A stretch of 64,000 bases of DNA from Erythrobacter sp. (GTDB lineage Bacteria; Pseudomonadota; Alphaproteobacteria; Sphingomonadales; Sphingomonadaceae), in the NCBI GenBank assembly GCA_027311945.1, contig DAICXZ010000025.1, forward strand, positions 1 through 64,000, given 5' to 3'. The notes under the pieces are model-generated. The model did not search any database and had not been told where the DNA came from. It saw only the letters and a list, made by a program, of their open reading frames with translations. The position numbers and the translations under genes were made by a program. How positions within the stretch are numbered: position 1 is the stretch's first letter; the number at the start of each line of letters is the position of its first letter. Below are positions 1 to 64,000 of the stretch, in pieces.

Positions 1-46
1 CCGCCAGAAGCCGCGAACGCAAATCCATCGAGAGAGGTTGAGCCAT
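1..46 (-). CDS. IS630-type transposase, N-terminal fragment cut by window edge
   Basis: Read leftward from the ATG at 46, the first 15 codons give MAQPLSMDLRSRLLA and run off the window. The pattern P-L/Y-S-x-D-L-R-x-R near the N-terminus is typical of IS630-family transposases. A GGAGG sequence (56-60 on the opposite strand) sits about 9 nt upstream. A second ATG at 50 opens another frame without a recognisable product. Only 15 residues are visible, so the family call is an inference. Confidence 0.5.
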   Translation of the reverse strand, partial: MAQPLSMDLRSRLLA

Positions 47-120
47 CCATGCTGGCCTCCTTCACCAGCACGGAGTCTGAATCAGAAATCAGAGCCTGTG
101 GGAATCCCCGCGCGATTCAA

Positions 121-140
121 AGCGGTCGAAAACCGCTCTA
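121..140 (-). mobile_element. possible outer end of the IS630-like element
   Basis: A small inverted repeat (agcggt...accgct, 121-136) is followed by a TA dinucleotide at 139-140. IS630/Tc1-like elements insert at TA, so this is a plausible boundary between the transposase upstream region and chromosomal DNA. The matching other end lies outside the window, so this cannot be confirmed here. Confidence 0.3.
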
Positions 141-161
141 ACGACAAGCCCGCAACATAAC

Positions 162-194
162 AAAAGGGGCGCAAACCCGTTGGTTTGCGCCCCT
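162..194 (-). terminator. Rho-independent terminator of the GlsB-like gene
   Basis: Thirteen-base arms (165-177 and 182-194) form a perfect stem around a 4-nt loop. Read on the minus strand the stem is followed by TTTTG. It lies just downstream of the stop codon at 218, so it should end that transcript. It would also shield it from the neighbouring insertion element. Confidence 0.8.
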
Positions 195-217
195 ATGTTT
201 GCGTTTGTAACAAATTG

Positions 218-484
218 TCAGCGAACGCGACCGCGCTGAATGAGGTTTACGATCGCGAGCAGCACAATGGCACCGGCGATGGCGATCAGCAGTCCGGTCA
301 GTGAGAATGCCTGAACCGTTCCCTGCACACCGAGCAGCGGCCCGGCCAGCGCATTACCGATCAGCGAACCGACACAGCCGACGATGACATTGGCAATAAT
401 GCCCATGGAGCCATCGCGGTTCATCACCATCGACGCCAGCCATCCGGCGACACCGCCAACGATGATAGCAATAATCCAACCCAT
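218..484 (-). CDS. GlsB/YeaQ/YmgE family small membrane protein
   Basis: The 88-residue protein has three hydrophobic, glycine-rich helices (about residues 2-20, 27-50 and 58-82) with short polar links. This is the pattern of the transglycosylase-associated/YeaQ family of inner-membrane proteins. Members are often induced by stress, but their biochemical role is not established. AGGAGG sits directly upstream of the ATG at 484. The gene stands alone, with its own terminator at 162-194. Confidence 0.85.
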   Translation of the reverse strand: MGWIIAIIVGGVAGWLASMVMNRDGSMGIIANVIVGCVGSLIGNALAGPLLGVQGTVQAFSLTGLLIAIAGAIVLLAIVNLIQRGRVR

Positions 485-571
485 ATCGATTCCTCCTGTT
501 TGACTATACCGAAGATACTGGCGATCATCCGGTACGTTCCGCCACTACCGACGGTTGCGTCAAACCGTGCA

Positions 572-593
572 CCACTCGCGACGAAGCGAGTGG
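572..593 (-). terminator. hairpin downstream of sciP, possible terminator
   Basis: Eight-base arms CCACTCGC (572-579) and GCGAGTGG (586-593) enclose a 6-nt loop, about 50 nt past the sciP stop. There is no clear T-run after the stem on the minus strand, so intrinsic termination is uncertain. Confidence 0.35.
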
Positions 594-639
594 GCCAAGC
601 TTGGGAATCAGGAGGTGGACGATTTCTCCGTCCGTCGTA

Positions 640-939
640 TCAGTACTTTAGCTGACGTTCGTAAAGGTCGCGATAGTGCTGGATGCGGGTTACGCGCAGG
701 CCCTGCATGCCCGAACGGTCGACGGCGCGCTGCCAGCCGGCGAATTCTTCCAGAGTGAGGCCATAGCGCTCAAGCACTTCATCAATGGTCAGCAAGCCGC
801 CATTGACTGCGGCAACCACCTCAGCCTTGCGCCTTACCACCCATCGTTTGGTGTTGGGTGAGGGCAGGTCGTCGATCGTCAGCGGCTCGCCAAGGGGGCC
901 GATGACCTGCGCCGGACGGATTTTCTGGTTCTCGATCAT
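640..939 (-). CDS. sciP: SciP-like CtrA inhibitor (DUF1153)
   Basis: The 99-residue protein carries the DUF1153 signature: VIGPLGEPLT, then LPSPNTKRWVVRRKAEVVAAV, GGLLTIDE and the helix-turn-helix part LERYGLTLEEFAGWQRAVD, ending near RIQHYR. In Caulobacter SciP binds CtrA and blocks recruitment of RNA polymerase at CtrA promoters in early G1. The full-length match with the NTKRWV...RRKAEVV core makes the family call secure. Function in this organism is inferred. The start codon overlaps the preceding gene's stop (ATGA at 936-939), so the two are translationally coupled. Confidence 0.9.
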   Translation of the reverse strand: MIENQKIRPAQVIGPLGEPLTIDDLPSPNTKRWVVRRKAEVVAAVNGGLLTIDEVLERYGLTLEEFAGWQRAVDRSGMQGLRVTRIQHYRDLYERQLKY

Positions 940-1271
940 TCTTTACCTCGGGTGGCCGGTCGCCAGTCTTCGTGTCTTGGGGAGGTGATGCCATCCTTGC
1001 GTTTGCCATTGGTTGAATGATCAGGGTTAACACGATTTTTACCATGCTGCCCGGGCGGCTCGTGCAGATGTGCGACATGCCGTGCCATCTCCGCGTCGAA
1101 GCTCGCAGCATCGCCTGTATCACCCTCACCGAACGCCATGCGCAGCTCGCGCGCAGCAGTAAGCCGCGCGTTCAGCTCGCTCCACGAGACGCGGCGCAGG
1201 CCAGCCTGCGATTCGTCTTCGCTGGCGGGCGCCGCGTTCTCGGGCACAAAGGGGGTCTTGGGCTCGAACAT
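936..1271 (-). CDS. conserved small hypothetical protein coupled to sciP
   Basis: The frame encodes about 111 residues from the ATG at 1271; a TTG at 1292 would add seven. The sequence is polar and acidic in the first half (PENAAPASEDESQ). The middle segment around WSELNARLTAARELR is probably helical, and the tail is basic and disordered (NGKRKDG). There is no signal peptide, membrane segment or domain that I recognise. Its stop overlaps the sciP start by 4 nt, suggesting co-expression with the CtrA-pathway regulator. Confidence 0.6.
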   Translation of the reverse strand: MFEPKTPFVPENAAPASEDESQAGLRRVSWSELNARLTAARELRMAFGEGDTGDAASFDAEMARHVAHLHEPPGQHGKNRVNPDHSTNGKRKDGITSPRHEDWRPATRGKE

Positions 1272-1393
1272 CCAATGATCATAGGCCAACAAGCGTCAAG
1301 AACCGGTAAAGCAGGACTTAACCACTCTTACATGGTCCTGCTGCGTAAAGCCGGGCAAGGATTGGCGGGCGGCGCCATAGTCTGTATGGGCGC

Positions 1394-2554
1394 ATGATGC
1401 CCGACAGCCCTGTTCTTGCCGCGCCGCTCGATACGGCCAGCCTGTTCGACCTGCCCCGCCCGGCCAGCGACTGCCGCATCGTGGTCGCGATGTCGGGCGG
1501 CGTGGATAGCTCAGTGGTGGCCGCGCTTGCCGCGCAGAGCGGGGCCGAGGTGATCGGCATCACCCTGCAACTCTATGACTATGGAGCCGCCACCGGCCGC
1601 AAGGGTGCCTGCTGCGCGGGCGACGACATCCGCGATGCGCAAAGGGTCGCCGACCGGCTCGGCATTGCGCACTATGTGTTCGACCACGAGAGCGCCTTTC
1701 GCGAGGAAGTGGTCGAGCAGTTCGCCGACGACTATCTCGCCGGGCGCACCCCGATCCCCTGTATCCGCTGCAACATGGGGCCGAAGTTCACCGATCTGCT
1801 GACAATGGCGCGCGAGCTTGGCGGCGATTGCCTGGCCACCGGCCACTATGTCCGCCGCGAAGAGAGCGCCGATGGCCCGCTGCTGCTCCGCGCGACAGAT
1901 CCGGCGCGCGACCAGTCGTACTTTCTTTACGGCACCACCAGCGCGCAGCTTGGCTATCTTCGCTACCCGCTTGGCGGGTTGCCCAAGCCCGAGGTGCGCA
2001 AACTGGCCGAAAGCGCTGGCCTTGCCGTGGCAAGCAAGCCCGACAGCCAGGACATCTGCTTCGTCCCCGATGGCGACTATGCGAAGATCGTGAAGTCGGT
2101 GCGGCCCGAAGGCGGACGGGCGGGCGCGATCGTCCATGCCGAAAGCGGCGAAGTGCTGGGCCAGCATGCCGGGATCATCCATTATACGGTCGGCCAGCGG
2201 CGCGGGCTGGAGATCGGCGGCCAGCCCGAGCCGCTCTATGTCGTGGAGCTGGATGCCGAGAGCGCCGAGGTGCGCGTCGGCCCTAAGCGGCTGCTGGCGG
2301 TGGGCGCGGCGCGGATTATCGAGACCAACCGGATTGGCCCCATTCCGGAAGGCCCGCTTACGGCGAAGGTCCGCTCTCTCGCCAAGCCCGTCCCCATCAC
2401 GCTGGAAGGCGAACTGGGCAACGGGAATGCCTGCACGATCCGCTTCGCCACGCCCGAGTATGGCGTTGCGCCGGGGCAAGCAGCGGTGATCTATGCGGGT
2501 GAGCGGGTGCTCGGCGGGGGCTGGATCGAAGCGACCGAAAGCGCCCTTAGCTAA
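1394..2554 (+). CDS. mnmA: tRNA-specific 2-thiouridylase MnmA
   Basis: MnmA inserts sulfur at position 2 of the wobble uridine of tRNAs for Glu, Gln and Lys. The 386-residue protein has the PP-loop SGGVDSS at residues 34-40 for ATP-dependent adenylation. The two catalytic cysteines are C126 in CIRCN and C222 in SQDICF, matching E. coli C102 and C199. The long insertion with GACCAGDD (71-78) is the alphaproteobacterial/mitochondrial type. ATG at 1394 and 1397 are both possible starts. Partners of the same wobble modification, mnmE and mnmG, are near 50 kb. The neighbouring convergent gene begins directly after the stop. Confidence 0.96.
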
Positions 2555-2917
2555 TTAGCCGCCGACGCGTTCGAGCACGCAGCCGAAGCCCTCGCGATAC
2601 TGCGCGGTGTGGCTGGCGATCAGCGGCACGCTGGCGGAGACCGAGCGCGTGGCCTCGTCCTCGCTCACCATCACCAGATCCATGCCGGGCACGAAGTCCT
2701 GTTCGCAGCTCTTGAGATCGCGACCACCGATGTAGCGGCATGAACAGGCGCCCTTCGCGCCGTAGGCCGTGCCCACTGCGGCATAGCCGGCGGCCTCTTC
2801 ACCCCAGCTCCACCACGCAGCCGCGCCGGCTACCAGCACGACCAGGGCAATGGTGGCAAAAGGCGGCGTACGGCGCTGCTTGCGCGAGGCCGACGATCTG
2901 CGTTTTGCGGTTGCCAT
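2555..2917 (-). CDS. membrane-anchored small protein resembling the N-terminal part of serine hydrolases
   Basis: The 120-residue protein has a basic N-terminus (KRRSSASRKQRR) and one transmembrane helix at about 22-41. An extracytoplasmic domain with four cysteines follows (ACSCRY, SCEQD, GFGCVLE). The order cysteine, GGRDL, then SVSASVPLIA and YREGFGC resembles the N-terminal segment found before the catalytic domain in many class C beta-lactamase-like serine hydrolases, but here it stands alone. It converges with mnmA (stops adjacent) and is divergent from a serine hydrolase starting 33 bp away. The function is not known, and the resemblance is from memory. Confidence 0.6.
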   Translation of the reverse strand: MATAKRRSSASRKQRRTPPFATIALVVLVAGAAAWWSWGEEAAGYAAVGTAYGAKGACSCRYIGGRDLKSCEQDFVPGMDLVMVSEDEATRSVSASVPLIASHTAQYREGFGCVLERVGG

Positions 2918-2950
2918 TTACCCTGTCCTGTTCGATTGCCCGCGCCAGTC

Positions 2951-4105
2951 ATGCTGCGTTTCGCCTCCCCTTGCCCCAAGCTCGCCCGCAGGCCAAGTCT
3001 CGCTGCACTGGCCCTGCCTCTCGCCCTGCTGGCAGGCTGCTCGCAGGACGGCCCGCCCCCCTTGCCCCCGCTGCCCGAAGGCGCTTTGGAAGCGGTGGTG
3101 ACCGATCCGGGCGTCCCCCGCGAACAGCTGGCGCGCGCGGTTGACGATCTGTTCACCGCCGATGGCATCGGCACCACCTACGCCTTGGTGGTGCTGCACA
3201 AGGGGGAGGTCGTCGCCGAACGCTATGGCGAGGGCATGAGCGAGGAGACCCGCTTCGTCGGCTGGTCGATGAGCAAGACCGTGACCGCCGTGCTGATCGG
3301 CATGCTGGTGGCCGACGGCAGGCTGGAACTCGACGAAGCGGCCCCGGTGTCCAGCTGGCAGCGCGCGGGCGATCCGCGCGGTGAGATCACGCTGCGCCAT
3401 TTGCTGCAGATGCGCTCAGGCCTGCGCCACCGCGAAGGCTACGATCCGCCTTACGAATCGAGCGAGGTCGAGATGCTGTACCTCAAGGGTCACGACGACA
3501 TGGCCGCCTTCGCCGAGGCGCAGGCGCTGGAGACCGTGCCGGGCGAGGAGTTCCGTTACTCCACCGCGACCAGCGTCATCCTCGCCGATATCGCGACTGA
3601 CCTGATCGCGCCCGATGGCTCCCCCGTGCAGCGCCAGCAGGCGATGGCGAGCTTCCTCGACGCGCGTCTTGCCGCACCGGTCGGGATGGAGAGCATGGTC
3701 GGCGAATACGATGCAGCAGGCACGCTGGTCGGCGGCAGCTCGGTCTGGGCGACCGCGCGCGACTGGGGCAAGTTCGGCGAATTCCTGCGCCATGGCGGCT
3801 CGGTGAAAGGTGCCCAGATCGTGCCGCGCCGATGGATCGAATTCATGCGCGCACCCAGCCCCGCCTCGCCCGACTATGGCGCACAGCTGTGGCTTAACCG
3901 CCCCTCGGACGGAGATCGCAACGAGCTGTTTGCTGCGCGCGGCCCGGATTCAGCTTTCGCCGCCGTGGGCCATCTGGGGCAATATGTGATCGTCTCGCCC
4001 GATCAGAGCCTGACCGTCGTGCGCCTCGGCAAGACCGACGGGCCGGAGCGGCACGCGCTGGTCGAACAGCTGGCCGATATCGTCCAGCTCTATCCGGGGA
4101 GGTAA
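2951..4105 (+). CDS. serine hydrolase lipoprotein, class C beta-lactamase fold
   Basis: The 384-residue protein starts with a lipoprotein signal ending LLAGC, so it should be lipid-anchored. The Ser-x-x-Lys motif of the class C beta-lactamase/PBP-like fold is SMSK in VGWSMSKTV. A YST-type second motif (EFRYSTAT) follows, and the C-terminal region with VGHLGQYV completes the active site. Such enzymes hydrolyse esters or amides; the substrate is unknown. A TTG at 2936 would add five residues, but the ATG at 2951 fits the signal peptide. The last 16 bp overlap the convergent PhzF gene. Confidence 0.85.
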   Translation: MLRFASPCPKLARRPSLAALALPLALLAGCSQDGPPPLPPLPEGALEAVVTDPGVPREQLARAVDDLFTADGIGTTYALVVLHKGEVVAERYGEGMSEETRFVGWSMSKTVTAVLIGMLVADGRLELDEAAPVSSWQRAGDPRGEITLRHLLQMRSGLRHREGYDPPYESSEVEMLYLKGHDDMAAFAEAQALETVPGEEFRYSTATSVILADIATDLIAPDGSPVQRQQAMASFLDARLAAPVGMESMVGEYDAAGTLVGGSSVWATARDWGKFGEFLRHGGSVKGAQIVPRRWIEFMRAPSPASPDYGAQLWLNRPSDGDRNELFAARGPDSAFAAVGHLGQYVIVSPDQSLTVVRLGKTDGPERHALVEQLADIVQLYPGR

Positions 4106-4905
4106 TAGAGCCCCTCGGCCACGGTCACGCACTGGCCGGTGAGAATTGCCTTGTCGCCCGCCAGCCTGACGCCGAGATCGCCGCCCCGCACCGAAGCCTG
4201 ATGCGCACGGAAGCTTTCCTTGCCGAGTCGCGGCGTCCAGAACACGGCCAGCGCAGCATGGGCCGAGCCGGTCACGCTGTCTTCGGGAATGCCCGCGCCG
4301 GGCACGAACACGCGGCTCACTACGTCGGTATTAGCACCGCGCGCGGTGGCGATGAAGGCGATGTCGCCGTTGTCTGCCAACTGCGCCATGTCGGGCGCGA
4401 GCGCACACACCTCGGCCTCGCTGTCGTAGCGGGCGATGAGATAGCCCTTGGCCGACCACGCCAGTTCGGCGGGCGACTTGCCGAGGCCATCGGCAATTCC
4501 GGCAGGCGGCGCATCATCGGTCGCAATCGCGGGCAAGGCCAGCTCGTAACCCTCGCCCGCGCGGCTCACCGCCAGCACTCCCGCCTTGCGCGTGGCGAAG
4601 CGAATCACTTCGCGCTCGTGGTCCTGCCGCAGCACGACATGACCAGCAGCCAGCGTGGCATGACCGCAAAGCGCGACCTCGCAGGCGGGCGCGAACCAGC
4701 GTAGCTCAAACTCGGCCGCCCCGCCCGGCGTGGCGACGAGGAAGGCGGTCTCGGCAAACATGTTCTCCGCCGCGATCTGCTGCAGCAGCGCGTCGGGCAG
4801 CCACTCGCCCAGCACCATCACCGCCGCCTGATTGCCGCCGAAGGCGCGGCTGGCGAAGGCATCGACATGGACATAAGGCACGCGGATTGTCGGGCTGGTG
4901 GTCAT
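4090..4905 (-). CDS. PhzF family isomerase/epimerase-like protein
   Basis: The 271-residue protein shows the two-lobed diaminopimelate-epimerase fold of PhzF proteins. Its N-terminus reads VHVDAFASRAFGGNQAAVMVL, the first lobe has AAENMFAETAFL, and the middle has CGHATLAAGHVV. The C-terminal EDSVTGSAHAALA motif follows. PhzF homologues outside phenazine operons have mostly unknown substrates, and no phenazine genes are nearby. The start at 4905 shares ATGA with the stop of the CDF transporter gene, making it the last gene of a pdxH-CDF-PhzF operon. Confidence 0.9.
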   Translation of the reverse strand: MTTSPTIRVPYVHVDAFASRAFGGNQAAVMVLGEWLPDALLQQIAAENMFAETAFLVATPGGAAEFELRWFAPACEVALCGHATLAAGHVVLRQDHEREVIRFATRKAGVLAVSRAGEGYELALPAIATDDAPPAGIADGLGKSPAELAWSAKGYLIARYDSEAEVCALAPDMAQLADNGDIAFIATARGANTDVVSRVFVPGAGIPEDSVTGSAHAALAVFWTPRLGKESFRAHQASVRGGDLGVRLAGDKAILTGQCVTVAEGLYYLPG

Positions 4906-5843
4906 TTCGGGGGCTCCTGTTCCAGCCGGGTAAATTCGTTTTCCTCGACCAACATGTTGTCGGGCTCGTCGACATGGCCAGCCGGGTCGATATGGATCAG
5001 CAGTTCGAGCCCCGGAAACTGTGCGTACAGATCGGCCTCGACCCGGTCGATGATCGCATGGGCCTTGGCAACGGTGTAATTGCCGGGAAGGTCGACATGG
5101 AACTGCGCGAAGTCGGTGTGTCCGCTCGTGCGGGTGCGCAGGTCGTGCAGGCGCGACAGTTCTGGATGCTTCGCCGCCGCCGCCACGAAGGCGCTGCGCT
5201 TGTCCTCGGGCCACTCGCGATCCATCAGCGCGTCGATCGCGTCAATCGAGGCGCGCCAGGCGTTGAACACCAGCCATGCCGCGATGGCGAGGCCGAACAG
5301 CGGATCGGCCTTGCTGAGGCCAAGATACTGATCGAGCACCAGCGCCGCGATCACCGCGCAGTTGAGCAGCAGGTCGGACTGGTAGTGTACCGAATCGGTG
5401 TGGATCGCCAAGGAGCCGGTCTTGCGCACAACATGGCGTTGCCAGGCCACCAGCGCGAGGGTGCCGGCAATGGCGATGACCGAAACGACAATCCCCTGCT
5501 CGGCCGCCTGCGTTTCGCCGCCATTGGCAAGGTGCAGCACCGCGCGAAAGGCAATGGCGGAAGCCGACAGCGTAATCAGGAGGATCTGGAACATCGCCGC
5601 CAGCGCCTCGGCCTTGCCGTGGCCGAAGCGATGCTCCCGGTCCGCGGGTTGCGCCGCGACCCACACGCCCGCCAGCGTGGCCAAACTGGCGACCAGATCG
5701 AGCGCGGTATCGGCCAGACTGCCGAGCATCGCGGTCGAACCGGTCTGCGCCACCGCCCAGAGCTTAAGCGCGCCAAGCAGCAGTGCCATCGCGATCGAGG
5801 CGAAGGCTGCGGAGCGGGTCAGACGGGCACGGTCATCGCTCAT
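4902..5843 (-). CDS. cation diffusion facilitator (FieF-like divalent metal exporter)
   Basis: The 313-residue inner-membrane protein has the CDF arrangement: six predicted helices in the first ~200 residues, then a cytoplasmic ferredoxin-like C-terminal domain. Metal-site motifs are SLADTALDL in helix 2, HRFGHGKAEAL after it, and HTDSVHYQSDL in helix 5. The C-terminal domain includes TSGHTDFAQFHVDLPGNY. Members export Zn2+, Fe2+ or Mn2+ by proton antiport; the metal cannot be told here. ATGA overlaps join it to pdxH upstream and PhzF downstream. Confidence 0.93.
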   Translation of the reverse strand: MSDDRARLTRSAAFASIAMALLLGALKLWAVAQTGSTAMLGSLADTALDLVASLATLAGVWVAAQPADREHRFGHGKAEALAAMFQILLITLSASAIAFRAVLHLANGGETQAAEQGIVVSVIAIAGTLALVAWQRHVVRKTGSLAIHTDSVHYQSDLLLNCAVIAALVLDQYLGLSKADPLFGLAIAAWLVFNAWRASIDAIDALMDREWPEDKRSAFVAAAAKHPELSRLHDLRTRTSGHTDFAQFHVDLPGNYTVAKAHAIIDRVEADLYAQFPGLELLIHIDPAGHVDEPDNMLVEENEFTRLEQEPPK

Positions 5844-6442
5844 GGATAGAGCAGCGTGCTCGACCAGCCGCCTCCGCTGCGGACGAACTGGCGCCGCTCG
5901 TGCAGGCGGTTGCGCTCGGCGAGCCAGAACTCGATCCGCTCGGGCGCAAGGCGGAAGCCGGTCCAGTGCGGCGGGCGCGGCACCTCGGCCCCGCCAAGCT
6001 CCGACTCAAGCGCCTTCACCCGCGCCAGATAGGTGTTGCGCGAATCCAGCGGGCGCGACTGGTCGGACGCCGCCGACCCCAGCTGCGAGACCAGCGGGCG
6101 CGAGTGGAAGTAATCGTCGGCCTCGGCGCTGGTCACCTCGGTGAGCGGGCCTTCGATACGGATCTGGCGGCGCAGGCTCTTCCAGTGGAACAGCAGCGCC
6201 GCGCGTGGATTGGCGAAGATCTCGCCGCCCTTGCGGCTCTCGGCATTGGTGTAGAACACGAAGCCCTCGGGCCCGTGCCCTTTCAGCAGCACCATCCGCA
6301 CCGAGGGCACCCCGTCCGGCGTCGCCGTGGCCAGCGCCATGGCATTGGGATCGTTGGGCTCGCTTTGCTGCGCCTCGGCAAACCACTGGTCGAACAGGGC
6401 GAACGGGTCGCTATCGGGGATGGTATCGGTCAGGTCGGTCAT
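5840..6442 (-). CDS. pdxH: pyridoxamine/pyridoxine 5'-phosphate oxidase
   Basis: PdxH uses FMN and oxygen to make pyridoxal 5'-phosphate, the last step of vitamin B6 synthesis and salvage. The 200-residue protein shows the full family pattern: SVRMVLLKGHGPEGFVFYTN, SRKGGEI, the RQIRIEG FMN region, SRPLVSQLGSAASDQS and a C-terminal RLHERRQF...LLYP. The ATG at 6442 gives the usual length; the open frame extends upstream without a good start. First gene of a three-gene operon. A tandem 9-bp repeat lies just upstream (6456-6473). Confidence 0.95.
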   Translation of the reverse strand: MTDLTDTIPDSDPFALFDQWFAEAQQSEPNDPNAMALATATPDGVPSVRMVLLKGHGPEGFVFYTNAESRKGGEIFANPRAALLFHWKSLRRQIRIEGPLTEVTSAEADDYFHSRPLVSQLGSAASDQSRPLDSRNTYLARVKALESELGGAEVPRPPHWTGFRLAPERIEFWLAERNRLHERRQFVRSGGGWSSTLLYP

Positions 6443-6455
6443 TGCTAAGGCCCAA

Positions 6456-6473
6456 GGTGTGACAGGTGTGACA
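6456..6473 (-). promoter_or_regulatory. tandem 9-bp repeat upstream of pdxH
   Basis: Two exact copies of GGTGTGACA (+ strand) lie head to tail 14-31 bp upstream of the pdxH start. A third partial GTGT follows. Position and regularity suggest a regulator site, leader element or repeat that can expand, but no binding protein can be named. Confidence 0.35.
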
Positions 6474-6672
6474 GTGTCCTGAGGCAGAAAAGCCGATGCG
6501 CTTAACTGCTGCGGAACTATCATGCAGGACGCCTACCGCGACAGCCGCACGTAGGAAAGAGCCGCTGGCTAATCCACGGAAATCGCGTGGCAAGGTCGTC
6601 TCTCATTCGATGGACAATCGGTTGCAGGCTTGGTTCTTGCCTTCACCCCGCGCATTACCTAGCTAACACACC

Positions 6673-7623
6673 ATGGCAGATCCTTATACCACCCTTGGCG
6701 TTAGCCGGAGCGCGACCGAGCAGGACATCAAGTCCGCCTACCGCAAGCTGGCCAAGGAACTGCACCCCGATCGCAACAAGGATAATCCGCAGGCGTCGGA
6801 CCGCTTCAGCCGCGTAACTCAAGCCTACGACCTGCTGTCCGACAAGGAAAAGCGCGGCCAGTTCGACCGGGGCGAGATCGACGCCGACGGCAATCCTGCA
6901 ATGCCCTTCGGCTATGGCGGCGGAGGCGGAGGCGGGCCGTTTCGCGGGGGCCCCGGCGCACGCGGTAACGGCGGGGGCTTCGGCGGTGAGGAAGTGGACC
7001 TCGGCGACCTGTTCGAAGGGCTGTTCGGCCGAGGCGGCTCCTCGCGCGGGGGCGCTGGCTTTGGAGGCGGCGGTTTCGCACGCGGCGGTTCGCAGCCGCG
7101 CAGCAAGGGCGCAAACATCAACTATCGCCTCTCGGTCAGCTTTGTTGACGCCGCCTCGCGCACCAAGCAGCGGATCACCCTGGCCGATGGCAAGACCATC
7201 GACCTGTCTTTGCCCGAAGGCGTGGAGAACGGCACCCAGATGCGGCTCAAGGGCAAGGGCCAGGAAGGGCCGGGCGGACCGGGTGACGGGATCGTCACCA
7301 TCGATGTGCAGTCCCATCCCTTCTTTACCCGGTCGGGCGATGACGTGCGGCTCGACCTGCCGATCACGCTCAAGGAGGCAGTGGACGGGGCCAAGATCAA
7401 GCTGCCCACGGTCGATGGCCCGGTGATGATGACCGTGGCACCGGGCACCAGCTCGGGCAAGGTGTTGCGGCTCAAGGGCAAGGGCTTTTCGCGCAAGGGC
7501 GGCGGGCGCGGCGACCAGCTGGTGCGGCTGGAAATCGTCCTGCCCGATGATTGCGCGGACCTTTCCAAGCGGCTCGAGGGTTGGAGCGAAAGCAGCCCCG
7601 TCCGCGCCAGCCTGGGAGTCTAA
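6673..7623 (+). CDS. DnaJ C-terminal domain (CbpA-like) J-protein
   Basis: This is a co-chaperone that stimulates an Hsp70. The J domain fills residues 3-68, with HPD at 31-33. A glycine/phenylalanine-rich linker runs from about 77 to 140. The C-terminal substrate-binding domains follow, with GKTIDLSLPEG and GRGDQLVRLEIVLP. The CxxCxGxG zinc finger of true DnaJ is absent, so it is CbpA-type rather than DnaJ. The gene is divergent from pdxH, with about 230 bp between the starts. YihY and fabI follow on the same strand. Confidence 0.9.
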   Translation: MADPYTTLGVSRSATEQDIKSAYRKLAKELHPDRNKDNPQASDRFSRVTQAYDLLSDKEKRGQFDRGEIDADGNPAMPFGYGGGGGGGPFRGGPGARGNGGGFGGEEVDLGDLFEGLFGRGGSSRGGAGFGGGGFARGGSQPRSKGANINYRLSVSFVDAASRTKQRITLADGKTIDLSLPEGVENGTQMRLKGKGQEGPGGPGDGIVTIDVQSHPFFTRSGDDVRLDLPITLKEAVDGAKIKLPTVDGPVMMTVAPGTSSGKVLRLKGKGFSRKGGGRGDQLVRLEIVLPDDCADLSKRLEGWSESSPVRASLGV

Positions 7624-7655
7624 GGCGCGGTCCGTCCGATCCATCAGGAGCCCCC

Positions 7656-8702
7656 ATGACCGATGCGCCAGACGAGCCTGAATTCGACGTTCCCGAAGAC
7701 GAAGAAGAATCCATACCCGATCTGACACCCGAGGCGCGTCGGCGCGAGGCGCGCAGGCGAATCAAGCTTGGCCTCCCTGCCAGCGTCAAACGTGAAGTCG
7801 GCCCGGGGACCCGCTTCTTCGAGGTAGGCAAGCGTGTGGCGTTGGGCACCTTTGCCGATGGCTTCATCCATGCCGGAAACCTCGCCTATCTGGCGATGCT
7901 GGCAATCTTCCCCTTCTTTATTTCCGGCGCCGCGCTGTTCACGCTGATCGGCGAGGAAAGCGAGCAGACCGCGACCATCGTTGCCGTGCTTTCCGCCTTC
8001 CCGCCGGTGGTTAGCGAGGTGATCGGCCCGGTCGCTCGCAACGTGATCGAGCAGCGCAGCGGTTGGCTGCTGTGGGTGGGCGGACTGTTCGGCCTTTGGA
8101 CCGTGGGAGGGCTGATCGAGACCCTGCGCGATATGCTGCGCCGCGCCTTCGGCACCAGGGCCGAAAAGGCCTTGTGGAAGCGCAGGCTCGCCTCGACCGG
8201 CATCATCATCGGCGCGGTGGTGGTTCTGATGCTGAGCCTGCTGGCCAATGTTCTGATCGGTGCGGCGATGCAGGTGATCGAGGCCTATTTCCCTCAGTTA
8301 AAGGAGTTGCTCGGCAGCCTCGCCTGGTCGCGCATCGTGCCCGCCTTCGGCCTGTTCGGATCGCTTTATGCGCTGTTTTACACGCTTACCCCATCACGCT
8401 ATCGCCGCAGCAGATACCGGAAATGGCCCGGTGCCCTGCTGGTGACCGTGTGGTGGATTCTGGTCACACTCGCACTGCCGCCGCTGCTTGGCATGGTCTT
8501 TTCCTACGACGCGACCTATGGCTCGCTGGCCGGCGTGATGATCGTGCTTTTCTTTTTCTGGCTCATCGGCCTAGGATTGGTGATGGGCGCGGAATTGAAT
8601 GCAGCTCTGGTGGAAAGCCCGGAAGAGCAGGACTGGGTCGGGCAGCAGGACAATCGCGCTAGAGCGGCGCAGAAAGTAACGACGGAGAATCCCGAGGGAT
8701 GA
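7656..8702 (+). CDS. YihY/BrkB family inner-membrane protein
   Basis: The 348-residue protein has an acidic cytoplasmic N-terminus (PDEPEFDVPEDEEES). Six hydrophobic segments follow between about 70 and 320, including FIHAGNLAYLAMLAIFPFF, a family hallmark. The SGWLLWVGGLFGLWT region and GSLAGVMIVLFFFWLIG are also typical. Despite the old name (ribonuclease BN), the family is not a nuclease and its role is unknown. The ATG at 7656 has AGGAG six bases upstream. Its stop overlaps fabI (ATGA at 8699-8702). Confidence 0.9.
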   Translation: MTDAPDEPEFDVPEDEEESIPDLTPEARRREARRRIKLGLPASVKREVGPGTRFFEVGKRVALGTFADGFIHAGNLAYLAMLAIFPFFISGAALFTLIGEESEQTATIVAVLSAFPPVVSEVIGPVARNVIEQRSGWLLWVGGLFGLWTVGGLIETLRDMLRRAFGTRAEKALWKRRLASTGIIIGAVVVLMLSLLANVLIGAAMQVIEAYFPQLKELLGSLAWSRIVPAFGLFGSLYALFYTLTPSRYRRSRYRKWPGALLVTVWWILVTLALPPLLGMVFSYDATYGSLAGVMIVLFFFWLIGLGLVMGAELNAALVESPEEQDWVGQQDNRARAAQKVTTENPEG

Positions 8703-9502
8703 ACGGTTTGATGCAAGGCAAGAAGGGCCTCATCATGGGGCTTGCGAACGACAAGTCGCTGGCCTGGGGTATTGCAAAGAAGCTGGCCGAGCATGGTGCA
8801 GACTTGGCATTTTCCTATCAGGGCGAAGTGCTCAAGAAGCGGGTGGAGCCGCTGGCGGCGCAGATCGGCAGCGATTTCCTCGTGGAATGCGACGTGTCGG
8901 ACATGGACGCGATGGACGCCACCTTCGCCGCGATCGAGGAGCGTTGGGGCAAGCTCGACTTCCTCGTCCACGCGATCGGCTTTTCCGATAAGAACGAGCT
9001 GCGCGGGAAATATGTCGATACCAGCCTCGATAACTTCCTGATGACGATGAACATCTCGGTCTATTCGCTGGTGGCTGCGGCCAAGCGCGCGCGTCCGCTG
9101 ATGAAGGACGGCGGCTCCATCGTGACGCTGACCTACTATGGCGCGGAAAAGGTTGTCCCGCATTACAACGTGATGGGCGTGGCCAAGGCGGCGCTGGAAA
9201 CCAGCGTGCAGTATCTCGCCAACGACATGGGGCCGGAAGGTATCCGCGTGAACGCGATCAGCGCCGGGCCGATCAAGACGCTGGCGGCAAGCGGGATCGG
9301 CGATTTCCGCTATATCCTGAAATGGAACGAGCTGAACTCGCCGCTGCGCCGCAACGTGACCATCGAGGATGTCGGCGGCGCGGGGCTCTACTTCCTGTCC
9401 GACCTTTCTTCGGGCGTGACGGGTGAGACGCACCATGTCGATGCGGGCTATCACGTGGTCGGCATGAAGCAGGAAGACGCACCCGACATTTCGCTGGCCT
9501 GA
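8699..9502 (+). CDS. fabI: enoyl-ACP reductase FabI
   Basis: FabI carries out the NAD(P)H-dependent last reduction of each fatty-acid elongation cycle. The 267-residue SDR-family protein has the GLANDKSLAWGIA cofactor motif of FabI rather than TGxxxGxG. The catalytic Tyr and Lys are at about Y156 and K163 in HYNVMGVAK. AISAGPIKTLAASGI, near the substrate-binding loop, is also diagnostic. The start is coupled to yihY by ATGA. It is the target class of triclosan. Confidence 0.96.
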   Translation: MNGLMQGKKGLIMGLANDKSLAWGIAKKLAEHGADLAFSYQGEVLKKRVEPLAAQIGSDFLVECDVSDMDAMDATFAAIEERWGKLDFLVHAIGFSDKNELRGKYVDTSLDNFLMTMNISVYSLVAAAKRARPLMKDGGSIVTLTYYGAEKVVPHYNVMGVAKAALETSVQYLANDMGPEGIRVNAISAGPIKTLAASGIGDFRYILKWNELNSPLRRNVTIEDVGGAGLYFLSDLSSGVTGETHHVDAGYHVVGMKQEDAPDISLA

Positions 9503-9553
9503 GGCAGTTGTTCTCCATACGTTCCATCCTGAAGCGAATCAGGAGGGGCCGTT

Positions 9554-9952
9554 ATGATCACAGGTGGATGCCGCTGCGGAGCGGTGCGTTACGAGGCTGA
9601 AGACGAGTCGGCGCACCATGCCCTGTGCCATTGTCGCGACTGTCAGATGGCGCATGGCGCCCCGGTGGTCGGCTGGATTGCCTTCAAGACTGAGCAGGTT
9701 CGCTTCAGCGGCGCCGAGCCGGTCCGCTACACCGCGGCGAGCGGATCGACGCGCAGCTTCTGTGGCACCTGCGGAACACCGCTGGCCTTCGTGAACGAGG
9801 AAGCATTGCCGGGAATCGTCGACCTGCCCTCAGTCACGCTCGACGATCCCGATGCGCTCGCTCCGCAGGCACAAATCCAGGTGGCCGAGCGGCGGGCATG
9901 GATGGCAGACCTTGCCGCCCTGCCCGAGTTCGCCCGCTATCCCGGCGGCTAA
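9554..9952 (+). CDS. GFA/CENP-V-fold family zinc protein
   Basis: The 132-residue protein has the GFA fold with paired cysteine motifs: GGCRCGAVRYE, HALCHCRDCQ and SFCGTCGTPL. They supply the zinc sites. Homologues are annotated as glutathione-dependent formaldehyde-activating enzymes, but most, including this small one, have no proven activity. AGGAG lies upstream of the ATG at 9554. The gene converges with the next one, the stops being seven bases apart. Confidence 0.9.
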   Translation: MITGGCRCGAVRYEAEDESAHHALCHCRDCQMAHGAPVVGWIAFKTEQVRFSGAEPVRYTAASGSTRSFCGTCGTPLAFVNEEALPGIVDLPSVTLDDPDALAPQAQIQVAERRAWMADLAALPEFARYPGG

Positions 9953-9958
9953 GACCGA

Positions 9959-10552
9959 TTACTCGCCCGGCGGCGGGGGAACGGCGCCGGGATCGACAAC
10001 CTGCGGCTCCGGCTCAGAATTTTCCTCATCCGGCAATGGCGCGTCACGCTCGGCCTCAAGCCGCTCCATATAGGCACGCTCGAGCTGCTCGACTCGCTCC
10101 TGCGTGGCGGCAGCCTCGCCGTCGATTTCCGAAAGGCGCTCCTGCCGGGCCTCGTTGATCAGCTCGCTGAAGCGAACGTCGCTGCCCGCTTCGCGTTCGC
10201 GGTAGGCGGCTTCGATCATTTGGACCGTACAGCCCAGATCGCCGCCAGCACCGGCGGGCGAGCACGACATCGGGCCGAACTTGCCGATCGTTTCAAGGCT
10301 CTGCGCGCGCTGCGTCCACGCCTCATTGTCGGGCGAATTGCTCTCGCGCAGGTTGCGCGGGATGCGATAGCGCTCGCTCTCGGGAAAGCGCGCGCAGACC
10401 GTGATCGTATCACCGTCCGACTGCGGGCAAGCATCGTCGCCGTAGACGTTGACCATGTTGACCCGGTCGCCAGCATCGTCCTGCGCCGAGGCGGTGGCAG
10501 GCACGAGGCCAAGTGTGGCGGAAATGGCGGCAAGGGCAAACAGTCGGGTCAT
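9959..10552 (-). CDS. secreted hypothetical protein with coiled-coil C-terminal half
   Basis: From the ATG at 10552 the protein has 197 residues. A clear signal peptide (MTRLFALAAISATLGLVPATASA|QDD) precedes a segment with cysteines in DDACPQ, TVCARFP, MSCSP and LGCTV. A glutamate-rich helical stretch (about 125-175, EAAATQERVEQLERAYMERLE) and a proline-rich tail follow. It should be periplasmic or surface exposed. I recognise no domain. The RFPESERYRIP segment resembles small secreted proteins I associate with sphingomonads, so it is probably conserved in the group. Confidence 0.7.
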   Translation of the reverse strand: MTRLFALAAISATLGLVPATASAQDDAGDRVNMVNVYGDDACPQSDGDTITVCARFPESERYRIPRNLRESNSPDNEAWTQRAQSLETIGKFGPMSCSPAGAGGDLGCTVQMIEAAYREREAGSDVRFSELINEARQERLSEIDGEAAATQERVEQLERAYMERLEAERDAPLPDEENSEPEPQVVDPGAVPPPPGE

Positions 10553-10661
10553 GGCGTTCCTCTGGGTCGGCCCTCTGGATCGGTGGGGGCAAGGCCGGGG
10601 CAATTACTATTCGTATGATCTATTGAACGCGCGATGAAGCGCCATTGATCCAGAACAACGA

Positions 10662-11177
10662 TCAGACGCGTTCGGCAAGTTTGATCGCCACCCGGCAGCC
10701 GAGCCGGATCGCACCGGACAACAGCGGGTAGGCCGGCGCCTGCTCCGCGCCCGAAGCCAGCGCGGTGTCGCGGTGCTCACGCTCTTCCTCGCGGAACTGC
10801 TCGACCAGTCCGGCCAGTTCGGGATCGTCGCCATCGGCCTCCAGCTCGTCGAGCTGGGCGGTGTAGTGGCGGTCGATCTCTTCCTCCACCGCGGCGGTGC
10901 AGGCCATCGCCGCCTCGGGCCCGATCAGCGCCGTGCCCGCGCCCAGCGCAAAGCCCGCGATCGACCAGAACGGCTGCAACGCCGTGGGGCGCACGCCGCG
11001 CTCCGCCATCAGCGCATCGAACTTGGCGCGGTGAACCTTCTCCTGCTCGGCCATGTGGCGGATCTGCGCCGCGTGCGGCCCGCGTTCTCCGACCACAGCA
11101 AGCTGTCCCGCATAGATGCGCGTGGCACCGAATTCGCCCGCCTGATCAACCCTGATCATTGCGCTACGGTCTTTCAT
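10662..11177 (-). CDS. coq7: demethoxyubiquinone hydroxylase, Coq7 family
   Basis: Coq7 is a carboxylate-bridged di-iron monooxygenase that hydroxylates demethoxyubiquinone at C6 in ubiquinone synthesis. The 171-residue protein has the ligands in order: E15 (DQAGEFGA), E46/H49 (EQEKVH), E98 region (VEEEIDRHY) and the E131-H135 cluster (REEEREHRD). The C-terminal hydrophobic helices allow membrane association. Its ATG shares one base with the dsbB stop (TGATG), so the two are coupled. Confidence 0.95.
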   Translation of the reverse strand: MKDRSAMIRVDQAGEFGATRIYAGQLAVVGERGPHAAQIRHMAEQEKVHRAKFDALMAERGVRPTALQPFWSIAGFALGAGTALIGPEAAMACTAAVEEEIDRHYTAQLDELEADGDDPELAGLVEQFREEEREHRDTALASGAEQAPAYPLLSGAIRLGCRVAIKLAERV

Positions 11178-11653
11178 CAGATGCGCTCCTTCGCCAGCAA
11201 CAGCCCAAAGATCGCCGCTGCACTACCAAGCGAGAACAGCCCGTTCCACCCCGCGAGCGAAATGCCGAACAGCTCCCACTGCGCGACATCGCAGCGGATG
11301 ATCGGCGCGTTGAGCACCGCTTCAAGCGCATTCGCCGTGCCGCTTACGGTTGTGGAGCAGCCGGTGATGCCTTCCCACCAGCCATATTCGACCCCGGCAT
11401 GAAACAGGCCAATCGCGCCGGAAACGGCAATCGCCAGCGCAGCGAGCGCGGTCCAGACCCGCTTCGGCTGAGCAACGAAGGCCAGCAGCGCCAGCACCAC
11501 GGCGGCGAAATGCGGGTAGCGCTGCCACCAGCACATCTCGCACGGATAAAGCCCGAAGCCATATTCCGACAGGTAAGCCCCGCCCAGCAGGGCCAGCGGC
11601 ACGATCAGCGCCAGCAGGCGCGCATTTCGATCAGACAGCGACAGGTCGGACAT
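11177..11653 (-). CDS. dsbB: DsbB-like disulfide bond formation protein
   Basis: The protein reoxidises a periplasmic thiol oxidase and passes electrons to quinone. It is 158 residues with four transmembrane helices. The first periplasmic loop carries the CxxC pair in YPCEMCWWQRYPH. The second has separated cysteines (GCSTT and IRCDVAQW). Its link to ubiquinone fits the downstream coq7 gene. It lies 9 bp after ctpA on the same strand. Confidence 0.92.
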   Translation of the reverse strand: MSDLSLSDRNARLLALIVPLALLGGAYLSEYGFGLYPCEMCWWQRYPHFAAVVLALLAFVAQPKRVWTALAALAIAVSGAIGLFHAGVEYGWWEGITGCSTTVSGTANALEAVLNAPIIRCDVAQWELFGISLAGWNGLFSLGSAAAIFGLLLAKERI

Positions 11654-11662
11654 CGCTCAACC

Positions 11663-13015
11663 TTACCGATCGCGCGCCGCAATGGCGGTGCCGCCGGTGC
11701 GGCGCAGCGTGCGCAGGGCATAGTCGAGCTGGAAGTCTTCGATCCCCTGCTCCTCGAGCTGTTCGGCAGTAAGCTGGAACCGCGGATCGTCGAGGCGGTC
11801 GCGTTCGAGCGCCTCGTCCGCCGCCGCCACTTCGCCGACCAGGTGCCCGCGCAGGTCGCTCTCGCGCAGGGCGAGGCGCTGGCGACGTTCGGCATCGGGA
11901 TCGCTCAGCTGCGGCACGCGAATGTCGGGATCGATCCCGCCTTCCTGCACCGAGCGGCCCGAAGGCGTATAATAGCGCGCGGTGGTGAGCTTCAATGCGC
12001 TGTCGCGCGTGAGCGGCAGCAGCGTCTGCACGCTACCCTTGCCGAACGAACGCTCGCCCATGATCAGCGCGCGGTTGTGATCCTGCAAGGCGCCCGCCAC
12101 GATCTCGGAGGCCGAGGCGGAGCCTTCGTCGATCAGCACGATCATCGGCAGGCCCGCCGCCGCATCGCCTGGGAAGGCGCTTTCGGCATCGTAGTAGATC
12201 GTGTCGCGCCGGGTGCGACCGCGCTGCGAAACAATCTGGCCCTTGGTGAGGAACAGGTCCGACAGCGTCACCGCCTCATCAAGCGAACCACCCGGATTGC
12301 GCCGCAGGTCGAGCACCAGCCCGGTCAGCCGCCCGGTCGCATCGCTTTGCAACGCCGTGAGCGCCTGCGCGACATCCTTACCAACATCGGCGGAGAACTC
12401 GTTGACCGAGATATAGCCGACATTGCCGCTCTTCAGTTCGAAGGTAACCGGCTCCAGCTCGATCAGCCCGCGCGTCACCGAAACCTCGAAGCTGGCGTCA
12501 CGGCCGGGGCGCACGATGGTCAGTTCGATCGGGCTGCCCGCCGGGCCGCGCATCTGGGCAACCGCGTCATTGATATCGAGCCCGTAGATCAGCTTGCCGT
12601 CGATATGGGTGATGTAGTCGCCCGCCTTGATCCCGGAGGCCTCGGCCGGGCTGCCCTTGAACGGGGAGACGACCTTCACCACGCCCTCTTCCATCTGTAC
12701 CGAGATGCCGAGGCCCTGATAATTCCCGTCGATCATGGTCTCGAGCCGGTCGAGCGCGGTGCCATCGAGATAGGCCGAATGCGGATCGAGCGCGGCCAGC
12801 ATGCCGTCGATCGCGCCGCGGATCAGCACCTCGTCCTCAACCGGATCGACGTAGCTCGCCTTGATCCGCTGATAGGTCGCGAAGAGCTTGGCAAACTCGG
12901 GCGAAGCGCGACTTTCGACCTGCGCAAAACCGGCGGTCGTTGCCGGCACAAGCGCGAGGGCCGTGCACAAGGCGGCAGCGCGGAAGGCACGGGCGACGGG
13001 GAAGCGAAATGTCAT
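11663..13015 (-). CDS. ctpA: S41 family C-terminal processing peptidase
   Basis: The 450-residue exported protease has an N-terminal signal sequence (to about 31) and a PDZ domain at about 95-170 (GLGISVQME, GIKAGDYITHIDG). The S41 catalytic domain follows. The Ser/Lys dyad is S301 in GSASASEI and K326 in SFGKGS, 25 residues apart as in Prc. The family trims or degrades periplasmic and envelope proteins. It sits next to the EnvC-like factor gene, a pairing I know from other alphaproteobacteria. Confidence 0.94.
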   Translation of the reverse strand: MTFRFPVARAFRAAALCTALALVPATTAGFAQVESRASPEFAKLFATYQRIKASYVDPVEDEVLIRGAIDGMLAALDPHSAYLDGTALDRLETMIDGNYQGLGISVQMEEGVVKVVSPFKGSPAEASGIKAGDYITHIDGKLIYGLDINDAVAQMRGPAGSPIELTIVRPGRDASFEVSVTRGLIELEPVTFELKSGNVGYISVNEFSADVGKDVAQALTALQSDATGRLTGLVLDLRRNPGGSLDEAVTLSDLFLTKGQIVSQRGRTRRDTIYYDAESAFPGDAAAGLPMIVLIDEGSASASEIVAGALQDHNRALIMGERSFGKGSVQTLLPLTRDSALKLTTARYYTPSGRSVQEGGIDPDIRVPQLSDPDAERRQRLALRESDLRGHLVGEVAAADEALERDRLDDPRFQLTAEQLEEQGIEDFQLDYALRTLRRTGGTAIAARDR

Positions 13016-13114
13016 GCGGCGATTGTCCTGCTCTGGTCCCAGCGTGCTTCTATCGCAGCAGGCGGGTTAACGCCAGATGAGGCGGCCACCCCGCCCGCGC
13101 AAGGCCGTCTGACG

Positions 13115-14338
13115 TTACTCGGCAAGGCTGAGCGGATTGACCGGCTCGCCTGCCTTGCGCAATTCGAGCGTGATCGTGGGCCGACCGGGGCCAGCCACAC
13201 CCACCGGCGCGCCCGCCGCGACCTGATCGCCCACCTTGGCATCAGCGCGCGCCAGCCCGGTTATGAGACTGGTCCAGCCCCCAGCGTGCTCGACGATGAC
13301 GATCCGGCCATAGCCGCGATAGGCTCCGGCAAAGGCGATCCGTCCGGCGCCGGGCGCCACCACCTGCGCCCCGGCGATGGGCGCGAGGGTTAGGCCGTTG
13401 CTGGCCCTCCCTCCGGCGCTTGCGCCAAAGCCGGTGACGAGCCTGCCGGTGACGGGGAGAATATAGGGCGAGGGTCCGTCACTCTGCGCCGGGCCAGCAG
13501 CATCCGCATTGGCAGAACCGAACAGCTCGACCCCAGACGCCCCCGGTTCGCGCGGACGCGGAGGGCGCATGACCGGGCCGGGCAAGGCGGCCAGTTCGCT
13601 GCGCAGAGCGGCAGCGCGATCCAGCTCGTCGACCAGTCCACCCAGATCGCGCGCCTGTTCGGCCAGCGCCAGCGCGCGGTCGGCTTCGCGGCTGGCGGTG
13701 CTGCCCGCCGCACGGGCCGCGAGCCGCTGGCCGGTTTCAAGTTCGGCCAGCTCCTTGCGCCGTTCGGCCAGTGCGCTCTCCTCCGTCGCAAGCACCTTGG
13801 TGGCAGCGAGCTGCTCGCGCCGTAATTCGCGCCCGCGCGCAATTCGGTCGCGCAGGCCCTGCGTACGTTCGCGCACCTGCGGCACGGCATCGTGCATCAG
13901 CGCGCGCAGATAGACGACGTCCTTCACCGAGCCGGGCCGGAGCACCGCCAGCGCAACGGGGCGACGCGCGAACTTCTGCAAGGCAGCGGTAAGGCGCACC
14001 ACGGGACGCTGCTGGCGGCCGATTTCCTCGCGCAGAGCAAGCCGCTCACGGTCGATCATGGCGATGCGCGCATTGGCGGCGGCGATCCCGGCCTCGGCCT
14101 GCTGGACGCGCGCGGCGGTCGCAGCGGCCTCTGCGGCATAGCGTTCGGCGGCGTCTTCGGCCTCGCTGGCCTGCTTCTCGAACTGCGTGCTGCGGGCCTG
14201 GGCGGCGCGGCGTTCGGCCAGTGCCTGCGCGAGTGCGGCGCGGGTTTCGTCGGCATTGTCGAACATGACCGGGGCCTGCGCCAAGGCAGCAGCGGCGAAC
14301 AGGCCGACGGCAATCAGCAGCAGGATGAAGCGGTCCAT
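13115..14338 (-). CDS. EnvC-like LytM-domain factor with degenerate active site
   Basis: From the ATG at 14338 the protein has 407 residues. A signal peptide (to about 20) is followed by long coiled coils from about 25 to 245 (EDAAERYAAEAAATAARVQQAE). A C-terminal LytM/M23 domain starts near 310. The metal residues are missing: the HxxxD position reads SNGLTLAP and the final HxH reads ITLELR. EnvC of E. coli is degenerate in the same way and activates amidases instead of cutting peptidoglycan, so this is probably an amidase activator in division. Confidence 0.88.
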   Translation of the reverse strand: MDRFILLLIAVGLFAAAALAQAPVMFDNADETRAALAQALAERRAAQARSTQFEKQASEAEDAAERYAAEAAATAARVQQAEAGIAAANARIAMIDRERLALREEIGRQQRPVVRLTAALQKFARRPVALAVLRPGSVKDVVYLRALMHDAVPQVRERTQGLRDRIARGRELRREQLAATKVLATEESALAERRKELAELETGQRLAARAAGSTASREADRALALAEQARDLGGLVDELDRAAALRSELAALPGPVMRPPRPREPGASGVELFGSANADAAGPAQSDGPSPYILPVTGRLVTGFGASAGGRASNGLTLAPIAGAQVVAPGAGRIAFAGAYRGYGRIVIVEHAGGWTSLITGLARADAKVGDQVAAGAPVGVAGPGRPTITLELRKAGEPVNPLSLAE

Positions 14339-14342
14339 CGCG

Positions 14343-14765
14343 CTATCCTGCCCGATGATAGGGGTGCCCGGCAAGAATGGCGGTGGCGCGGAACAGCTGT
14401 TCCATCACCATCGCGCGCACCAGCAGGTGCGGCCAGGTGGCCTTCCCGAACGAGATCAGCAGGTCGGCCGCCTCGCGCTCCTCGGGCGCATGACCATCGG
14501 CGGCGCCGATCACGAAGCGGCACTCGCGCATCCCGCCATCGCGCCACTGTTCGAGTTGGCGGGCAAGCTCTTCTGAGGAGAGGTTCTTGCCCTTCTCGTC
14601 GAGCAGCACGGTGCGCATGGGGGTAAGCGGCTCGGGAATACGGCCGCCGGTTTCGGGCAGTTCTGTGAGTTTCAGCGGCCAGGTGATGCGCTTCTCATAA
14701 CGCGCGACCAGCTCAGCCTCGGGCGACCGGGCGATCTTTCCGCGCGCGATGACATGGAGCAGCAT
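14343..14765 (-). CDS. rlmH: 23S rRNA pseudouridine-1915 N3-methyltransferase RlmH
   Basis: The 140-residue SPOUT methyltransferase modifies helix 69 of 23S rRNA using SAM. Family motifs are LLDEKGKNLSSEE, the knot-forming FVIGAADGH and the C-terminal HLLVRAMVMEQLFRA...HPYHR. The ATG at 14765 gives the normal length. The EnvC-like gene follows 4 bp after the stop. The upstream rsfS gene is separated by a hairpin-rich 149-bp spacer. Confidence 0.95.
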   Translation of the reverse strand: MLLHVIARGKIARSPEAELVARYEKRITWPLKLTELPETGGRIPEPLTPMRTVLLDEKGKNLSSEELARQLEQWRDGGMRECRFVIGAADGHAPEEREAADLLISFGKATWPHLLVRAMVMEQLFRATAILAGHPYHRAG

Positions 14766-14782
14766 GATAGTCGCCCAATAAA

Positions 14783-14799
14783 CGGTCGCGAAGCGACCG
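14783..14799 (-). terminator. hairpin with T-rich tail between rsfS and rlmH
   Basis: Read on the minus strand, CGGTCGC-TTC-GCGACCG is followed by TTTATT, an intrinsic-terminator layout. It lies only 18 bp before the rlmH start. It may end the rsfS transcript or attenuate read-through into rlmH. Confidence 0.5.
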
Positions 14800-14884
14800 C
14801 AAGCATGTCCTTGGCTGTGCTGAAGGCGGCGACCGCCCGCCCGCAGGTGCCCCGCAGCGAAGCGGAGGGATCGGCACCGAGGAT

Positions 14885-14904
14885 GCTCGCCCAAAGGGGC
14901 GAGC
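14885..14904 (-). repeat. second hairpin in the rsfS-rlmH spacer
   Basis: Perfect 8-bp arms GCTCGCCC (14885-14892) and GGGCGAGC (14897-14904) enclose a 4-nt loop. It lies 10 bp after the rsfS stop. No T-run follows, so it is more likely an RNA-stabilising or processing hairpin than a terminator. Confidence 0.45.
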
Positions 14905-14914
14905 GCAAAGAAAA

Positions 14915-15301
14915 CTACGCGCTGCCGACCGCGCTCTTCTTCTCGCCATCGTCGCCGAAGCCCCACATCCGCTCAAGGTTGTAGAAGCTGCGCACTTCGG
15001 GGCGGAACAGATGGACCACCACGTCGCCTGCGTCGATCAGCACCCAGTCCGCGGCGGGCAGGCCTTCGATTCGCGGGCTCGGCTCGCCGGACTTCTTCAG
15101 CTCCTCGGCCAGCTTCTGCGCCATCGACGCGACCTGCCGGGTCGAACGGCCCGAGGCAATCACCATGTGATCGGCCACCGAGCTCTTGCCCTCGAGCGGG
15201 ATCGAGACGATTTCCTGCGCCTGATCGTCGTCAAGCTGCTTGAGGATCATGGCGTGGAGCGATCCGGGGATCGCTTCGATTTCTGAGAGTTGGTCAGTCA
15301 T
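14915..15301 (-). CDS. rsfS: ribosome silencing factor RsfS
   Basis: RsfS (YbeB/Iojap) binds uL14 and blocks subunit joining in slow growth. The 128-residue form shows the family core: IPLEGKSSVADHMVIASGRSTRQV, then IEGLPAADWVLIDAGDVVVHLF and the RSFYNLERMWG ending. The ATG at 15301 is chosen for length. An in-frame ATG at 15382 would add 27 residues of low-complexity sequence. It follows nadD, the usual alphaproteobacterial order. Confidence 0.93.
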   Translation of the reverse strand: MTDQLSEIEAIPGSLHAMILKQLDDDQAQEIVSIPLEGKSSVADHMVIASGRSTRQVASMAQKLAEELKKSGEPSPRIEGLPAADWVLIDAGDVVVHLFRPEVRSFYNLERMWGFGDDGEKKSAVGSA

Positions 15302-15438
15302 TGCAAATATGGTTGCTGCTCTGGTGCTGGTGCCGATATCGCTGCGGCGCGGATGCGCCCCGGTGCTCGCTTCGGTCATCACGAAAGGTCAGGCTCCTCA
15401 TAGGGAAATGCTCATGAGCAATAGCGAGGCCCGGCGGC

Positions 15439-16140
15439 TCACGCACCCGGCTCCCTATGGCGATCATGAATGAGAGAATGCGTCACTTCGTCGCGTGGCG
15501 GTGAGCCGGAAAAACCGTCCGCCCAGTGCGGATCCTGTTCGCGCAGCCTTGTGGCCGAGCGCGGATCGGGATCGAAACGCAATTCTATCAGAGCGGGTGC
15601 GCTCCATTCGCCCCGGTTGCGAAAGCGGGCTGCAGATAACCGGTAACGCCGCAGCCAGGCCATTGCAGGACTTGCAAGGGCATCAGTATCATAGCCGGGG
15701 CGGGCAATCACGGCAATGGGCATTTCCCGCGCAATGGCGCGCCAGCTTTTCCAGCGGTGAAACTGGGCGAGATTGTCCGATCCCATCAGCCACACGAACC
15801 GGCGACGGGGGAACCTGCGCTTGAGTGCGTGCAGGGTATCGACGGTGTAGCGGGTGCCCAGTTCGCGCTCGATCGCGGTGACCTTGATCGGGGCGCGGCG
15901 ACTCTGCTGCCGCGCCGAGCGAACGCGCGCGCCAAGCGGGGCCATGCCTTGGCGCGATTTCAAAGGGTTGCCGGGCGAAACTAGCCACCAGACCGCATCC
16001 AGATCGAGCGCATCGAGCGTGAACAGCGAAATTCGCCGATGCCCCGCATGCGCCGGGTTGAAGCTCCCGCCGAGCAGCCCGGTCAGCGGTCCATCGCGGC
16101 CTCTTCGCTGGCCCTTTTTTCGCGAACTCTGTTTCAGCAA
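15439..16140 (-). CDS. nadD: nicotinate-nucleotide adenylyltransferase NadD
   Basis: NadD adenylates nicotinate mononucleotide in NAD synthesis. The nucleotidyltransferase motif is GLLGGSFNPAHAGHRRIS; VWLMGSDNLAQFHRW and YTVDTLHAL are also typical. The C-terminal SATRLR takes the place of the usual SSTxIR. No ATG precedes the motif. A TTG at 16140, overlapping the aldo/keto reductase stop, is the likeliest start (233 residues), but other non-ATG starts are possible. The basic segment before the motif (KQSSRKKGQRRGR) is unusual. Confidence 0.88.
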   Translation of the reverse strand: MLKQSSRKKGQRRGRDGPLTGLLGGSFNPAHAGHRRISLFTLDALDLDAVWWLVSPGNPLKSRQGMAPLGARVRSARQQSRRAPIKVTAIERELGTRYTVDTLHALKRRFPRRRFVWLMGSDNLAQFHRWKSWRAIAREMPIAVIARPGYDTDALASPAMAWLRRYRLSAARFRNRGEWSAPALIELRFDPDPRSATRLREQDPHWADGFSGSPPRDEVTHSLIHDRHREPGA

Positions 16141-17189
16141 GAGGTGGCCCGACGCGGGGTGACGCGAAAGCCGTGGCGGTGGTTCTGCGCCTTGATCGCC
16201 CAACCCGGATAGTCCTCGTCAGGCGCGCCGATGGCAGCGAGCTGCTCCAGTTCGCCAGCCGTCAGCTCGATGTCGCTGGCGGCGAGATTCTGCGCCAGCT
16301 GATCGGCCTTGCGCGCGCCCATGATCACGCTCGACACCACCTCCTGATGCAGCAGCCATGCCAGCGCCACCGCTGCCACCGAGACATCGCGCTCAGCCGC
16401 CATCGGGCGCATCGCCTCCACCGCCTGCGCGGCAAGGCCGATGTCAGCGCGGGGAAAATCGAGCGTCATGCGCCGGCCTTCGCCCTTCACCGCGCCATCC
16501 TCGCCGAAGTCATACTTGCCCGAAAGCAGACCGCCGATCAGCGGACTCCAGACCAGCAGGCCCAGACCTTCCGAACGCATCATTGGCACGATCTCGCGCT
16601 CCAGCTCGCGCCCGGTGACAGCGTAGAACGCCTGATTCGAAACGAATTTATCCCACCCGCGCCGCTCGGCGATGCCCAGCGCCTTGGCGATCTGCCAGGC
16701 CGCCCAGTTCGACACGCCGACATAGCGCGCCCGGCCCGAACGTACGATGTCTTCCAGCGCGCGCAGGCCTTCTTCCATACCTGCGTTGGGATCCCAGCCG
16801 TGGATCTGGTAGAGGTCGACATGGTCGAGCCCCAGCCGCTCAAGGCTGGCGTCGATCTGGCCGAGCAGGTGATAGCGGCCATAACCGCCATCGTTCGGCC
16901 CCTCGCCCATCGGGCCCATGCCCTTGGTTGCGATCACCACCTGGTCGCGCGCAATGCCGAGATCGCGCAGCGCCTGCCCGGTGAACTGCTCGCTCTGCCC
17001 GAACGAATAGACGTTGGCGGTGTCGATGAAGTTCACGCCCGCATCGAGCGCCTGCTTCACCAAAGCGGTCGAGCCCGCCTGGTCGAGGTCATGCTGGAAG
17101 AAGCCGCCCGGCTTGTTGCCGAAGGTCATCGCGCCGAGGCACAGCTCGGAGACGACCATCCCGGTCGTCCCCAGTCGATTGTAGCGCAT
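16134..17189 (-). CDS. aldo/keto reductase
   Basis: The 351-residue TIM-barrel oxidoreductase reduces carbonyls with NADPH. The catalytic tetrad is D56 and Y61 (FIDTANVYSFGQSE), K89 (VVIATKG) and H130 (DLYQIHGWD). SNWAAWQI and the C-terminal VIMGARKADQL cofactor region are typical of the YajO/Tas-like subgroup. It lies between proA and nadD. Its end overlaps the probable nadD start, so it appears inserted into an otherwise conserved proA-nadD-rsfS-rlmH series. Confidence 0.93.
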   Translation of the reverse strand: MRYNRLGTTGMVVSELCLGAMTFGNKPGGFFQHDLDQAGSTALVKQALDAGVNFIDTANVYSFGQSEQFTGQALRDLGIARDQVVIATKGMGPMGEGPNDGGYGRYHLLGQIDASLERLGLDHVDLYQIHGWDPNAGMEEGLRALEDIVRSGRARYVGVSNWAAWQIAKALGIAERRGWDKFVSNQAFYAVTGRELEREIVPMMRSEGLGLLVWSPLIGGLLSGKYDFGEDGAVKGEGRRMTLDFPRADIGLAAQAVEAMRPMAAERDVSVAAVALAWLLHQEVVSSVIMGARKADQLAQNLAASDIELTAGELEQLAAIGAPDEDYPGWAIKAQNHRHGFRVTPRRATSC

Positions 17190-17216
17190 CCGGCCTCTCC
17201 CCCTATGCGGCGCGGC

Positions 17217-18518
17217 TCAGGGGCGCGCTTGCCCCGTGCCGTGAACCTGCCACTTGTATGTGGTCAGACCCTCCAGCGCCACCGGCCCGCGTGCGTGCAG
17301 GCGGCCAGTCGCAATGCCGATCTCCGCACCCAAGCCGAATTCGCCGCCGTCGGCAAACTGGCTCGAGGCATTGTGCATCACGATGGCGCTGTCAGCCTCG
17401 GCCAGGAAGCGCGCGGCGGCGGCTTCATCGGCGGTCACAATGGCCTCGGTGTGGCCCGAGGAATGGCGCGCAATATGTTCAAGCGCGGCATCGAGACCGT
17501 CAACCACGGCCACCGACAGCACGGCGTCGAGATATTCGGTGTCCCAGTCCTCCTCAGAGGCAGTGCCGATCCGCGAATCGAGCGCCCGCGCACGGGCATC
17601 TCCGCGCAGTTCGCACCCAGCGTCGAGCAGTTCGGCAACGACATCCTGCGAGGCAGGGAAGCTAGCGTCGAGCAGCAGCGTCTCCATCGCCCCGCAAATG
17701 CCGGTGCGCCGCATCTTCGCGTTCAGTGCCAGCTTCTTCGCCATCTCGGGATCGGCAGCAGAATGGACGTAGGTGTGGCAGATGCCATCGAGGTGCGCGA
17801 GCACGGGGACGCGGGCGTCGTTCTGCACCCGCTCCACCAGGCTCTTGCCGCCACGCGGCACGATCATATCAACCAGCCCCGCAGCCTTGAGCATGGCACC
17901 AACCGCAGCACGGTCCTGCGTCGGCATCAGCTGGATCGCCTCGGCGGGCACACCCTTGCTGGCGACGCCTTCGGTGAAGGCAGCGTGCAGTGCACGGTTC
18001 GAATTCACCGCCTCGCTCCCGCCGCGCAGCAGCGCCGCATTGCCCGAGCGCAGGCACAGTGCTGCGGCATCGGCAGTAACGTTCGGGCGGCTTTCGTAAA
18101 TGATCCCGATTAGGCCGATGGGAATGCGGCGGCGCACCAGTTCGAGCCCCGAGGGCGCGGTGCTGCGGTCGATCTCCTGACCGACCGGATCGGGCAGGCC
18201 TGCCACGTTCTCGATCGCGGCAGCAATGCCTTCGAGCCGCTGCTCATCAAGCATGAGGCGGTCGAGCATGGCGGGCGCGAGACCATTGGCCTTGCCCGCA
18301 TCAAGGTCTTTCGTGTTGGCAGCGAGGATTTCCGGCGCAGCCTTGCGGATGGCGGCAGCGGCGGCGCGCAGGGCGTCTGCCTTATCGGCATCGCTCATCA
18401 GGGCCAGCACGCGCTGCGCCTTGCGTCCGGCGTGCGCAAGCGAGTGTACGATCTGCTCGCAATCGGTGGGGCTTTCCTGGCCGGATTCGGCCGTGCGGGT
18501 CTTCAGTTCAATATCCAT
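17217..18518 (-). CDS. proA: glutamate-5-semialdehyde dehydrogenase (gamma-glutamyl phosphate reductase)
   Basis: ProA reduces gamma-glutamyl phosphate with NADPH in proline synthesis. From the ATG at 18518 the protein has 433 residues. The catalytic cysteine is C275 in RRTGICGAMETLL. IGIIYESRPNVTADAAALCLRSGNA and PRGGKSLVERVQ are family motifs, and FGLGAEIGIATGRLHARGPV closes the domain. The partner proB is not in the window. The start is divergent from an M23 peptidase gene across 222 bp. Confidence 0.96.
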   Translation of the reverse strand: MDIELKTRTAESGQESPTDCEQIVHSLAHAGRKAQRVLALMSDADKADALRAAAAAIRKAAPEILAANTKDLDAGKANGLAPAMLDRLMLDEQRLEGIAAAIENVAGLPDPVGQEIDRSTAPSGLELVRRRIPIGLIGIIYESRPNVTADAAALCLRSGNAALLRGGSEAVNSNRALHAAFTEGVASKGVPAEAIQLMPTQDRAAVGAMLKAAGLVDMIVPRGGKSLVERVQNDARVPVLAHLDGICHTYVHSAADPEMAKKLALNAKMRRTGICGAMETLLLDASFPASQDVVAELLDAGCELRGDARARALDSRIGTASEEDWDTEYLDAVLSVAVVDGLDAALEHIARHSSGHTEAIVTADEAAAARFLAEADSAIVMHNASSQFADGGEFGLGAEIGIATGRLHARGPVALEGLTTYKWQVHGTGQARP

Positions 18519-18740
18519 AGATGCAGGGATACCATTCGTACGACGTCTTGTCAGGGGGCGATTCGGACACATCCGAGCGGGCAAAAAGTTCCCACATTTC
18601 GCGAAAATATTTCTCGTATTGGCACGACTCGTCCCGTTCGCCCTTCGGTTCACCCCGTGTTTCATTCGTTAAGGTCGACCTTCGCAGAGCATACGCTATC
18701 GCCCTCGCCAACAGGGGTAACGCTGTAGGCGGGGTCGGCA

Positions 18741-19925
18741 TTGGTTTTTCCTAAGGTTGCAAAGCGCCTTGAGCGCATTCGCTCCTGGTTTCCAGAGCGT
18801 GAGTTCATCATGCGCTCGCAAGGGCGGGTTCGCTTCGTCAAGATCAGCCCGCGCCTCCAGATGGGCGCTGCCGCAGTCGCTTTGACGGCTGGCGTGTTAT
18901 GGGTGGGTTCGCTCGGTGCCATGGCCATCACGCAGTACCAGACCAGCAGCGAACTTGCCTCGCTGCTCGACCGCGAGGCGACCGTTGCCAAGTCGGAAGA
19001 CCGTCTCGAAGCCTATCGCGACGATCTCGACACCACCATGGCCGACCTCGCCAAGCGGCAGGACGTGCTTGACCAGTTGGCCGGCGAACTGCCCAAGGAT
19101 CTGCTGACCAAGAGCGCCGACGACACCGTCAGCGACTCGAGCGAAGAGGCCGGTCGCCTCATCAGCCTGGTGGGCGAGAGCTTCCCTGAAGCCGTTGGCC
19201 TCGCGCAGCTGGAAGCGCGCCAGCTCGCCTTCGTAGAACGTCTGACCCGTTTTGCCGACCAACGCTCGCGCCGCGCCGAAGAGGCGCTGCGGACGCTCGG
19301 CCTCGATCCCGCCGCGATCCTGTCGCAGGATCGGGTGGCGACAGGTGGCCCGCTCGAACTGCTTTCGACCGAGAGCGACGGCTCGCTCGATCCGCGCTTC
19401 GAACGTCTTGGCCTCAGCCTTGCGCGGATGAGCGCGCTCGAACGCGGGCTGGACGGGGTGCCGCAGGTGATGCCCGCCGATGCCGGTTCGATCAGCTCTG
19501 GCTTCGGCGTACGTCACGATCCGTTCAATGGCCACGCGGCGATGCATTCGGGCCTCGATTTCCGTGCGCCCTACGGATCGCCGATCCATGCCGCTGCCGA
19601 GGGCGAAGTGACCTTCGTCGGCATCAAGGGCGGCTATGGCCGCACGGTCGAGGTGAGCCATGGTTCGGGCATGATCACCCGCTATGCCCATATGTCGCGC
19701 TCCGCTGCACAGGTTGGCCAGAAGGTCGAGGCGGGCGCGGTGATCGGTGCCATCGGCAGCTCGGGCCGTTCGACCGGCCCGCACCTGCATTTCGAAGTTC
19801 GCATCAACGGCCGCGCGGTGAATCCGCGCCCGTTCCTGGAGACGGCCCCGCATGTTCTTGAAGAAGCAAGATCGAACCCTTCCCGCATCGCCGGGGAGCC
19901 ACGCGGAGCGACGGCGGGTGGCTAA
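18741..19925 (+). CDS. M23 (LytM) peptidoglycan peptidase with DUF5930-like N-terminus
   Basis: The 394-residue protein has an N-terminal motif WFPEREFIMRS...VRFVKIS and a transmembrane helix at about 42-64. Coiled coil follows (about 75-185), then a C-terminal LytM domain. The zinc ligands are intact: H269/D273 (MHSGLDF), H317 (YAHMS) and H348/H350 (HLHFEV), so it should be an active endopeptidase. The apparent start is a TTG at 18741. Its last 74 bp overlap the bactofilin gene, matching known bactofilin-LmdC pairs. Confidence 0.9.
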   Translation: MVFPKVAKRLERIRSWFPEREFIMRSQGRVRFVKISPRLQMGAAAVALTAGVLWVGSLGAMAITQYQTSSELASLLDREATVAKSEDRLEAYRDDLDTTMADLAKRQDVLDQLAGELPKDLLTKSADDTVSDSSEEAGRLISLVGESFPEAVGLAQLEARQLAFVERLTRFADQRSRRAEEALRTLGLDPAAILSQDRVATGGPLELLSTESDGSLDPRFERLGLSLARMSALERGLDGVPQVMPADAGSISSGFGVRHDPFNGHAAMHSGLDFRAPYGSPIHAAAEGEVTFVGIKGGYGRTVEVSHGSGMITRYAHMSRSAAQVGQKVEAGAVIGAIGSSGRSTGPHLHFEVRINGRAVNPRPFLETAPHVLEEARSNPSRIAGEPRGATAGG

Positions 19926-20319
19926 TTCCGGCACCTTTTCGGTGTTCGGGCCGGATGTCACCATTCACGGCAATGTCGAGGCTTCGGCGGACCTGCACGT
20001 CGATGGCAATGTGATCGGCGATATTGCCTGCGCCTCGCTGGTGCAGGGCGAAGGCAGCCGGATCGAAGGCGAGGTCAAGGCGCAGAGCGCGCGGCTCGCC
20101 GGAATGGTGGAAGGCCGGATCGACGCGGTCGAGCTGGTGATCCTGAAGACCGCGCGCATTCTCGGCGATGTCAGCTACGAGACGCTCACCATCGAGCAGG
20201 GCGCACAGGTCAATGGCCGGTTCGCGCCGCAGGGTGCCAATCTCGCTGCGGGCAAAACGCAGGTCGAAGTGGCCCCGCTGCCGGGCGCCGACGGCGACCA
20301 GATGCGACTGGCCAACTAA
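19852..20319 (+). CDS. bactofilin (polymer-forming cytoskeletal protein)
   Basis: The 155-residue protein has a central right-handed beta-helix of about 100 residues: FSVFGPDVTIHGNV, DLHVDGNVIGDI, IEGEVKAQSARLAGMVEGRID and TARILGDVSYETLTIEQGAQVNGRF. Short polar tails flank it. Bactofilins polymerise without nucleotide and position wall enzymes. The gene starts inside the end of the upstream M23 peptidase frame (overlap 19852-19925), implying tight co-expression. A terminator follows at 20351. Confidence 0.93.
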   Translation: MFLKKQDRTLPASPGSHAERRRVANSGTFSVFGPDVTIHGNVEASADLHVDGNVIGDIACASLVQGEGSRIEGEVKAQSARLAGMVEGRIDAVELVILKTARILGDVSYETLTIEQGAQVNGRFAPQGANLAAGKTQVEVAPLPGADGDQMRLAN

Positions 20320-20350
20320 CCTTACGCAAAATACGCGGCTGAAGACGAGA

Positions 20351-20379
20351 AAGGGGCGGACCGCAAGGCCGCCCCTTTT
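20351..20379 (+). terminator. Rho-independent terminator after the bactofilin gene
   Basis: Nine-base arms AAGGGGCGG (20351-20359) and CCGCCCCTT (20369-20377) enclose a 9-nt loop and run into TT on the + strand. The flanking A-run lets it also act on the convergent trcR transcript. Confidence 0.75.
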
Positions 20380-20410
20380 CCGTATGTTCGTCTGCTGCGG
20401 GGTACGGCGA

Positions 20411-21133
20411 TCAGCCTTGCCTGGATGCGCTCTCGTCGGCTTCGGCAGCACGCTTGGCTTCGAGCCATGCTTCAGCCTCAGCTTCCTGCGCGGCTTGGGA
20501 GGCAGCCTTGACAGCTTCCGCGCGCTCGCGGCGCAGTTCCTCGATCAGCTTTTCCTTGTCGTCGCGCTGGTCGACCACCGGAGCTTCGACCTCCTCGCCT
20601 TCGACGACGGGGATGTTCTTGGCCGCCTTGGCCACGGCGGCATCCAGCTCGCGCTGCGAACACAGGCCCAGCGTCACCGGATCCTTGGGCTGGATGTTGG
20701 CAATGTTCCAGTGGCTGCGATCGCGAATCGCGTTGATGGTATTGCGTGTGGTGCCGATCAGTTTGCCGATCTGGGCATCCGAAATTTCCGGATGGCTGCG
20801 GATGATCCAGGCGATGCCATCGGGCTTGTCCTGACGCTTCGACACCGGGGTGTAGCGCGGGCCCTTGGTGCGGCTGACGTCGACCGGAGCCTTCTGCATC
20901 TTCAGCGAATAGCTGGCGTCGGCCTGGCCACGCTCGATCTCGGCGTGGGTCAGCTCGCCCGAGTGCACGGGATCGCGCCCGGTGTACTTCGAGCTGGCGA
21001 GGTCGTCGGCCATGGCCTGAACCTCGAGAATGTGCAGTCCGCAGAACTCAGCGATCTGGCTGAAGCTTAACGAGGTGTTGTCGACCAGCCAGCTGGCGGT
21101 CGCGTGCGGCATCAGGGGAGTCGGCTGGGCCAC
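20411..21133 (-). CDS. TrcR-like cell-cycle transcriptional regulator (DUF1013)
   Basis: The 240-residue DUF1013 protein starts MAQPTPLMPHATASWLVDNTSLSF, followed by IAEFCGLHILEVQAMAD. A second helix-turn-helix region is IRSHPEISDAQIGKLIGTTRNTINAIRDRSHWN. The C-terminus is a charged coiled coil (about 190-235). The family is confined to alphaproteobacteria and is named TrcR by homology to a cell-cycle regulator. The GTG at 21133 is preferred because GGAG lies 7 nt upstream and it restores the conserved AQPLM start. The gene is monocistronic. Confidence 0.88.
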   Translation of the reverse strand: MAQPTPLMPHATASWLVDNTSLSFSQIAEFCGLHILEVQAMADDLASSKYTGRDPVHSGELTHAEIERGQADASYSLKMQKAPVDVSRTKGPRYTPVSKRQDKPDGIAWIIRSHPEISDAQIGKLIGTTRNTINAIRDRSHWNIANIQPKDPVTLGLCSQRELDAAVAKAAKNIPVVEGEEVEAPVVDQRDDKEKLIEELRRERAEAVKAASQAAQEAEAEAWLEAKRAAEADESASRQG

Positions 21134-21180
21134 GGTGGTTCTCCAAGTGCAGATCGGGCGGAAAATTCGGCCCGAAATAA

Positions 21181-21205
21181 AAGGGCCGCCCCTCGCGGGA
21201 CGGCC
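21181..21205 (-). terminator. terminator after the glycosyltransferase gene
   Basis: On the minus strand an imperfect stem (GGCCG/CGGCC plus CCC/GGG, 21184-21205, 4-nt loop) is followed by CCTTTTATTT. It lies about 80 bp past the glycosyltransferase stop and just before the trcR ribosome-binding site, separating the two transcripts. Confidence 0.7.
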
Positions 21206-21285
21206 GACCTTGGCCTTCCATGTAGGCCAATTGTCGAGAGACGGCAAGGATTTCGCGCAAGGGCGCCGCGCGGGGCCACCCGTGG

Positions 21286-22329
21286 TCAGGCAGCGGCGGC
21301 TTGCAAGCCCGCCATCTGCACTTCGCGCGAGATCAGCGCAAGCCCATCGCAGAACTGGTCGGTGCTGGCGTCCCAGCTGAAGGCGCGCCCTGCCGCGAGA
21401 CAGTCTTCGCGCGAGAAGGTGAGCGCCTCGGCAATCGCGTCTTCGAGCCGTTCGGCCATGGCACCGCTGCCGGGAAAAAGCACGTCGAGCGGGCCGGGCA
21501 CCGGATAGGCCGCCACCGGCGTGCCGCAAGCGAGCGCCTCGATCATCACCAGCCCGAAGGTGTCGGTGCGGCTCGGGAACACGAACACATCGGCCCCGGC
21601 ATAGCAGGCCGCCAGCTCCTCGCCCGATCGGCGCCCGAGGAAGTGTGCCTCAGGATAGGCCTGCCGCAGCCGATCGAGCGCCGGGCCATCGCCGACCACC
21701 ACCTTGGAGCCGGGGTGGCCGTTATCGAGAAACTCCTCGATGTTCTTCTCCACCGCCACGCGCCCGACATAGAGCTGGATCGGCCGTTGCAGTTCGAAGA
21801 AGAGGTCGGGCGGCGGATGGTCTGGCACGAAGGTGGCAAGATCGACGCCCCGGCTCCAGTGGTGGAGCCGCGTCAGGCCATGATCGCGCAGCTGCTCGCG
21901 GATGGTCTCGGTAGCCACCAGAATATTCTCGGCCGGGCCGTGGAACCGGCGGATAAGCGGCCAGATCGCGCTGGCAGGAAGGCCCGTCCGGCTCGCGACA
22001 TAGTCCGGGAACTGGGTGTGATAGGCGGTGGTGAACGGATAGCCACGCCTGCGGCAATAGCTCCGCGCCGCCCAGCCCAGCGGCCCCTCGGTCGCGATGT
22101 GAATCGCGTCGGCGCAGAAATGATCGAGCAGCGCGCCGACCTCGCGCGGGCCTGTCAGCGCCAGCCGGATCTCGGAGTAGGACGGGCACGGCAGCGAGCG
22201 GAACAGGTCGGGCGAGATCACCTCGACCTCGTGCCCACGGCGGCGCAGTTCGTCGGTCACCGTGGTCAGCGTGCGCACCACGCCGTTCATCTGCGGGAGC
22301 CAGGCGTCGGTTACGAGGGCGATTTTCAT
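21286..22329 (-). CDS. GT4-type glycosyltransferase
   Basis: The 347-residue protein has a GT-B fold. The N-terminal domain opens KIALVTDAWLPQMNGVVRTL and contains HIATEGPLGWAAR and TAYHTQFPDYV. The C-terminal domain has LYVGRVAVEKNIEEFL and the donor-binding FPSRTDTFGLVMIEALACGTPVAAY. This resembles alpha-mannosyltransferases such as MgtA/PimB, which build glycolipids. The ATG at 22329 follows the upstream phosphoesterase stop by 17 bp, suggesting a two-gene glycolipid or lipid A-related operon. Confidence 0.9.
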   Translation of the reverse strand: MKIALVTDAWLPQMNGVVRTLTTVTDELRRRGHEVEVISPDLFRSLPCPSYSEIRLALTGPREVGALLDHFCADAIHIATEGPLGWAARSYCRRRGYPFTTAYHTQFPDYVASRTGLPASAIWPLIRRFHGPAENILVATETIREQLRDHGLTRLHHWSRGVDLATFVPDHPPPDLFFELQRPIQLYVGRVAVEKNIEEFLDNGHPGSKVVVGDGPALDRLRQAYPEAHFLGRRSGEELAACYAGADVFVFPSRTDTFGLVMIEALACGTPVAAYPVPGPLDVLFPGSGAMAERLEDAIAEALTFSREDCLAAGRAFSWDASTDQFCDGLALISREVQMAGLQAAAA

Positions 22330-22346
22330 CGATGGCCTCGCGCGCA

Positions 22347-23216
22347 TCAGGCCGCGGCGGCGACCGCGGTGCCCTCGCGCTCGGCCGCCTCGGCCTCGCG
22401 GGCGGCGATCTCGTCGGGCCAGTGGAGGATTTCCATCTTGCCATCGGCGTGCTCGACCAGTGCGTTGCAGCCTTCGACCCAGTCGCCGTCGTTCCAGTAT
22501 TCGATGTCCCTGCCCGAATGGGAGAACATGCGGTGTTCGGCGGTATGAATGTGGCCGCAGACCACCCCATCGACCCCGCGCTCGGCAGCGGCGCGCGATA
22601 CCACTTCCTCATACTGGCCGATGAACTCGACCGCGTTCTTGACCTTGTGCTTGGCCATTTTCGAAAGCGACCAGTAGGGCAGGCCAAGCCAGCGACGCAC
22701 CACGTTCACCTGGTGACTAAGCCCCATCAACACATGATAAAGCGTGTCCCCCACGAAGGCGAGCCAACGGTGCGACAGCATCACGGCATCGAATTCGTCG
22801 CCGTGCAGCACCATCAGGCGGCGGCCATCGGCGGTATCGTGGAAGGCGGCGCGGCGAATCTCGATGCCGCCGAAGTTCAGGCCGGTGAACTGGCGGAACA
22901 TCTCGTCATGGTTGCCGGGGATATATACCACGCGCGTGCCACGCTTGGCGCGCTTCATGATCCGCCACACGATGTCGTTATGCGCGGCGGGCCAGTAGAA
23001 CTTCTTCTTCAGCCGCCAGCCGTCGATGATATCGCCCACGAGATACATCGTCTCGCAGTCGACATTGTCGAGGAAGTCGATCAGCAGCTCGGCATTGCAG
23101 CCCTTGGTGCCGAGGTGGATGTCGGAAATCCACACGGTGCGAAATTTGCGGCGGCCATTGTCCTCAGGCTCTGGGACCGAGGGCTTCTGCCGCGAAAAGT
23201 TGCTGATCGTCGCCAT
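22347..23216 (-). CDS. LpxH-like calcineurin-fold metallophosphoesterase
   Basis: The 289-residue protein carries the di-metal phosphoesterase motifs in order: SDIHLGT, GDIIDGW, PGNHDE, LHGDEFD and CGHIHTAEH. The family is often annotated as UDP-2,3-diacylglucosamine diphosphatase, which makes lipid X for lipid A. Whether this member does so is unproven because many alphaproteobacteria use LpxI. The start at 23216 was chosen for the MATISNFSRQK N-terminus. It is probably cotranscribed with the glycosyltransferase. Confidence 0.85.
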   Translation of the reverse strand: MATISNFSRQKPSVPEPEDNGRRKFRTVWISDIHLGTKGCNAELLIDFLDNVDCETMYLVGDIIDGWRLKKKFYWPAAHNDIVWRIMKRAKRGTRVVYIPGNHDEMFRQFTGLNFGGIEIRRAAFHDTADGRRLMVLHGDEFDAVMLSHRWLAFVGDTLYHVLMGLSHQVNVVRRWLGLPYWSLSKMAKHKVKNAVEFIGQYEEVVSRAAAERGVDGVVCGHIHTAEHRMFSHSGRDIEYWNDGDWVEGCNALVEHADGKMEILHWPDEIAAREAEAAEREGTAVAAAA

Positions 23217-23336
23217 CGGCGTGCTGCCGCCGAAGACATCTTCAAGATGGTTGCCGAACATGCTGCCAAAGCCCCGATTTGTTTTGCCTTGGGCTCAGGC
23301 TTATGGCGCATGAATGTGACAGCAGACTCACAGTTC

Positions 23337-23364
23337 GGCGTCACTTGTCTGACAGTGTGACGCC
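23337..23364. promoter_or_regulatory. inverted repeat GGCGTCAC-N12-GTGACGCC
   Basis: Perfect 8-bp arms (23337-23344 and 23357-23364), with TTGTC/GACAG extending the symmetry imperfectly. The site lies between the stop of the NTF2-like gene (23421) and the start of the phosphoesterase gene (23216). It could be an operator for the downstream pair or a terminator without a T-run. Confidence 0.45.
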
Positions 23365-23420
23365 TGGGTGGCACCGCCCGGCACGCCTGACGCGCACCGG
23401 GAGGGCACCAAATAGGGCTC

Positions 23421-24323
23421 TTAGCGGACCACGTAGGGCTGCTTGCCGACCCACGGCGAGGTCATGTTGTAAGGCACGGTCACGAACACGGCCTCGACCT
23501 CGGCGATCTTGCCGTCGACGATCTTGAACAGTTCGAGCAGCGCAAAACTGTGCGGGAAGGTGAAGATCGACTTGTGGCGGCTGCCATCAGTCCAGGTGAT
23601 GTCCGTGAGGCGGCCCGAGTGATCAATGAAGCCGGCCGCGATCACGATGCCCTTCTCTTCGTCGACCAGCGGGAAGCGGCGGTCGCGCAAGCGGTCGTCG
23701 TAGATATACTGGCCGAGGCGGAACTGGTCGGCGCAGCCCATCTTCGAGATCGGATAGCCTTCGATATCGACATTGGTAGTCTGCAACCCGTTCTCGATCC
23801 GGTCGCATTCGTCGGTGAAATCGGTGAACAGCGTGCCGTCGTTGTTCTGAAGGGTGTCGAAATAGCCATCGGCAATGGCGATCAGGCGTTCGCGCGGGCG
23901 GCGCTGCGCTTCGGGCACATCCTCGGCCAGCACCGGGCGCGGGCGGCGTGCGTCGTCGATCTGCGGGAACGGGCCGAGCTCGCTCGGGCGGCAAACCAGT
24001 GTTTCGACCTCGGTGATCTTGCCGCCCTGCATGGCGATGCGCATCGCCATCACCGCGGCATCGCCCGATTCCTCTACAATGCCGAACCAGCTCGCTTGCC
24101 CCGTCTGCGGATCGGCTGCTTTCACATCATAAGTGTCACGCACCCTGGTGATGGTGTTCCACAGCCCGTCACCCAGCATGAGCTGGACGTTGTTTTCGGT
24201 GAACACCACGTCGTCCGCCCAGTCGACACGCGACACATCCTTCGCCGCGAGCGCGGCAAGGTAGGTGTCGATGGCAGAATAGAGTTCCTCGCGCGTGGCG
24301 ATCGGGGCGGGGTTCGAAGTCAT
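23421..24323 (-). CDS. hypothetical protein with two NTF2/SnoaL-like halves
   Basis: The 300-residue cytoplasmic protein appears to contain two alpha+beta repeats. One starts REELYSAIDTYLAALAAKDVSRVDW, the other RERLIAIADGYFDTLQNNDGTLFTDF. Each is a cone-like helix followed by strands ending in VETLVCRP or VEAVFVTVPYN. This resembles SnoaL/NTF2-like proteins, which include enzymes acting on hydrophobic polycyclic substrates. No catalytic residues can be assigned. The quinone oxidoreductase upstream on the same strand ends 48 bp away and may be cotranscribed. Confidence 0.7.
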   Translation of the reverse strand: MTSNPAPIATREELYSAIDTYLAALAAKDVSRVDWADDVVFTENNVQLMLGDGLWNTITRVRDTYDVKAADPQTGQASWFGIVEESGDAAVMAMRIAMQGGKITEVETLVCRPSELGPFPQIDDARRPRPVLAEDVPEAQRRPRERLIAIADGYFDTLQNNDGTLFTDFTDECDRIENGLQTTNVDIEGYPISKMGCADQFRLGQYIYDDRLRDRRFPLVDEEKGIVIAAGFIDHSGRLTDITWTDGSRHKSIFTFPHSFALLELFKIVDGKIAEVEAVFVTVPYNMTSPWVGKQPYVVR

Positions 24324-24371
24324 GGCATTGTCTCTCCTGTTACAATGCTGCTTCTGAACAATTGGCCGCGC

Positions 24372-25376
24372 TCAGTCTACCGCCAAGACGATCTTCCCGA
24401 CGTGATCGCCCGCCTCCATCCGGCGATGGGCCTCCGCCGCCTCGGCGAGCGGAAACACCTTGTCCATCTGCGGCCGCAACTCGCCCTCTTCCACTAGCGG
24501 CCAGACCTCGCAGGCAATCTCGGCGGCAAGCAGCTTCTTGAAGCTGTCGGACCGGGCGCGCAGGGTCGATCCGGTCATGGTCTGGCGGCGCACCATCAAC
24601 TTCGCCATGTTGACCTCAGCCCTGGCCCCGCCGAGCACCGCGATCGTCACCAGCCGGCCTTCTTCGCCAAGGCAATCGAGATTGCGCTGGGTGTAGTCGC
24701 CCGCCACCATGTCGAGCACGATCTGGCAGCCCGCCTTGCCGGTGATCTTGCGGACCTCCTCAACGAAATCGGCGGTCTTGTAATTGATCGCATGGTCGGC
24801 GCCGAGATCGCGCGCCGCCGCGCATTTTGCATCGCTGCCGCAGGTCACGATCACCTTGAGATCGAACAGTTTGGCGAGCTTGATCGCCATCGAGCCGATG
24901 CCCGAGGTGCCGCCGTGCACCAGCAGCGTCTCGCCATCGCGCGCCAGCCCGCGCTGGAACACATTGTGCCACACGGTGAACAGCGTTTCGGGCAAGGCCG
25001 CGGCCTGTTCCATGGGCAGGCCATCGGGCACCGGCAGGCAAGCGCCGGGCCGGGCTATGCAATATTGCGCATAGCCGCCCCCGTTCACCAGCGCGCAAAC
25101 GCGCCGCCCGATCCAGTCGGCAGCCTCGCTATCGCCCGCACCCACGACCGTGCCCGCAATCTCCAGCCCCGGCAGCTCGCTCGCACCCGGCGGCAGCGGG
25201 TAAAGCCCGGCGCGCTGCAGGCAATCGGGCCGGTTAACCCCGGCATAGGCGACTTTCACCAGCACCTCGCCGGGGCCGGGAACTGGTACCAGCTGCTCAA
25301 CCAGCTTGAGCACCTCCGGTCCGCCCGGCTCACTGATCGTTACGGCCCTCATGCGGTCCGATGCCTGCAAATTCAC
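24372..25376 (-). CDS. NAD(P)H quinone oxidoreductase, zinc-free MDR family
   Basis: The 334-residue protein matches the quinone oxidoreductase/PIG3 group. It has a GroES-like domain (GEVLVKVAYAGVNRPDCLQRAG), then a Rossmann domain with VHGGTSGIGSMAIKLAKLF. The segment DMVAGDYTQRNLDCL also fits. Zinc ligands of true alcohol dehydrogenases are missing. The GTG at 25376 has GGGGG just upstream; an ATG at 25352 is the alternative. It is divergent from the DUF1192 gene. Confidence 0.9.
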   Translation of the reverse strand: MNLQASDRMRAVTISEPGGPEVLKLVEQLVPVPGPGEVLVKVAYAGVNRPDCLQRAGLYPLPPGASELPGLEIAGTVVGAGDSEAADWIGRRVCALVNGGGYAQYCIARPGACLPVPDGLPMEQAAALPETLFTVWHNVFQRGLARDGETLLVHGGTSGIGSMAIKLAKLFDLKVIVTCGSDAKCAAARDLGADHAINYKTADFVEEVRKITGKAGCQIVLDMVAGDYTQRNLDCLGEEGRLVTIAVLGGARAEVNMAKLMVRRQTMTGSTLRARSDSFKKLLAAEIACEVWPLVEEGELRPQMDKVFPLAEAAEAHRRMEAGDHVGKIVLAVD

Positions 25377-25477
25377 ACTGCCCCCTTTGCCTTGCGCGTC
25401 CCCGTTTCGTCTTACCTGTATTCCCACTTAGCCGGAGCCATTGACAGCAAGCAATCCGATAGTGATGTTGCAAGACG

Positions 25478-25696
25478 ATGGATGGCGACGATCTTCCGCG
25501 AGTCCGTAGCGATGCGGCAAGTCTCTTGGCGAAAGAGGATCTCGACCGCTATTCGCAAGACGAGTTGATGGAGCGGATCGCCCTGCTCGAAGCCGAGATC
25601 GCGCGCATCAAGGCGCAGCATGCCAAGGCCGCCGCGCATCGCAGCCTGGCCGATCAGCTGTTCAAGCCGAGTCCCGGCGACGGAGGGGGCGAGTGA
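25478..25696 (+). CDS. DUF1192 family small protein
   Basis: The 72-residue protein has the DUF1192 pattern: a polar N-terminus, then DLDRYSQDELMERIALLEAEIARIKAQ, a single amphipathic coiled-coil helix, then ADQLFKP. The family is common in alphaproteobacteria and its function is unknown. It stands alone between divergent genes, about 190 bp before clpA. Confidence 0.85.
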   Translation: MDGDDLPRVRSDAASLLAKEDLDRYSQDELMERIALLEAEIARIKAQHAKAAAHRSLADQLFKPSPGDGGGE

Positions 25697-25884
25697 CGGG
25701 CCGCCCGGCCCTCATCCACTCTCGCAATTGCGCCGTGGCGCACCATATTGGTCATCACGAACAGACCCGCCCCGTGCAGGGCCGGTTTTCCCTAGACCGT
25801 CTATTAGCCACTCGTTCATTATGCCAGCCGCACACTGGCTCCCCCGCCGCCCCGCTGGTCGGCTGAGCCAACCGAAAGACTGCA

Positions 25885-28266
25885 ATGCCCAGTTTCGCGC
25901 AGAACCTCGAGAAGACCCTCCACACCGCGATCCAGCACGCGATCGACCGCACGCATGAATATGCGACGCTCGAACACCTGCTGCTGGCGCTCGTCAACGA
26001 TTCCGATGCGGCCGAAGTGATGACCGCGTGCGGGGTCGATCTGGAAGAGCTGGCGAACGTGGTGCGGCAGTATCTCGATCAGGAATACCAATCGCTGAAA
26101 TCGTCCGACCAGGCCGATCCGCAGCCGACCGCCGGGTTCCAGCGGGTGATCCAGCGCGCGATTCTCCACGTGCAAACCTCGGGCAAGGACACCGTGACCG
26201 GCGCCAATGTGCTGGTCGCCCTGTTCTCCGAACGCGATAGCTATGCGGTCTATTTCCTGCAGCAGCAGGATATGAGCCGATTGGATGCGGTGAGCTTCAT
26301 CAGCCACGGCATCGGCAAGAACGGCCGCCAGATCGAAAACCGCAGCCCGCAAGGCACCGAAGAACCCGAGGCCGCCAAGGCGGAGGACAAGCCCGATCCG
26401 AAGAACAAGAAGGATTCGGCGCTCGACCAGTTCTGCGTGAACCTCAACCAGAAGGCGCTCGACGGCCGGATCGACCCGCTGATCGGGCGCGGCCCCGAGG
26501 TTGATCGCACGGTGCAGATCCTGTGCCGCCGCTCCAAGAACAACCCGCTCTATGTGGGCGATCCCGGCGTCGGCAAGACCGCCATTGCCGAAGGTCTTGC
26601 GCGCAAGATCGTCGAGGGCGATGTGCCCGAGGTGCTCGAAAGCGCGGTGATCTATTCGCTCGACATGGGCTCGCTACTGGCGGGCACCCGCTATCGCGGC
26701 GATTTCGAGGAGCGATTGAAGCAGGTCGTCTCCGAACTGGAGAAAATGCCCGACGCGGTCCTCTTCATCGACGAAATCCACACGGTGATTGGCGCCGGGG
26801 CCACCAGCGGCGGGGCCATGGACGCCTCGAACCTGCTTAAGCCTGCGCTGTCTTCGGGCGCGATCCGCTGCATCGGGTCGACCACCTACAAGGAGTTCCG
26901 CAATCACTTCGAGAAGGACCGCGCCCTGCTGCGCCGGTTCCAGAAGATCGACGTGAACGAGCCTTCGGTGGAGGATACGATCAAGATCCTGCGCGGCCTG
27001 CGCACCGCCTTCGAGGAACACCACAAGGTCAAGTACACGCCCGACGCGATCAAGACCGCGGTGGAGCTGAGCGCACGCTACATCAACGACCGCAAGCTGC
27101 CCGACAAGGCGATCGACGTGATCGACGAGGTTGGCGCGATGCAGATGCTGGTGCCGCCGAGCCGCCGCCGCAAGACGATCACCGCCAGGGAGATCGAGAA
27201 GGTGATCGCGACGATGGCGCGCATCCCCCCCAAGTCGGTCAGCAAGGACGACAAGGCCGCGCTCGCCAACCTTGAGAAGGACCTGAAGCGCGTGGTGTTC
27301 GGGCAGGATCAGGCGATCGATCGCCTCTCCACCGCCATGAAGCTTTCGCGCGCCGGTCTGCGTGATCCGGACAAGCCGATCGGTTCGTTCCTCTTCTCCG
27401 GCCCCACCGGCGTCGGCAAGACCGAGGTCGCGCGCCAGCTCGCCTCGATCATGGGGATCGAGCTGAAGCGCTTCGACATGTCCGAATATATGGAGCGCCA
27501 CAGCGTCTCGCGCCTGATCGGTGCGCCTCCGGGCTATGTCGGCTACGATCAGGGTGGCCTGCTCACCGATGCCATCGACCAGCACCCGCACTGCGTGCTG
27601 CTGCTCGACGAGATCGAGAAGGCCCACCCCGACCTGTTCAACATCCTGCTGCAGGTGATGGATAACGGCCGCCTGACCGACCACCACGGCAAGACGGTCG
27701 ATTTCCGCAACGTGGTGCTGATCATGACGACCAACGCGGGCGCATCGGATGCGGCCAAGCAGGGGATCGGCTTCGGCAGCGGCACCAAGGTCGAGGCGGC
27801 GGAAGAGGCGGTGAAGAAGATGTTCACCCCCGAATTCCGCAACCGCCTCGATGCGATCGTGCCGTTCGGCTATCTCGGCAAGGACACGATCAGCCGCGTG
27901 GTCGACAAGTTCATCCTCCAGCTCGAACTGCAGCTGGCCGACCAGAACGTGCACATCCAGTTCGACAGCGATGCGCGCGAATGGCTGGGTGAACGCGGCT
28001 ATGACAAGCTGATGGGTGCGCGCCCGATGGGCCGCCTGATTCAGGAGAAGGTCAAGCAGCCGCTCGCCGAAGAGCTGTTGTTCGGCAAGCTCGCGCACGG
28101 CGGCGAGGTGCATGTCAGCGTGAAGGAGAATAAACTCGCCTTCGAGCTGACCGCCGCCCCGCCCAAGGCCCAAAAACGCTCCGGGCCGAAGAAGACACGC
28201 AAGAAGCCGGCGGCGAAGAAGCAGGAAGGCGATGCTTCGGCCGAGGGCAGCACCTCGGAAGACTGA
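25885..28266 (+). CDS. clpA: ClpA, ATPase subunit of the ClpAP protease
   Basis: The 793-residue unfoldase feeds proteins to ClpP. The N-domain (1-145) is followed by AAA-1 with Walker A GDPGVGKT and Walker B LFIDEIH. AAA-2 has GPTGVGKTEVARQLA and LLLDEIEKAH. The IGFG loop near residue 632 is the ClpP-docking signal. The tail is Lys/Ala-rich (about 765-785). The adaptor gene clpS, often just upstream in proteobacteria, is not in the 188 bp before the start. A strong hairpin follows at 28293. Confidence 0.95.
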   Translation: MPSFAQNLEKTLHTAIQHAIDRTHEYATLEHLLLALVNDSDAAEVMTACGVDLEELANVVRQYLDQEYQSLKSSDQADPQPTAGFQRVIQRAILHVQTSGKDTVTGANVLVALFSERDSYAVYFLQQQDMSRLDAVSFISHGIGKNGRQIENRSPQGTEEPEAAKAEDKPDPKNKKDSALDQFCVNLNQKALDGRIDPLIGRGPEVDRTVQILCRRSKNNPLYVGDPGVGKTAIAEGLARKIVEGDVPEVLESAVIYSLDMGSLLAGTRYRGDFEERLKQVVSELEKMPDAVLFIDEIHTVIGAGATSGGAMDASNLLKPALSSGAIRCIGSTTYKEFRNHFEKDRALLRRFQKIDVNEPSVEDTIKILRGLRTAFEEHHKVKYTPDAIKTAVELSARYINDRKLPDKAIDVIDEVGAMQMLVPPSRRRKTITAREIEKVIATMARIPPKSVSKDDKAALANLEKDLKRVVFGQDQAIDRLSTAMKLSRAGLRDPDKPIGSFLFSGPTGVGKTEVARQLASIMGIELKRFDMSEYMERHSVSRLIGAPPGYVGYDQGGLLTDAIDQHPHCVLLLDEIEKAHPDLFNILLQVMDNGRLTDHHGKTVDFRNVVLIMTTNAGASDAAKQGIGFGSGTKVEAAEEAVKKMFTPEFRNRLDAIVPFGYLGKDTISRVVDKFILQLELQLADQNVHIQFDSDAREWLGERGYDKLMGARPMGRLIQEKVKQPLAEELLFGKLAHGGEVHVSVKENKLAFELTAAPPKAQKRSGPKKTRKKPAAKKQEGDASAEGSTSED

Positions 28267-28292
28267 TCTTTCCGCTAATCGATGATTTTCCG

Positions 28293-28324
28293 CAGGGCGG
28301 CGCTGGAACTCCAGTGCCGCCCTG
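28293..28324 (+). terminator. strong hairpin after clpA
   Basis: Nine-base arms (28293-28301 and 28316-28324) continue through a G-T pair into a CTGG/CCAG inner stem around a 4-nt loop. It lies 27 bp after the clpA stop and 16 bp before the nuclease start. A weak T-containing tail follows, so it is probably a terminator or an mRNA 3'-end stabiliser. Confidence 0.6.
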
Positions 28325-28339
28325 TCCATTTACAGGGGG

Positions 28340-29341
28340 ATGAGCGCCCCCCACTGGATCCAGCCGCACCCGCAGGGCATTTACGTCGCCCCGGCCGATT
28401 GCTGGGTCGATCCCTCGGTGGCGGTCGAGCGGGCGCTGGTCACACACGGCCATGCCGACCACGCACGCGGCGGACACGGCGAGACACTCGCCACGCCGGA
28501 AACGCTCGCGATCATGGACCTGCGTTACAACACGCGGGCGGGCGCGGTGCCCGTGGCCTATGGTGAAACGCTCCGGCTCGCAGGCTCTGTCGATGCGACA
28601 TACCTGCCCGCCGGGCACGTGCTCGGCTCGGCGCAGATCCTGCTTGAGCACGCGGGCGAGCGGGTGGTGATCACCGGCGACTACAAGCGCCGCCCCGATC
28701 CGACCTGCGCGCCGTTCGAGCTTGCGCCGTGCGACATCTTCATCACCGAGGCGACCTTCGGCTTGCCGGTCTTCACCCATCCGCCGATTGCCGAAGAGAT
28801 TGCCAAGCTGCTGAGCGCGCTGGCGGCCAATCCCGAGGCTTGCGTGCTGGTGGGCGCCTATGCGCTGGGCAAGGCGCAGCGAGTGATCGCCGAACTGCGC
28901 GCGGCGGGTCATCACGATCCGATCTATCTCCATGGCGCGATGGAGCGGATGTGCCGCCTCTATGAAGAGCTGGGCGTGCCGCTCGGCGAGCTGCGGCTGG
29001 TGGCCGACCACACGAAAGAAGAGATGCGCGGCGCGATTATCATCTGCCCGCCCTCCGCGCTGAACGACCGCTGGAGCCGCCGTCTGCCCGATCCGATCAC
29101 CGCCATGGCGAGCGGCTGGATGCGCGTGCGCCAGCGAGCCCGCCAGCGCAATGTCGAACTGCCGCTGGTGATCTCCGACCATGCCGACTGGCACGAGCTG
29201 ACCCGCACGGTCGAAGAGGTAAACCCGCGCGAGACCTGGATCACACACGGCCGCGAGGAGGCGCTGCTGCGCTGGCACGAGCTGCACCAGCGCAAGGCCC
29301 GCGCGCTGGCGCTGGTGGGATATGAGGACGAGGATGATTAG
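28340..29341 (+). CDS. ligase-associated metallo-beta-lactamase DNA exonuclease
   Basis: The 333-residue protein has the MBL motifs HGHADH (about residues 36-41), PAGHVLGSAQILLE and ITGDYKRRPDP, with the beta-CASP-like ending VISDHADWHEL...WITHG. It belongs to the family encoded beside ATP-dependent ligases and thought to trim DNA ends in damage repair. The ligase gene follows 51 bp downstream, supporting that role. The Lhr-type helicase and PdeM-type phosphoesterase often found with them are absent here. Confidence 0.9.
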   Translation: MSAPHWIQPHPQGIYVAPADCWVDPSVAVERALVTHGHADHARGGHGETLATPETLAIMDLRYNTRAGAVPVAYGETLRLAGSVDATYLPAGHVLGSAQILLEHAGERVVITGDYKRRPDPTCAPFELAPCDIFITEATFGLPVFTHPPIAEEIAKLLSALAANPEACVLVGAYALGKAQRVIAELRAAGHHDPIYLHGAMERMCRLYEELGVPLGELRLVADHTKEEMRGAIIICPPSALNDRWSRRLPDPITAMASGWMRVRQRARQRNVELPLVISDHADWHELTRTVEEVNPRETWITHGREEALLRWHELHQRKARALALVGYEDEDD

Positions 29342-29357
29342 GCTCTCACCCAGGACT

Positions 29358-29378
29358 CCGCTCGCTCAGCACGAGCGG
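29358..29378 (+). repeat. hairpin between nuclease and ligase genes
   Basis: Seven-base arms CCGCTCG (29358-29364) and CGAGCGG (29372-29378) enclose a 7-nt loop, ending 14 bp before the ligase ATG. CTTTTA follows soon after. It may lower ligase expression or mark an RNA-processing point inside the operon. Confidence 0.4.
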
Positions 29379-29392
29379 TGTGGCTTTTAGCC

Positions 29393-30991
29393 ATGGAAGA
29401 GTTCGCCGATCTCGTCGACGCGCTGATCTACACGCGCAGCCGCAACGGCAAGCTTGCGCTGATCGCGGACTATCTGCGTGCCACCCCTGATCCCGACCGC
29501 GGCTGGGCGCTCGCTGCGCTGACCGACGGGCTCGACTTCCCGGCGGTCAAAAGCTCGACCATCCGCAATCTGCTCAAGGACCGGGTCGATCCGGTGCTGT
29601 GGAGCCTAAGCCGCGACTTCGTGGGCGACACGGCGGAAACCGCTAGCTTCCTCTGGCCCGAGCCGCTGCGCCCCGTCGATGCCGCGCCGCCCACCGTTTC
29701 CGAAGCCGTCGCCAGCCTTGCCGCCATGACCCGCGTCAGCGTGATGGCTGAATTACCCCGCCTTCTCGACCGGCTCGATGCGAAGGGCCGCTATGCGCTG
29801 TTCAAGCTGGCCACCGGGGGCATGCGCGTGGGCGTGTCGGCGCGGTTGGCGAAGATCGCCTTTGCGCAGGCCTTCGATGTCGAGGTCGATAAGGTCGAGG
29901 AATACTGGCACGCGCTCGCGCCGCCCTATTCCGAACTGTTCGCCTGGGCCGCCGAGGGTGCCGATCCGCCCGATACCGCCAACATGCCGCTGTTCCGCCC
30001 CTTCATGCTCGCGCACCCGCTCGAAGACACCGAGGTCGACCTTGCCGACTACGTGGCCGAGTGGAAGTGGGACGGCATCCGCGTGCAGCTGGTCCATGTG
30101 CATGGCGAAACGCGGGTCTACTCGCGCTCGGGCGACGATATTTCTGCCACCTTTCCCGAGCTGATCGACGCGCTTGCCATTCCCGCCGTGCTTGATGGTG
30201 AGCTGCTGGTGCGCGGCAGCCATCAGGGCGGCAAAGAGGGCGGCGCGGCAAGCTTCAACGCCTTGCAGCAGCGCCTAGGCCGCAAGACCGTCAGCAAGAA
30301 AATGCTCGCCGAGGCCCCGGCCTTCGTGCGGCTTTACGACGCGCTCGCCATCGGCGGCGATGACCTGCGCGCGCTGCCGTGGAACGAACGGCGCGCGCAG
30401 CTTGAAGCGTTGATGCCGCGCCTGCCGGATAGCCATTTCGACCTCTCGCAAATTGTCGAGGCGGAGGACTTCGCCCGGCTCGCCCAAATCCGCGAGGGCG
30501 CGCGCGACGATGCCATCGAGGGCCTGATGCTCAAGCGGCGCGACAGCCCCTATGTCGCGGGCCGCAAGACCGGCCTGTGGTACAAGTGGAAGCGCGATCC
30601 GCTGCTGGTCGACTGCGTGCTGATGTATGCCCAGCGCGGCAGCGGCAAGCGCAGCAGCTTCTATTCGGACTACACCTTCGGCTGCTGGACAGCCGACCCC
30701 GATCAGGGCGGCGAACTGCTCCCGGTGGGCAAGGCCTATTCGGGCTTCACCGACGAGGAGTTGAAGAAGCTTGATCGGCATGTGCGGCAAAACACTGTCA
30801 ACCGCTTCGGCCCGGTACGCGAGACCGATAAGAGTCTGGTGTTCGAGGTAGCCTTCGACTCGGTGCACGCAAGCAAGCGCCACAAGTCGGGCCTCGCCAT
30901 GCGGTTCCCGCGCATCCACCGTATCCGCTGGGACAAGCCCGCGCACGAGGCCGACCCGATCGAGGCCCTGCGCGCGCTGGTGAAGGAATGA
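29393..30991 (+). CDS. ATP-dependent DNA ligase of the repair type (LigC-like)
   Basis: The 532-residue enzyme seals nicks using ATP. An N-terminal DNA-binding domain (about 1-200) is followed by the adenylation domain. The nucleophile lysine is K225 in WKWDG, later motifs include GLMLKRRDSPY and GLWYKWKRDP, and an OB-fold ends the protein. Family members are called cisplatin-damage-response ligases in annotations. The ATG at 29393 gives the usual MEEFADLVDAL start. It pairs with the upstream nuclease. Confidence 0.93.
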   Translation: MEEFADLVDALIYTRSRNGKLALIADYLRATPDPDRGWALAALTDGLDFPAVKSSTIRNLLKDRVDPVLWSLSRDFVGDTAETASFLWPEPLRPVDAAPPTVSEAVASLAAMTRVSVMAELPRLLDRLDAKGRYALFKLATGGMRVGVSARLAKIAFAQAFDVEVDKVEEYWHALAPPYSELFAWAAEGADPPDTANMPLFRPFMLAHPLEDTEVDLADYVAEWKWDGIRVQLVHVHGETRVYSRSGDDISATFPELIDALAIPAVLDGELLVRGSHQGGKEGGAASFNALQQRLGRKTVSKKMLAEAPAFVRLYDALAIGGDDLRALPWNERRAQLEALMPRLPDSHFDLSQIVEAEDFARLAQIREGARDDAIEGLMLKRRDSPYVAGRKTGLWYKWKRDPLLVDCVLMYAQRGSGKRSSFYSDYTFGCWTADPDQGGELLPVGKAYSGFTDEELKKLDRHVRQNTVNRFGPVRETDKSLVFEVAFDSVHASKRHKSGLAMRFPRIHRIRWDKPAHEADPIEALRALVKE

Positions 30992-31069
30992 CCTTGCGGC
31001 AGATCAAGGCGGCACGACTGCATAGTCGGCAAAGGGCACAATGAGCCGAATTGCCCGAAAGACCTTGCC

Positions 31070-31477
31070 GTGAACGACGAGCCCAAAGCCACGCCCTACG
31101 AACTGATCGGCGGCCAGCCCGCTATCGAGGCCGTGGTCGAGCGCTTCTACGACCTTATGGACAGCGACCCGGCCTATGCCGAACTGCGCGCAATCCATGC
31201 GGCTGACCTAAGCCCGATGCGCAAGTCACTCGCCGGGTTCCTTGCCGGATGGGCGGGCGGGCCGCGCGGCTGGTTCGAGGCCAATCCGGGCAAATGCATG
31301 ATGAGCATGCATTCCGGCTTCCCCATCACCTCCGAGACCGCAGGGCAGTGGGTCGAGGCGATGGCGCACGCCTTCGCCGATTGCGGCCTGGCCGATCATC
31401 CGGTGGGCAAGCTGATGAACGAGCGTTTCGAGATGATGGCCGGAGGCATGACGCGCCCCGCCTCAACCGCAGGCTGA
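31070..31477 (+). CDS. group II truncated haemoglobin
   Basis: The 135-residue 2-on-2 globin has the group II pattern: YELIGGQPAIEAVVERFYDLM with a B10 tyrosine, HAADLSPMRKSLAGFLAGWAGGP, the proximal histidine in SMHSGFPI, and the later tryptophan WVEAM. Such globins bind oxygen or NO; the exact role is open. The start is a GTG at 31070 with a GAAAGA ribosome site. No ATG is available in frame. Confidence 0.92.
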   Translation: MNDEPKATPYELIGGQPAIEAVVERFYDLMDSDPAYAELRAIHAADLSPMRKSLAGFLAGWAGGPRGWFEANPGKCMMSMHSGFPITSETAGQWVEAMAHAFADCGLADHPVGKLMNERFEMMAGGMTRPASTAG

Positions 31478-31529
31478 TCGCCGCCACAATGCAATTGCGC
31501 GGCGCGCTGTCGTGGAGCAGTTAGGCGGC

Positions 31530-32189
31530 ATGTATCGCATGTCCTCCGCAGATCGCGTGCTCGCCTATTCCATCGCCGGTGCAGCCGGTTTCGTCGACGC
31601 CAGCGGCTTCCTCGCAGCGGACCGCTATTTCGTCTCGTTCATGTCGGGCAACACCACCCGGCTTGGCGTGGAACTGGCCCGCGGATCAACGGCTGCGGCG
31701 ATTGCGGCCATGTTACTGGCCGGGTTCGTGGTCGGCGTTGCCCTGGGCGCGCTGGTTGCCGACCGGTTCGAACCCTGGCGCAAGACCTCGGTGCTTGTCA
31801 CTTCGACGATACTGTTGCTCGCCGCTGCCGCCGCACAGGCCTTCGGCTTGACGCTCGGCCTGCTGCTCGGCGCGGTGCTAGCGATGGGGGCGATCAACAA
31901 CGTATTCCGCAAAAGCGGCGAGGTCGCGCTTGGCGTCACCTACATGACCGGCGCGCTGGTGCGGGTGGGCGAAGGGCTTGCAGGGCTCATCAAGCGGAGT
32001 GCCCAGCGGCGGCGCGGGGCCTTCGAGAGCATGTTGCTGTGGGCGAGCCTTTCGGGCGGCGGCTGCATCGGCGCGCTGGTTTATCTCAATGCCCAGACTG
32101 CCGTGGGCTGGCTTGGCGCGCTGTGGGTGCTGGCGCTGGCGCTGTTCGCCTGGCGGATCGAAGCGCGCGAGTCAGTCCAGGCGAACTAG
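31530..32189 (+). CDS. YoaK/DUF1275 family membrane protein
   Basis: The protein of about 219 residues has six hydrophobic helices and the family hallmark AGAAGFVDASGF...FVSFMSGNTTRLG near the N-terminus. The MTGALVRVGEGL motif follows later. DUF1275 proteins are predicted inner-membrane transporters of unknown substrate. GTG 31512 and ATG 31539 are alternatives to the ATG at 31530. The last 18 bp overlap the convergent DUF167 gene. Confidence 0.88.
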   Translation: MYRMSSADRVLAYSIAGAAGFVDASGFLAADRYFVSFMSGNTTRLGVELARGSTAAAIAAMLLAGFVVGVALGALVADRFEPWRKTSVLVTSTILLLAAAAAQAFGLTLGLLLGAVLAMGAINNVFRKSGEVALGVTYMTGALVRVGEGLAGLIKRSAQRRRGAFESMLLWASLSGGGCIGALVYLNAQTAVGWLGALWVLALALFAWRIEARESVQAN

Positions 32190-32450
32190 CTTGCTGCGCG
32201 AAGTTGCGCCGCGCAACAAGGTGAGGCGCGAGGGCGCAGAGCCGAGCGCCTTGGCCAGCAGGCTTATAACCGCATCGTTGGCGGCACCGTCCTGCGGCTT
32301 GGCGCGCACCTTCACCTGCACTGCGCCGTCGACAATCGCGACGCCCTCGCTGCGCGCACCCGGAGTTACCCGCACGGCCAGCCGCCCCTCATCGTCGGCC
32401 AGCGCGCGGATGGCATCGGCGGACGGGAGATCAGGCTTCGGTTTCGCCAT
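32172..32450 (-). CDS. DUF167/YggU family small protein
   Basis: The 92-residue protein has the YggU core: LAVRVTPGARSEGVA, VQVKVRAKPQDGAANDAVISLLAKALG and LTLLRGATSRSKLVRL. It is a small alpha/beta fold of unknown function. It overlaps the upstream gamma-carbonic-anhydrase gene by 20 bp and the convergent YoaK gene by 18 bp, so nearly half of its sequence constraint is shared at the two ends. Confidence 0.9.
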   Translation of the reverse strand: MAKPKPDLPSADAIRALADDEGRLAVRVTPGARSEGVAIVDGAVQVKVRAKPQDGAANDAVISLLAKALGSAPSRLTLLRGATSRSKLVRLD

Positions 32451-33006
32451 GCAAGGTCGCCAGATGCCGCTCGGCCAGCGCGCAATAGCGTTCGGCCTGA
32501 AAACGGATTTTCTCCACCTGCGCCGCGTCCATCGTGCGCAGGTGCTTGGCCGGACGCCCGATCCAGATTTCGCGCGGCGGAATTCGCTTGCCGGGGCTGA
32601 GCAAAGCACCCGCCCCCAGCATCGCCCCCTCGCCCACATGGCACCCGTCCATCGCGATCGCGCCCATGCCGACGAAGGCCTTGTCAGCCAGCGTGGCCCC
32701 GTGGACGAGCGCCATATGGCCGATCACGCAGTCCTCGCCGATGATCGTGGGGCAGCCTTCAGTATCGGGGCGCGGACCCTCCACGTGAAACACCGAGCCA
32801 TCCTGCACGTTGCTCCGCGCGCCGACCTCGATCCGGTGAATGTCGCCGCGCAGCACGCAGTTGTACCAGATGCTCGCCTGCGGCCCGATGGTCACGTCAC
32901 CGATAATCCGCGCGCCGGGGGCCACGAAGGCGGTCTCGTGGATCTGCGGCACCTTGCCCTCGAACGGGAGGATTGTGGCTCCGGGAAATCTCTCTGCGCG
33001 ATTCAC
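32431..33006 (-). CDS. gamma-carbonic anhydrase family protein
   Basis: The 191-residue protein is a left-handed beta-helix trimeric fold with hexapeptide repeats (IIGDVTIGPQASIWYN, CHVGEGAMLGAGALL). Metal-ligand histidines are in NVQDGSVFHVEG and CVIGHMALVHG, as in YrdA/Cam homologues. Carbonic anhydrase activity of such homologues is often weak or undetected. The start is a GTG at 33006, overlapping the upstream GNAT stop as GTGA. Confidence 0.92.
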   Translation of the reverse strand: MNRAERFPGATILPFEGKVPQIHETAFVAPGARIIGDVTIGPQASIWYNCVLRGDIHRIEVGARSNVQDGSVFHVEGPRPDTEGCPTIIGEDCVIGHMALVHGATLADKAFVGMGAIAMDGCHVGEGAMLGAGALLSPGKRIPPREIWIGRPAKHLRTMDAAQVEKIRFQAERYCALAERHLATLHGETEA

Positions 33007-33575
33007 GCAAGCTGCTCCCAGTCGTCCCGCGACATCGAATAGGCGATCACTACGCTGCCACCGAATTCCTTGCTCGGAAAATCGAGATCCTTCCGGCGAT
33101 GCATCCCTATCCGACGCATGAGGCCCCAGCTCGATTCGTTCTCATCAACCGTCAGCGCAACGATATGTGGCGCGCCAAGCCCGCGAAAGGCCCAGTCGCG
33201 CGAGGCGAGCGCCCCTTCTTTCGCGTAGCCATGGCCCCAGCTGTCCTCGCGATAGCGCCAGCCGATTTCGTGATCGCCCTGTGGCCCGCCTTCCTGATTG
33301 GCGCGCTTCAGGCCGACCATGCCGATCACTTCGCCTGCGAGATGGCCACCATCGTCCTTGCGGCGACAACACCAGAATGTGTGGCCGAACTTCTCGCTAT
33401 AGCTATCGAGCCGTGCGCGAAACGTTGCGATCCCCTCGCCATCGAGCAGTCCGCCGAGCCAGCGCATGACCGCGGGCGTATTGGTGTGGCGAATAAAGTC
33501 GTCCCACGATGCATCGTCCCACTCGTGCAGGCGCAGGCGTTCGGTTTCAAGGACGATGGCTGGCGACTGGCTCAC
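33003..33575 (-). CDS. GNAT family N-acetyltransferase (RimJ/RimL type), copy 1
   Basis: The 190-residue protein has the RimJ/RimL pattern: VLETERLRLHEWD at the N-terminus, NTPAVMRWLGG, then HEIGWRYREDSWGHGYAKEGA with the acetyl-CoA loop, and NESSWGLMRRIGMH. Substrate unknown. The GTG at 33575 is chosen because GGAG lies upstream and it overlaps the previous stop as GTGA; an ATG at 33587 is also possible. It is similar to the next gene, so a tandem duplication is likely. Confidence 0.9.
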   Translation of the reverse strand: MSQSPAIVLETERLRLHEWDDASWDDFIRHTNTPAVMRWLGGLLDGEGIATFRARLDSYSEKFGHTFWCCRRKDDGGHLAGEVIGMVGLKRANQEGGPQGDHEIGWRYREDSWGHGYAKEGALASRDWAFRGLGAPHIVALTVDENESSWGLMRRIGMHRRKDLDFPSKEFGGSVVIAYSMSRDDWEQLA

Positions 33576-34132
33576 TGGACACTCCATTGCGAACGGGTGA
33601 CCCGGTAGACCCGTGTGGGGTTTTCTTCAGGCTCGTACTCCGGGTCGTCGTAGTCGAACTCGGGCACGCGCGTCAGGCCGAGCCGCGCCATCATGCGGGT
33701 GGAAGGGCCATTGTTGTCGCTCGCCTGCGCATAGACAGCCTCACAGCCCGCTGTCTCGAATGCATAGGCCAGCACGGCCCGCGCCGCCTCGGTGGCATAG
33801 CCGTGGCCCTCGTGCGCGCTGGCAAGGCTCCAGCCCACCTCGCGCTGTCCACGCAGGCCACCGGGGGCGGCAGGACTGCGAACATGGAACAAGCCGGTTC
33901 GCCTGACCCGGCATTGCGCATCGCGATGCCAGATCGTCCAGCGGATATAGGTGGCGTCCGCAAGTGCCGCGAGATCGGCAGCGAGGCTCTCCCTCACCGC
34001 CTGCTCGCTGCGCGGGCCGCCGAGGTGGCGCATCACCGCGGGCGTGTTCATCTCCGCCAGCAGCCACGAAAGGTCCGCCTCGCTCACCGGGCGCAGGTCC
34101 AGCCGCTCGGTGGCGAGAACGAGATCAGCCAT
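33572..34132 (-). CDS. GNAT family N-acetyltransferase (RimJ/RimL type), copy 2
   Basis: The 186-residue protein has LVLATERLDLRPVSEADLSWL, NTPAVMRHLGG, REVGWSLASAHEGHGYATEAARAVL and NGPSTRMMARLG. These are the same landmarks in the same order as copy 1. The C-terminus is acidic (DYDDPEYEPEEN). It acetylates an unknown amino group with acetyl-CoA. It overlaps the hemB stop by 8 bp upstream and copy 1 by 4 bp downstream, forming a compact run from hemB to DUF167. Confidence 0.9.
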   Translation of the reverse strand: MADLVLATERLDLRPVSEADLSWLLAEMNTPAVMRHLGGPRSEQAVRESLAADLAALADATYIRWTIWHRDAQCRVRRTGLFHVRSPAAPGGLRGQREVGWSLASAHEGHGYATEAARAVLAYAFETAGCEAVYAQASDNNGPSTRMMARLGLTRVPEFDYDDPEYEPEENPTRVYRVTRSQWSVQ

Positions 34133-35120
34133 TGAGCAACCTTGCCGCAAACGGCGCGTGATAGGTCAGCACGCCCGAACACCCCGCCCGCTTGAAGGCG
34201 ATCAGCTTTTCCATCAGCAGCGCCTCGCGGTCGGCAATTCCCGCCGCGACACCGGCCTCGATCAGCGCATACTCGCCCGAGACCTGATAGGCGAACACCG
34301 GCACCTCGAATCGTTGCCTGGCCCGCCAGATCAGGTCGAGATAGGCAAGGCCCGGCTTCACCATCACGCTGTCCGCACCCTCGGCAATGTCGAGCGCGAT
34401 TTCGGCCATGGCCTCGTCGGCATTGCCCGGGTCCATCTGATAGGTCCGCTTGTCGCCCTTCAGGAGCCCGCTCGAGCCGACCGCATCGCGGAACGGGCCA
34501 TAGAAGGCCGAGGCATATTTGGCGGCATAGGCCATGATCTGCACATTGTGATGGCCGCCCATTTCCAGCGCCATGCGGATCGCCTTCACGCGGCCGTCCA
34601 TCATGTCGGAGGGGGCGATGATGTCGGCCCCCGCCTCGGCCTGGGTCATCGCCTGATCGACCAGCACCGCCACCGTATCGTCGTTGGCGACATAGCCCTT
34701 TTCATCGACCAGCCCGTCTTGTCCGTGGCTGGTATAGGGGTCGAGCGCGACATCGGTGAGTATGCCGATGTCATTGCCGCAGGCATCGCGGATCGCGCGG
34801 ATCGCCTGGCACATCAGGTTATCGGGGTTGAAGGCCTCCGCGCCGTCATCGCTGCGCTTTTCGCGCGGCGTGTTGGGAAACAGCGCGATGCACGGGATAC
34901 CCAGCGCAATCGCTTCCTTCGCACGCTGCGCAATCAGGTCGACCGACCAGCGCGAAACGCCGGGCAACGCGCCGACCGGGTCTTCCACGCCCTTGCCCGA
35001 GGTGACGAACAGCGGCCAGATCAGGTCGGCCGGGGTGAGCAGGGTTTCGCGGAACATCGCGCGGCTCCAGCCGTGGGTGCGGGTTCGGCGCAGGCGGGTG
35101 GCGGGATAGGCTCTGGTCAT
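34125..35120 (-). CDS. hemB: delta-aminolevulinate dehydratase (porphobilinogen synthase)
   Basis: HemB condenses two 5-aminolevulinates into porphobilinogen in heme synthesis. The 331-residue protein has PADLIWPLFVTSG and DVALDPYTSHGQDG. Schiff-base lysines lie near YGPFRDAVGS...GDKRTYQMD and in DSVMVKPGLAYLD. The ending YQVSGEYALIEAG is also typical. Aspartates replace the zinc cysteines in DVALDPYTSHG, suggesting the magnesium/alphaproteobacterial type. Other heme genes, hemJ and hemE, are near 54 kb. Confidence 0.95.
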   Translation of the reverse strand: MTRAYPATRLRRTRTHGWSRAMFRETLLTPADLIWPLFVTSGKGVEDPVGALPGVSRWSVDLIAQRAKEAIALGIPCIALFPNTPREKRSDDGAEAFNPDNLMCQAIRAIRDACGNDIGILTDVALDPYTSHGQDGLVDEKGYVANDDTVAVLVDQAMTQAEAGADIIAPSDMMDGRVKAIRMALEMGGHHNVQIMAYAAKYASAFYGPFRDAVGSSGLLKGDKRTYQMDPGNADEAMAEIALDIAEGADSVMVKPGLAYLDLIWRARQRFEVPVFAYQVSGEYALIEAGVAAGIADREALLMEKLIAFKRAGCSGVLTYHAPFAARLLNG

Positions 35121-35166
35121 GCTTGGGCTCTGCCGAAAATCGGTCGCGCAAGCAATGGCGACGCGC

Positions 35167-36798
35167 TCAGTTGACGCGCTGGCGGTTCTCCAGCCGGTCA
35201 ATTTCGCGGACCGGGTCCTCGTTGGCGCCTGAAGCCGGCGCCAGCGCGGCCAGCGCAGCGCCCGGTTCGACGGTCTGCCAGCCCGCGAGGCTGGCGCGGA
35301 AATTGGCCAGTTCGCGCCCTTCGAGCTGCGCGCGGGTGACGAACTTGACGCTCGCCGGATTGATCGCGCGCCCGCCACGGTACATTTCATAATGCAGGTG
35401 CGGACCGGTGGAGAGCCCCGTCGAACCGACATAGCCGATTACCTGCCCGCGTTTGACCGACTGGCCCGAGCGGACCGCCATTCGGCTCATGTGGCAATAA
35501 CGCGTTTCCAGCCCGCCGCCGTGCGACAGCTTCACCGCGTTGCCGCATCCCCCGGCGCGCCCGGCAGATGCCACGCGCCCATCGCTCACCGCGACAATCG
35601 GCGTGCCGCTGCGGGCGCGGAAGTCCATGCCCGAATGCATCCGCCGATAGCCGAGGATCGGATGGCGGCGCATCCCGAAATTGGAGGAGATCGGCCCCGG
35701 CACCGGGGCGACCATTCCATGACGCTCCTCACCAACGCCAGCCGCATCGTAAAACAGGCCCTCGCGGCCCCAGCGCATCATCTGCTTGTGCGGCTTGCCG
35801 TCGCGCAGGATCGCTGCATATTGCAGCTTGCCGACCTCGATCTCGCCGGTGGCCGCGCGCTTGTAGTCGAGGATAAAGTCGAACTCGTCGGTGGCCGAGA
35901 TGTCGCGGTCGAGGTTCAGCTCCTGCCCAATGGTGCGCAGGAACTGCTGCACCGCGCTCGGCGGAGCACCGGCGGCGCGGGCCGAACGATAAATCCCTTC
36001 GCCCACCGTGCCGCGAATGCGCAAGGGCGTGGCGTCGACAGCGATAGGCCGCGGCATCAGCGCCAGTCCGCCGTTCTCGCGTCGCTCTACCGCCAGTTGC
36101 AGGTCGAACCGCGCGCGAAAAGACAAGCCATCCACCGGGCGCGGCGCATCGGGCGAAGTGCGGCGGCCGAGCGTGATATCGACCTGCGTGCCAGGCGCGA
36201 TCTCGCTCAGGGGCATGGCGCCTGCCAACATCGTCGCAATCTGCCCCGCCTCGCCCGATCCGACCCCGGCACGGCGCAGCATCCGTTCGAATCCGTCACC
36301 CTGCGTGAGTGTGGCGACCAGATCGATGCGCGGGCGTTCAGGTGCGCGGGCCAGCTCTTCCACCTTGAAGGTCGCGCCCATGCGGCGGCCGCTGTCAGCG
36401 CCAAGCCCAAGCGGCATGATCATCTGGCTGCGGAATTCGTCGCGCACCCGGTCGTCGATGCGCATGGCGGGCGCGGCTTCGACCGGCGAGAATCCGGGCC
36501 AGGCGGCAATGGCAACGGCCGACAGGCCGAGCATGGTCGCGGTGCCGCGCAGCCAGCGCGCCGAGCCGATATCGTTCGCAAGGTCGGTCGCCAGCTCGTT
36601 GCGCTGGAACATCAGGCCAATGCGGCGGCGCAGCTGATCGAGCCGCTCCCGCTTGCCGGAAAAGCGCGCGATGGTGCGCTTGCCCTCGCTGGCGCGCGCG
36701 GCAGCGGGGTGGCTTTCCTTCGCGGCGGTCGAATGTTCGGCAGGCGGTCGCGGCGCGTCCTGATCGCTCCATACGATTGCCCTGCGCTTGCTGGCCAA
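35167..36798 (-). CDS. M23 (LytM) peptidase with long N-terminal region
   Basis: The 543-residue protein has a basic cytoplasmic N-terminus, a transmembrane segment at about 85-101 and a periplasmic part with LysM/opacity-associated-like folds. The C-terminal LytM domain has intact ligands: H388/D392 (MHSGMDF), H436 (YCHMS) and H467/H469 (HLHYEM). This makes it a DD-endopeptidase candidate of the MepM/YebA type. The start is divergent from the Suv3-like helicase across 216 bp; hemB follows. Confidence 0.9.
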   Translation of the reverse strand: MASKRRAIVWSDQDAPRPPAEHSTAAKESHPAAARASEGKRTIARFSGKRERLDQLRRRIGLMFQRNELATDLANDIGSARWLRGTATMLGLSAVAIAAWPGFSPVEAAPAMRIDDRVRDEFRSQMIMPLGLGADSGRRMGATFKVEELARAPERPRIDLVATLTQGDGFERMLRRAGVGSGEAGQIATMLAGAMPLSEIAPGTQVDITLGRRTSPDAPRPVDGLSFRARFDLQLAVERRENGGLALMPRPIAVDATPLRIRGTVGEGIYRSARAAGAPPSAVQQFLRTIGQELNLDRDISATDEFDFILDYKRAATGEIEVGKLQYAAILRDGKPHKQMMRWGREGLFYDAAGVGEERHGMVAPVPGPISSNFGMRRHPILGYRRMHSGMDFRARSGTPIVAVSDGRVASAGRAGGCGNAVKLSHGGGLETRYCHMSRMAVRSGQSVKRGQVIGYVGSTGLSTGPHLHYEMYRGGRAINPASVKFVTRAQLEGRELANFRASLAGWQTVEPGAALAALAPASGANEDPVREIDRLENRQRVN

Positions 36799-37014
36799 AA
36801 TTCTGCTCCTTGCAGCCCGGCTGGCTCCTGCCCCGTGGGGTGTGCCGGGCCAATCTGCGATATTGCGCAGTTTCCTAGCTAAAGCCCTGCAGCAATAAAG
36901 TTAATTCCCTTCTAATGACGACGAGCCGACTCGCACGAGCGCCCAATCGATCCACACGCCTGTAGCCCCAGTAAGCTTGCGCGAAGCGGAACGGCCCGGC
37001 ATGATTGCATTATT

Positions 37015-39651
37015 GTGCCCCGTTCTGACGCCAACGCGACCATTCGCGCCGTGCTCGGCCCCACCAACACGGGCAAGACGCATCTCGCGATAGAGCGCAT
37101 GTGCGCTCATTCGAGCGGCGCGATGGGCTTTCCGCTGCGGCTGCTGGCGCGCGAGGTCTATGACCGGGTGCGCGCGATCAAGGGTGACAAGCAGGTCGCA
37201 CTGATCACGGGCGAGGAGCGGATCGAACCCCCGCAGGCCCGCTATTACCTCTGCACCGCCGAGGCGATGCCGCGAGACGGCGGCGGAAAAGCCTTCGTCG
37301 CGCTCGACGAGGCGCAGCTCGGGGCCGACCGGGATCGCGGTCATATCTTCACCGACCGGCTGCTCCATGCGCGCGGACGTGAGGAGACGATGATTCTCGG
37401 CGCGGGCACCCTCGAACCGCTGGTGCGCGCGCTGGTTCCGCAAGCGCGGATCGAGGAGCGGCCGCGCTTTTCTACGCTGCATCATGCGGGGCCGGTCAAA
37501 CTCTCGCGGCTGCCCAAGCGCTCCGCAGTGGTCGCCTTCTCGATCGAGCAGGTCTATCAGACCGCCGAACTGCTGCGCCGGTTTCGCGGCGGAGCGGCGG
37601 TGGTGATGGGCGCACTCAGCCCGCAGACGCGCAACCGCCAGGTCGAACTGTTCCAGTCGGGCGAGGTCGACTACATCGTCGCCACCGACGCCATCGGCAT
37701 GGGGCTCAACCTCGATGTCCACCACGTCGCCTTCGCCGGGCTGGAGAAGTTCGACGGGGTGCGCCAGCGCCGCCTGACGCCCGCCGAAATGGCCCAGATC
37801 GCCGGACGCGCGGGCCGCCATCACACCGACGGCAGCTTCGGCACCCTTGCGGGCAATCGCGGCCATGCTCCGCTCGAATTCAGCGACGACGAAGTCTACG
37901 CCATCGAGCAGCACCGCTTCGCCCCGCTCACCAAGCTGTTCTGGCGCAACCCCGAACCACGCTTCGATTCGATCGACCGCCTGATTGCCGACCTCGAAAT
38001 GCGCCCCGACCATCCGGCCATGGCCGCCGCGCCCGAGGCGATCGACCTCGCCGTGCTGCGCCGCCTCGCGGAAGACAGCGAGATTCGCGAGGCCGCGCGC
38101 GGCCACGCGCAGGTGCGGCGCTTCTGGGAGCTGTGCCAGCTGCCCGATTTCCGCCACCAGGGCAGCGACGCCCATGCACGCTTTGTCGCCCGCCTGTGGC
38201 GTGACCTGCGCGATGGCCATATCGGCGCAGACTTCGTGGCCGCGCGGATAGGCGAGCTTGACCGCGCCGAAGGGGATATCGACACGCTGCAAGGACGGCT
38301 ATCGGCGATCCGCAGTTGGGCCTATATCTGCCAGCGGCCCGACTGGGTGCTGGCGCGCGACGAGATGGCGGCCCGCGCCCGTGCGGTGGAGGCCCGGCTT
38401 TCCGACGCTCTTCACCAAAGGCTAACCGAACGTTTCGTAAATCGCCGAACCTCGGTACTGATGCGGGGAATGGGAAAGGATGCAGGACTTTTGCGGGTAA
38501 AACTTGAAGACGACGGGCGAGTCATGGTCGAGGACCATGCCATCGGCCACCTTGAGGGCTTTCGCTTCGTGGTCGACCAGACCGCCGGGCAGGAAGACCG
38601 CAAGCTGATGCTCGCCGCCGCCGAAAAGCACATGCCCGCGCTGCTGGCGCAGAAAGCGCAGAAGTTGATCAGCAGCGAACTAGGCGATGTCGCGATTACG
38701 AACGGCGGCCTCTGGCGCGGCGATCAGCAGGTGGCGACGCTCGAACGTGGCAAGAACGCGAGCCGACCCCGGCTCGTGATGGCCAAGGAACTTGGCAACC
38801 TCGATCCGGCCCACCGCACGCAGCTTTCCGAAGCGCTCGACCACTGGCTGGAGGGCGCGCTCGCGCCGCTGGCCCCGCTGCGTGCCATCGAGGATGCGAC
38901 GGGCGATCCCGAAGCGGGCAGCGAAGTGCGCGCCCTGCTGCTGACCCTTGCCGAACGCGGCGGCAGCGTGCCACGCGAGGAGGCGGGGCTGGCGAACCTG
39001 CCCAAGGAGCGCCGCCCGCTGCTGCGCAAGCTCGGGGTCTCCATCGGCGCGCTCGACGTGTTCGTGCCTGCGCTGCTGCGCCCCGCAGCGCGCAAGCTGC
39101 TGCACGAACTGGGAATTGATCGCCGCCCCGTGTCCGAAACGATGGCACCGGTTATTGCAGCCGATAAACAGCTTCCCGCAGGCTATCGCCGCGCGGGCAC
39201 GCAGGCTGTCCGGCTCGACATGGCCGAAAAACTGTTCCGCGCCGCGCACGAGCAGCGGCTCAAGATGGCCGATGCCAAGGATACGCGCGGCTTCGCCATC
39301 GACACAGCGCTGGCGACCAGCATGGGCCTGTCTCCCGAAAGCTTCCGCGGCCTGATGAAGGACGCCGGGTTCCGTCAAGGCGAACCGGTGGCCATGGCCG
39401 AAGGTGCCTATGGTCCGCCTCGGCCCGTGCCGTGGACCTGGCGCCCGCCGCGCAAGGATTTCCGCCCCGCGCGGCAATCCCAGCACGGCAAGGACCGGAA
39501 CAAGGACAAAGGCCAAGGCCAAGGTCGGGGCAAACCCGGCGATAAACCCCATGGCAGGCCCCAGCGCGACACCCGCCCGGCAGGAGACCACCGTCCGGCC
39601 ACCGGCAACGCCTTTGCCGGGCTCGCCGACCTGTTGGGGAGCAACAGCTAG
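37015..39651 (+). CDS. Suv3-like DEAD/DExH RNA helicase
   Basis: The 878-residue protein opens with Walker A GPTNTGKTHLA, then the DEAQ motif in ALDEAQLGADRDRGH. The helicase C-domain has YIVATDAIGMGLNLDV and QIAGRAGRHH. This is the mitochondrial SUV3/alphaproteobacterial arrangement. The last about 90 residues are a basic, Gly/Asp-rich tail likely to bind RNA. The start is a GTG at 37015. The role in RNA decay is inferred from SUV3. An S4 RNA-binding gene follows 3 bp later. Confidence 0.9.
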   Translation: MPRSDANATIRAVLGPTNTGKTHLAIERMCAHSSGAMGFPLRLLAREVYDRVRAIKGDKQVALITGEERIEPPQARYYLCTAEAMPRDGGGKAFVALDEAQLGADRDRGHIFTDRLLHARGREETMILGAGTLEPLVRALVPQARIEERPRFSTLHHAGPVKLSRLPKRSAVVAFSIEQVYQTAELLRRFRGGAAVVMGALSPQTRNRQVELFQSGEVDYIVATDAIGMGLNLDVHHVAFAGLEKFDGVRQRRLTPAEMAQIAGRAGRHHTDGSFGTLAGNRGHAPLEFSDDEVYAIEQHRFAPLTKLFWRNPEPRFDSIDRLIADLEMRPDHPAMAAAPEAIDLAVLRRLAEDSEIREAARGHAQVRRFWELCQLPDFRHQGSDAHARFVARLWRDLRDGHIGADFVAARIGELDRAEGDIDTLQGRLSAIRSWAYICQRPDWVLARDEMAARARAVEARLSDALHQRLTERFVNRRTSVLMRGMGKDAGLLRVKLEDDGRVMVEDHAIGHLEGFRFVVDQTAGQEDRKLMLAAAEKHMPALLAQKAQKLISSELGDVAITNGGLWRGDQQVATLERGKNASRPRLVMAKELGNLDPAHRTQLSEALDHWLEGALAPLAPLRAIEDATGDPEAGSEVRALLLTLAERGGSVPREEAGLANLPKERRPLLRKLGVSIGALDVFVPALLRPAARKLLHELGIDRRPVSETMAPVIAADKQLPAGYRRAGTQAVRLDMAEKLFRAAHEQRLKMADAKDTRGFAIDTALATSMGLSPESFRGLMKDAGFRQGEPVAMAEGAYGPPRPVPWTWRPPRKDFRPARQSQHGKDRNKDKGQGQGRGKPGDKPHGRPQRDTRPAGDHRPATGNAFAGLADLLGSNS

Positions 39652-39654
39652 CAA

Positions 39655-40008
39655 ATGGCGACAGGAGGCGGCCTCCGGCTCGATCTCCTGCTCGTCAGGC
39701 TCCGGTTTGTCCGCACCCGTTCAGCGGCCCGGCAGTGGGTCGAGCGGGGGCATATCCGGCGCAATCGCCAGCGGATCACCAAGCCGGGGGCGCTGATCTC
39801 TCCCGGCGATGTGCTCACCCTGCCCATGCCCAATCATGTGCGCTTGATAGAAATCCTTGCTTTGCCCGAACGGCGCGGACCGGCTAGCGAAGCGCAGCAA
39901 CACTATCGCGCGCTTGACGAAGGCGGCGCAATCGCCATAGCAAGCCGCGTTTCCCGGCCCGCTTCAGGTGGGGTCGGCCAACTGATCGAAGGACACAGTG
40001 CACCATGA
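39655..40008 (+). CDS. S4-domain RNA-binding protein (HslR-like)
   Basis: The 117-residue protein has an S4 fold from about residue 6: [35 protein letters not shown], with [14 protein letters not shown] closing the domain. Hsp15/HslR of E. coli binds stalled 50S subunits carrying nascent chains. It starts 3 bp after the helicase stop and overlaps fdxA by ATGA, so helicase, S4 protein and ferredoxin form one operon. Confidence 0.9.
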
Positions 40009-40343
40009 CCTACGTCGTCACCGACGCCTGCATCAAATGCAAGTACACCGATTGCGTCGAAGTCTGTCCGGTTGACTGTTTCTACGAGGGCGAGAACATG
40101 CTCGTCATCAATCCTTCGGAATGCATCGACTGCGGCGTGTGCGAGCCCGAGTGCCCCGCCGAAGCGATCCTGCCCGACACCGAGGGTGGGCTTGAGGCCT
40201 GGCTCGAGCTGAACACCAAGTACTCGGCAGAGTGGCCGAACATCACCGAGAAGAAAGACCCGCCCGCCGATGCCGACGAGCACAAGGGCGAAGAGGGCAA
40301 GCTCGACAAGTACTTCTCGCCCGAACCCGGCGAAGGCGACTGA
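40005..40343 (+). CDS. fdxA: seven-iron ferredoxin FdxA
   Basis: The 112-residue protein has cysteines in [18 protein letters not shown] and [12 protein letters not shown], supplying one [3Fe-4S] and one [4Fe-4S] cluster. The C-terminal extension is the Azotobacter FdI/FdxA type. It is a low-potential electron carrier; the partner is unknown. In alphaproteobacteria fdxA often lies before carD, as here. The start overlaps the S4 gene stop (ATGA). Confidence 0.95.
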
Positions 40344-40360
40344 TTCGCCCCCCTTTTTGC

Positions 40361-40389
40361 GGTAAGGTCAGCCAGCGGCGGGCCTTACC
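40361..40389 (+). repeat. hairpin after fdxA
   Basis: Seven-base arms GGTAAGG (40361-40367) and CCTTACC (40383-40389) enclose a 15-nt loop. There is no following T-run, so termination is doubtful. It begins the 289-bp fdxA-carD spacer. That spacer becomes AT-rich around 40450-40478 (attatgttac...tatact), a plausible promoter area for carD. No gene was seen in the spacer. Confidence 0.35.
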
Positions 40390-40632
40390 GGCATAGGCAG
40401 AAGCCCTGAAGGCGGGGCTGCTTATCCCTTTCCGGCGGGAGGGGGTGGCAATTATGTTACGAATCTGTTATATACTTGTCCAACTGCTGCGGTTTCCGCG
40501 TGGCAGGCGGATTAGGAAGGCAGGCTCCCCGCTCTCACCCAGAACAAGCACGCACTAAGGTCGCCGACGGGTCGCGCGGCCTCGCAGTGTTTGACGCTGG
40601 GTCTGCTGGTCCTGTCGATGAAAGGAAAATCC

Positions 40633-41166
40633 ATGGCAACCAGTGCGCCCGCCTTCGAAGTCGGCGATTATGTTGTTTACCCCAAGCACGGCGTGGGCCG
40701 TGTAACCGAGCTCCAGAGCGAAGAAATCGCCGGTATGAAGCTCGATCTCTATGTTCTCCGCTTCGAAAAGGAACGCATGACTCTGCGCGTTCCGGTTAAC
40801 AAGGTCGAAGCGATCGGCATGCGCAAGCTGTCTTCCGACAAGACCCTGAAAGAAGCGATGGAAACGCTCAAGGGCAAGCCCAAGGTCAAGCGCACCATGT
40901 GGAGCCGCCGCGCGCAGGAATACGAAGCGAAGATCAACTCGGGCGACCTCGTGTCGATTGCCGAGGTCACGCGCGACCTGTTCCGCCCGGACGACCAGCC
41001 CGAGCAGTCCTATTCGGAACGTCAGATCTTCGAGGCCGCCTCAAGCCGCCTCGCCCGCGAACTGGCGGCGATGGAGAAGACCGACGAGCCGGCCGCGCTC
41101 ACCAAGATCCTGCAGGTGCTGAACGAGCACGCGCCGCAGTATTACGAGAACACCGAAGACGCCTGA
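40633..41166 (+). CDS. carD: CarD family RNA polymerase-binding regulator
   Basis: CarD binds the RNA polymerase beta subunit and stabilises open promoter complexes, notably at rRNA promoters in the families studied. The 177-residue protein has the N-terminal RID fold (FEVGDYVVYPKHGVGRVTEL, LYVLRFEKERMTLRVPVNK). The C-terminal helical DNA-binding domain includes MWSRRAQEYEAKINSGDL and IFEAASSRLARELA. The ATG at 40633, with AAGGAAA upstream, is chosen over earlier in-frame starts. A strong terminator follows. Confidence 0.95.
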   Translation: MATSAPAFEVGDYVVYPKHGVGRVTELQSEEIAGMKLDLYVLRFEKERMTLRVPVNKVEAIGMRKLSSDKTLKEAMETLKGKPKVKRTMWSRRAQEYEAKINSGDLVSIAEVTRDLFRPDDQPEQSYSERQIFEAASSRLARELAAMEKTDEPAALTKILQVLNEHAPQYYENTEDA

Positions 41167-41187
41167 TCGTCTGGTTCTCGTTTGAAG

Positions 41188-41224
41188 AAAAGGGCCGCCC
41201 GCCTCACCGCGCGCGGCCCTTTTT
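41188..41224 (+). terminator. Rho-independent terminator after carD
   Basis: Arms AGGGCCGC (41191-41198) and GCGGCCCT (41213-41220), extended by A-T pairs, are followed by TTTT on the + strand. It starts 22 bp after the carD stop. Confidence 0.85.
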
Positions 41225-41285
41225 CGTGTTCACCGGAGTTTCACAGGTTCGCCCTAGAGTGCCGAAAACCAAGGAGATGCGGGAC

Positions 41286-41603
41286 GTGCGAAGGAATCTG
41301 GCGATAGTTGTGCTTGGGCTGGCCCCGCTCACCGGCGGGTGTCTGGCAAAAACGGCCTTCGATGTGGCCACCGCGCCGGTGCGGGTCGTGTCGCAGGGGG
41401 CCGACTGGGCAACCACCAGCCAGGACGAAGCCGACCGCAACCGCGGCCGCGAGATTCGCCAGCGCGAAGAGCATTACGGCGAACTGCAGCGTGACTACGA
41501 GAAGCAGGCCGAACGATGTGAAGACGGCAATGACGAAGCCTGCCGCAAAGCCATTGCAATCCGGCGCGAGATGGAAACTCTGAGCGAAAGCCTGCCGCGC
41601 TAG
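41286..41603 (+). CDS. small predicted lipoprotein
   Basis: The protein of about 105 residues has a lipoprotein signal ending LTGGC. A polar helical part follows (DRNRGREIRQREEHYGELQRDYEKQAERCEDGNDEAC) with two cysteines that could pair. The GTG at 41286 is preferred: AAGGAG lies 9 nt upstream, whereas the ATG at 41277 abuts that sequence with no spacing. Function unknown. It follows the carD terminator and converges with Sua5, overlapping by 4 bp. Confidence 0.65.
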   Translation: MRRNLAIVVLGLAPLTGGCLAKTAFDVATAPVRVVSQGADWATTSQDEADRNRGREIRQREEHYGELQRDYEKQAERCEDGNDEACRKAIAIRREMETLSESLPR

Positions 41604-42541
41604 GCAGCGGCGCGGCGCAGGCGGTCGGCGATTGCCTCGCCCATTCCCTCGCGCGGAATCGGCGCTACCGCGATCTTCGGTTGCTGAGCGGCAGCGGCCT
41701 CATGCAGGCACTGATAGAGTCTCGCCGCGGCCTCCGCGAGATCGCCTTCGGGCGACAGGTTCGTGTTCCCTGCGATAGCGCCGAACCCGATCAGGTATTC
41801 TTCCTTACCTGCCTCAGTAGCATCCAGTCGCACCGGCTTACCCGGCGAATAGTGCTTGCGCATCTGCCCCGGAGCCTCGATTTTCGCCCCCGAAGCGGCG
41901 CTTTCCGGCCCCACAATTGATTCAACCGCTGCCTTGCCGACCGGGCCGGGACGCAGCAGGTTCCACGCGCCATCATCGCGCAGTGCAACGATGGTCGATT
42001 CGAGACCCATCGCGCAGGCACCACCATCGAGAATCATCGGGCATTCCTCTCCCAGCGATTCGCGGACATGCTCAGGCCGAGTCGGGCTGACACCGAGGCT
42101 GCGATTGGCCGAGGGTGCCGCCAGCGGCAGCCCTACCGCATCGAGCAGCTGCGCCATCACCGGATGACCCGGACAGCGCAACGCAATCGTCGGCAAACCG
42201 GCGCTCACCGCCGGGGCGATGGCGCTGTCAGCACGCGCAGGCAAAACCATGGTCAGCGGACCGGGCCAGAACGCCTCGGCCAGCCGGTGCGCACGTTCAT
42301 CGAACAGCGCCAACCGCTCGGCCTGCTCGAGCGAGGCAACATGTACGATCAGCGGGTTGAAGTCGGGCCGCCCTTTGGTGCGATAGATCTTCGCCACCGC
42401 CTCGGCGCTGTCGGCACGGGCGGCCAAGCCATAGACGGTCTCGGTCGGCACGGCGACCAGCTCGCCGGCGCGCAGCAGCTCAGCCGCGCGGGCAATGCCC
42501 GCCGCATCGGGCGCAATCAGCCTGTCTGCCTCACCAACCAT
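41600..42541 (-). CDS. L-threonylcarbamoyladenylate synthase, Sua5 type
   Basis: Sua5 makes threonylcarbamoyl-AMP for t6A37 of ANN-decoding tRNAs. The 313-residue protein has the YrdC domain (about 15-205) with VPTETVYGLAARA, KGRPDFNPLIVHV, AAPSANRSLGVSPT and LESTIV. The extra C-terminal Sua5 domain has MRKHYSPGKPVRL at its start. Length and second domain separate it from short TsaC. The remaining t6A enzymes are not in the window. Confidence 0.94.
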   Translation of the reverse strand: MVGEADRLIAPDAAGIARAAELLRAGELVAVPTETVYGLAARADSAEAVAKIYRTKGRPDFNPLIVHVASLEQAERLALFDERAHRLAEAFWPGPLTMVLPARADSAIAPAVSAGLPTIALRCPGHPVMAQLLDAVGLPLAAPSANRSLGVSPTRPEHVRESLGEECPMILDGGACAMGLESTIVALRDDGAWNLLRPGPVGKAAVESIVGPESAASGAKIEAPGQMRKHYSPGKPVRLDATEAGKEEYLIGFGAIAGNTNLSPEGDLAEAAARLYQCLHEAAAAQQPKIAVAPIPREGMGEAIADRLRRAAA

Positions 42542-42621
42542 GCCTCGGCGCTAGCTCGCGCGACGGCTTTGGCCAAGGCCCAAGCTTGACGCGCGCGCCG
42601 CAAACGGCTGTTTCACCTCGT

Positions 42622-43443
42622 ATGACCGCAGAGAACGACCTGTTGCGCCGCCTCGCCGAGGCCCTCGCCCAAGCCGACACCCGTGCCACCACCGACTGGA
42701 CGGCCAGCCCGGCCTACGTGTGGGACAGCCAGGGCGGCCGCCCGGTCGCGCGAATCGTGGCGCAGAAACTTGCCCTCCTGCGCGGGATCGACCGCCAGAA
42801 GGAGGCCGTCGTCGCCAATGTCGAGCGACTCGCGGCAGGCCATGCCGCGCACGACATGCTGCTGTGGGGCGCGCGCGGCTCGGGCAAGTCGGCGCTGGTC
42901 AAGGCCGCGGTTGCCGCGGCGCAGGCGGATGGCGGCAACATTGCACTGGTGCAGGTGGCGACCGATGCTGTGTCCACCCTCCCCGCGCTCTTCGCGCAGC
43001 TTGCCAAGGTGCCGCGCAATTTCCTCGTCTTCATCGACGACCTGGGCTTTGCCGAGGGCGACAGCGTCACCCCGCGCCACCTGCGCAGCTGGCTCGACGG
43101 CGGGGTGGAGGCGCGGCCTGCCAATGTGCGGCTCGCCGTCACCTCGAACCGGCGCGCGATCCTCGCCCGCGATATGAGCGAGCAGGACGATCCGATAAAC
43201 CCACGCGACGTGGTCGACGACCAGCTGGCCCTTGCCGACCGGTTCGGGCTCTCGCTCGGCTTCCACGCGATGAATCAGGACGACTACCTTGCCGTCCTGC
43301 GCGGCTATGCGGAGGAATTCGGCCTCACGCTCTACGAGGACGAGGCGCTGGGATGGTCGAAACGGCGCGGCGCACGCTCGGGCCGAATTGCCTGGCACTT
43401 CATCACCGAGCTGGCCGGCCGCGCAGGCAAGACGCTCGACTAG
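42622..43443 (+). CDS. DUF815 family AAA-like ATPase
   Basis: The 273-residue protein has Walker A GARGSGKSALV, the Walker B-like NFLVFIDDLGF, and ARPANVRLAVTSNRRAI as the sensor-1 region. A C-terminal helical lid follows. DUF815 proteins are conserved in proteobacteria and have no proven role. The ATG at 42622 is the first in-frame ATG. It is separated from Sua5 by a divergent 80-bp gap and converges with the dehydrogenase gene 7 bp away. Confidence 0.88.
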   Translation: MTAENDLLRRLAEALAQADTRATTDWTASPAYVWDSQGGRPVARIVAQKLALLRGIDRQKEAVVANVERLAAGHAAHDMLLWGARGSGKSALVKAAVAAAQADGGNIALVQVATDAVSTLPALFAQLAKVPRNFLVFIDDLGFAEGDSVTPRHLRSWLDGGVEARPANVRLAVTSNRRAILARDMSEQDDPINPRDVVDDQLALADRFGLSLGFHAMNQDDYLAVLRGYAEEFGLTLYEDEALGWSKRRGARSGRIAWHFITELAGRAGKTLD

Positions 43444-43450
43444 GAACGGC

Positions 43451-44911
43451 TTACATCCCCGGCATCGTGATCCCCGGCGGCGGGTTTTCAAAAGCTCGGC
43501 GCGGATCGCCGTTGAGCTGGATCTGCGGCGGCAGGCGGTCGCCCTTGATGCGCTCTATCGCAGCAGTGCCCTCGGCACCGGGGGCCATCACGCGCCAGAT
43601 GATCCCGGCCGTATCGTCGCTCACCAGCAGCGCGCCGGTCTTATCCCAGCCGAGCCATGTCGGGCGGCCGTGAGTCTCGCCCTTGGCGGTGAGGAAGCTG
43701 TCGAGCACCTGCTTGGGCTTGCCCATCGGATTGCCGCGCTCGTCGAATTCGACATAGATCACATCGTACCCCGAGGCGGGCTTGCGGTTCCACGAGCCAT
43801 GGCGGGCAATGAAGGCCCCGTTCGCAAAGCCCTCGCCCATGCGCGAACCCTCCTGGCTGAACACCAGCCCCAGCGCCGCAACGTGCGCGCCAAGCGCAAA
43901 GCGCGGGGTGCGCACATAGCTCGGGTTGATGCCATAGGCGCCCTTCACCCGGTCATCGGTGATGTCGCCATAGTAGAACCAGGGCCAGCCGTAGTGCGCG
44001 CCAATCGGCACGTCGGTGAGATAGTCGGGCACGAGGTCGGAGCCGAGCATGTCGCGCTCGTTCACGGTGGTCCACAGCTCGCCCGACCACGGGTTCAACG
44101 CAAGGCCGTTGGGATTGCGCAGGCCCGCGCCAAAGATGCGCGCAAAGCCCGTTTCAAGGTTCAACTCGTGGATCGCGGCGCGGCCTTCCTCGGCCTCCAT
44201 CCCGCCTTCGGCGATGTTCGAGGCCGAGCCGACTGCAATATAGAGCGACTTGCCATCTTCGCTCAGCAGCACATTGCGCATCCAGTGATTCCCCCCCGCC
44301 GGAAGATCGGCGAGCTTTTCGGCTTCACCCGGCAGCGTTGTCGCGCCTTCTTCGTAGTTGAAGCTCAGCAAGGCATCGTGGTTGGCAACGTAAAGCTCGC
44401 CATCGGCCCAGGCGAGGCCCGAGGGCGAGGAGAGATCGTCACGCAGCACGTGGCGTTCCTCGGCCACACCGTCGCCATCGGCATCACGCAGCAGCACCAG
44501 CTGATCGGGCGAAGGTTCGCCCGCGCCCGCCTCGGCGAACAGGAAGCCCGCGACGAGGTTGGTGAGCCAGCCTCCGGCGACCACGCGTTCGGGCGCATTG
44601 GTCAGCGTCACCAGCACATCGCCGTTGGGCATGGTGTAGATCACGCGCGGATGATCGAGCCCCTCGGCGAAGCGGCTGACCGTCAGCCCCTCGGTCGCGA
44701 CCGGTGCGCCATCGTCACCCCAGCCGACCGGCTTGGCGACCTTCACCGTGGGAATGGTCTGCTCGTCGGGCGTGGCCAGAACCGGGTCGGTGCCGGTGGT
44801 TTGCTCAAGCGTCAGCTCTGCGGGATCGCCGCGCAGCAGCCACCAGCCAAGCGCGGCCAGCAGCACCAGAATGACGACGAGGGCGATGAGGATCTTCTTC
44901 AGGCGAGACAT
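43451..44911 (-). CDS. membrane-anchored PQQ-dependent sugar (sorbosone-type) dehydrogenase
   Basis: The 486-residue protein has an N-terminal membrane anchor (ILIALVVILVLLAALGWWLL). A six-bladed beta-propeller of the soluble glucose/sorbosone dehydrogenase type follows: RFAEGLDHPRVIYTMPNGDVLV, GGNHWMRNVLLSEDGKSLYIAVGS, LRNPNGLALNPWSGELWTTVNERD and APNPDDE-like late strands replaced by ARHGSWNRKPASGYDV. PQQ binding is inferred from the family. It should oxidise a sugar in the periplasm; the substrate is unknown. Confidence 0.85.
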   Translation of the reverse strand: MSRLKKILIALVVILVLLAALGWWLLRGDPAELTLEQTTGTDPVLATPDEQTIPTVKVAKPVGWGDDGAPVATEGLTVSRFAEGLDHPRVIYTMPNGDVLVTLTNAPERVVAGGWLTNLVAGFLFAEAGAGEPSPDQLVLLRDADGDGVAEERHVLRDDLSSPSGLAWADGELYVANHDALLSFNYEEGATTLPGEAEKLADLPAGGNHWMRNVLLSEDGKSLYIAVGSASNIAEGGMEAEEGRAAIHELNLETGFARIFGAGLRNPNGLALNPWSGELWTTVNERDMLGSDLVPDYLTDVPIGAHYGWPWFYYGDITDDRVKGAYGINPSYVRTPRFALGAHVAALGLVFSQEGSRMGEGFANGAFIARHGSWNRKPASGYDVIYVEFDERGNPMGKPKQVLDSFLTAKGETHGRPTWLGWDKTGALLVSDDTAGIIWRVMAPGAEGTAAIERIKGDRLPPQIQLNGDPRRAFENPPPGITMPGM

Positions 44912-44985
44912 GCCTAACCGATACGCTGGCCGCGCGACGGCGGCAAACACTTTGCCACGCGCCGCCGCGCGGCTAGAGCGAAGCG

Positions 44986-45468
44986 ATGTACGACTTTGCC
45001 CCCGCCCCCGATGCCACCAAGCCCGCCATCTATGCCCAGCTGTGCGAGGCCGCCGACGCGATCACCGCAGGCGAGCCCGATGCGGTTGCCAACATGGCCA
45101 ATGTCTCCGCCCTGCTTGGCGAGTTCGTGACCGACTGCAACTGGGCCGGGTTTTATCGCATGGTCGAGGGCGAGCTGGTGCTGGGGCCGTTCTGCGGTCG
45201 CCCGGCCTGCATCCGGATTCCGGTCGGGCGGGGGGTCTGCGGCGCGGCGGTGGCCGAGGCGCGCAGCCAGCTGGTGGAGGACGTCCACGCCTTCCCCGGC
45301 CACATCGCCTGCGATGCGCGCAGCCGCTCGGAACTGGTGGTGCCAGTGCTGCGCGAAGGCGCGGTGCTGGCCGTCATCGACCTCGACAGCCCCACCCCGG
45401 CGCGATTCGATGCCGAAGACCGGGAGGGTATCGAAGCCCTCGCCGCGCTGCTTTCCGACCGGATCTGA
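44986..45468 (+). CDS. msrC: GAF-domain free methionine-(R)-sulfoxide reductase
   Basis: fRMsr reduces free methionine-(R)-sulfoxide. The 160-residue single GAF domain has NWAGFYRMVEGELVLGPFCG and the three family cysteines, in GRPACIRIPVGRGVCGAA and HIACDARSRSE. The last matches the catalytic cysteine of YebR. SELVVPVL and VLAVIDLDSP are also diagnostic. The gene is divergent from the sorbosone dehydrogenase gene across 74 bp. Confidence 0.93.
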   Translation: MYDFAPAPDATKPAIYAQLCEAADAITAGEPDAVANMANVSALLGEFVTDCNWAGFYRMVEGELVLGPFCGRPACIRIPVGRGVCGAAVAEARSQLVEDVHAFPGHIACDARSRSELVVPVLREGAVLAVIDLDSPTPARFDAEDREGIEALAALLSDRI

Positions 45469-45608
45469 CGGCCCTCCCTCGCCCCGTTTCGGGACGGCGG
45501 ATGCAGATTGCTTGGTTTTGCGCGGGATATTATCCTAAACATGGGGTTAACGGCGGCCCTCCGGCGCGTGTCTGCGGCGGGCGGCCCTACCCAGTGAGGA
45601 TGACCAGC

Positions 45609-46283
45609 ATGTCTACCAAGTCCGCTTTTCTGGCAGCTTCGCTGGCCGCGCTGGCCTTTGCACTTCCGGCGCAGGCGCAGGACGACGTCGCAGCCGCACC
45701 GTCCGAAGAGATCGTATACGAGAGTTATGAGGTGGTGCAGGGCGCAGCCGACGCGGACCAGTACGACGAGGCATATGAAGAGGCTTACGAAGAAGCCTAT
45801 GAGTACGAAACCTATGTCGATCCCGCGCCCGGCCATCACGCGATGCGCGCGATCCCTGCTCGCCCTGCCTATTATCCGATAATCGCGCCCGATACGGTGG
45901 TCACTGCCGGCGCCTATGGCCAGCCGCAAGGCTATACCGTGGGCCAGCGCGCCGACTGGATCTCCGATTGCCGCGCGATCTACCTCGATGGATATGCTGG
46001 CGGCTATTACGATGAAGATCAGGATCGCCGCTCTTACCAGCTCGATCAGGCTGATGCCTACTGCCAGGCCTACCTCGCCCGCTATGAACAGGGGGGAATG
46101 GGCGGCTATCCGGTGGGGGCCTATCCGGTGATGATGGTGCCAATGCAGACCACTCGCCGCTTCGCCCCGCGCGAAGTGGTGCGCGAGGAGTGGGTGGACG
46201 TGGATGCTGCGCCCCGCCCGGCCCGTCGCACCATCCCGCGCCGCGAAGCACCGCAGCCCGAGAAGCGCAGACCGATTCGCTGA
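45609..46283 (+). CDS. secreted Tyr/Glu-rich hypothetical protein
   Basis: The 224-residue protein has a clear signal peptide (FLAASLAALAFALPAQAQ). An acidic tyrosine-rich repeat follows (QYDEAYEEAYEEAYEYETY, about 55-73). The middle region has two cysteines (ISDCRAIYLDGYAGGYYDEDQDRR and DAYCQAYLARYE). The C-terminus is arginine/proline-rich and ends RRPIR. No known domain. ATG 45609 gives good spacing to GTGAGG; ATG 45600 is in frame but too close. Confidence 0.65.
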   Translation: MSTKSAFLAASLAALAFALPAQAQDDVAAAPSEEIVYESYEVVQGAADADQYDEAYEEAYEEAYEYETYVDPAPGHHAMRAIPARPAYYPIIAPDTVVTAGAYGQPQGYTVGQRADWISDCRAIYLDGYAGGYYDEDQDRRSYQLDQADAYCQAYLARYEQGGMGGYPVGAYPVMMVPMQTTRRFAPREVVREEWVDVDAAPRPARRTIPRREAPQPEKRRPIR

Positions 46284-46290
46284 AGTCGCA

Positions 46291-46309
46291 CCGCGCAACT
46301 TTCGCGCGG
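46291..46309. terminator. small hairpin between convergent genes
   Basis: CCGCGC (46291-46296) and GCGCGG (46304-46309) enclose 7 nt, midway between the stops of the secreted protein and parB. Short and without a clear T-run, so only possibly a shared terminator. Confidence 0.3.
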
Positions 46310-46325
46310 GGGCATTGTGCCGGGG

Positions 46326-47276
46326 CTAGATGCCGCCGCCGGTGAGGCGCTGACAGATCATATCAAGCTGATCGAGGCTGCGGAAACGCACGGTTAGCGA
46401 GCCAGTGCTCGGGTCAGCCTCGGTGGCGATATGCACGGGCAGGCCGAGCATTTCCTCAAGGTGGTTCTGCACCGCGACGATGTCGGCATCCTGCGCCGTG
46501 TCACGCGGAGGGCGCGCCTGACGGCGCTGGCTGCGGCCTTCGCCCTCGCGGCCCTTGCGCGCCAGCTTCTCGACCTCGCGCACGCTCAGCCCCTTGCGCA
46601 CCGCCTCGTCTGCCAGCCCGGCGGCATTATCGAGGCCGATCAGCGCGCGGCCATGGCCCATATCGAGGCGGCCTTGCTCCAGATGATCGAGCACCTCTTC
46701 GGGCAGCGCCAGCAAGCGCTGCAGGTTGGCGACATGACTGCGCGACTTGTCGACCAGCGTGGCGATTTCGGACTGGGTCATGTCCTCGAATTCGGCAAGC
46801 CGCTGGTAAGCGCGCGCCTCTTCGACCGGGTTCAGGTCTTCGCGCTGGATATTCTCGATCAGCGCGAGCGCCATCACGTCTCGATCATCGAGATGGCGAA
46901 TTAGTGCAGGAATTTCATGGACTTGCGCCTTTTGCGCAGCCCGCCAGCGACGCTCACCCGCCACCAGCTGATAACGCCCGGAGGCCAGCCGACGCACGAT
47001 AACCGGCTGAATCACTCCACGCGTGGCGATCGACGCTGCAAGTTCGGCCAACGCCTCCTCATCGAAGTGGCGGCGCGGCTGATCGGGGTGCGGCTCGATG
47101 GCGGAAACAGCGAGCATCGCGAGGCCATCCTCGGCGCGCGGCGAATCGCCCTCGGGCAGCTGGCGCGGGGCGACCAAAGGCTCCTCACGCCGGGTCTCGC
47201 CCAGCAAGGCTCCAAGCCCCTTGCCCAGCTTGCGGCGCGGGGCAGCGGTGTTGGGCTTGCTCATATCGTCGCTCAT
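46326..47276 (-). CDS. parB: chromosome partitioning protein ParB
   Basis: ParB is a CTP-dependent clamp that loads at parS and spreads. The 316-residue protein starts RKLGKGLGALLG, then the ParB/Srx nucleotide-binding fold (IEPHPDQPRRHFDEEAL, GVIQPVIVR, YQLVAGERRWRA, ALIENIQREDLNPVEEA). The helix-turn-helix is TQSEIATLVDKSRSHVANLQRLL. A C-terminal dimer domain completes it. The ATG at 47276 overlaps the parA stop. Three parS sites are 0.8-3.3 kb upstream. Confidence 0.97.
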   Translation of the reverse strand: MSDDMSKPNTAAPRRKLGKGLGALLGETRREEPLVAPRQLPEGDSPRAEDGLAMLAVSAIEPHPDQPRRHFDEEALAELAASIATRGVIQPVIVRRLASGRYQLVAGERRWRAAQKAQVHEIPALIRHLDDRDVMALALIENIQREDLNPVEEARAYQRLAEFEDMTQSEIATLVDKSRSHVANLQRLLALPEEVLDHLEQGRLDMGHGRALIGLDNAAGLADEAVRKGLSVREVEKLARKGREGEGRSQRRQARPPRDTAQDADIVAVQNHLEEMLGLPVHIATEADPSTGSLTVRFRSLDQLDMICQRLTGGGI

Positions 47277-48049
47277 GCAGCTTTTCTCCGTTCGGGCAGG
47301 CGACCGATCAATTCGCGGGCCAGCGCCATGTAGGCGCGGCTGCCAGCGCAGGCGTGGTCGTAGATCAGGGCGGGCAGACCGTGGCTGGGTGCTTCGGAAA
47401 GCCGCACATTGCGCGGGATCACCGATTCGAAGACCAGATCGCCCAGGCATTCGCGCACGTCTTCGGAGACCTGATCGGTCAAACGATTGCGGCGATCGAA
47501 CATGGTGAGCACCACGCCGACGATATTCAGATCGGCATTGAACCGCTGCTGCACCTGCTCCACCGTCTGCAACAGCTGGCTGAGCCCTTCAAGCGCGAAG
47601 AATTCGCACTGCAGGGGCACCATCAGCGTATCGGCGGCGCACAGCGCATTCAGCGTCAGCAGGCCAAGCGACGGCGGACAATCGATAAAGCAGATGTCGT
47701 GTGCGCTATCCTGCGCCAAGGCATCGCGAAGACGCTGGGCGCGATCCTCCACATTGACCAGTTCGACCTCGGCCCCGCTCAGATCGACCGTTGCCGGGAC
47801 AAGATCCAAACCGGGAATGGCCGAATTGACGGTGCATTCGGCCAGCGTGCATTCGCCGATCAGAAGGTCATAGCTCGACATGCCCCGCTCCGAAGCACGC
47901 AAGCCCACCCCAGTTGACGCATTACCCTGTGGATCGAGGTCGATCAGCAGTGTGCGCCAGCCCGTGGCTGCCATGGCGGTGGCGATGTTGATGGCGGTGG
48001 TGGTTTTGCCCACCCCGCCCTTCTGGTTGGCGATCGCAATGCAGATCAT
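47273..48049 (-). CDS. parA: chromosome partitioning ATPase ParA
   Basis: The 258-residue deviant Walker ATPase has KGGVGKTTTAIN near the N-terminus, LLIDLDPQGNASTG, FIDCPPSLG and ALEGLSQLL. ParA-ATP coats DNA and pulls ParB-parS complexes, segregating origins. Its stop overlaps parB (ATGA) and its start overlaps the rsmG stop, so mnmG-rsmG-parA-parB is one coupled run. Confidence 0.97.
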   Translation of the reverse strand: MICIAIANQKGGVGKTTTAINIATAMAATGWRTLLIDLDPQGNASTGVGLRASERGMSSYDLLIGECTLAECTVNSAIPGLDLVPATVDLSGAEVELVNVEDRAQRLRDALAQDSAHDICFIDCPPSLGLLTLNALCAADTLMVPLQCEFFALEGLSQLLQTVEQVQQRFNADLNIVGVVLTMFDRRNRLTDQVSEDVRECLGDLVFESVIPRNVRLSEAPSHGLPALIYDHACAGSRAYMALARELIGRLPERRKAA

Positions 48050-48666
48050 GTCTCTGGCGGCCTTCCGTGTCCGATGATGATCGCCGCTTCGGGATCGGTG
48101 GCCGATTGTTCCACGTGGAACATGGCTTGAATCGCCTGCGACTGCTCATTCAGTTCTTGCGCCGCCGACCGCCCCTTCGGCAACAGCCAAGTGGTATCCG
48201 GTGTGGAAAAGCGCGCGGATAACCGCAACAACTTCTCCAACGGAGCAAATGCGCGCGCACTGATCACACCAGCAGGGAAAGAACTGATCGTCTCAAGCCT
48301 CGCGCCCACCACGCGACACTTCGACAAACCGAACTGCCTGCACACAGTTTCCAGCCACTCGACCCGCCGCTTGCGGGATTCCACCAGGACAACCTCAAGA
48401 TCAGGCCGGGCCAAAGCGACGACAAGACCGGGAAAGCCCGCCCCGGTGCCCATATCGAGCCAAGGCGATGTTTCACGTGGAACATGGTCGAGCAGCTGGA
48501 GACTGTCCGCGATATGGCGTGTCCAGGCATCGGTAAGGCTTGCGGTCGAAACGAGGTTCTGGCGTTCGTTCTCACCTTCCAGCATGGTCAGGAACCTCGC
48601 GAACCGCTCCATCGCTTCGGAATCGCAGCGCTGGGCGCAAAACGCCCGCCCCTCTTCGATGCTCAT
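48046..48666 (-). CDS. rsmG: 16S rRNA (guanine-527-N7) methyltransferase RsmG
   Basis: The 206-residue SAM methyltransferase has the GidB pattern: [55 protein letters not shown] and [25 protein letters not shown] follows. The gene contains two parS palindromes; the C-terminal one encodes FHVEQ. It sits in the classic gid-par cluster and overlaps both neighbours by 4 bp. Confidence 0.96.
48107..48122. promoter_or_regulatory. parS site 1, inside rsmG
   Basis: TGTTCCACGTGGAACA is a perfect 16-bp palindrome, two symmetric changes from the Caulobacter/B. subtilis-type consensus TGTTTCACGTGAAACA. It lies in the 3' part of rsmG, 830 bp upstream of the parB start, and encodes FHVEQ on the minus strand. 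Confidence 0.88.
48469..48484. promoter_or_regulatory. parS site 2, inside rsmG
   Basis: TGTTTCACGTGGAACA matches the parS consensus at 15 of 16 positions. It encodes part of HVPRETS in rsmG and is 347 bp from site 1 (end to start), so ParB clamps could load at two points within one gene. Confidence 0.9.
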
Positions 48667-50522
48667 GCCGACACCTCCATCTGAACGCGGCGGGCATGAA
48701 CCAACAGCGCCGCCAAGGCTGCCGGCGTAATGCCGCGAACCCTTCCCGCGTCGGCCAAGGTCGCAGGCGCCGCTGCGCTCAGCCGTTCGACCATCTCATT
48801 TGAAAGTCCGGGCACAGCCGCCCAGTTGAAGTTCCGTCCCAACACCAACTCCTGTGAGGCGCGTAAGTCGCGCAGTTCCGCTTCCTGCCGCTGCAGATAA
48901 GGCGCATAGGCGGCATCCTCCGCCACTTCCTGCGCCAGCGGCGTTGCTGGCTCGAAGCCATCGGGCACATGATCCACCAGATCCCCCAGTGCGATATCCG
49001 CATGGGTCAGCCATTCGGCCAGTGACTTGCGACCTCCATCGGTGCGCACGTTCAAGCCCTTCTCCGCCAGCACGCTTGCGGGCACTTCCCGCTTCAAAGC
49101 CCCCTGCCAGGCGCTGCGGCCCTTGGAGTAGTGCGCGAACCACTCAGCCCGCTCGCTGCCAACGCAGCCTATATCACGAGCAATCGGAGTTAGGCGTGTG
49201 CTGGCATTGTTGGCGCGCAAGCGCAGGCGATATTCCGCGCGGGCCGTGAGCATGCGATAGGGCTCGCTCACGCCGTGAAGCGTCAAATCGTCGACCATCA
49301 CCGCGAGATAGGAATTGCCCCGATCAAGCGCAGGCGCAGCCCTGCCCTGCAATGCACAAGCGGCATGGATGCCGGCGATCAGTCCCTGTGCGGCTGCTTC
49401 CTCATAGCCGGTGGTGCCGTTGATCTGCCCTGCGCAGTAGAGGCCGGGAATGGCCGCGAGTTGCAAGTCGCAGCCCAGCGCGCGTGGGTCGATATGGTCA
49501 TATTCCACCGCATAACCCGGAACGACCATCTCCACCTGCTCCAGCCCGGCCATCGTCCGCAGCATTGCAAGCTGCACATCCTCGGGCAAGGAGGTGCTGA
49601 TGCCGTTCGGATAGACAAGGTGCGTGTCGAGCCCTTCCGGCTCCAGAAACACCTGATGGCCATCGCGGTCGGCGAAGCGGTGGATCTTGTCTTCGATGCT
49701 CGGGCAATAGCGCGGGCCTGCCGCGCCGATGGCACCCGTGAACAGGGGAGACCGATCGAGATTGTCGGCGATGATCGCATGGCTGCGCGGATTGGTGCGC
49801 GTGATGGCACAGAAGACCTGCGGATTGGCACGCCGCTGTGTAAGCGGCGACATCGTCCAGAAGTCGCTGTCGGAGGGCTGCTCTTCGAGCACGGCCCAAT
49901 CGATGGTGCGACCATCGAGCCTTGGCGGGGTGCCAGTCTTGAGGCGGGCCATCGGCAGCTTTGCTTCGCGTAGCTGCTCAGCGAGAACAGAGGCGGCATT
50001 CTCGCCGATGCGACCGCCGGTACTCCGCTTCTCACCACAGAACAGCACACCGCCCAAAAAAGTGCCGGTGCACAGAATTGTCGCTCCGGCATGGAGGCGA
50101 TCACCGCTCGCAAGCGCAACGCCCACCACGCGACCGCTTTCGATGACCAGCGAAGCAACCTCCCCGCCAATCACCGTCAGACTGTCCTGCTTCGCCAGCA
50201 TCCCCTGCACCGCGGCCTTGAACAGCTTGCGGTCGGCCTGAATGCGCGGCCCGTGAACAGCGCTGCCCTTCGAGCGGTTGAGCATCCGGTAATGAATGGC
50301 GGCGGCATCAGCAGCGCGACCGATCAACCCATCGAAGGCATCGACCTCGCGCACGAGGTGGCCTTTGCCCAAGCCGCCAATTGCCGGGTTGCAGCTCATC
50401 GCGCCGAGGGTTGCAGGATCGAAGGTGACCAGCGCGGTGGCCATCCCCATGCGCGCCGACGCAGCTGCGGCCTCTACCCCGGCATGCCCTCCGCCGACGA
50501 CGATGATGTCGAAAGTGCTCAT
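48663..50522 (-). CDS. mnmG: tRNA uridine-34 5-carboxymethylaminomethyl synthase MnmG
   Basis: MnmG, with MnmE, installs cmnm5 at wobble U34 using FAD, methylene-THF and glycine. The 619-residue protein has the N-terminal FAD motif [38 protein letters not shown] and [20 protein letters not shown] are further family marks. A C-terminal helical domain binds tRNA and MnmE. It is coupled to rsmG by ATGA; mnmE lies 80 bp upstream, with a parS site between. Confidence 0.97.
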
Positions 50523-50580
50523 GATCGAGCTGACTTAGGCGCAGTCACTGCCGCTCACAACGGGCATTTCGCTGCGCCGA

Positions 50581-50596
50581 TGTTCCACGTGAAACA
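50581..50596. promoter_or_regulatory. parS site 3, between mnmE and mnmG
   Basis: TGTTCCACGTGAAACA matches the 16-bp parS consensus with one half-site variation and is identical to a B. subtilis parS sequence. It is intergenic, 6 bp after the mnmE stop (50603), and is the site closest to the predicted oriC (about 4.6 kb). Confidence 0.93.
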
Positions 50597-50602
50597 CTCG
50601 CA

Positions 50603-51877
50603 TCACTTGCCGAGGCAGAAGCGCCCGAACACCGCATCGAGCACGTCTTCGGTCGATGCCCTCCCGAGCAGGGCGTCAAAGCCAAGCCGAGCGCGGCGCA
50701 GGCTCTCGCCTACGAGCAGCGGATCGCGAAGGGCCGCCGCTTCGGTGAGCGCATCGTGTGCCGCTGCGATCAGACCCCGCTGGCGACGGTTAAGCGCCGC
50801 CTGCCCCGGCGCTGGCATGGCCAGACGCGCTCGTTGGACCAGTGCGCTGCGCAACTGCGCCACTCCCTCACCCGTCTGCGCCGAGAGAGTGAAGTCCGGC
50901 GAACTCTTCGGGCGATGGCCCGCACGGTCGCATTGCGCATCAACATCCCAGCACCCATCAGGCCCATCCCCTTCCGGGCCAAGCCATAACACAACGTCGG
51001 CCTTGGCAATCTCGGCCTCGGCACGTTCGATGCCGATGGCTTCGATCCGGTCTTCGGTCTCCGAGCGAAGCCCCGCCATATCGACGAAGCTGAAGGCGAT
51101 CCCATCAATCGCTACCGACTGAACCAGCACGTCGCGCGTGGTGCCCGCGATATCGGCGGTAATTGCGGCCTCGCTTTCGACCAGGGCATTGAACAGGGTC
51201 GATTTGCCCGCATTGGGTGGCCCCGCCAGCGCCACCCGAAAGCCCTCCTTCAGCATCTCCGCATGGGGTGCTGAAAGGGCGTCACCCAGTTCGTCGCTCA
51301 GCGCAGCCAAAGCGGATGCAAAGCCATCGCCGAGCGCACCCACATCGTCTTCCTCGGCAAAGTCGAGCGAGGCCTCAACCTCGGCGGAAAGCCCCAACAG
51401 GCGTTCGCGCCAAGTATCCACCACGCCCGAGAACACGCCGCCGGTCATGGCCATTGCGGCGCGGCGCTGGATTTCGGTCTCAGCCGAGAGGAGGTCGCCC
51501 AGCCCTTCCGCCTCGGCCAGATCAATCCGACCATTGGCGAAGGCGCGGCGGGTGAACTCGCCCGGTTCGGCGCGGCGGCAACCGGCTATCTCGGCCAGGG
51601 CCGCCTCCAGTGCAGCCACTACGGCGCGGCCCCCGTGGCAGTGCAATTCGCCCACGTCCTCGCCGGTGACCGAATGCGGGGCGGGGAAATAGAGAGCGAT
51701 GCCGTCGTCGATCTGCTCGCCCGCGTTATCGCGAAAGGCCGCTCGCACGGCGCGGCGCGGTTCGGGAACCTTGCCGCAAAGGGCCGAAAGCGCCGCCTGC
51801 ACTTGTGGCCCGGTCAGGCGGACAATGCCAATTCCGGCCGGAGGCGCGCCGGAAGAGAGCGCAAAAATGGTGTCCAT
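50603..51877 (-). CDS. mnmE: tRNA modification GTPase MnmE
   Basis: MnmE is the GTPase partner of MnmG. The 424-residue protein opens DTIFALSSGAPPAGIGIVRLTGP (THF-binding domain). The G domain has GPPNAGKSTLFNALVESEAAI, DIAGTTRD and DMAGLR. It ends with the catalytic FCLGK, in place of the more common FCIGK. Slightly shorter than E. coli (454). It heads the mnmE-mnmG-rsmG-parA-parB series and follows a DUF6489-like gene by 25 bp. Confidence 0.96.
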   Translation of the reverse strand: MDTIFALSSGAPPAGIGIVRLTGPQVQAALSALCGKVPEPRRAVRAAFRDNAGEQIDDGIALYFPAPHSVTGEDVGELHCHGGRAVVAALEAALAEIAGCRRAEPGEFTRRAFANGRIDLAEAEGLGDLLSAETEIQRRAAMAMTGGVFSGVVDTWRERLLGLSAEVEASLDFAEEDDVGALGDGFASALAALSDELGDALSAPHAEMLKEGFRVALAGPPNAGKSTLFNALVESEAAITADIAGTTRDVLVQSVAIDGIAFSFVDMAGLRSETEDRIEAIGIERAEAEIAKADVVLWLGPEGDGPDGCWDVDAQCDRAGHRPKSSPDFTLSAQTGEGVAQLRSALVQRARLAMPAPGQAALNRRQRGLIAAAHDALTEAAALRDPLLVGESLRRARLGFDALLGRASTEDVLDAVFGRFCLGK

Positions 51878-51902
51878 CGGAAGTCCCTTGCGAGCTTCGC
51901 GC

Positions 51903-52166
51903 TTAGCCTTTGTCAGACGGCTTGGGCGAGCCCCCGCCGGCCGATTTCTGTGCGCCTTCGACGAAGCTCTGGAACATCTTCAGCCCCATCTGCCCCATCG
52001 GCGCGAGTTGCTTGGCATATTGTTCGAGTTGCTCGACACTGGCCGCACCCTTCATCGCAGCGGCAAGGTTATCGACATAGATCGCGTTCGCCTGCTCGAC
52101 ATCGGGCAGCCCCATGAACTGGCGCGCCTCTTCGGGGCTGCAATCAACTTCGATGGTGATCTTCAT
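51903..52166 (-). CDS. DUF6489-like small protein
   Basis: The 87-residue protein reads MKITIEVDCSPEEARQFMGLPDVEQAN, then a helical part with APMGQMGLKMFQSFVEGA and a Gly/Lys tail. This matches my recollection of the DUF6489 family in sphingomonads; the Pfam number is less certain than the family. Function unknown. It sits between rho and mnmE in the origin gene cluster on the same strand. Confidence 0.75.
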   Translation of the reverse strand: MKITIEVDCSPEEARQFMGLPDVEQANAIYVDNLAAAMKGAASVEQLEQYAKQLAPMGQMGLKMFQSFVEGAQKSAGGGSPKPSDKG

Positions 52167-52188
52167 GGCGCGTGCCTCTCCAAATGGC

Positions 52189-52220
52189 TGGCCCCGGCCC
52201 TCTTGCGAGAACCGGGGCCA
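52189..52220 (-). terminator. hairpin downstream of rho
   Basis: Nine-base arms TGGCCCCGG (52189-52197) and CCGGGGCCA (52212-52220) enclose a 14-nt loop. It starts about 45 bp after the rho stop and ends before the DUF6489-like gene. Only a short TTT follows on the minus strand. Confidence 0.5.
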
Positions 52221-52266
52221 CCAATATGCGCCAATCGCCGGAAAATTCCAGCTCGGCGGAAGAACC

Positions 52267-53523
<1,257 letters not shown>

Positions 53524-53699
53524 TTTGTCTGTATTTCCAACTAGTTATATCGGGATGCCGGCAGGCCATGGGGCTTGGGGAAAGCGGGCCTTGATCGCTT
53601 CGGACGAGCGATCTGGTGCCGGTTGGTTTGCGCTGAATATTGCCTTGCGCGCCGCCGGTCAATCGGAGACGCGCACGAGCCCTGCAATCGAGCCGAAAA

Positions 53700-54143
53700 T
53701 CAGAACGGCTTGATCACCGCCAGGATCACGATCAGCACCGCGGCCACGCCCGGCACCTCGTTCACGACCCGCAGCGTTTTCTCGCTCAGCGGACGCTCGC
53801 CGCGCGCCATTTTCTTCGCATTGGCAACCATCCAGCCGTGATAGCCGGTGAGCAAAATCACCAGCAGGAACTTGGCGTGAAACCAGCCCTGCATGAATGC
53901 GCCGCTGCTGTAGGCGAGCAGCAGCCCGAACACCCATACCGCAATCATGCTCGGCGTCAGGATCACCTTGCGCAGCAGCCCGCTGCGCTTGGCCCACAGC
54001 GCTTCCTCGGCCGAACCGGGGGCGCTCTCGTGCATGTAGACCATCTGGCGGGGAAGCATGAACAGCCCGGCCATCCAGAAGATCACGAAGATCAGGTGCC
54101 CGGCCTTGAGCCAGTAGTAGATCATCAAGAGGAAATCCTGCAT
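53700..54143 (-). CDS. hemJ: HemJ-type protoporphyrinogen IX oxidase
   Basis: HemJ oxidises protoporphyrinogen IX, the next-to-last heme step, in bacteria lacking HemG/HemY. The 147-residue protein has four membrane helices. WLKAGHLIFVIFWMAGLFMLPRQMVY carries the conserved histidine near the N-terminus; SGAFMQGWFHAKFLLVILLTGYHG has the second histidine and lysine. It sits between hemE and rho on the same strand, in keeping with its pathway. Confidence 0.93.
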   Translation of the reverse strand: MQDFLLMIYYWLKAGHLIFVIFWMAGLFMLPRQMVYMHESAPGSAEEALWAKRSGLLRKVILTPSMIAVWVFGLLLAYSSGAFMQGWFHAKFLLVILLTGYHGWMVANAKKMARGERPLSEKTLRVVNEVPGVAAVLIVILAVIKPF

Positions 54144-54183
54144 GGTGGCCTAGATAGGCGCGCCAAGGGCCTGCGTCATCCCC

Positions 54184-55200
54184 CTATCGACGAAGCACCG
54201 ACAAGGCCTGCTCGACATGCGCGATGGGCGTTTCCTTGTCGATCCCGTGGCCGAGGTTGAACACGTGCGGACGGCCCGAAAAAGCCGCACAGATGCTCTC
54301 CACAGCGCGATCGAGCGCTTCCCCGCCCGCCAGCAGCAACATCGGGTCGAGATTGCCCTGCACGGGCATTCCAGCTGGCAATTCGCGGTTGATCCAGGCC
54401 GGGTCGACCGTTTCATCGACGCCCACGGCATCGACGCCGGTTTCACGGGCATAGGCGGGCAGCTTGCCGCCGGCGCCCTTCGGAAAGCCAATCACCGGCA
54501 CACCGGGCCGCGCCTCATGCAGTCGCGCCGCAAGCCGGGCATTGGGCGCGATCACCCATTGTTCGAACTGCGCGGGGCTGAGGCTTCCGGCCCAGCTGTC
54601 GAACAGTTGCACCGCCTCGGCCCCGGCATCGATCTGGCCGAGGAGGTAGGTGAAGCTCGCCTCCTCGATCGCGCCGATCAGCGAACCGAAGCCTTGCGGA
54701 TCGCGATAGGCGAGCTGGCGGGCGGCGTGGTGATCCTTCGAGCCCTGCCCTGCCACCATGTAGGTCGCCACGGTCCAGGGAGAGCCCGCAAAGCCCAGCA
54801 TGGTCACGTCAGGCTCCAGCATGCCCCGGCACAGGCGCACGGTCTGGTAGATGGTGTCAAACCGCTCTGGCGCGGCTTCCAGACCCTGCCAGGCCGCATC
54901 GACCAGCGGCGGCGCCAGTCGCGGCCCCTCGCCCGCCTCGAACCATAGATCCTGCCCCAGCGCATAGGGAACGATCAGGATGTCAGAAAACAGGATCGCC
55001 CCATCGAAGGCAAACCGGCGCAGCGGCTGCAGCGTGATCTCGGCCGCCGCCTCGCTGTCATAGACCAGCTCAAGAAAGCCGCCCTTTTCGGCCCGCAAAG
55101 CGCGGTATTCCGGGAGATAGCGCCCTGCTTGCCGCATGAACCACACTGGAGGCCGATCCTGGCGCTGACCGTTCAAGGTATCGAGCAAAGGTCCGGGCAT
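54184..55200 (-). CDS. hemE: uroporphyrinogen decarboxylase
   Basis: HemE decarboxylates uroporphyrinogen III to coproporphyrinogen III. The 338-residue TIM barrel has RPPVWFMRQAGRYLPEYR at the N-terminus and ILFSDILIVPYALG with the catalytic aspartate. GFAGSPWTVATYMVAG and NLGHGIDKETP are the other signatures. The start at 55200 is the left edge of the predicted oriC, the typical alphaproteobacterial arrangement. Confidence 0.97.
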   Translation of the reverse strand: MPGPLLDTLNGQRQDRPPVWFMRQAGRYLPEYRALRAEKGGFLELVYDSEAAAEITLQPLRRFAFDGAILFSDILIVPYALGQDLWFEAGEGPRLAPPLVDAAWQGLEAAPERFDTIYQTVRLCRGMLEPDVTMLGFAGSPWTVATYMVAGQGSKDHHAARQLAYRDPQGFGSLIGAIEEASFTYLLGQIDAGAEAVQLFDSWAGSLSPAQFEQWVIAPNARLAARLHEARPGVPVIGFPKGAGGKLPAYARETGVDAVGVDETVDPAWINRELPAGMPVQGNLDPMLLLAGGEALDRAVESICAAFSGRPHVFNLGHGIDKETPIAHVEQALSVLRR

Positions 55201-55497
55201 CGCGAGAGTCCAATCAATATAATAATATTTATAAATAGGATTATGGTGTTTGTAGGCCCTGTGGAAAGCGGGGAAAGCGCAGTTGTCGCGGATTTGTCCC
55301 GCCGCTTCAGGCCTGCCGGGCTGATCGACTCATGCCCTTGCGCTGTCAATCATTGCTTGTCCCCGAAATCCCCAGCCTGTCGACAAGGCGTTGCATCGGG
55401 GGATCACTGGCGGGAGGAAATGGCCGTTAGCGGGGATGAGATTCCATCCCAAGCTTGTCCGCAGCTGCCTCCCGTGGTTTATGCCGGACTTGTCCAC
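55201..55497. other. predicted chromosomal replication origin oriC
   Basis: The 297-bp spacer between divergent hemE and ppsR matches the location of oriC in Caulobacter and other alphaproteobacteria. An AT-rich unwinding-like stretch lies at 55212-55244 in an otherwise GC-rich window. DnaA-box-like motifs are TTGTCCACA at 55490-55498 (8 of 9 to TTATCCACA), TTGTCCGCA at 55455, TGTGGAAAG at 55260 and two weaker TTGTCC copies at 55294 and 55357. No full CtrA double site was seen. The boundary with ppsR is shared by the last box. Confidence 0.82.
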
Positions 55498-56343
55498 ATG
55501 ACCCGTTTGCACCTTCATCTGCTGTCGGATTCAACCGGCGAAACGCTCGAAATGCTGGCGAAAGCTTCGCTGGCGCAGTTCGACGATACCGATGTCGTGC
55601 GCCACTTCTGGCCGATGGTGCGCTCGCTTCAGCACCTCGAACGCATTGTCGACGACTTGAAGGCCAATCCGGGGCTTGTGCTTTATACGCTCGTGAACTC
55701 GGAAATCCGTTCGAGCCTCGAAATGCGCTGCCGCCAGCTTGGCCTGCCGCATGTGGCGGTGCTCGATGCAGTCACGGCGGCGCTGGAAGAACGGCTCGGC
55801 CAGCAGGCGCGCGGACGGCCGGGCAAACAGCACCAGATGGACGAGGCCTATTTCCGCCGGGTGGACGCGATTCAATACACCATCGCACAGGACGACGGGG
55901 TCGGGTTCGATAACTGGGAAGAGGCCGATATCGTCCTTGCCGGGGTATCGCGCACCTCGAAGACGCCGACCTCGATCTATCTTGCCAACCGTGGGTTCAA
56001 GGTCGCCAACATCCCCTTGGTGGTGGAAAGCCCGCCTCCCCCTGCGCTGTTCAAGCTGCGCCGGCCCATGGTGGTCGGCCTCACCACCGCGCCCAAGCGG
56101 CTGATCGAAATCCGCCGCAACCGCCTCTTGTCGCTGAACGAGAGCACCACCACCGCCTATGTCGATGAAGAGCGGGTGGAAAAGGAAGTCGCCTTTGCGC
56201 GCCGCATGTTCGCCGATAACGGCTGGCCGGTGATCGACGTCACCCGCCGCTCGATCGAGGAAACCGCCGCCGCGATCATCAAATTGCACAGCGAGCGCGC
56301 AAATCGTGCCCGCCAACCCCAGGTCGGACCCAAACCGATATGA
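55498..56343 (+). CDS. ppsR: PEP synthase/PPDK regulatory protein (DUF299)
   Basis: The family is a bifunctional serine/threonine kinase and pyrophosphorylase that switches PEP synthase or pyruvate phosphate dikinase. The 281-residue protein has LHLLSDSTGETLEMLAKA near the N-terminus, the P-loop-like GVSRTSKTPTSIYLANRG (about 165-182) and VGLTTAPKRLIEIRRNRL. It is the RP001-type gene that flanks oriC in alphaproteobacteria. ATG 55498 overlaps the last DnaA-box-like motif; a longer in-frame start at 55421 is less likely. Confidence 0.92.
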   Translation: MTRLHLHLLSDSTGETLEMLAKASLAQFDDTDVVRHFWPMVRSLQHLERIVDDLKANPGLVLYTLVNSEIRSSLEMRCRQLGLPHVAVLDAVTAALEERLGQQARGRPGKQHQMDEAYFRRVDAIQYTIAQDDGVGFDNWEEADIVLAGVSRTSKTPTSIYLANRGFKVANIPLVVESPPPPALFKLRRPMVVGLTTAPKRLIEIRRNRLLSLNESTTTAYVDEERVEKEVAFARRMFADNGWPVIDVTRRSIEETAAAIIKLHSERANRARQPQVGPKPI

Positions 56344-56918
56344 TTATCCTTGCCTCCAAGAGCGCCTCGCGCCGTGCCATGCTCGGCGATGCCGGGGTCG
56401 AATTCGACGTTATGCCCGCCGCCATCGACGAGCGCGCGCTTGAAGCCTCGCTGGGCGATGTTCCTCCTGCAAGGGTGGCGCTCGAACTGGCCAAGGCCAA
56501 GGCCCTTTCCATCGACGGCGGCGAAGTGCCGGTGCTGGGGAGCGATTCGGTGCTGTCGGTAAATGGCGAGCGGTTCGACAAGCCGACCAGCCGGGCACAG
56601 GCGGAAGAGCATCTGCGCTATTTCTCCGGCAAGGAGATGGTGCTCGATTCCGCTGCGGCGATTTCCTTGGGCGGCTATGTCCGGTGGGAGCATGGCGCGC
56701 AGGCGCGGCTCTCGGTGCGAACGCTGACCGAGGATTTTATCGAGCGCTATCTGCGCGCCGAGTGGCCCGAGGTGGCCCAGTGCGTCGGCGTGTTCCGCAT
56801 CGAGGCGATGGGCGTGCAGCTGTTCGAGCGGATCGAGGGCGACTATTTCACCGTGCTCGGAATGCCGCTGCTGCCCGTGCTTGGCGCGCTGCGCGAGCTG
56901 GAGGAGCTGCCCGCGTGA
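56340..56918 (+). CDS. maf: Maf family nucleotide pyrophosphatase
   Basis: The 192-residue protein has the Maf signature ILASKSASRRAMLGDAGVEF, then VLGSDSVLSVNGERFDKP and EHLRYFSGKEMVLDSAAAI. GVFRIEAMGVQLFERIEGDYFTVLGMPL closes it. Maf enzymes hydrolyse modified or canonical NTPs. It is coupled to ppsR and aroE by 4-bp overlaps (ATGA, then GTGA). Confidence 0.94.
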   Translation: MIILASKSASRRAMLGDAGVEFDVMPAAIDERALEASLGDVPPARVALELAKAKALSIDGGEVPVLGSDSVLSVNGERFDKPTSRAQAEEHLRYFSGKEMVLDSAAAISLGGYVRWEHGAQARLSVRTLTEDFIERYLRAEWPEVAQCVGVFRIEAMGVQLFERIEGDYFTVLGMPLLPVLGALRELEELPA

Positions 56919-57775
56919 GTCGCCCTTACGCCGAAGTTATCGGCGACCCGATTGCCCAGTCGAAATCGCCATTAATTCATGGCCATTGGCTCGAGAAGGC
57001 CGGGATTGGCGCCGAGTACCGCCATTGCCGCGTGGCGATGGAGGATGTGGCGACCTATCTCGCCGAACGTCGCGCCGATCCCGCGTGGCGCGGCTGCAAC
57101 GTCACCATGCCGCACAAGCTGGCGGTGATGGAGCATCTCGACGCGATCGAGGAACCGGCCCGCTCGATTGGCGCGGTGAACACGATCTATCGCGGCGAGG
57201 ACGGCACCTTGCGCGGCACCAACACCGATGCGCCCGGTTTCCTCGAGCCATTGCGCCCGCTGCTGGATGAGCAACACCTGTTCCGCATGGCGCGCATTCT
57301 CGGCACCGGCGGTGCGGCGCGGGCCATCGTCAAGGCTCTGGCCGACGAGGGCTTTACACTGGTGCTCGCCGGGCGCGATCCCGACAAGGCCCGCCGCCTG
57401 CTTGACGAGCTTGCGCCTAAGGGCGAGCACCATGCCATCGACCTTGCGCACTTCGCCGATCCGACTGACTTCGCTTTCGACGACCGCGAGGGCCTGCTCG
57501 ACCTGGTGGTCAACGCCAGCCCGCTCGGCATGACCGGCCAGCCGCCGCTGCATTTCGACTTCAGCCACGCGCCGCCGGGCGCGCTGGCCTATGATATCGT
57601 GACCAGCCCGCTCGATACGCCCTTCCTGCAAGAGGCCCGTGCGGGAGGTTTGCCGACGGTTGACGGGCTTTCGATGCTGATCGGGCAGGCCGCCGTGGCC
57701 TTCGCATATTTCTTCGGCCAGAAACCCCCGCGCGACAAGGGCGATGCCGAGCTGCGCGCCATGCTCACCGTATGA
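56915..57775 (+). CDS. aroE: shikimate dehydrogenase
   Basis: AroE reduces 3-dehydroshikimate to shikimate with NADPH. The 286-residue protein has AEVIGDPIAQSKSPLIHGHWL, the catalytic lysine in GCNVTMPHKLAV, and RSIGAVNTIYR with the second shikimate contact. ILGTGGAARAIVKAL is the NADP motif, and LVVNASPLGM and VDGLSMLIGQA follow. The start is a GTG at 56915 overlapping the maf stop. The stop overlaps coaE. Confidence 0.96.
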   Translation: MSRPYAEVIGDPIAQSKSPLIHGHWLEKAGIGAEYRHCRVAMEDVATYLAERRADPAWRGCNVTMPHKLAVMEHLDAIEEPARSIGAVNTIYRGEDGTLRGTNTDAPGFLEPLRPLLDEQHLFRMARILGTGGAARAIVKALADEGFTLVLAGRDPDKARRLLDELAPKGEHHAIDLAHFADPTDFAFDDREGLLDLVVNASPLGMTGQPPLHFDFSHAPPGALAYDIVTSPLDTPFLQEARAGGLPTVDGLSMLIGQAAVAFAYFFGQKPPRDKGDAELRAMLTV

Positions 57776-58362
57776 GTGACGGCCCGATCCTGCTCGGCCT
57801 CACCGGCTCGATCGGCATGGGCAAGAGCACTGTGGCGCAGATGTTTGCCGATCTCGGCGTTCCGGTGTTCGATGCCGACGCCGAGGTGCGCGCGATGCAG
57901 GGCCCCGGCGGCAGCCTTCTCGCGGCGATTGAGGCGGAGTTTCCCGGCTCCACCGACGAGAACGGTGTGCGCCGCGAAGCCCTCGGCGCGCGGGTGTTCA
58001 GCGATGCGGAGGCGCTCGCGCGGCTTGAGGCTATCGTTCACCCGGCGGTCGCAGCGAAGCGGCGCGAGTTTCTGCTGCGCAATATGGATGCGCCGGTATT
58101 GCTGTTCGATATTCCGCTGCTGTTCGAAAAGGGCGCGGACTATGTCGAGCGTAGCGTGGTCGTCTCCGCCCTGCCTGAGGTGCAGCGCGCAAGGGTGCTT
58201 GCCCGCCCCGGCATGACCAAGGAGAAGTTCGCCGCCATCCTCGCCGCGCAAATGCCCGATGCGAAGAAGCGCGAACGCGCCGACTATGTGATCGACACGG
58301 GCCTTCCCCTCGATGAAACGCGCGCGCAGGTCGGCGAATTGCTCGCCAACCTCATTGCATAG
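57772..58362 (+). CDS. coaE: dephospho-CoA kinase
   Basis: CoaE phosphorylates dephospho-CoA in the last step of coenzyme A synthesis. The 196-residue P-loop kinase has GLTGSIGMGKSTVAQMFADLGVPVFDAD and DIPLLFEKGAD as substrate loop. RPGMTKEKFAAILAAQMPDAKKRERADYVIDTG forms the lid and end. It is joined to aroE by ATGA and leads to dnaQ, the conserved order. Confidence 0.96.
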   Translation: MSDGPILLGLTGSIGMGKSTVAQMFADLGVPVFDADAEVRAMQGPGGSLLAAIEAEFPGSTDENGVRREALGARVFSDAEALARLEAIVHPAVAAKRREFLLRNMDAPVLLFDIPLLFEKGADYVERSVVVSALPEVQRARVLARPGMTKEKFAAILAAQMPDAKKRERADYVIDTGLPLDETRAQVGELLANLIA

Positions 58363-58398
58363 TTGCAACGGCAACCACGAAGGCAGATAACGAGTCTT

Positions 58399-59085
58399 AT
58401 GCGCGAGATCGTGTTTGATACCGAAACCACCGGCCTTGACCCGCAAACCGGGGATCGACTGGTCGAAATCGGCTGCATCGAGATCGTCAACCGCATCCCC
58501 ACGGGCGCCACATTCCACGCCTATTTCAATCCCCAGCGCGACATGCCGATGGAGGCGGAGCGGGTGCACGGCCTGTCAGCCACGTTCCTGGCCGACAAGC
58601 CGCTGTTTGGCGAACGCGCGAGCGAGCTGCTCGACTTTATCGGCGATGCGCCGCTGGTGGCGCACAATGCGCAGTTCGACTTCGGCTTCCTCAATTTCGA
58701 GCTGACAGCCATCGACCTCGCCCCGGTCGGGCATGATCGGATGATCGATACGCTGGCCATCGCCCGCAAACGCCATCCCGGCGCGAAGCACACGCTCGAT
58801 GCGCTCTGCTCGCGCTACGGGGTCGATCGCAGCCACCGCGTATTGCACGGCGCGCTGCTTGATGCCGAGCTGCTGGCGCAGGTCTATGTCGAGCTGATGG
58901 GTGGCCGGCAAATCGGGCTTGGCCTCGCGGTCGATCAGGGCACAGAGGTCGAGCGCAGCGCCAGCATCTTTGTCCCGAAACTGCGCGAACATCGGCCAGC
59001 CCGCCCCCATTTTGCGACCGATGACGAAATTACGCGTCATAAGGAGTTTCTGAAAACAATAAGTTCACCTCTCTGGACGCAATGA
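58399..59085 (+). CDS. dnaQ: DNA polymerase III epsilon subunit (3'-5' proofreading exonuclease)
   Basis: The 228-residue DEDDh exonuclease has the metal residues in FDTETTGLD (D7, E9), HNAQFDFGFL and HRVLHGALLDAELLAQVY. The C-terminal linker and tail bind the polymerase alpha subunit. The ATG at 58399 is chosen over an upstream in-frame ATG at 58363. It is the last gene of the oriC-proximal + strand group; secB, often next in other alphaproteobacteria, is replaced by hpf here. Confidence 0.95.
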   Translation: MREIVFDTETTGLDPQTGDRLVEIGCIEIVNRIPTGATFHAYFNPQRDMPMEAERVHGLSATFLADKPLFGERASELLDFIGDAPLVAHNAQFDFGFLNFELTAIDLAPVGHDRMIDTLAIARKRHPGAKHTLDALCSRYGVDRSHRVLHGALLDAELLAQVYVELMGGRQIGLGLAVDQGTEVERSASIFVPKLREHRPARPHFATDDEITRHKEFLKTISSPLWTQ

Positions 59086-59134
59086 GGTGTCGTACCCATA
59101 TCGGGTAGGTACAAGTAGAAGCAGGAGAAGTCTT

Positions 59135-59710
59135 ATGGATATTCGTGTGTCGGGCCACCAGGTGGATACCGGTTCAGCGCTGCAGGAGCATGCCTCCGAC
59201 CGCCTTACCACGATCGTCGACAAGCACTTCAGTCGCGCGCTTTCCTCGACCGTCACCTTCGGCAAGGCACCGGCGAACGCTTTCGCTGCCGACATCATCC
59301 TGCACGTCAATCATGGCCTGATCCTCAAAAGCCGCGGCCAGGCGCACGATGCGCACCAGGCCTTTGATCAAGCAGCGGAGAAGATCGAGAAGCAGCTGCG
59401 CCGCTACAAGCGTCGGCTGAAGGATCACCACGAACAGGCCACCCACGCCGCGCGCGAGGAAGAAGCCGCCTACACCGTGTTCGCGCCGTTCGAGGATAAT
59501 GACAACGCCGATGAAGACGTGGGCGAGGATGCGCCCGCGATCATCGCCGAAACCAGCATCGACGTGCCCGAAGTGAGCGTGGCCGATGCGGTGATGCTGC
59601 TTGACCTGCGGCACACAAATGCCTTGTTTTTCAAAAACGCTGGCACCGGACGTCATAATATGGTCTATCGCCGCGAAGACGGTGCTGTTGGCTGGGTCGA
59701 ACCCTCCTGA
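59135..59710 (+). CDS. hpf: long-form ribosome hibernation promoting factor
   Basis: HPF dimerises 70S ribosomes in stationary phase. The 191-residue long form has the N-terminal beta-alpha-beta domain (DIRVSGHQVDTGSALQEHASDRL, HVNHGLILKSRG, DAHQAFDQAAEKIEKQLRRYKRRL). The C-terminal dimerisation domain is VMLLDLRHTNALFFKNAGTGRHNMVYRRED. AGGAG lies 9 nt before the ATG at 59135. The 49 bp upstream of the start holds a small hairpin (GTACC/GGTAC, 59092-59112). Confidence 0.95.
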   Translation: MDIRVSGHQVDTGSALQEHASDRLTTIVDKHFSRALSSTVTFGKAPANAFAADIILHVNHGLILKSRGQAHDAHQAFDQAAEKIEKQLRRYKRRLKDHHEQATHAAREEEAAYTVFAPFEDNDNADEDVGEDAPAIIAETSIDVPEVSVADAVMLLDLRHTNALFFKNAGTGRHNMVYRREDGAVGWVEPS

Positions 59711-59768
59711 TAGCCTGATCGGGCCTTTCGTCGATGGTGTAAGGTTCCCGTCATAGCTAAGCGACTAT

Positions 59769-59800
59769 AGGGGGCCGCATCCAGCTGGATGCGGCCCCCT
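59769..59800. repeat. perfect 32-bp palindrome between hpf and ptsN
   Basis: Every base of 59769-59800 pairs with its mirror partner, giving two uninterrupted 16-base arms with no spacer. It lies 58 bp past the hpf stop and 50 bp before ptsN. No T-run follows either strand. It could form a cruciform or RNA hairpin, act as a terminator, or be a binding site. Confidence 0.85.
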
Positions 59801-59849
59801 GAGCCGGGGCTGAAACAGCGGCCTCGCGGAAGAACGAAACCACAAGACC

Positions 59850-60311
59850 ATGCATGCCACCTTCGCCATGAACCCGCAGTCGGTCGACATCGTCGATGCG
59901 GCCACCAAGGATGACATCCTTGAGCAATTGAGCAACCTGTTCTCGCGCGCCTACGAGCTCGACGCGGCTCAGGTGCTTGAGGCACTGGTTGAGCGGGAGA
60001 GTCTCGGCAGCACCGGCTTCGGTCGCGGTGTGGCCATTCCCCATGCACGCATCTCCGGTATCAAGCGGCCAATTGCGGCGCTGCTGCGGCTGAAGCGGCC
60101 GGCTGATTTCGCCGCTGCCGATGGCATGCCGGTCGATCTCGTGTTCGGCCTGCTCTCGCCCGAGGGTAGCGGCGCCATGCACCTCTATGCTCTGGCCGAG
60201 ATTTCGCGCCTGATGCGCGATGAGGAAGTCCGCGAAGCTCTGAGCGAAGCCCCTGACGGTGAGGCGCTTTATGGCCTGCTCACCAATGCGTCGGACCGTG
60301 ACGCCGCCTGA
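59850..60311 (+). CDS. ptsN: nitrogen PTS EIIA component PtsN
   Basis: PtsN is the phosphoryl acceptor of the nitrogen-related phosphotransferase system and regulates potassium, nitrogen or carbon responses. The 153-residue EIIA domain has the phosphorylated histidine H65 in VAIPHARISGI. LEALVERESLGSTGFGRG and DLVFGLLSPEGSGAMHLYALAEIS are also typical. An ATG at 59868 is the alternative start. The gene often follows hpf in proteobacteria. The downstream thioesterase gene overlaps it. Confidence 0.94.
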   Translation: MHATFAMNPQSVDIVDAATKDDILEQLSNLFSRAYELDAAQVLEALVERESLGSTGFGRGVAIPHARISGIKRPIAALLRLKRPADFAAADGMPVDLVFGLLSPEGSGAMHLYALAEISRLMRDEEVREALSEAPDGEALYGLLTNASDRDAA

Positions 60312-60780
60312 TCGCGTGGCTCCCGCTTCGGCGAGCGGAGCGCAGGCGCATTATCGCGCGCTCGAGCATCTCTATGCTTCGGCCCCGATCAACGACCTGT
60401 TCGATTCGCGGCTTGAAATCACTTCGCCGGGCGTGGCGCGGATTGCTTTCGAGGTCGACGATCGGGTCTATCATGCCGCTGGCGCCGCGCATGGCACGAT
60501 CTATTTCAAGATGCTCGACGATGCGGCCTTCTATGCCGCCAACTCGCTGGTGTCGGACCGCTTTTTGCTGACCACGGGCTTCAATCTCCATTTCACCAAG
60601 CCTGTGCGCGCGGGCAAGGTCGTGGCCGAGGGGCGCTGGATCAGCGGCAAGCGCCGCGTGTTCATCGCCGAGGCGCACCTGACCGACGAAGAGGGCGATG
60701 AGATCGGCCGGGGCACCGGCACCTTCATGCGCTCGCGTATCGCGTTGTCGGGCCTCGACGGCTACCGGCTGCAGGGCTGA
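60298..60780 (+). CDS. PaaI-type hotdog-fold thioesterase
   Basis: The protein of about 160 residues has a hotdog fold: YASAPINDLFDSRLEITSPGVARIAFEVDD, then the AAGAAHGTIYFKMLDDAAFYAAN helix and LTTGFNLHFTKPVRAGKVVAEGR. It hydrolyses an acyl-CoA of unknown identity. The start may be ATG 60286, GTG 60298 or GTG 60316; no ribosome site settles it. Any of the first two overlaps ptsN. Confidence 0.88.
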   Translation: MTPPDRVAPASASGAQAHYRALEHLYASAPINDLFDSRLEITSPGVARIAFEVDDRVYHAAGAAHGTIYFKMLDDAAFYAANSLVSDRFLLTTGFNLHFTKPVRAGKVVAEGRWISGKRRVFIAEAHLTDEEGDEIGRGTGTFMRSRIALSGLDGYRLQG

Positions 60781-60792
60781 GGCGGGCGCGGC

Positions 60793-61119
60793 TTGGAAAC
60801 GGCGCGAATCCCCGCCCACCTCGAAGTGAGCGGGCTGCTGCGTGCGGTGGGGGCGCGTGGAGGCTTTGGCACGGTGCTCGCCAAGGGAGAACGCGAGGCC
60901 GGGACATTGCTGGTCATCTGTTGCCATAGAGGCACAAACGGTTGCCTGTTTGAACGAATGCCGCAGCTGGATGGTACCCGCAAGTGGACCGCGATCAAGC
61001 AGGAAAACCCTGAAAATCCGTCAGAAATTATGGAATACTGGCAGCGTCGCAAACGCCAGGACGACGACCTGTGGGTTATCGAGCTGGATCATCCCGAGGC
61101 GGAACAACTGCTCATTTAG
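60793..61119 (+). CDS. DUF1491 family protein
   Basis: The 108-residue protein has the DUF1491 arrangement: HLEVSGLLRAVGARGGFGTVLAKGEREAGTLLVICC, then WTAIKQENPENPSEIMEYWQRRKRQDDDLWVIELDHPEAE. The family is restricted to alphaproteobacteria and has no known role. The apparent start is a TTG at 60793 with GAGGCGG upstream; no ATG precedes the conserved part. Confidence 0.82.
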   Translation: METARIPAHLEVSGLLRAVGARGGFGTVLAKGEREAGTLLVICCHRGTNGCLFERMPQLDGTRKWTAIKQENPENPSEIMEYWQRRKRQDDDLWVIELDHPEAEQLLI

Positions 61120-61218
61120 CAGTGCGCACAGGTTGACATTCAAATTACGAGGGCTATTTGGCCCGCGCCTTTCCTGAAGAAGCGTAAACCATGACCATCG
61201 GCATTTCGGCCGATCGAT

Positions 61219-62013
61219 GTGGTGCGCAGACGGGGAGACGCCGCCGGGCCACCGCAACAGGATGTGGCCTTGCCGAGCGCACATGGATCGCGCTGGCAAG
61301 CCTTTGGCCCGGACTGGCTTCTCACCGCCATGGTAACGGGATACATGACTGCAGGTTATTTTCGCGCCGGGGCGATTGTCTCGGCCGTGACACTGTTTGG
61401 CGCGACCATTGGCACGATTGCCGAAGGCGCGAGAGCCCAGGATCAGGGCGTGGGCAATGAGCCCCAGATGATCGATCAGATTCCGTCCGACGCCGCCCCT
61501 GCCAACGAAGTACGCTTCGTGGCCAGCCCGGTGGTCCAGGACACCGCCGACGAGGCCGAAGATGCGCCAGCCATCGTGCTGCCGCCGGTCGATGTCAGCA
61601 ACCTGCGCGAACTGGTCGCGCAGACCGAAACCGGCGACGTACTGACCGACGACCTCAAATGCCTGGCGCAGGCCGTCTACTTCGAATCGCGCGGCGAACC
61701 GCTGGCGGGCCAGCTGGCCGTGGCCCGTGTTGTCATCAACCGTGCCGAGAGTGCCTCGTTCCCCGACAGCTATTGCAGTGTCGTCAAGCAGCGTGCGCAA
61801 TTCTCGTTCGTGCGCGGTGGTCGCATTCCCGAGCCTAATCGCAGCTCAGCCGCATGGCAGCGCGCCAAGGCCATCGCCCATATCGCCGAAAGCGATATGT
61901 GGGCCAGCGATGCCGGTGATGCGCTCTATTTCCACGCCACCCGCGTGAATCCGCGCTGGGCACGCACCAAGGTGGCCCGGGCGACCATCGACAGCCACAT
62001 CTTCTATCGTTGA
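61219..62013 (+). CDS. SleB-like cell wall hydrolase
   Basis: The protein ends with a Hydrolase_2/SleB domain (about 140-264): CLAQAVYFESRGEPLAGQLAVARVVINRAES, SYCSVVKQRAQFSFVR and GDALYFHATRVNPRWA. The catalytic glutamate is in YFESRGE. It should cleave peptidoglycan in the periplasm, since a hydrophobic export segment (AGAIVSAVTLFGATIGTIAEGARA) precedes. The N-terminus is uncertain: GTG 61219 gives 264 residues, ATG 61330 gives 227. An ATG at 61191 with a better context is in another frame. Confidence 0.82.
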   Translation: MVRRRGDAAGPPQQDVALPSAHGSRWQAFGPDWLLTAMVTGYMTAGYFRAGAIVSAVTLFGATIGTIAEGARAQDQGVGNEPQMIDQIPSDAAPANEVRFVASPVVQDTADEAEDAPAIVLPPVDVSNLRELVAQTETGDVLTDDLKCLAQAVYFESRGEPLAGQLAVARVVINRAESASFPDSYCSVVKQRAQFSFVRGGRIPEPNRSSAAWQRAKAIAHIAESDMWASDAGDALYFHATRVNPRWARTKVARATIDSHIFYR

Positions 62014-62061
62014 GGTAGCGAGCGGGGCCTGAGCGCCCTGCCCGCCCGCCTTTACACAGGG

Positions 62062-62832
62062 TTAGTCCAGCTCGACCCACACCGGGGCGTGATCGCTGGC
62101 CTTCTCGCGCCCGCGATACTCCTTGTCGACACCGGCGGCGGTCATGCGGTCGGCGCATTCGGGCGAGAGCAGCAGGTGATCGATGCGGAACCCGTGGTCG
62201 CGCTGCCAGGCACCGGCCTGATAGTCCCAGAACGTCCACACCCCGCCGCGCGGGTTGCGCACGTTCAACGCATCGGTCCAGCCCTGCCCGAGAAGGCGGG
62301 CATAGGCGTCGCGCGACTCGGGCTGCATCAGCGCGTCGCTGGCCATGGCGCGGACCGAATAGACATCCTTGTCCTCGGGGATGACGTTGAAGTCGCCCAG
62401 CACCACGCAGGGCTTCTCGCTCGCCAGCAGGCCTTCGAGGTGGAGGCGCAGGCGCTCCATCCACGCCAGTTTGTATTCGAACTTGGGGCCGGGCTGCGGG
62501 TTGCCGTTGGGCAGGTAAAGGTTGGCTACGTGTACGCCATTGAAGTCCGCCTCGATAAAGCGGGCCTGTTCGTCGTCAGGATCGCCCGGAAGCCCGCGTG
62601 AAACGTTTTCCGCCGGGCCGCCGTCGGTGAGGATGGCGACGCCATTGAAGCCCTTCTGGCCGTGCGTCTCGACATGGTAGCCGATCGCCTCGAACTCCTT
62701 GCGCGGGAAGCCCTCGTCCTGGCTCTTGATCTCCTGCAGGCCGGCGATGGCGGGGCGGGTTTCCTCCAGCCACTCGATCAGGCGCGGCAGGCGCGCTTTC
62801 ACGCCATTGATGTTGAAGCTGGCGATTCTCAC
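62062..62832 (-). CDS. xth: exodeoxyribonuclease III
   Basis: ExoIII is an AP endonuclease and 3'-5' exonuclease in base-excision repair. The 256-residue protein has RIASFNINGVKARL at the start, LQEIKSQDEGFP with the metal-binding glutamate, VVLGDFNVIPEDKDVY, and the ending RIDHLLLSPE...KASDHAPVWVEL. The start is a GTG at 62832, just after the erpA stop, so the two are adjacent and probably cotranscribed. Confidence 0.95.
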   Translation of the reverse strand: MRIASFNINGVKARLPRLIEWLEETRPAIAGLQEIKSQDEGFPRKEFEAIGYHVETHGQKGFNGVAILTDGGPAENVSRGLPGDPDDEQARFIEADFNGVHVANLYLPNGNPQPGPKFEYKLAWMERLRLHLEGLLASEKPCVVLGDFNVIPEDKDVYSVRAMASDALMQPESRDAYARLLGQGWTDALNVRNPRGGVWTFWDYQAGAWQRDHGFRIDHLLLSPECADRMTAAGVDKEYRGREKASDHAPVWVELD

Positions 62833-62833
62833 G

Positions 62834-63163
62834 TCAGATGCCGAAGCTGGAACCACAGCCGCAACCGGCGGCCGCATTGGGGTTCTCGACCCGGAAGGCC
62901 GCCCCGCCCAGCGATTCGACATAGTCCACCGTCGCCCCGTTCACGAGATCGAGGCTGATCGGATCGACCACCAGCCGCACGCCTGCCGTCTCGCTCACCG
63001 CGTCGTCGTCCTCTGCCGCATCGGCAAGGTCGAACTTGTACTGGAAGCCCGAACAGCCCCCGCCTTCCACCGACAGGCGAAGGATGGCGGGTTTGTGCTG
63101 GCGCTCGGCAATCGCATTGATGCGTGCGGCGGCGGCTTCGGTGAGGGTCAGGGGGCTGGTCAT
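62834..63163 (-). CDS. erpA: iron-sulfur cluster insertion protein, ErpA/IscA family
   Basis: The 109-residue A-type carrier has the three cysteines: GGGCSGFQYKF and the C-terminal NAAAGCGCGSSF. It delivers Fe-S clusters to target enzymes. The choice of ErpA rather than IscA rests on overall pattern and is not certain. It ends one base before the xth start region. Confidence 0.9.
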   Translation of the reverse strand: MTSPLTLTEAAAARINAIAERQHKPAILRLSVEGGGCSGFQYKFDLADAAEDDDAVSETAGVRLVVDPISLDLVNGATVDYVESLGGAAFRVENPNAAAGCGCGSSFGI

Positions 63164-63194
63164 GCCCCTGATCTAAGCCTTGCGAGGGTCAGGC

Positions 63195-63623
63195 TCAAGC
63201 CGAGGCGATATATTCGCGCATTTGATCGGCCTCGGATTCGATCTGATCCATGCGGAATTTGATCAGATCGCCAATTGAAACGAAGCCGATCATGCGCTGT
63301 CCGTCCATCACCGGTAGATGGCGGATGCGCCGCCGAGTCATCAGCGACAGCGCCCTGAGCACGCTGGTGCCGACCTCGATGGTGATCGGCGGGCTGGTCA
63401 TCACATCACCCACCGTGCGGCTGAGCGCGCGTTCGCCTTCGCGCGCGACCGAATAAAGCAGGTCGCGCTCGGAGAAAATCCCCGCGATCTCGTCACCCGC
63501 CAGTACGGGCAAGGCACCGATGCGCCTTTCCGCGAGCAGGCCGGCTGCGGTCTGGACGCTGTCGGTGGCGGTGCAGGAAATGACCTGCGAGTCGCGGCTT
63601 TCGAGAATGCTGGCAATCGTCAT
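63195..63623 (-). CDS. CBS-domain pair protein
   Basis: The 142-residue protein is almost only two CBS domains (about 8-60 and 75-127): DSVQTAAGLLAERRIGALPVLAGDEIAGIFSERDLL and TSVLRALSLMTRRRIRHLPVMDGQRMIGFVSIGDLI. Such stand-alone modules bind adenine nucleotides and regulate partners; the partner is not evident. The ATG at 63623 is preceded by GGAGGT. It is 31 bp from erpA on the same strand. Confidence 0.92.
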   Translation of the reverse strand: MTIASILESRDSQVISCTATDSVQTAAGLLAERRIGALPVLAGDEIAGIFSERDLLYSVAREGERALSRTVGDVMTSPPITIEVGTSVLRALSLMTRRRIRHLPVMDGQRMIGFVSIGDLIKFRMDQIESEADQMREYIASA

Positions 63624-63751
63624 GGCGGTGACCTCCCCTGCCCGGCCTTGATGCGGGCTTGTCCGTATAATGCCACGCTTTGCCCGGTCTGCGCAAATCG
63701 GGAGCAAGGCCAGCCTTGCAGGCGGGCGCTCGAACGGGCATTGGAGGCTCC

Positions 63752-64000
63752 ATGCCCGGCCCCTCCCCGCTCGATGATCCGAAGAAGGCCGCTTACGCCT
63801 GGGCGCGCTATCGCCGCCTGATGCGGTTCATGTTCGCCTTCACCGTGGTGACGGTGATCGTGGCGCTGACGGTGATCTACACCCAGGTCGAAAACGTTTC
63901 GCCGCACTTCTTCATCGCCACCGCGCTGGGGATCGGTTTTTCGATGCTGCTGATGAGCGCGCTGATGGGGTTGGTGTTCCTCTCCAGCGGAACGGGCCAC
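63752..64000 (+). CDS. two-helix membrane protein, truncated by window edge
   Basis: The first 83 residues are visible. A polar start (PGPSPLDDPKKAAYAWARYRRLMR) precedes two hydrophobic helices at about 25-43 and 53-77. TTGGAGG precedes the ATG at 63752. It is a small inner-membrane protein of unknown role; the rest lies outside the window. Confidence 0.75.
   Translation, partial: MPGPSPLDDPKKAAYAWARYRRLMRFMFAFTVVTVIVALTVIYTQVENVSPHFFIATALGIGFSMLLMSALMGLVFLSSGTGH

Follow-up and report, generated by a model that had tools for sequence, protein, structure and literature searches.

The spacer between hemE and ppsR in the window, the 64,000-nucleotide stretch of DNA analysed here, is very probably the chromosomal origin of replication (oriC). 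This assignment, already made in a first-pass annotation of the sequence, is based on the agreement of gene order, duplex instability, GC skew, parS-like sites and conservation among relatives. Against it count a best skew split that lies about 9.5 kb away, one stretch of contrary skew in a related genome, the small number of strong DnaA boxes and the poor conservation of DnaA-trios. The window represents the first 64 kb of a contig of 123,765 bases (C33) from a genome of 3.04 Mb in 33 contigs, and of the named relatives among the loci compared, Aurantiacibacter xanthus is the closest, with a PpsR that is 99% identical. The sequence establishes the position of the predicted origin and the anatomy of its boxes and AT tract (Table 1).

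Table 1. Features of the predicted origin and associated sites, in window positions. Mismatches of boxes are counted against TTATCCACA, and fractions refer to the 96 spacers of the family.
Feature	Position	Strand	Remarks
SciP gene	670-927	-	PF06627, 6.2e-41
parS-like site, TGTTCCACGTGGAACA	48107-48122		2 mismatches to the parS consensus
parS-like site	48469-48484		1 mismatch to the parS consensus
parS-like site	50581-50596		1 mismatch to the parS consensus
hemE (uroporphyrinogen decarboxylase), left flank	54184-55200	-	PF01208, 1.4e-110
hemE-ppsR spacer, predicted oriC	55201-55497		297 bp
AT-rich duplex-unwinding tract, predicted	55208-55244		least stable 30-mer (55213) and 50-mer (55205) on the contig
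Candidate DnaA-trios, five NAN triplets (TAT AAA TAG GAT TAT)	55230-55244	+	distance to the 55260 box 15 nt
Putative DUE-proximal DnaA box, CTTTCCACA	55260-55268	-	family mostly NNATCCACA; at most 2 mismatches in 91/96
Weak box-like site 1, TTGTCCCGC	55294-55302	+	commonest family form TTCTCCCGC; TTGTCC in 15/96
GANTC (CcrM) site GACTC	55327-55331		most conserved of the spacer; GANTC at this column in 94/96
Weak box-like site 2, TTGTCCCCG	55357-55365	+	commonest family form TTCTCCCCG; TTGTCC in 13/96
Putative weak reverse DnaA box, TTGTCGACA	55378-55386	-	at most 2 mismatches in 47/96
TTGTCC site 3, first half of rigid two-part element	55455-55460	+	offset of TTGTC to CCCGTGGTTTATGCC is 16
CCCGTGGTTTATGCC, family-conserved block, second half of two-part element	55471-55485	+	exact in 40/96
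Putative DnaA box, TTGTCCACA	55490-55498	+	best of the spacer's boxes; its last base is the A of the ppsR ATG
ppsR (COG1806/DUF299 kinase-pyrophosphorylase), right flank	55498-56343	+	PF03618, 4.1e-95

The comparison was built on ppsR loci. Among 113 locus entries including the window, hemE and ppsR could both be placed in 110 (window and duplicates counted), after exclusion of two entries that were DnaA matches (L001, L002) and one whose contig was too short for hemE (L055). All 110 have the spacer, and its length, determined in 94 loci, ranges from 291 to 366 bp. Exact duplicates account for 18 of the 110 loci, and conserved blocks are visible in an alignment of the 92 unique spacers. At the level of the order, 20 spacers were taken from 30 further ppsR matches, 15 of other families and five of the window's family, one of the latter identical to a spacer already in the set; the remaining four bring the family set to 96. 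Family membership of the ppsR loci was taken from record titles; only the genomes with G handles carry family labels. For the class, 60 spacers were taken, for the most part from the highest-listed of the 136 ppsR-positive genomes among 193 searched, and the 53 with hemE aligned upstream were kept (seven excluded). No ppsR match was found in 57 of these 193 genomes, so the hemE-ppsR arrangement is not universal. Since related sequences are not independent, the enrichment figures given below are not P values.

The flanking genes are divergent, as at the origins of other Alphaproteobacteria. The Caulobacter origin was located between hemE and the COG1806 gene by experiment and the Rickettsia origin was predicted there (PMC1914354), and origins of Sphingomonadaceae have been predicted near hemE (PMC4741004, PMC4059872). 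Origins linked to hemE are thus already published, and that of the window is ordinary in kind. A longer ppsR, extended upstream in frame, was considered and rejected because in some relatives the open frame exceeds the match by only a few codons (284 versus 281).

GC skew, which had been proposed as a check, switches near the spacer, from -1.82% on its left to +1.90% on its right on the contig. The cumulative skew, -652 at 55 kb, is lowest at 65.0 kb (-697) and has climbed to +288 by 120 kb. The best split falls at 65 kb, roughly 9.5 kb to the right of the spacer, and was matched by none of 2000 permutations of 1-kb bins. In a one-contig genome of the same genus (G002), sampled in 20 stretches of 20 kb, all 11 to one side of ppsR have negative skew, and of the nine on the other side eight are positive and one is negative; two of the 20 lie within 0.02% of zero. 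Three parS-like sites lie 5-7 kb from the spacer and are likely to form the centromere, and a scan of the contig with up to three mismatches to the parS consensus returned no further site. They are found near genes that by eye resemble mnmG and mnmE.

The sharp AT-rich tract of the earlier annotation was borne out, as it has the lowest duplex stability of the entire 124-kb contig at 30 and at 50 bp. At 100 bp it ranks second by 0.1 kcal, behind a stretch at 59044. The tract also has the highest AT content in the window at lengths of 30, 40 and 60 nt. The window fits the published search rule for the basal unwinding system of DnaA box and DnaA-trios (PMC8287927), which asks for a box with at most two mismatches and at least three NAN triplets no more than 16 nt away from it, and was applied in the presumed published orientation; the window has five triplets at 15 nt. 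The rule is satisfied by 19 of the 96 family spacers (4.2 expected from shuffles), by 10 of the 15 from other families of the order (3.5 expected) and by 16 of the 53 class spacers (7.4 expected). Runs of at least three T[AGT]G triplets occur in 29 of 53 class spacers on the plus strand and in none on the minus strand, whereas the family has 3/96 and 1/96, respectively, which is the level of shuffles. The triplet element therefore looks real in the class and worn down in the window's family, where conservation is weak under three definitions of a run as well as under the published rule. Given this poor conservation, the match in the window is weak evidence.

The four TTGTCC motifs previously noted on one strand, the best of them touching the start of ppsR, are all present (plus strand, at 55294, 55357, 55455 and 55490). 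Elsewhere in the window any 300-bp stretch carries at most two, and four same-strand copies within 203 bp are reached by three of 1025 other hexamers with 20-40 copies each on the 124-kb contig. Their interpretation as TTGTCC-type DnaA boxes survives only in part: the motifs exist, but TTGTCC is not the conserved unit. Of the 96 family spacers, 15 carry it at the alignment column of motif 1, 13 at that of motif 2, 50 at that of motif 3 and 18 at that of motif 4. Motifs 1 and 2 vary across the family between TTCTCC, TTATCC and TTGTCC and exceed two mismatches to TTATCCACA, a threshold that motifs 3 and 4 pass. The putative boxes on the reverse strand at 55260 and 55378 also lie within two mismatches and had been overlooked. 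The eight commonest family forms of the 55490 box, which cover 84 of 96 spacers, all share the TCCACA end. This box, the one at 55260 and the two-part element described below are better conserved than TTGTCC. The window's spacer contains one box within one mismatch and four within two; in the family the clustering is pronounced, with 429 boxes of at most two mismatches in 96 spacers compared to 73 in shuffles.

The dnaA gene resides on another contig (C28), and its product has a DNA-binding domain close to that of Escherichia coli (1j1v, 2e-27; 98.8 bits). A new recognition code for DnaA, which had been considered, was dropped in view of this similarity and is not needed. The loop that we take to contact the box differs from the E. 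coli protein by one change, from RDHTT to RDHST. A second Bac_DnaA match (7.8e-8, in a frame of 261 amino acids) lies on the contig of the window at 114548-114841, about 59 kb from the origin, and is perhaps the DnaA-regulating homologue HdaA/Hda.

A further conserved element combines TTGTC with the block CCCGTGGTTTATGCC. The start-to-start offset of the two is 16 bases in 91 of the 92 spacers that have both (of 96). The block itself occurs within two mismatches in 87/96 family spacers, and 103 of its matches in the loci scanned fall inside spacers compared to one outside. TTGTCC and TTTATG are thereby set 17 bp apart, a distance like that in promoters, and a promoter is slightly favoured as the function of this element; alternatively, CGTGGTTTA could be a weak reverse DnaA box. 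A near-palindrome, GGGGATGAGATTCCATCCC, occupies 55432-55450 and has the family consensus GGGGATGGAATTCCATCCC.

The promoter-like spacing could also be taken to mean that the spacer is nothing but a two-way promoter region, in which the TTGTCC motifs serve ppsR and hemE as -35 elements, and that the origin lies elsewhere. A scan with the promoter consensus did find one match on the hemE strand (55267-55240), but this lone match is close to chance (shuffle mean 0.4, sd 0.6) and the scan toward ppsR found none in the spacer. Moreover, such a reading leaves the skew, the parS-like sites, the instability and the above-shuffle enrichment of boxes unexplained, and a promoter may also lie within an origin. 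It is highly improbable, and the spacer is treated as the predicted origin in what follows.

Full CtrA sites (TTAA-N7-TTAA), which characterize the origin of Caulobacter, were found neither in the spacer nor in the rest of the window, and the spacer has none even when one mismatch is allowed. They are likewise absent from all 96 family spacers and from the 15 spacers of other families of the order, and appear in four of 53 class spacers (0.8 expected from shuffles). Sites with at most one mismatch number 5 in the family, 3 in the order and 17 in the class, compared to 5.7, 13.3 and 15.7 in shuffles. The absence of full CtrA sites noted earlier, from which it was concluded that control of this origin may differ, is thus correct and the contrast with Caulobacter holds, but the absence is the rule in the window's group and not a peculiarity of the strain. 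A review sees no CtrA sites in origins beyond Caulobacter and possibly Rickettsia prowazekii (PMC4468827), and between 0 and 7 were predicted in origins of Wolbachia, Ehrlichia, Anaplasma and Rickettsia (PMC1914354). The whole genome of the window has two TTAA-N7-TTAA sites, compared to eight for the reversed control. In a count over 61 genomes, the total of TTAA-N7-TTAAC exceeds the reversed control in none of the 37 from the family, so genome-wide counts do not show use of CtrA.

GANTC, the site of the methyltransferase CcrM, is enriched in the spacers of the family. The 96 family spacers hold 490 copies compared to 133 in dinucleotide shuffles; for seven further palindromes built from the same letters the counts are 22-211. 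The density of 16.05 per kb compares with 1.59 in hemE and 2.06 in ppsR, and is higher in the spacer in 92 of 92 loci. Compared with the five windows of its own length that have the highest AT content in the rest of the locus, at equal mean GC, the spacer holds 5.18 copies versus 1.05 (71 loci), an about fivefold excess, and exceeds all five controls in 52 of the 71. Apart from the nearly invariant site at 55327, the other listed clusters are occupied in 17-60 of 96 spacers, with a total of 1 to 11 per spacer (mean 5.1), which hints at selection on number. The excess is small outside the family, with 27 copies compared to 20 in shuffles for the 15 order spacers and 178 compared to 109 for the 53 of the class. 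One order spacer of another family (locus L130 of genome G040) contributes 13 of the 27, and the remaining 14 have 0-3 each. The window's own count is modest: besides 55327, sites start at 55206 and 55440, and a count of three is reached by 2.1% of contig windows. CcrM is encoded in the window's genome (C8:6261-7403; 2e-157 to CcrMI, 6pbd). A rise of GANTC around the origin, resolved to 1% of the chromosome, has been described in four orders, including Sphingomonadales (PMC9836097). No earlier report of a GANTC cluster inside the hemE-ppsR spacer of Sphingomonadaceae was found among the titles and openings of abstracts listed.

It is conceivable that origin timing in the family works by CcrM methylation of the clustered GANTC sites, analogous to Dam/SeqA, and not by CtrA. 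The enrichment over shuffles, flanks and GC-matched windows and the presence of CcrM fit such a scheme, but it is rather unlikely in view of the three sites in the window, the weaker enrichment outside the family and a possible role of GANTC in transcription. In Caulobacter, moreover, loss of CcrM leaves control of initiation undisturbed in spite of GANTC in the origin (PMC3973325). A similarly doubtful explanation starts from the ctrA gene itself: the strain may have lost it, and with it CtrA control of anything, the origin included. A search of 61 genomes with a fragment of Caulobacter CtrA gave a match at 1.3e-85 or better in 60 of 60 relatives, while the best match in the window's genome reached 2.7e-40 (37% identity), and none of its nine Trans_reg_C proteins looks CtrA-like by eye. 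In the near relative G017, ctrA has an rpoN-like gene before it and mscS-like and trmB-like genes after it (named by eye), and for the 4.1-kb stretch with ctrA the assembly of the window's genome yields no more than short, weak matches. The gene is thus absent from the assembly, but its place coincides with contig breaks. Similarity to the G017 region extends until about 640 bp before ctrA, where contig C31 begins with 138 bases that by eye resemble the end of an insertion sequence, and resumes at a malic-enzyme gene on C13, behind a 7.9-kb island of mobile appearance (C13:1-7882; by eye). An unassembled contig between the two would explain the missing gene equally well, and the neighbour trmB also lacks a full-length match, with two partial ones elsewhere (1.9e-7 and 3.7e-6). 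Mutation of ctrA impaired neither growth nor viability in Sphingomonas melonis (PMC8116508). The gene for SciP reported earlier was confirmed. The combined scenario of a core origin of Sphingomonadaceae timed by a selected cluster of CcrM sites instead of CtrA, in a strain that lost ctrA and kept SciP and CcrM, is very unlikely.

By analogy with known origins, DnaA would bind the reverse box beside the AT tract together with further, mostly weaker, boxes on both strands; the resulting oligomer would open the tract, where the helicase would then be loaded. CtrA does not set the timing from full sites within the origin. In the preferred model, timing would depend on the level and activity of DnaA, to which methylation of the GANTC cluster by CcrM may add a second layer. 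In E. coli, adenine-methylation sites are concentrated at oriC under Dam/SeqA control; origins of the window's family share such a concentration, with GANTC and CcrM in place of GATC and Dam. The Cori of Caulobacter crescentus resembles the window in its hemE and COG1806 flanks, AT tract (40 bp in Cori), weak DnaA boxes (the G- and W-boxes) and GANTC sites, but is longer (404 versus 297 bp) and has five CtrA sites where the window has no full one (PMC1914354, PMC4468827, PMC3973325). Origins of Sphingopyxis and Novosphingobium were predicted with Ori-Finder and DoriC in the same place near hemE with DnaA boxes, and with a DUE in Sphingopyxis; in the parts of these accounts consulted, neither the GANTC cluster nor the TTGTC-16-CCCGTGGTTTATGCC element is mentioned (PMC4741004, PMC4059872).

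The analysis provides a base-level map of a predicted origin of Sphingomonadaceae, supported by 96 related spacers, in which the absence of CtrA sites is not special to the strain. GANTC methylation and the fixed two-part element are conserved features that are worth testing. If CcrM sets the timing of initiation, control of the origin by methylation would have arisen in Alphaproteobacteria separately from Dam/SeqA.
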